From assembly GCF_937890665.1 (NCBI RefSeq), contig NZ_CALADU010000102.1:1-16625 (forward strand): a stretch of 16,625 nucleotides of DNA. Reading direction: 5' to 3'. Under the pieces are notes generated by a model. The model worked only from the letters and a program-made list of their open reading frames with translations. It had not been told where the DNA came from and ran no database searches. The first letter of the stretch is position 1, and each line of letters opens with the position of its first letter. Positions 1-16,625 of the stretch are shown in pieces. Source of the stretch: an uncultured Subdoligranulum sp. GTDB taxonomy: Bacteria; Bacillota_A; Clostridia; Oscillospirales; Ruminococcaceae. The position numbers and the translations under genes are program-made.

Positions 1-1346
1 TCTACAACGCCGTCATCACCAACATCTCCCCCGGCACCACCCCCAACGTCTGCATCACCTATCCCGACCACATTGCCACCTATCTCACCGGTGACAACGT
101 GGTGGTCCCGCTGGACGACCTGTTTGACGATGAACGGTACGGCTTGGGGGGCAGCGAACTGCGGTTCGACGGCCCCACCGAGGAGGAGATCGTCCCCCAG
201 TTTTTGGAGGAATGCCGCTTGGGCGGGGCCTACTACGCCATCCCCTATATGCGCTCCACCGAGGCTTGCTACATCAACAAGGACTTTGTGGAGGCGCTGG
301 GGTATGAAGTCCCCGACGTGCTGACCTGGGATTTTGTCTGGGAAGTCTCTGAGGCGGCAGCCGCCACCAAGGGGGCGGACGGTGTTTACAGCCTCAACGG
401 GCAGAAGGTGCTGATTCCCTTCCTGTACAAGTCCACCGACAACATGATGATCCAGATGCTGCGCCAGAAGGGGGCAGGCTATTCCACCCAGACCGGCGAC
501 ATCCAGCTCTTCAACGACACGACGACCGAACTGCTGGAAGGCATTGCCGCCCACACGGCCAACGGGGCGTTCTCCACCTTTAAGATTTCCGGTTATCCCG
601 CCAACTTCCTCAACGCCGGACAGTGCGTCTTTGCGGTGGATTCCACCGCCGGTTCCACTTGGATGGGCAGCGACGCGCCGCTGATGGACATTGCCGCCGA
701 CGAAGTGGTGTCCTTTGACACCGAGGTGCGGATGATCCCCCAGTTCGACCCGGACCACCCCCAGATGATCTCGCAGGGACCGTCGGTCTGTATCTTCAAT
801 AAGGAAGACCCGCAGGAGGTGCTGGCCTCCTGGCTGTTTGCCCAGTACCTGCTCACCGACGAGGTGCAGATTGCCTACTCCGAAACAGAAGGCTATGTGC
901 CGGTGACCACCAAAGCCCAGCAGAACCCCGACTATCAGGACTATCTGAGCCGCGCCGGGGAAGACAAGGACACCCACTATCAGGTCAAGCTGGACGCCGT
1001 GCAACTGCTGCTGGACCATCTGGACGATACCTTCGTCACGGCGGTGTTCAGCGGCTCGGCCTCCCTGCGGGATGCGGCGGGCCAGCTCATCGAGGATGTG
1101 ACCAAGTCGGTGCGGCGCAGTCAGACGGTGGACGATGCCTATATCCAATCGCTATATGCCGACACCCAATCCCTCTACCATCTGGATGCGGTCTCCCCGT
1201 CGGGGGGCAAGGCCGATTTAGGTCCGCTGCCCGGTACGGCGGTGGCACTGCTGGGGGGCATTGCCGCCGCTTGGGTGCTGATTTTGGCCTATCTGGTTTG
1301 GCAGGCCGTGGCCAAACGCCGCCGGCAACCGGGCAAAAAAGGTTGA
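1..1346 (+). CDS. Extracellular solute-binding protein (family 1-like), 5'-truncated, with C-terminal membrane anchor
   Basis: The open frame enters from the left edge (first full codon at base 3) and gives 447 residues to the stop; the true start and any signal peptide lie outside. The early stretch resembles the substrate-lobe region of maltose-type ABC solute-binding proteins: a 'PDHIATYLTGDNVVVPLDDL' segment matches the usual pattern of a residue-rich strand, an aromatic near a Gly, then 'v.pLDdl'. Later 'GGAYYAIPY' and 'CYINKDFVEALG' also fit the family (its 'a.P......lyYNkdlf..aG'). The last 40 residues are unlike an ordinary binding protein: a hydrophobic helix (about residues 410-432, 'AVALLGGIAAAWVLILAYLV') followed by a basic KRRRQPGKKG tail, which predicts the binding domain outside and the C-terminus inside. 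An ABC sugar or oligosaccharide uptake role is family inference; no permease or ATPase gene is visible. A strong promoter for the next gene overlaps the stop codon. Confidence 0.75.
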   Translation, partial: YNAVITNISPGTTPNVCITYPDHIATYLTGDNVVVPLDDLFDDERYGLGGSELRFDGPTEEEIVPQFLEECRLGGAYYAIPYMRSTEACYINKDFVEALGYEVPDVLTWDFVWEVSEAAAATKGADGVYSLNGQKVLIPFLYKSTDNMMIQMLRQKGAGYSTQTGDIQLFNDTTTELLEGIAAHTANGAFSTFKISGYPANFLNAGQCVFAVDSTAGSTWMGSDAPLMDIAADEVVSFDTEVRMIPQFDPDHPQMISQGPSVCIFNKEDPQEVLASWLFAQYLLTDEVQIAYSETEGYVPVTTKAQQNPDYQDYLSRAGEDKDTHYQVKLDAVQLLLDHLDDTFVTAVFSGSASLRDAAGQLIEDVTKSVRRSQTVDDAYIQSLYADTQSLYHLDAVSPSGGKADLGPLPGTAVALLGGIAAAWVLILAYLVWQAVAKRRRQPGKKG

Positions 1347-1370
1347 TTTTCCCCGCAGGCGCGGTATAAT
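1343..1370 (+). promoter_or_regulatory. Sigma-A-type promoter for the lipoprotein gene
   Basis: TTGATT (1343-1348) and a perfect TATAAT (1365-1370) are separated by 16 bp. The -35 box overlaps the stop codon of the solute-binding protein gene. Transcription would start near 1377, just before a 7-bp hairpin and the ribosome site. Confidence 0.75.
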
Positions 1371-1379
1371 AAACGGGAA

Positions 1380-1399
1380 GGCCGCAACGGAATGCGGCC
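1380..1399 (+). promoter_or_regulatory. Leader hairpin upstream of the lipoprotein gene
   Basis: GGCCGCA (1380-1386) and TGCGGCC (1393-1399) form a perfect 7-bp stem with a 6-base loop (ACGGAA). It sits at the expected 5' end of the transcript and ends 4 bases before the AAGGAGG ribosome site (1404-1410). There is no U-run, so it is not a terminator; a 5'-end mRNA stabiliser is the simplest reading. Function is inferred. Confidence 0.4.
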
Positions 1400-1419
1400 C
1401 ATCAAGGAGGATAAGAACC

Positions 1420-2232
1420 ATGAAAAAGATTTTGTCTGTGCTGATGGCACTGGGCATGGCCTGCTCGCTGGCTGCCTGCGCGGGCAGCACTTCGTCTTCC
1501 AGCGAAGCTGCTTCCACCGAGCCGGAGGCTACCCCCGCTGCCGAGTCCGAGGCTGCCACTTCGGAGGCTGCCGCCGGTACCGTGCTGAGCTATGAGGAGT
1601 ACATGGCTGCCGATCTGGATACCGAGGTCACCATCGAGGCCTATGTGCAGGCCAAGCAGTCTTGGTACGCCGATCAGGCTACGGCCACGGTCTACCTGCA
1701 GGATCAGGACGGCGCCTACTTCACCTATGATATGGCCTGTTCCGAGGAAGATTACGAAAAGCTGACCGAAGGCACCTGCATCCGCGTCACCGGCTACAAG
1801 AGCGAGTGGAGCGGTGAAGTGGAGATCATGGACGGCACCTTTGAATTTGTGGACGGCGCCGATACCTTCGTGGCCGAGCCGCTGGATGTCACCGAGCTGC
1901 TGGGCACCGAGGAGCTGGCCGACCACCAGAACGAGAAGGTCAGCTTCCAGGGCCTGACGGTGGAACCCAGCACCGATGCCAACGGCAACGAGGCTGCTTT
2001 CCTGTACAACTACGATGGCTCCGGTGAGGACGGCGATGACCTGTACTTCAACGTTTCTTACAACGGCCAGACCTACACCTTCACGGTGGAGAGCTACCTG
2101 TGCGACAACACCACCGACGTGTACGCCGCGGTGAAGAACCTGCAGGTGGGCCAGACCATCAACGCGGAGGGCTTCCTCTACTGGTACGAGGGTGCCAACC
2201 CCCACATCACTTCGGTGACTGTGGCGGAGTAA
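1420..2232 (+). CDS. Secreted lipoprotein with two OB-like halves, function unknown
   Basis: 270 residues. The N-terminus is a lipoprotein signal: MKK, a hydrophobic core, then the lipobox LAAC with Cys20 as predicted lipidation site. Residues 21-53 are a Ser/Ala/Glu-rich linker typical of surface lipoproteins. Two similar-looking beta-rich segments follow. The first (about 68-145) has 'VTIEAYVQA', 'ATVYLQDQDGAYFTY' and 'LTEGTCIRVTGYKSEWSGEVEI', an OB-fold-like arrangement. The second (about 170-268) has 'EKVSFQGLTVEP', 'YFNVSYNGQTYTFTV' and 'LQVGQTINAEGFLYWYEG'. The start is fixed by AAGGAGG at 1404-1410, nine bases upstream. It has its own promoter and terminator, so is monocistronic. OB-like assignment is by eye; ligand and role are unknown. 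The mature protein is strongly acidic. Confidence 0.85.
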   Translation: MKKILSVLMALGMACSLAACAGSTSSSSEAASTEPEATPAAESEAATSEAAAGTVLSYEEYMAADLDTEVTIEAYVQAKQSWYADQATATVYLQDQDGAYFTYDMACSEEDYEKLTEGTCIRVTGYKSEWSGEVEIMDGTFEFVDGADTFVAEPLDVTELLGTEELADHQNEKVSFQGLTVEPSTDANGNEAAFLYNYDGSGEDGDDLYFNVSYNGQTYTFTVESYLCDNTTDVYAAVKNLQVGQTINAEGFLYWYEGANPHITSVTVAE

Positions 2233-2252
2233 TCCAACCCAATATCCCTTTG

Positions 2253-2286
2253 GGGCGGTGCAGCAGGGGCTGCGCCGCCCTTTTGT
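2253..2286 (+). terminator. Rho-independent terminator after the lipoprotein gene
   Basis: GGGCGGTGCAGC (2253-2264) pairs with GCTGCGCCGCCC (2269-2280), 12 bp with one G-U pair, loop AGGG, followed by TTTTGT. Confidence 0.85.
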
Positions 2287-2300
2287 ATTGGTTCCGTTTG

Positions 2301-2309
2301 TGCTATACT
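2301..2309 (+). promoter_or_regulatory. Extended -10 promoter for the MBL-fold/YjbR unit
   Basis: TGC directly before TATACT (2304-2309) makes an extended -10 element. No good -35 lies at the normal distance; TTGTAT (2283-2288, 15 bp away) is the best and overlaps the preceding terminator's T-run. The element lies between that terminator and the AAGGAGG at 2328-2334. Confidence 0.5.
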
Positions 2310-2343
2310 ACAACCAAAGCCTAGCGTAAGGAGGCCCCCTGCC

Positions 2344-3156
2344 ATGCGGATCATCACCCTGATGGAAAATACCCCCGGGGCACCGGGTTGTGTCCACGAA
2401 CACGGCCTGTGCCTCTACCTTGAAACCCAACAGCATACCCTGCTGTTGGATACCGGCGCCACCGATGCCTTTGCCGACAATGCCGCCCAGTTGGGGCTGG
2501 ATCTGGGCCGGGTGGATACTGTGGTACTCAGCCACGGCCATTACGACCATGCCGGCGGGCTGCTTCGTCTGGTGGAACTGGCCCCCACCGCCGCCCTCTA
2601 CATGCAGCGGGGGGCCGGGCGGGACTTTTACCACGGCGAGCGATACATCGGCATCGATAAGCGGATCTTGCAGTTGCCCAACCTCCGCCTGCTGGACGGG
2701 GACTGCCGGTTGGACGAGGAACTGTTTGTCTTTACCGGCATCACGGGGCGGCGGTTCTGGCCCCAGAGCAACCGGGCGCTGCAGGTGGCCCTGCCGGACG
2801 GGACCCGGGTACAGGACGACTTCTCCCACGAGCAGTGCTTGGTCGTTTCCCAAGAGGGGCGGCACATCCTGCTGTCCGGCTGTGCCCACAACGGCATCCT
2901 CAACATTCTGGACCGGTACCGGCAGCTCTTCGGCGCTGACCCCGACGTGGTGATCAGCGGCTTCCATATGAAGCAGGCCGACCCCTACACCGAGGCGGAA
3001 TGGCAGGTCATCGAGGAGACCGGCCGCGCCCTGCGGCAATACCACACCCAGTTCTACACCGGGCATTGTACCGGGAAACCGGCGCAGGAACGGCTGCAGC
3101 AGATGCTGGGGGACCAACTGCGCCCCCTGCACAGCGGCGAAGCGCTGGACTTGTGA
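2344..3156 (+). CDS. Metallo-beta-lactamase-fold metal-dependent hydrolase (COG1237 type)
   Basis: 270 residues, soluble, no signal peptide. The metal-binding signature HxHxDH is seen at His64, His66, Asp68 and His69 in 'LSHGHYDHAGG'. Further expected ligands are His182 in 'SGCAHNGILNI', a His in 'VVISGFHM' and a His in 'FYTGHCTG' near the C-terminus. The 'SGCAHNGI' and 'TGHCTG' blocks, and an N-terminal 'MENTPG..G...EHGLCLYLE' region, fit the COG1237 branch, often annotated as dihydropterin-ribofuranosyl-aminobenzene phosphate synthase-like because of archaeal relatives. In Firmicutes the real substrate is generally unknown, so only 'hydrolase' is supported. AAGGAGG lies nine bases before the ATG. 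The YjbR gene follows after 14 bases and is probably co-transcribed. Confidence 0.88.
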   Translation: MRIITLMENTPGAPGCVHEHGLCLYLETQQHTLLLDTGATDAFADNAAQLGLDLGRVDTVVLSHGHYDHAGGLLRLVELAPTAALYMQRGAGRDFYHGERYIGIDKRILQLPNLRLLDGDCRLDEELFVFTGITGRRFWPQSNRALQVALPDGTRVQDDFSHEQCLVVSQEGRHILLSGCAHNGILNILDRYRQLFGADPDVVISGFHMKQADPYTEAEWQVIEETGRALRQYHTQFYTGHCTGKPAQERLQQMLGDQLRPLHSGEALDL

Positions 3157-3170
3157 GAGGAGGCTGGCCT

Positions 3171-3515
3171 ATGGACCGCCGTGAAGCGATTGCCCTCTGT
3201 CTGGAACTGCCCGATGCATGGGAGGATTACCCCTTCCATGACCCCAACTGGACGGTTATGCGCCACAAAAGCAACCAAAAATCCTTCGCCATGATTTTTG
3301 AACATCAGGGCTGCCTTTGGATGAACGTCAAGGCGGAACCGGGCTGGGGGGATTTCTGGAAAAGCACCTACCCGGCGGTGGTGCCTGCCTATCATATGAA
3401 CAAGCGCCACTGGATCGGGATCCTTCTGAACGACAGTATGACCCGGGAGCAGGTGTTCCAGCTTGTTGCCGAAAGCTATGCCCTTACCGCACCCAAACGC
3501 CCTAAACGATCTTGA
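3171..3515 (+). CDS. MmcQ/YjbR family protein
   Basis: 114 residues. The reading frame is open upstream to 3000, but the ATG at 3171 is preceded by GAGAGGAGG (3155-3163) and begins with the family's N-terminal helix, so this start is chosen. Family features seen: 'LPDAWEDYPFHDPNWTVMRH' near the start, a 'FAMIFEHQGCLWMNVKAEP' strand pair, 'YPAVVPAYHMNKRHWIGILL' in the middle, and a C-terminal helix 'QVFQLVAESYAL'. Proteins of this family adopt a CyaY-like fold, described as a double-wing DNA-binding domain in databases; molecular function is not established. It follows the MBL-fold gene by 14 bases and is closed by a strong terminator, so the two form a small operon. No functional link between them is known. 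Confidence 0.88.
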   Translation: MDRREAIALCLELPDAWEDYPFHDPNWTVMRHKSNQKSFAMIFEHQGCLWMNVKAEPGWGDFWKSTYPAVVPAYHMNKRHWIGILLNDSMTREQVFQLVAESYALTAPKRPKRS

Positions 3516-3519
3516 TGAA

Positions 3520-3550
3520 GTCCCGGCCATCTGTGCCGGGACCTTTTTAT
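3520..3550 (+). terminator. Rho-independent terminator after the YjbR gene
   Basis: GTCCCGGC (3520-3527) and GCCGGGAC (3535-3542) form a perfect 8-bp stem with a 7-base loop, followed by CTTTTTATT. It begins five bases after the stop codon. Confidence 0.88.
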
Positions 3551-3590
3551 TTGTAAAATTGGCCGAAAATTTTCCCGATGAACGAAATTT

Positions 3591-3621
3591 TTGCTGCTTT
3601 TTTAACAAGACGTGGTACAAT
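3591..3621 (+). promoter_or_regulatory. Promoter of the TetR-oxidoreductase operon
   Basis: TACAAT (3616-3621) is preceded by TGG, an extended -10. The best -35 is TTGCTG (3591-3596) at a long 19-bp spacing. The surrounding 3541-3660 gap is clearly A+T-rich compared with the genes. Transcription would start near 3628. Confidence 0.5.
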
Positions 3622-3633
3622 GAAACTATAAAA

Positions 3634-3645
3634 TAACATCTGTTA
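3634..3645 (+). promoter_or_regulatory. Palindromic operator candidate for the TetR-type regulator
   Basis: TAACA-TC-TGTTA is a perfect inverted repeat lying about 6 bases past the predicted transcription start and just before the ribosome site AAAGGAGAG. A TetR dimer bound here would block its own operon. Assignment is by position and symmetry only; TetR sites are often longer than 12 bp. Confidence 0.4.
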
Positions 3646-3660
3646 CAAAAAGGAGAGGCT

Positions 3661-4251
3661 ATGCCAAGAAGCAAACAGGTGGAAAAGCAGGATATCCTGC
3701 AGGCGGCAGCGGAGGTCATCCGGGAAAAAGGGGAGCAGGCGCTGACGGTGCGCAGCATTGCCGCCCGGCTGGGCTGTTCTACCCAGCCGCTCTATTACGA
3801 GTTTGCCAACATCGAACAACTGCGGGCGGAACTGCTGCTCTATGTGCGGCAGCGCTACCTGCAGTTCCGGTGCAGCAATTATAAGGAATTTGGACGGCAT
3901 TTTTTGAATTTTGCCCGGCAGGAAAAAGAACTCTTCCGGTTCGTTTATCTGCGCCGCCGGGACCCCGGCGAAACGCTGCTGGACGATATCAACTGTGAGG
4001 AAACCGTCCGCCTGCTGGCCCAGAATTTGGAGATGCCCGCCCAGACGGCCCGGGCCATGCACCGGCAGATGCAGTTTCGCTGTTACGGGTTGGGGGTCAT
4101 GCTGGCCACCTGTTACTGCGAACTCACCCGGGAAGAGATCGAGCAGGAACTGACCGACTATTACTGCATGATCTTGCGCCACTACAAAGGCATTACCAAT
4201 GACACCCAGCTTCAATACTGGCTGGAGCGTTCCCGCAATCTGATCCAGTGA
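3661..4251 (+). CDS. TetR/AcrR family transcriptional regulator
   Basis: 196 residues, usual for the family. The N-terminal DNA-binding domain spans about residues 8-55: helix 'DILQAAAEVIREKG', then 'LTVRSIAARLGCSTQPLYYEF', the characteristic helix-turn-helix, ending in 'ANIEQLRAELL' (in place of the common 'F.nKe.Ll'). The remainder is helical with no recognisable signature, as expected of the ligand-binding domain; it is rich in Cys and Tyr towards the C-terminus ('QFRCYGLGVMLATCYCEL'). AAAGGAGAG precedes the ATG. It is the first gene of a three-gene unit; the next start is only 18 bases downstream. By family precedent it should repress this operon until a small, often hydrophobic, ligand binds. 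The ligand is unknown. Confidence 0.9.
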   Translation: MPRSKQVEKQDILQAAAEVIREKGEQALTVRSIAARLGCSTQPLYYEFANIEQLRAELLLYVRQRYLQFRCSNYKEFGRHFLNFARQEKELFRFVYLRRRDPGETLLDDINCEETVRLLAQNLEMPAQTARAMHRQMQFRCYGLGVMLATCYCELTREEIEQELTDYYCMILRHYKGITNDTQLQYWLERSRNLIQ

Positions 4252-4269
4252 TCGTATAAGGAGGTCTGT

Positions 4270-5820
4270 ATGCAACAGCAAGACGCAAAACGCTATGACG
4301 TGGTGGTCATCGGCGCCGGCAACGGCGGCCTGACCGCGGCCATCCGGGTACTGCAGGGGGGCTATTCCTGCCTGCTGCTGGAAAAACACAACCTGCCCGG
4401 CGGCTTTGCCACCAGTTTCAAGCGGGGCCGCTTTGAGTTTGAAGCCAGCCTGCACGAACTCAACGACTTCGGTTCCCCCGACGCCCCCGGTGACATCCGC
4501 ACCCTGTTCCGGGATCTGGGCGTGGAGGATAAGATCGACCGGGTGCGCATCCCCGAAGCCTACCACCTGATTACCACCGATAAAAAATACGACTGCATCA
4601 TGCCCTTCGGCGTGCAGGCTTTCATCAATAAGATGGAGGAGTACGTGCCCGGGTCCCGGCCGTCCATGATCGCCTTCTTTGAACTGTGCGAAGAAGTGCG
4701 CGCCGCCCAGACCTATTCCAACTCGGTGAACGGCAACACCGACTCCGGGTATATGAAGTCCAACTTCCCCAACTTCGTCAAGGCGGGCAGCTATTCCGTC
4801 AATCAGGTGCTGGATGCCCTCAAAATGCCCAAGGCGGCACAGGACATCCTTAACGCTTACTGGTGCTATCTGGGCGTGGACTGCGACCGTATGAGCTTCC
4901 TGCACTACGGGTCCATGGTCATCCGCTACATCACCCGGGACGCTTGGATGCCTAAGATGCGCTCCCACGAAATCAGCATGGCGATGGACAGCCGCATCCG
5001 GGAACTGGGCGGGGAGATCTGGTACCATTCGGAGGCAGAGCAGATCTTGACCGAAGCGTCCGGGGCGATCCGAGGGGTACGCCTCACCGATGGCACCGTC
5101 ATCGAAACCCGGCACGTCATCGCCAACTGTTCGCCCCATCTGGTGTTCGGCAAAATGCTGGACCAGAAGTCCGTCACCGAAGCGCAGATTCGGGCTACCA
5201 ATGCCCGTACCTTTGCGGGCCGGGGCTTTACCCTGTTTTTGGGGCTTAACAAGTCGGCACAGGAGCTGGGCATCCAGAGCCATAACTACTTTATCTATGA
5301 CACCGCCGACTCGGTCAAGCAGTATGACATGATGCGCAAGGTGGAAACCAACCATGTGCAAGCCACGGTCTGCCTGAACAATGCCTACCCCGAATGCTCC
5401 CCGGAAGGCACCTGCATGATGTACTTTACCACCATGTTCATGTCCGATGACTGGGGTAACGTAACCGAAACCGATTACTTCAAGGCCAAGGACCGTGTGG
5501 CCGAGGATATGATCCGGGTCTTTGAGCGGGAGACAGGCTGCAAAATCCGCGATGCCATCGAGGAAATCGCCGTGGCGTCCCTCACCACCTATGCCCGGTA
5601 CTGCGGCCATCCGCAGGGTGTCATCTACGGCTACGAAGCCGCTGACTGGGACGCACTGATGCCCCGCCTGATGATGATGAAAGAGGACGCGGCCCTGCAC
5701 CCCGGCCTGCGTTTTGCGGGCGGTTATGCCATGCGTTCCAGCGGGTATTCCAGTGCCTATGTGTCGGGGGATATTTCCGGCCGTCAGACTGTGGGCGATC
5801 TCAAAAAGGAGGCGCAGTGA
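4270..5820 (+). CDS. FAD-dependent oxidoreductase of the phytoene desaturase / retinol saturase family
   Basis: 516 residues, normal for CrtI/RetSat-like proteins (COG1233). An N-terminal dinucleotide-binding fold is clear: 'YDVVVIGAGNGGLTAA' with GxGxxG at Gly15-Gly20, then an acidic Glu at the end of the second strand in 'LLLEKHNLPGG'. The following 'FKRGRFEFEASLHEL' matches the family's substrate-side motif. The C-terminal FAD motif 'GLRFAGGYAMRSSGYSSAYVSG' is present near residues 475-497. Family enzymes desaturate, saturate or isomerise polyene or other hydrophobic substrates. AAGGAGG at 4258-4264 fixes the start. It lies between a TetR regulator and a flavin/[2Fe-2S] reductase, and the latter's ribosome site is inside the end of this gene, so they are likely made together. 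There is no other carotenoid gene here (no crtB/crtE), so phytoene is an unlikely substrate. Confidence 0.85.
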   Translation: MQQQDAKRYDVVVIGAGNGGLTAAIRVLQGGYSCLLLEKHNLPGGFATSFKRGRFEFEASLHELNDFGSPDAPGDIRTLFRDLGVEDKIDRVRIPEAYHLITTDKKYDCIMPFGVQAFINKMEEYVPGSRPSMIAFFELCEEVRAAQTYSNSVNGNTDSGYMKSNFPNFVKAGSYSVNQVLDALKMPKAAQDILNAYWCYLGVDCDRMSFLHYGSMVIRYITRDAWMPKMRSHEISMAMDSRIRELGGEIWYHSEAEQILTEASGAIRGVRLTDGTVIETRHVIANCSPHLVFGKMLDQKSVTEAQIRATNARTFAGRGFTLFLGLNKSAQELGIQSHNYFIYDTADSVKQYDMMRKVETNHVQATVCLNNAYPECSPEGTCMMYFTTMFMSDDWGNVTETDYFKAKDRVAEDMIRVFERETGCKIRDAIEEIAVASLTTYARYCGHPQGVIYGYEAADWDALMPRLMMMKEDAALHPGLRFAGGYAMRSSGYSSAYVSGDISGRQTVGDLKKEAQ

Positions 5821-5821
5821 T

Positions 5822-6985
5822 ATGAAATTCCAGAAACAAATCTTTGGATTTATGGACATGCTCCGCTTCAAGGAGCTGGTGCCCAACCGCCGCAAGGCAC
5901 TGGCCTCCGGCACCGACACGCCGCTGCCCAAACGGTATCGGGTCAATGAACTGGCCAAAGCGCTGCATCCCGGCCGCATGCAGGTGGAAGTGACCGCGCT
6001 GCGCCCCCTCACCGACGGCATGACGGAACTGACCTTCCGCCGCACCGATGCCGACGCCTTCCCCTTCTTCCGGGCCGGACAGTATGTATCGCTGCAGGGA
6101 ACCGTGGCGGACAGCGTGGTCAGCCGCCCCTACTCCATCTCCTCCAGCCCCCGGGAAGCACTGGAAAACAAGCTGACGCTGGGGGTGGAGAACGCCGGTT
6201 TCTTCTCGGGCTATCTCAACCGGGAAGTCAAGGTGGGGGACCGCTTCCTCATGACCGAACCGGCCGGCGAGTTCCACTACGAAACGCTGCGGGATAAACC
6301 CCAAATCGCCTGCATCGCGGGCGGCAGCGGCATCACGCCCTTCCTCTCCATGGCAAAAAGCCGCAAGGAAGGGGACGAATCCTATGAGATGATCCTCTTC
6401 TACGGCGCCCGGGACGAAGCCCATCTGGCGTATAAGGCAGAGCTGGATGCGCTGGCTGCGGAGGGCGCCATCAAGGTGGTCTATCTGCTCAGCGATGAGA
6501 CCCGCGAAGGCTACGAACATGGGTTTGTGACCGCCGCCCTGCTCAGCCGGTATCTGTCCATCCCTGACGTGACGTTCTTCCTCTGTGGCCCGGCGGCTAT
6601 GTATGAATTTGTGGGCAAGGAACTGGAGCCTTTCGCCCTGCCCCGCAAGGCTGTGCGCCGGGACGCCGCCTGCTGCGGCAACCGTGCGGTGGAAAATCCC
6701 CGCACCTTTAGCCTGACTGTCCATATCCGGGACAAGGTTTGGAACATCCCCGCCCGAGAGGACGAGACCCTGCTGGCCGCCATGGAGCGGGCCGGCATCC
6801 CCGCCCCCAACAAGTGCCGTGCCGGCGGCTGCGGTTACTGCCACAGCCAGTGGCTGGCCGGGGAATACACCGTGGCCGAAGGCCGGGATGGCCGCCGTCT
6901 GGCGGACCGCAAATTCGGTGGAATCCACCCCTGCGTGACCTATCCCCAGAGCGATATGGAGATCAACGTACCTCCGGCTGAATAA
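5822..6985 (+). CDS. NAD(P)H-dependent FAD / [2Fe-2S] oxidoreductase (ferredoxin reductase-ferredoxin fusion)
   Basis: 387 residues in three parts. After a 50-residue lead, an FAD domain (about 52-155) carries RPYS at 102-105 in 'SRPYSISSSP'. A nucleotide domain (about 160-270) carries GGSGITP at 167-173 and 'FLCGPAAMYEF' around Cys255. A C-terminal plant-type ferredoxin domain (about 295-387) has Cys332, Cys337, Cys340 (C-x4-C-x2-C) and Cys371 as cluster ligands. This order is that of electron-supplying reductases which pass electrons from NAD(P)H via FAD to the [2Fe-2S] centre and on to a partner. The ATG at 5822 is chosen because AAGGAGG (5806-5812), inside the upstream gene, is nine bases before it; the frame is open further upstream but without a ribosome site. 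The likely partner is the upstream FAD enzyme. The unit ends at a terminator at 7003. Confidence 0.9.
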   Translation: MKFQKQIFGFMDMLRFKELVPNRRKALASGTDTPLPKRYRVNELAKALHPGRMQVEVTALRPLTDGMTELTFRRTDADAFPFFRAGQYVSLQGTVADSVVSRPYSISSSPREALENKLTLGVENAGFFSGYLNREVKVGDRFLMTEPAGEFHYETLRDKPQIACIAGGSGITPFLSMAKSRKEGDESYEMILFYGARDEAHLAYKAELDALAAEGAIKVVYLLSDETREGYEHGFVTAALLSRYLSIPDVTFFLCGPAAMYEFVGKELEPFALPRKAVRRDAACCGNRAVENPRTFSLTVHIRDKVWNIPAREDETLLAAMERAGIPAPNKCRAGGCGYCHSQWLAGEYTVAEGRDGRRLADRKFGGIHPCVTYPQSDMEINVPPAE

Positions 6986-7002
6986 GCGTTTCTGCCTCCC
7001 CG

Positions 7003-7036
7003 CCCGTCGGGCCTTTGTGCCCGGCGGGTTGTTTTG
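7003..7036 (+). terminator. Rho-independent terminator of the TetR-oxidoreductase operon
   Basis: CCCGTCGGGC (7003-7012) pairs with GCCCGGCGGG (7019-7028), 10 bp with one G-U pair, loop CTTTGT, followed by TTGTTTTG. Confidence 0.85.
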
Positions 7037-7049
7037 TGTAAAATGAGAA

Positions 7050-7078
7050 TTGACACCAAGCCGCGGGTTTTCTATAAT
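7050..7078 (+). promoter_or_regulatory. Consensus sigma-A promoter of the permease gene
   Basis: TTGACA (7050-7055), 17-bp spacer, TATAAT (7073-7078): a full match to consensus at ideal spacing. A CCGCGG palindrome sits in the spacer (7061-7066). The predicted leader is only about 13 bases. Such a strong core promoter suggests either high constitutive expression or a repressor. Confidence 0.9.
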
Positions 7079-7097
7079 ACCGTAGGAAATTGAGGAA

Positions 7098-8231
7098 ATG
7101 GGGAATGGGAAGATGAAAAGCGGATGGGGCCAGCGCTGCGTGGCCTTTTTTAAAAAAGAAACGGTGCTGTGTATCGCGGCGGTGCTGGCGGTGGTGTCCA
7201 TGTGCATCAATCCACCCAGCGCGGCCTACGCCGGGTATATCGACTGGAACACACTGGCCATGCTGTTCAGCTTGATGGCGGTGATGAAAGGCTTCCAGAA
7301 AGCAGGGCTGTTTGTCTGGCTGGGCAACTGCCTGCTGCGCCGTACCGATACCACCCGCAAAATGCTGTTCGCGTTGGTGTTCCTGCCCTTCTTTTGCAGC
7401 ATGGTCATTACCAACGATGTGTCGCTGATCACCTTTGTGCCCTTCGCCCTCATCGTGCTGCATATGGCCGAGCAGGATTGGCTGGTGGTGCCCTTGGTGG
7501 TACTGCAGACGGTGGCAGCCAACTTGGGCAGTATGCTCACCCCCATGGGCAACCCCCAAAATCTGTATCTCTACACAAAATCCGGCCTGTCTTTTGGGAA
7601 GTTTGTGCTGCTGGTACTGCCTTACGCGGCGGTGTCCGCCCTCTGTCTGGCGCTGCTGATTCTGCGGTGCGACTCGGTGCCCGTGCAGGCCGCCCCGGTC
7701 CAAAGCAAGCTGGCCGGGCCGGCTACGCTGGGGGTATATGCCGCCGGGTTCGGTCTTTGCCTGTTGGCGATCTTTGACGTGCTGCCCCCCTTGGCGGTGG
7801 CAGCGGTGGTGGCGGCGGTACTGCTGTTCTATGACCGTCAGGTCTTGGCTTCGGTGGACTACGCTCTGCTGGGGACCTTTATCGCCTTTTTCCTGTTCAT
7901 CGGCAATCTGGGAGACGTGGTCTGGTTCCGGGAGTTTCTGGCCTCGGTGCTGGAAGGCCACGTGGTTCTGGTGTCGGTGCTGGCCAGTCAGGTCATCAGC
8001 AATGTGCCCGCGGCGCTGCTGCTCTCCGGCTTTACCGACCAATGGCGGGATTTGATCGTGGGCTGCAATCTGGGGGGCTTGGGTACCCTCATCGCCTCGA
8101 TGGCCAGCCTCATCTCCTACAAGATGGTGGCCCAGAACAGCCCCGAACGGCGCAACAGCTATCTGGTTTGGTTCACCGTCTGCAACGTGGGTATGCTGGT
8201 ACTGCTGTTGGTGCTCAACTGGATTTTATAA
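7098..8231 (+). CDS. Ion-transporter-superfamily permease (ArsB/NhaD/CitMHS-like)
   Basis: 377 residues, almost wholly hydrophobic, about 10 membrane segments. The arrangement fits the ion transporter superfamily (citrate transporter/ArsB/NhaD, COG1055-like): an early 'WNTLAMLFSLMAVMKGFQKAG', then 'MVITNDVSLITFVPF' in the first half, answered in the second half by 'SQVISNVPAALLLSGF' and 'NLGGLGTLIASMASLISYK'. The paired 'NDVSL' and 'SNVPA' hairpin-type motifs are typical of these inverted-repeat carriers. 'LGSMLTPMGNPQNLYLY' is also characteristic. Substrate (a carboxylate, Na+/H+, arsenite or another anion) cannot be told from sequence. Two starts are possible: ATG 7098 with GAGG very close (two bases), or ATG 7113 (five codons later) with only weak purine-rich sequence; 7098 is kept. 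It has its own promoter and terminator. Confidence 0.85.
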   Translation: MGNGKMKSGWGQRCVAFFKKETVLCIAAVLAVVSMCINPPSAAYAGYIDWNTLAMLFSLMAVMKGFQKAGLFVWLGNCLLRRTDTTRKMLFALVFLPFFCSMVITNDVSLITFVPFALIVLHMAEQDWLVVPLVVLQTVAANLGSMLTPMGNPQNLYLYTKSGLSFGKFVLLVLPYAAVSALCLALLILRCDSVPVQAAPVQSKLAGPATLGVYAAGFGLCLLAIFDVLPPLAVAAVVAAVLLFYDRQVLASVDYALLGTFIAFFLFIGNLGDVVWFREFLASVLEGHVVLVSVLASQVISNVPAALLLSGFTDQWRDLIVGCNLGGLGTLIASMASLISYKMVAQNSPERRNSYLVWFTVCNVGMLVLLLVLNWIL

Positions 8232-8237
8232 CACGCC

Positions 8238-8271
8238 GTTTCCCGGACCGAAAGGTTCGGGAACTTTTTTT
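8238..8271 (+). terminator. Rho-independent terminator after the permease gene
   Basis: TTCCCGGACC (8240-8249) pairs with GGTTCGGGAA (8254-8263), one G-U pair, closed by a GAAA tetraloop and followed by CTTTTTTT. Confidence 0.92.
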
Positions 8272-8358
8272 GCCAAACCTTGTAACATTCAGGGGCTTGT
8301 CGCCACTGATACATTGTAAGGCGCCTGAAATCCCACCCGAAAGGAGGCGAGCCGCCCC

Positions 8359-8538
8359 GTGAAACTGCCGGAACTAGAAACGGTGCTGCACACCCTCAAG
8401 CAGGTGATGGAGCAAAACGGTCTACCTATGGCCTACTACGATGTGACGCTGGTACCCGAGACCGGCTACGAGACCCGAGAAGAGATGATCGCCCTGCTGG
8501 CCCATGCCGCCTACATCCCGGCGGAGGAAATCCCCTAA
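8359..8538 (+). CDS. Small hypothetical protein (59 residues)
   Basis: GTG start preceded by AAGGAGG (8341-8347, 11 bases upstream) in a gap that would otherwise be empty. The product begins MKLPELETVLHTLKQVMEQ, continues with 'GLPMAYYDVTLVPETGY' and ends 'AYIPAEEIP'. It is acidic, soluble, predicted helix-strand-helix, with no signal peptide or membrane segment and no metal motif. It lies between the permease terminator (8271) and a strong bidirectional terminator (8547), which together with the ribosome site argues for a real gene. A weak extended -10 (TGA before TACATT, 8310-8315) may drive it; no good -35 was seen. I do not recognise the family. Confidence 0.6.
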   Translation: MKLPELETVLHTLKQVMEQNGLPMAYYDVTLVPETGYETREEMIALLAHAAYIPAEEIP

Positions 8539-8546
8539 AAGGAACA

Positions 8547-8573
8547 AACGCCCGGTGCTATGCACCGGGCGTT
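8547..8573. terminator. Bidirectional terminator between the small ORF and gtrA-like gene
   Basis: AACGCCCGGTGC (8547-8558) and GCACCGGGCGTT (8562-8573) form a perfect 12-bp stem with a TAT loop. The plus side continues ATTCTTCTTG; on the minus side the run is TTTGTTCCTTTT. It lies between two convergent genes, so it can serve both. Confidence 0.9.
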
Positions 8574-8584
8574 ATTCTTCTTGC

Positions 8585-8995
8585 TCAATACACAAAGGCT
8601 TTTTGCAGCCGGTAGTTCACAAAGAAAAGCGCTACATCCACGGGGATCTTGGCGGCCAATTCGGGGACACTGTCGGGTAGCCAGCCGGCCAAAGCCGCGA
8701 CCAGCAAGGCGCTGGCCAGCGTTTTCAGCACCGTGATGACGGTGTAGAGGCTGGCGGATTTTCCATGGGTGGCGTGGCTGTGAAAGACCAAAAAATAGTT
8801 CAACAGGTAGTTGCACAGCGACGAACAGATCCGGGCCAAAATCGTGGCAGCCACAATGGCAAGACCGGCGGACAAGGTGGGGGACAGCAGGCCGCAGAGT
8901 GCCGAGAAGGCGGCCAGATCCACCACGCTGGAGGAGAGCGACGATGCCGAGAATTTTCCAAAGGAACGCACCGCCGCAGCTTGGGCGCTAGACAT
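8585..8995 (-). CDS. GtrA-family small membrane protein
   Basis: 136 residues, four predicted membrane helices: 'VVDLAAFSALCGLLSPTL', 'GLAIVAATILARICSSLCNYLLNYFLVF', 'VITVLKTLASALLVAALAGWL' and 'AAKIPVDVALFFVNYRLQKAFVY'. The Phe near the start ('RSFGKFSASSLSSSVVDL'), the 'A..ia...s...nYllNrfwVF'-like block and the C-terminal 'NY.lQk.fVF'-like ending are GtrA-family hallmarks. These proteins act in moving lipid-linked sugars or in cell-envelope polysaccharide modification. The frame is open to a TTG at 9079, but that codon coincides with the predicted transcription start, so the ATG at 8995 is preferred; its ribosome site is weak. No glycosyltransferase gene is next to it, so its pathway is not evident. 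Confidence 0.82.
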   Translation of the reverse strand: MSSAQAAAVRSFGKFSASSLSSSVVDLAAFSALCGLLSPTLSAGLAIVAATILARICSSLCNYLLNYFLVFHSHATHGKSASLYTVITVLKTLASALLVAALAGWLPDSVPELAAKIPVDVALFFVNYRLQKAFVY

Positions 8996-9025
8996 GAAAG
9001 AACATCTTTTCCCACAACACAACGC

Positions 9026-9042
9026 GGGGCAGGCCCTGCCCC
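9026..9042 (-). promoter_or_regulatory. GC palindrome in the leader of the GtrA-family gene
   Basis: GGGGCAGG (9026-9033) and CCTGCCCC (9035-9042) are perfect inverted repeats around one base. In RNA it can fold as a 6-bp stem with a 5-base loop. It lies roughly midway between the predicted start of transcription (about 9078) and the ATG (8995). It could be a leader hairpin or a protein-binding palindrome; no U-run follows. Confidence 0.35.
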
Positions 9043-9084
9043 AGCAGGTCCCAGCCCCGGCGAAAAAAACAACGTACAAGAGTC

Positions 9085-9113
9085 AGTATAAAACCAGAAA
9101 AGACAAAAGTCAA
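9085..9113 (-). promoter_or_regulatory. Promoter of the GtrA-family gene
   Basis: On the minus strand TTGACT (9113 down to 9108), 17-bp spacer, TATACT (9090 down to 9085). The -35 box overlaps the last bases of the terminator stem of the upstream response regulator gene. Confidence 0.75.
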
Positions 9114-9141
9114 CCGCCGCCCCAGCCAAAGGGCGGCGGTT
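9101..9141 (-). terminator. Rho-independent terminator of the kinase-regulator operon
   Basis: On the minus strand AACCGCCGCCC (9141-9131) pairs perfectly with GGGCGGCGGTT (9122-9112), followed by GACTTTTGTCTTTT. It begins eight bases after the response regulator's stop codon. Confidence 0.82.
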
Positions 9142-9148
9142 GTTGTTG

Positions 9149-9817
9149 TCAGGTGACCAGCCGATAGACCAAACAAGGCCGACCGCCGGTGCCGTAATTC
9201 ATGTCGCCGGTGACCTGTCCCTGCTGGGCCAGATACCCCATGTAGCGCCGTACCGTCACCACCGACAGACCCGACGCCGCGGCAATCTCCTCGCAGGTGT
9301 AGGCCTGATCCGGGGCAGCCCGCATACAGGCCAGCACCCGCTCCTGCGTTTGGGGCTGCATGCCCTTGGGCAAGGTGGTGGGGGCAGGGGGCGCGGCGTG
9401 CATCAGGTGGTCCAGCGCGCTCTGGTCCAAGCTGCCGCCCCGGATGGCGCTGCGCCGCTGGCAGAAGGCATCCAACGCCCGGCAGAACCGGTCGTAGGCG
9501 AAGGGCTTGACCAGATAATCCACCACGCCCAGCCGGGTCAGAGCTTCCACGGTGGCGGCGTCGTTGGCGGCGGTGATCATAATGACATCCGCCTCCACCC
9601 CGGCGCCGCGGATGGCCCGCAGCAGTTCCAGCCCGTTCATCTGGGGCATATAAAAATCCAAAATCACCAAATCGGCGGCGTTTTGCCGCAGCCAGTCCAG
9701 CGCACGCCGGGGCTGGTTGAAGGTTTGGGCCACCACAAAGCGGCCATCCCGCTCGGTATACCGGCGGTTGAGTTCGGTAATCATCGGGTCGTCTTCCACA
9801 ATGACAACACGGTACAT
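9149..9817 (-). CDS. Response regulator of the CitB/DcuR/DpiA type
   Basis: 222 residues. The receiver domain (about 1-120) has the acidic pocket Glu8-Asp9-Asp10 in 'VVIVEDDPMI', the phospho-acceptor Asp54 in 'LVILDFYMPQMNG', Thr82 in 'IMITAAND' and Lys104 in 'DYLVKPF'. The C-terminal part (about 155-222) is a winged helix-turn-helix: 'YTCEEIAAASGLSVVTVRRYMGYLAQQG' then a 'YGTGGRPCLVYRL' wing, the layout of the CitB family which controls uptake and use of citrate, malate or C4-dicarboxylates. It starts five bases after the kinase stop codon and is closed by a strong terminator. The stimulus and target are unknown; the permease gene about 0.9 kb past its 3' end on the other strand is a candidate target. 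Confidence 0.9.
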   Translation of the reverse strand: MYRVVIVEDDPMITELNRRYTERDGRFVVAQTFNQPRRALDWLRQNAADLVILDFYMPQMNGLELLRAIRGAGVEADVIMITAANDAATVEALTRLGVVDYLVKPFAYDRFCRALDAFCQRRSAIRGGSLDQSALDHLMHAAPPAPTTLPKGMQPQTQERVLACMRAAPDQAYTCEEIAAASGLSVVTVRRYMGYLAQQGQVTGDMNYGTGGRPCLVYRLVT

Positions 9818-9822
9818 CCCTG

Positions 9823-11457
9823 TTACCCCTTTCCTTCGGCCGTGGGATTCTCCGGCGGCCGGAATGTGATGATGAAGGAACTGCCCACCCCTTGGGTGGA
9901 TTCCACCCGGATCTCGCCGTGGTAGGTGTCCACCACGCTCTTCACAAGGAACAATCCGGTGCCGTGGCCTTCCCCTTTGGACGTGCTGCCCCGCTCAAAG
10001 ATGTGCTCCCGCACTTCCGCCGGCATACCGCAGGCGTTGTCGTCCACGCTGAGGATCAGCCCCCGCTCACTCTCCCGTACCGAGACCGCCACTTCATGCA
10101 GCGTGTCGGTGGGGGCGTTGGCAAAGGCGTCGAAGGCATTTTCGATCAGGTTGCCCAGCACGGTGATTAGGCCCGAGGCGGGCAGATAGTGGGTGTCGGC
10201 GCTCAGATGGCTTTCCGGGTCCAGCGTCAGCCGTACCCCCAGTTCTGCCGCCCGGCAGCTTTTGCCGATGAGCAGCGCCGCCACCGACGGCTCGGCGATC
10301 CGCTGGGAGATCCGCTCCACCGACATGGCCCGGGTCTGGGTCAACTGCAAGACATATTCCTCGGCCCGCTGGGCCTCTCCCAACTGCAGCAGTCCCAAAA
10401 TCACATGGAGCTTGTTCATGAACTCGTGGGTGTAGGCGCGCATGGCCTCCACAATGTGCTGCACGCCGGTGAGCTCCCGGGCTAGATTGGCGACTTCGGT
10501 ACGGTTGCGGAAGATCGCCACCGCCCCTACGATCTGGCCGCTCCGGCGTACCGGCATCCGGTCCGATAGAATGCGCACATGATGCAGCGATTCCAGACTG
10601 ATGTTGTATTCCGGCTTCTCGGTGCGCATCACCCGGGGGATGGTGGACTGGGGATAAACCTGCGACAGCGTCTTGCCAATTACGGCGTTTTTGTCAAAGG
10701 AAAGCATCTCCGCCGCCGCCTGATTCAGATAGATGATGTGCTCCTCCCGGTCGATGGCCAGCAGTCCTTCGTCCAGCGCGTCCAGCAGTTCCATCCGGCG
10801 CAAAAACAGATCTCGGAAGGCGTCCGGTTCATAGCCCAGCAGATCGCTCTTGATGCGCTGGGCCAGCCGCAGGCTTAAAAAGGTCCCTACGCTCAGCGCC
10901 GCAATGCCGATGAGCAGATAGACCCCCAGCGTGTGCAGGCCGGTATTGCGGATGGACCGCAGGTAAAGCCCGGCCATCACATAGCCTTTCACCGTGCCGT
11001 CGGGGCGGTGGATGGCGGCATAAGCACAGTAGTCGGCGCCCAGCGGGGCCTGCGAATCGTCCAGCAGGGGATTGTCCACAGCGGTCAGTTGCTGGCGCAA
11101 GGTTTCATCCAGCGGGCTCAGCATCTCAATGCTGCTCTGCCCGGAGGTTACATCGCAGAAATAGGCGGGGGTACCGTCGGCGTGGTAGATGGCAAACAGG
11201 TCGATACCATCCAAACCGTGAACGGTGCGGTCCACGTACTCTTCAATGCGCTGTGCATCGTCCTCGTCGGCAATGGTCAGCGTGTGGGATACCGCCTGTA
11301 CGGCGGCGGTCAGGGTATCGTCCCGGATGCGGCGTTCCTGAGCCAGATTCAGCCACAGCCCGGCCCCGGTGGCCAGCACCATCGCCACCAGAATGCCCAG
11401 CACCGACACCCGGCGGATCTGCTGGTAAACGGTATGACCGGTGTTTCGCTTCTGCAT
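9823..11457 (-). CDS. Sensor histidine kinase of the CitA/DcuS/DpiB type
   Basis: 544 residues. Two membrane helices (about 17-39, 'VLGILVAMVLATGAGLWL', and 174-197, 'TLGVYLLIGIAALSVGTFL') enclose a 130-residue extracytoplasmic sensor. A PAS domain follows (about 210-325, 'EGLLAIDREEHIIYLNQAA'). The phospho-acceptor is His344 in 'RAYTHEFMNKLHVILGLLQLG', the exact box of the CitA/DcuS group. The ATPase domain has Asn440 in 'NLIENAFDAF', 'SVDDNACGMP' and 'GTGLFLVKSVVDTYHGEI'. The frame is open far upstream, but the ATG at 11457 follows AAAGGA at nine bases and precedes the first membrane helix; a predicted promoter lies at 11510-11538. The sensor domain lacks an obvious citrate-site signature by eye, so its ligand is undecided (carboxylate by family precedent). 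Confidence 0.92.
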   Translation of the reverse strand: MQKRNTGHTVYQQIRRVSVLGILVAMVLATGAGLWLNLAQERRIRDDTLTAAVQAVSHTLTIADEDDAQRIEEYVDRTVHGLDGIDLFAIYHADGTPAYFCDVTSGQSSIEMLSPLDETLRQQLTAVDNPLLDDSQAPLGADYCAYAAIHRPDGTVKGYVMAGLYLRSIRNTGLHTLGVYLLIGIAALSVGTFLSLRLAQRIKSDLLGYEPDAFRDLFLRRMELLDALDEGLLAIDREEHIIYLNQAAAEMLSFDKNAVIGKTLSQVYPQSTIPRVMRTEKPEYNISLESLHHVRILSDRMPVRRSGQIVGAVAIFRNRTEVANLARELTGVQHIVEAMRAYTHEFMNKLHVILGLLQLGEAQRAEEYVLQLTQTRAMSVERISQRIAEPSVAALLIGKSCRAAELGVRLTLDPESHLSADTHYLPASGLITVLGNLIENAFDAFANAPTDTLHEVAVSVRESERGLILSVDDNACGMPAEVREHIFERGSTSKGEGHGTGLFLVKSVVDTYHGEIRVESTQGVGSSFIITFRPPENPTAEGKG

Positions 11458-11509
11458 AACGCGCCGTCCTTTCCCCCTTGGCCGCCAAATGCCGGCAGTT
11501 TCTGCGGTT

Positions 11510-11538
11510 ATGATACCACCTTCACACACAATCGTCAA
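11510..11538 (-). promoter_or_regulatory. Promoter of the kinase-regulator operon
   Basis: On the minus strand TTGACG (11538 down to 11533), 17-bp spacer, TATCAT (11515 down to 11510). It lies about 55 bases before the kinase start and is divergent from the ATP synthase operon. Confidence 0.75.
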
Positions 11539-11609
11539 TCTTGCACAAAGTTTCTCCGCTTTGGGGCAGACAAATGCGTGGCTTTGTACGGTTTCGTTTT
11601 TTTTATTTT

Positions 11610-11646
11610 CGTAAGACTTACCATTGTGTCCGCTCCGGCGTAAGAT
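11610..11646 (+). promoter_or_regulatory. Probable promoter of the ATP synthase operon, with repeated CGTAAGA
   Basis: TTACCA (11618-11623), 17-bp spacer, TAAGAT (11641-11646) is the best promoter match before atpB and is only moderate. A T-rich tract (11597-11609) precedes the -35. CGTAAGA occurs twice (11610-11616 and 11639-11645), once over the -10; the first copy is part of a GTAAG-A-CTTAC palindrome (11611-11621) overlapping the -35. These could be binding sites; no known regulator is implied. Confidence 0.45.
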
Positions 11647-11671
11647 AGGTGCGAAAAAGAGGTGAGCATGT

Positions 11672-12367
11672 TTGGAAGGTTTTAAAGAAGCTTTGGTCGA
11701 TGCCTTGGCCAACGAAACCGCCTTTACCATTCCGGTGCTGGGGGGCATCCCCATCAGCTCGGCGGTGTTGGTAACCTGGATTATCATGGCGTTCTGGATC
11801 ATTGTGACCTTGCTGGCTACGCGCAATTTGAAGGTGCGCGACCCCGGTAAGGTGCAGGTGGTGCTGGAGTCCGCCGTGGAGTTTTTGAACGGGTTCGTCA
11901 AGCAGACCATCGGTCCGCACTGGCGTCCCTTTGCCCCCTACTTGGGCAGCGTGGCGCTCTACATCGGTTTGGCCAACATCATCAGCATTTTCGGCCTGAC
12001 GCCCCCCACCAAGGACGTCAGCGTGACCGCCGCACTGGCGCTCATGAGTTTGGTGCTGATCTACGGCGCACAGTTCCGGTATAACGGTCTGCGCGGCGGT
12101 ATGAAGCGGTTCGCCGAGCCCATCCCCGTTTTGGTCCCCATCAACCTGATGGAAATCGCCATTCGTCCTCTGGCGCTGTGCATGCGACTGTTCGGCAACG
12201 TTTTGGGTGCTTTCATCATCATGGAGATCATCAAGTATCTGGTGCCCGCCGTGGTGCCCGCCGTCTTCTGCATCTACTTTGATCTGTTCGACGGCCTGAT
12301 CCAGACGATTGTCTTTGTATTTTTGACCGCTCTGTTCGCAGGCGAGGGCATTAAGGAAGAAGAGTAA
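11672..12367 (+). CDS. atpB: F1Fo ATP synthase subunit a
   Basis: 231 residues, at the short end for bacterial subunit a. The essential stator Arg is Arg172 in 'RPLALCMRLFGNVLG', and the conserved Gln is Gln211 in 'DGLIQTIVFVFLTALF'. 'KVQVVLESAVEFLNGFVKQTIG' and 'PYLGSVALYIGLANI' are also typical. About five membrane segments. With the c ring it forms the proton half-channels. The start is TTG at 11672, seven bases after GAGGTG (11659-11664); the nearby ATG at 11668 leads to a stop after five codons and is too close to the ribosome site. The gene is the first of the operon: no atpI or atpZ is visible between it and the divergent kinase gene. Confidence 0.95.
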   Translation: MEGFKEALVDALANETAFTIPVLGGIPISSAVLVTWIIMAFWIIVTLLATRNLKVRDPGKVQVVLESAVEFLNGFVKQTIGPHWRPFAPYLGSVALYIGLANIISIFGLTPPTKDVSVTAALALMSLVLIYGAQFRYNGLRGGMKRFAEPIPVLVPINLMEIAIRPLALCMRLFGNVLGAFIIMEIIKYLVPAVVPAVFCIYFDLFDGLIQTIVFVFLTALFAGEGIKEEE

Positions 12368-12381
12368 GCCCCGTCCCACCC

Positions 12382-12398
12382 GCGCGGCGCCGCCGCGC
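12382..12398 (+). promoter_or_regulatory. GC hairpin between atpB and atpE
   Basis: GCGCGGC (12382-12388) and GCCGCGC (12392-12398) form a perfect 7-bp stem with a GCC loop. There is no U-run, so it is not a terminator. It ends about 17 bases before the atpE ribosome site AGGAGG (12416-12421). A role in mRNA processing or stability that raises atpE output is plausible because subunit c is needed in many copies. Confidence 0.45.
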
Positions 12399-12429
12399 CC
12401 ATTGAACTCACTATCAGGAGGAAACTACT

Positions 12430-12648
12430 ATGTCTATCGGAATCATCGCCGCAGGTCTCGCAGTTCTCACCGGTTTTGGCGCCGGCATCGGCATCGGCAT
12501 CGCCACCGGTCATGCCAGTGATGCCATCGCCCGTCAGCCCGAAGCTTCCGGCAAGATCAACAGCACCCTGCTGCTGGGCTGTGCCATGGCAGAAGGTACG
12601 GCCATCTTCGGCTTCATCACCGCGCTGATCATCATCTTCGTAGGTTAA
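12430..12648 (+). CDS. atpE: F1Fo ATP synthase subunit c
   Basis: 72 residues, two membrane helices joined by the polar loop Arg35-Gln36-Pro37. Helix 1 carries the packing motif with Gly at 15, 17, 19, 21 and 23. The ion-carrying carboxylate is Glu55 in 'GCAMAEGTAIFGF'. Compared with the well-studied Na+-type c subunit of Ilyobacter (Gln32, Glu65, Ser66, Tyr70), the matching positions here are Ile22, Glu55, Gly56 and Phe60, so the Na+ ligand side chains other than Glu are missing; this predicts proton coupling. Strong AGGAGG eight bases upstream of the ATG. It is followed within 17 bases by atpF, whose ribosome site is even stronger. Confidence 0.96.
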   Translation: MSIGIIAAGLAVLTGFGAGIGIGIATGHASDAIARQPEASGKINSTLLLGCAMAEGTAIFGFITALIIIFVG

Positions 12649-12665
12649 AAAGGAGGTGTGCCCCA

Positions 12666-13154
12666 ATGCTGGAATTCCAGCCGTGGACGATCTTTTTTAC
12701 CATCGTCAACCTGTTGATTTTGTACTTCTTTTTCCGCAAATTCCTGTTTGGGCGCATCAATGCCGTGCTGGAACAGCGGGAAGAATTGATCCGCACCCAA
12801 GTCTCGGAGGCCGAGCAGCAGAACGCTGAAGCCAAAAAGACCAAGGAAGAATATGAATCCAAGCTGGCCGGTGCCCGGCAGGAGGCCGCCGATCTGGTGG
12901 CGGATGCCAAGCGCCGTGCCGACGAAGCCTACGCCCAGCGTATGGCGCAGGCGGAAGCCGATGCCAAGCAGACTGCGGCGGAAGCCGAGGCCCGCATTGC
13001 GGCGGAGCGCAGCGAGATGCTGCGTTCTGCCCGGGGCGAGGTGGCCCATCTGGCCGTCTTGGCTGCCAGCGAGGTAGCCGGCAAGCGGCTGGACACCGAC
13101 TCTGACCGCGCCTTGGCGGAAGAATTTTTGGCAAAGGTGGGTGAGCAGGCATGA
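12666..13154 (+). CDS. atpF: F1Fo ATP synthase subunit b
   Basis: 162 residues, normal length. A single N-terminal membrane helix (about 8-26, '[19 protein letters not shown]') is followed by '[12 protein letters not shown]' and a long charged Ala/Glu/Lys/Arg-rich helix (about 35-135) that forms the peripheral stalk dimer, ending 'SEVAGKRLD'. It links subunit a in the membrane to delta on top of F1. The ribosome site AAGGAGGTG (12650-12658) is a long match to 16S rRNA. Its stop codon overlaps the start of the next gene by four bases (ATGA), indicating coupled translation with the delta-alpha fusion. Confidence 0.95.
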
Positions 13155-15190
13155 GCGAAGCGACCGAGCGTTACGCCGCAGCCCTGTTTGGGGCTGTGCA
13201 GGGCGACGCAGGGGCCGTGCGCGCTGCCGCCGAAGCCCTGATGGCGGATACGAAGCACTGGAACGTGCTGGTGAGCCCCGCCGCCACTGAACCCGAAAAG
13301 AAAGAGCTGCTGGCCGGTGCGCCCCAGTTGGATGGACAGGATGCCCTGAAAGCCTTCCTGCAGCTTCTGTTGGAAGAGGGCCATCTGGAGGCCCTGCCCG
13401 AGATTCTGCCCGAGTTTTCCCGTCTGGCGCTGGCCGCACAGGGGGGCGTGAACTGCGTCGTGACCTGTGCCCGGCAGCCGGATGAAGCCACGCAGGAGGC
13501 CGTGCGCAAGGCGGTCTGTAAGCTGCGGGGCGTCCAGAACGCGGTGCTGCAGATCAAGATCGACCCCAGCCTGCTGGGCGGCTTTGTGCTGGACGTGGAC
13601 GGCGTGACCTATGACCGCAGCGTCAAGGGCCGTTTGGACCGTCTGGCCCGGGGCATGAAGGATGCCCCCGCCGAGGAATCGGTGGACCAGTTGGCCGCCC
13701 AGATGAAGGAAGCCTTGTCCGGCAGCGCCGGCGATCCCATGGCCACCGAGACCGGCCGCGTGCTGGAGATCGGCGACGGCATCGCCAACGTCAGCGGCCT
13801 GCGCCACGCCGTCTACGGCGAGCGCGTTGAGTTCGAGAACGGCACCGCCGGTCTGATTCTGGACCTGCGCCGCAAGCGCACCGGCGTGGTGCTGATGGGC
13901 TCTGCCGAGGGTCTGACCGAGGGCAGCTTGGTGCGCCGCACCGGCCGTCCCGCCGATGTGCCGGTGGGTGAAGCGCTGATCGGCCGCACGGTGGATGCGC
14001 TGGGCCGTCCCATCGACGGTCTGGGTCCCATCGACTGCACCGAGACCCGCCCCATCGAACATGAGGCCCCCGGCGTGGTCAGCCGTGAACCCGTTACCCA
14101 GCCCATGCAGACCGGCATTCTGGCCATCGACGCTATGGTGCCCATCGGCCGCGGCCAGCGCGAATTGATCATCGGTGACCGCCAGACCGGTAAAACTTCC
14201 ATCGCCGTGGATGCCATCCTGAACCAGAAGGGGCAGGATATGATCTGCATCTACGTGGCCATCGGCCAGAAGGCATCCACCGTCGCCCGCCTGCGGGAGA
14301 CCCTGAAAAAGCACGGCGCCATGGCATACAGCATCATCGTGTCTGCCCCCGCGGGCGAAGGCGCGCCGATGCAGTACATCGCCCCCTATGCGGGCGCGGC
14401 CATGGGTGAATACTTCATGTCCAAGGGCAAGGATGTGCTCATCGTCTACGATGACCTGTCCAAGCACGCAGTGGCCTACCGGACCCTGTCCCTGCTGCTG
14501 CGCCGCTCCCCCGGCCGTGAAGCCTATCCCGGCGACGTATTCTATCTGCATTCCCGCCTGTTGGAGCGTGCCTGCCGCCTGACCAAGGAATACGGCGGCG
14601 GCTCCATGACAGCGCTGCCCATCGTAGAAACGCAGGCCGGCGACGTTTCGGCCTACATCCCCACCAACGTTATTTCCATCACCGACGGTCAGATCTATCT
14701 GGAAAGCGGACTCTTCTTCTCGGGCCAGCGTCCGGCTGTCAACGTGGGTCTGTCGGTGTCCCGTGTTGGCGGCGCTGCCCAGACCCGGGCCATCAAAAAG
14801 ACCGCCGGTACGCTGCGTATCGATCTGGCCCGCTACCGCGAGTTGGAAGTCTTTACCCAGTTCAGCTCCGATCTGGACCCCGAGACCCGGCAGGCGCTGG
14901 ATCACGGTAAGCGGATGATGACGCTGCTGCGTCAGCCGCTCTGCGCGCCCATGTCGGTAAGCCGTCAGGCCATCATCCTGTACATCGCCACGGCGGGCCT
15001 TCTGTCCGACGTGCCGCTGGACAAAGTTTCCGGCTTTGCACAGGACTTTGTGGACCTGCTGGAGCGGGAACAGTCCGCCCTTGTGCAGGAAATCGATGAA
15101 ACGGGGGCGCTGTCCGGCGCCGCCACCGAGCAGATCCGCACCACGCTGCAAAGCTACAAAGAGCAGGTGAGCGCCACATGGAAAGCATAA
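13151..15190 (+). CDS. atpHA: Fused F1 ATP synthase delta-alpha subunit
   Basis: One uninterrupted frame of 679 residues. Residues 1-169 are a whole delta subunit: N-terminal helical domain from '[13 protein letters not shown]', then '[12 protein letters not shown]' and the typical end '[26 protein letters not shown]'. Residues from about 172 on are a whole alpha subunit: a short N-terminal helix ([15 protein letters not shown]), '[18 protein letters not shown]', the P-loop GDRQTGKT at 342-349, '[12 protein letters not shown]', and the arginine finger Arg538 in '[10 protein letters not shown]'. The alpha part (about 505 residues) is full length for the family, so nothing is lost at the junction. 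Delta and alpha are usually separate neighbouring genes. Alpha is present three times per F1 and delta once, so the fusion raises a stoichiometry question. The start overlaps atpF by four bases; the end overlaps atpG by 13. All key residues are intact. Confidence 0.93.
13673..13684 (+). promoter_or_regulatory. Possible internal translation start for free alpha subunit
   Basis: Inside the delta-alpha junction, GAGG (13673-13676) lies five bases before an in-frame GTG (13682-13684, Val178 of the fusion). Initiation there would give a 502-residue protein starting [12 protein letters not shown], the usual alpha length. The other in-frame start candidates nearby (ATG at 13655, 13703, 13739) have no ribosome site at a normal distance. 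The GAGG is short and may be chance. Confidence 0.25.
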
Positions 15191-16101
15191 AGGAGATCCG
15201 CACCCACATCGACAGTGTGCAGCAGACCCTGAAGATCACCAACGCTATGTACCTGATCTCCTCCTCCAAACTGCGCAAGGCTCGCCGTCAGCTCAACGAC
15301 GTGCAGCCTTACTTCGAGAAGGTCACCCGGACGATCTCGGACATTCTGCACCGCACCGAGGGCGTGGAGCATATCTACTTCGACACCCGGCCCGGCCGAC
15401 CCCACAAAGTGGGGTATATCGTCATCACCGGCGATAAGGGTCTGGCAGGTGCTTACAACCACAACGTGCTGCGGCTGGTGGACGAACGCCTTCAGCACGA
15501 GAGCGACCCCACGCTGTTTTTGATCGGGCAGGCAGGCCGTAACTACTTCCATCATCGGGGCGTGCCGGTGGACGGCGAGTTCATGTACACCGCACAGGAC
15601 CCCACGGTTTACCGTGCCCGGGAGATTGGCGAGACCTTCATCGAGCTGTTCCGCAAAGGACATCTGGATGAGGTCTACGTGGTCTACACCGAGATGGTCA
15701 GCCCCATGGCGATGGAACCCAAGATCATCAAGCTGCTGCCGCTGGACCGGGAGGCCTTCCCTTGGACGCCCCGCCGCAGCGCCGACGGCAGTGAGCGCCA
15801 CGTAGTGACCTACGTGCCGTCCCCCAACCACGTGCTCAACCACATCGTGCCGTCCTATCTGAAAGGGCTTCTCTTCGGCGCGCTGGTGGAATCCTTCTGC
15901 TCCGAGCAGAACGCCCGTATGACTGCCATGGACACCGCCACCGACAATGCCCGGACCCTGCTGAAAGAACTGTCGCTGCAGTACAACCGGGCGCGGCAGT
16001 CCGCCATCACGCAGGAGATCACCGAGATCGTGGGCGGCGCCCAGAATACCGGCGACGATTGGGACGATGACTGGGACGACGAAGAAGAAGCTGACCTGTA
16101 A
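15178..16101 (+). CDS. atpG: F1 ATP synthase subunit gamma with acidic C-terminal tail
   Basis: 307 residues; the usual length is about 285-290. The N-terminal coiled-coil helix is canonical ('[21 protein letters not shown]', '[12 protein letters not shown]'), as are '[15 protein letters not shown]' in the middle and the C-terminal helix '[29 protein letters not shown]'. After this normal end an extra tail of about 19 residues (289-307) is almost all Asp, Glu and Trp ([15 protein letters not shown] at its end). Gamma is the rotating shaft; its C-terminal end sits in the top opening of the alpha3-beta3 head. The ATG at 15178 is seven bases past AGGTGA (15165-15170), and overlaps the end of the fused delta-alpha gene by 13 bases in another frame, indicating translational coupling. 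Confidence 0.94.
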
Positions 16102-16146
16102 CTTCCGGCATTGGACCGGACAACGATAGAGAAAGGAAAGACTGCT

Positions 16147-16625
<479 letters not shown>

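Follow-up and report, generated by a model that had tools for sequence, protein, structure and literature searches.

In a stretch of 16,625 nucleotides from an uncultured Subdoligranulum sp., hereafter the window (contig NZ_CALADU010000102.1 of NCBI RefSeq assembly GCF_937890665.1), the delta and alpha subunits of an F-type ATP synthase are encoded as a single polypeptide, which keeps the delta N-terminal domain (NTD) as well as the delta C-terminal domain (CTD). The fusion is confirmed as real and is not an assembly error. Textbook F1 has one delta and one peripheral stalk, and the initial annotation of this DNA rightly pointed out that the fusion poses a copy-number problem. The delta-alpha chain is probably used uncut, every alpha then carrying an N-terminal delta, with the CTDs placed on the alpha N-termini and at least one b2 stalk. 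Delta-alpha fusions as such are already known; the form in the window differs from them in keeping the NTD.

The fused gene and its operon

The fused gene (13151..15190, forward strand) is one frame of 679 codons, running from an ATG at 13151 to a stop ending at 15190, with no internal stops. The protein matched Pfam OSCP over residues 6-167 (103.9 bits, nearly the whole model), ATP-synt_ab_N over 200-265, ATP-synt_ab over 322-537 and ATP-synt_ab_C over 544-668, while the alpha model TIGR00962 reached 743.5 bits over residues 183-673, nearly its full length (cut-off 484.45). The annotated reading of a single frame holding a full delta and a full alpha agrees with these matches, whereas its boundaries shift slightly: delta, drawn at residues 1-169, extends to about residue 165-168, and the alpha N-terminus, composed of the first residues and the N-terminal helix, occupies 169-197 instead of starting at about 172. 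The alpha catalytic residues, described as intact, are indeed present in the P-loop GDRQTGKT (residues 342-349; 14174-14197, forward strand, inside the alpha body) and in SVSRVGG (residues 535-541), which we take to be the arginine-finger motif.

Along the forward strand, the complete delta NTD comprises residues 1-105 (13151..13465), as delimited by Pfam and the structure model, and the CTD comprises residues 106-165 (13466..13645), as delimited by Pfam and the structure model; according to the account in PMC12229609, the delta CTD binds b in known enzymes. The junction (residues 166-197; 13646..13741), defined by the structure model and PDB comparison, is laid out as the last delta helix ending at 170, about seven residues, and the alpha N-terminal helix at 178-189, after which the alpha body defined by Pfam and TIGR00962 follows (residues 198-679; 13742..15187). 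The predicted mass of the whole protein is 72.6 kDa versus 54.8 kDa for alpha counted from Met169. This internal ATG (13655..13657, forward strand) lies at the position of a separate alpha start behind a weak Shine-Dalgarno sequence and is not conserved, being Ile or Leu in several relatives. In the +1 frame at Met169 there is a TGA within ATGA, likely a trace of an old ATGA gene overlap; no programmed frameshift is needed to read delta-alpha.

The window gene order is a, c, b, delta-alpha, gamma, beta, all on the forward strand: atpB (subunit a, 11672..12367) and atpE (subunit c, 72 aa, 12430..12648) were assigned by domain matches, atpF (subunit b, 162 aa, 12666..13154) shares its last 4 bases with the start of delta-alpha, atpG (gamma, 15178..16101) overlaps the end of delta-alpha by 13 bases, and atpD (beta, 16111..16625) is taken from the first start codon of its frame and truncated by the window end. 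These partners are intact except for the truncated beta, and epsilon lies beyond the window; it is of full length in a fused Gemmiger locus, L001. With alpha, beta, gamma, delta, a, b and c genes in one operon and an intact nucleotide-binding alpha (TIGR00962, P-loop), the enzyme belongs to the F-type. An N-ATPase identity was rejected, the TIGR03324 score of 601.1 bits being below the cut-off of 750.5 and the window order a-c-b-delta/alpha-gamma-beta, with delta present, not fitting the N-ATPase order beta-epsilon-...-a-c-b-alpha-gamma without delta as described in PMC5709465. The mycobacterial b-delta type was likewise rejected, as the window b is a separate 162-aa open reading frame and so is not fused to delta.

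Several other genes are located upstream. On the reverse strand, divergent to the ATPase operon, lie two regulatory genes. One (9149-9817) encodes a response regulator whose helix-turn-helix weakly matches DpiA, the other (9823 to about 11490) a Spo0B-type PAS sensor kinase, presumably CitA/DcuS-like. Since homologues of this regulator/kinase pair recur in the same stretch at 54 out of 140 other loci, both with and without the fusion, the ATPase operon may respond to, and be regulated by, an organic acid. An FAD-dependent oxidoreductase, a 2Fe-2S flavin reductase and a CitMHS-type transporter (4270-6985 and 7098-8231) precede them on the forward strand.

Structure, selection and known fusions

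In the model of the window protein (mean pLDDT 73), the delta NTD, most of the CTD and the alpha barrel fold well. Confidence is low at residues 161-200 (block means 52-65), around two helices, the final one of delta (158-170) and the N-terminal one of alpha (178-189). Values below 50 also occur in parts of the alpha nucleotide domain. The structure models are of single chains (mean pLDDT 73-74) and carry no stoichiometry information. By sequence, the best PDB chain over the whole length was 9nvl_A, an alpha without delta (667.5 bits), followed by 9jc1_I (580 residues, 652.9 bits), which spans the junction and is entitled 'ATP synthase delta subunit, ATP synthase subunit alpha'. For a query spanning the junction and its surroundings, the best PDB match was 9jc1, aligned in one stretch with a single-residue gap at the junction, and the top three Foldseek matches were the three delta-alpha chains of 9jc1.

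The NTD gave a dN/dS of 0.32 in 17 fused Gemmiger-type genes and also 0.32 in 18 unfused Flavonifractor-type genes, so no relaxation of the NTD was seen in the fused form; the NTD is under purifying selection in the fused Gemmiger-type genes. In these genes the delta domains ranged from 0.29 to 0.32, while alpha showed 0.175 versus 0.093 in the unfused set, that is, weaker constraint in the fused form, with 136 of 136 pairs used for the fused set and 122-129 of 153 for the unfused set, in which saturated pairs were lost.

The structure 9jc1 comes from the work of Ueno et al. (2025; PMC12229609), in which the delta NTD of the Bacillus PS3 enzyme was removed and the CTD fused to alpha. As described there, this deltaDeltaN-alpha enzyme carries one to three stalks by cryo-EM, about two on average by gel, and has an H+/ATP ratio of 5.8, which is doubled; it is argued that the NTD, located on the symmetry axis, restricts the stalks to one. 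According to the same account, the genes for delta and alpha are naturally fused in Acidaminococcus fermentans, with the NTD missing, and the enzyme is predicted to be multi-stalk; two UniProt entries with similar features are mentioned too. The initial annotation was not aware of a characterised delta-alpha fusion; the engineered and the A. fermentans NTD-less forms (PMC12229609) fill this gap. The window protein shares with the PS3 construct the joining of the delta C-terminus to the alpha N-terminus over a junction of near-equal length and hence has the CTD-alpha fusion of the deltaDeltaN-alpha type, but it retains the NTD (residues 1-105 of OSCP), and the PS3 construct lacks the epsilon CTD whereas epsilon of L001 is of full length. 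The A. fermentans form, compared by description only, is a natural delta-alpha fusion like that of the window, but has no NTD, like the CTD-alpha group described below. In Mycobacterium and Gordonia, a b-delta fusion occurs according to PMC5709465; there, as in the window, delta is covalently tied to a stator neighbour, but it is joined to b and leaves alpha free, whereas in the window it is joined to alpha. Among the open-licence PMC papers listed, judged by title and opening of the abstract, none dealt with a delta-alpha fusion of full length or with b-delta-alpha.

Recurrence of the fusion

The presence of the same junction in related genomes, proposed in the initial annotation as a check, was found in two ways. 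A search of a set of 5.8 billion proteins scored 7995 homologues. Each of the 120 listed has OSCP as well as alpha, 118 are 676-680 residues long, and 100% and 99% matches are among them; the few that are named are annotated 'F0F1 ATP synthase subunit alpha', one also 'Multifunctional fus...'. Among the 80 genome loci kept out of 573 relatives found, 27 were fused and 53 separate. The fused loci consist of 16 of Gemmiger type (L001-L014, L016, L018), L015, L019, L054, L055-L057, and five that are NTD-less or NTD-shortened (L022, L025, L045, L060, L061). The fusion also occurs in an isolate, Gemmiger gallinarum DSM 109015 (L006), whose genome contains a separate atpA as well.

That the fusion stems from an error of sequencing or assembly, or marks a second operon in decay, is accordingly highly improbable. 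The patchy occurrence of the fused operon in the genus, in 15 of 35 genomes, would suit such an origin, but both domains share one chain in all listed homologues and in the isolate, a recurrence that refutes an assembly artefact, and decay is further opposed by the dN/dS values of alpha and the delta domains in the fused set and by the intact operon partners, beta being cut only by the window end.

In a class survey of 148 genomes, 95 of them with atpA, OSCP and alpha shared one frame in 18, including G004, one of the 18 (G427) having an OSCP score slightly below the cut-off. A recheck covered 21 long-frame genomes besides G004, but not G040; it confirmed 17 of the 21 and did not confirm G382, G364, G389 and G352.

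Forms of the fusion in Oscillospirales

An Oscillospirales survey covered 295 genomes, 145 with OSCP, and all counts from its matches are lower bounds. In at least 39 genomes, OSCP and alpha share a frame of 521-784 residues; classified by frame and domain, these genomes include full or nearly full delta-alpha (at least 4), CTD-alpha (at least 25), CTD-CTD-alpha (at least 1, L086) and b-CTD-alpha (at least 9). In L102, L105, L106 and L117, the delta part was recognised in the alpha frame by Pfam OSCP, the custom HMM being silent. The NTD is absent in the CTD-alpha and b-CTD-alpha relatives.

The triple fusions, b-CTD-alpha, were found at L085, L089, L091, L092, L093, L095, L097, L098 and L107. 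A custom-HMM match to b lies in the fused frame of six of the nine (L085 drops out under stricter listing), and a hydrophobic N-terminal helix is present at all nine loci both in the fused b and in a separate b. With a triple fusion as the query, 119 of the 120 proteins listed (of 7992 scored) had 731-773 residues with OSCP and alpha, and many of these 119 carry a Pfam b match; the remaining short record, of 512 residues, lacks OSCP and lies on a contig equal in length to that of the query. The epsilon frames at these loci (86-131 aa) match the epsilon model only to position 87-97 of 142, and the epsilon C-terminal part thus seems to be missing. This part is inhibitory in known enzymes.

Other arrangements were also observed. 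Seven loci (L118, L119, L123-L127) have a stand-alone CTD of 73-78 residues, with no NTD seen, beside a separate alpha, and by the reasoning of Ueno et al. they may be regarded as multi-stalk candidates. L120 has a delta and a second CTD, and L121 a b-CTD that resembles the mycobacterial b-delta with the CTD only. In L056 and L057, subunit c forms two hairpins in one 149-residue frame.

Phylogenetic distribution

An IQ-TREE phylogeny was built from the alpha core only, excluding delta and b, for 87 of 140 rows (46 fused, 41 separate); L087 (G164, at a contig end) was too short and was excluded from the trees. On this tree the fused or separate state changes 9 times, 7 changes being forced by well-supported branches, and a FastTree phylogeny of all 140 rows gives 8 changes, counts that do not separate gain from loss and that include some long-branched rows. 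A single fused clade was rejected on the 87-row tree, the constraint lowering lnL by 581 (p-AU 9e-54). The triple fusions form one clade, of nine rows in the 140-row tree (100, starred) and of seven in the 87-row tree (100/100, starred).

Full fusions neighbour NTD-less ones or branch basally to them, namely L082 with L102, L083, and L055/L056 with L060/L061, the basal branch of L083 being unstarred and the tree giving no direction of change. Because they adjoin or underlie the NTD-less groups, an order in which fusion came first and NTD loss later would suit this topology. Six fused Gemmiger genomes also contribute alphas from separate operons (L133-L138; four in the reduced tree), and these branch far from the fused alphas.

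Internal starts and additional atpA genes

Internal starts were evaluated from anti-Shine-Dalgarno pairing before in-frame ATG, GTG or TTG codons within 29 codons round the alpha start, which covers starts of the Shine-Dalgarno type. A duplex energy of -6 or lower was present in 10 of 65 fused loci (median -2.1) versus 67 of 76 separate ones (median -8.1; p 4e-18), and none of the three start codons occurred in 17 of the 65 as against 0 of the 76. Background windows inside the fused alpha reached -6 or lower in 128 of 910 cases (median -3.0), a level from which the fused signal is not distinguished (p 0.45). Sites are kept elsewhere in the fused operons, at gamma (47/64), beta (45/61) and the fused gene's own start (49/60), counts in which L067, with its own delta open reading frame, is included as fused. 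In a 70-codon region with any start codon, 30 of 66 fused rows reached -6 or lower (4 of 66 with ATG only), L067 again being counted as fused and the figure having no matched wide background. No conserved internal start for alpha was thus found above background in the 29 codons of 65 fused loci, and free alpha from an internal start is therefore not a conserved feature.

In the window gene, the strongest candidate for an internal start around the beginning of alpha is the pair GTG178 and TTG181 behind GAGGA (13682..13693, forward strand, in frame; duplex energies -5.9 and -6.6), at which an internal start could operate in the window's own strain. Among the 17 Gemmiger rows, only the window reaches -6 or lower, none of its 16 relatives does, and five of the 17 have no start codon in the region.

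A shared open frame was also noted for gamma and beta, without a stop between them, in L108, L112, L121 and L096, the last of which also has a broken beta frame; if read through, such a frame would yield a gamma-beta chain. A start-like site precedes beta in all four (-9.0, -5.9, -5.9 and -11.1).

Of the 38 fused genomes in the order survey, 33 yielded no atpA besides the fused one; the other five, G251, G113, G315, G273 and G295, have a second, separate atpA. In the genus Gemmiger, that of G004, 12 of the 15 genomes with a fused atpA also have a separate one, which is fragmented in G331, while G009, G012 and G317 have the fused gene only. Since genome completeness is not given, a second atpA may be lacking only because the sequence is incomplete, and these absences are provisional.

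Stoichiometry of the fused enzyme

The outcomes listed in the initial annotation, three deltas, cleavage or free alpha, are the right set, and the first is favoured here, given the lack of a conserved internal start and of a second atpA in most fused order-survey genomes. An F1 containing one fused delta-alpha and two free alphas, supplied by internal initiation (codons 169-185) or by a second operon, is unlikely. It would resolve the 1:3 count, the window has a fair site at GTG178/TTG181, and most fused Gemmiger-genus genomes do encode another atpA; against this, that site has no counterpart of similar strength in the other Gemmiger rows, nearly a third of which lack a start codon at that place, 33 of 38 fused genomes across the order yielded no further atpA, and the alphas of the separate operons are distant from the fused ones in the trees.

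Cleavage of a chain made whole, at a flexible junction, to give ordinary delta and alpha with degradation of the surplus delta, appears quite unlikely. The low model confidence at residues 161-200 and the variability of the junction among relatives are compatible with it, and the idea is not absurd because seven loci combine a stand-alone CTD with a separate alpha. No conserved cleavage-like sequence was seen by eye among the junctions listed, however, and the addition of b to the same chain in one clade is hard to explain if the chain is always cut.

With the delta-alpha chain used uncut, each of the three alpha N-termini would bear a CTD, an arrangement seen in the engineered 9jc1, and at most one NTD would occupy the central crown site. 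At least one CTD would hold a b2 peripheral stalk, and two or three may do so; the fusion would turn the joint between head and stalk into a covalent one. Related lineages lack the NTD (CTD-alpha), and one clade has in addition acquired a fused b with a membrane anchor (b-CTD-alpha). Three deltas per F1 would be the simplest reading for the family because the chain is covalent, the start is lost and the alpha gene is single, and the chain presumably escapes cleavage. For the window enzyme, whose NTD is kept and selected, the crown is probably capped by a single NTD and the stalk number may be one; the two further deltas would then be idle or hold extra stalks. On the reasoning of Ueno et al., the retained, constrained NTD would argue for a single stalk and counts against several, whereas a multi-stalk enzyme would be the direct prediction for the NTD-less and triple forms. 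In stalk number, a three-delta enzyme could resemble the A/V-type ATPases, which according to PMC6131620 have two or three peripheral stalks held on top by non-catalytic head subunits; the subunits differ and membership is not claimed.

Implications for the ATP synthase family

It is possible, though this is advanced tentatively, that Oscillospirales harbour a natural, repeatedly evolved series of F-type enzymes, delta-alpha, CTD-alpha and b-CTD-alpha, with three deltas and up to three stalks per head. The natural chains force together the copy numbers 1 (delta), 2 (b) and 3 (alpha). The engineered enzyme of 2025 showed that the delta NTD determines how many stalks form and that this number is alterable (PMC12229609), and the natural family shows each step: separate, fused with the NTD, fused without it, and fused with b. 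If the series holds, the NTD-bearing form of the window would be a step before NTD loss, as the full fusions adjoin or underlie CTD-alpha groups (L082/L102, L083, L055-L061), the direction not being given by the tree. In b-CTD-alpha, each alpha would have a helix of its own anchoring it in the membrane, beside a separate b. At least one step is present in a cultured gut isolate, and the question of a natural multi-stalk ATP synthase is therefore testable by purification. With more stalks, the number of a subunits and the H+/ATP ratio would both rise, which would suit fermenters living at low proton-motive force.
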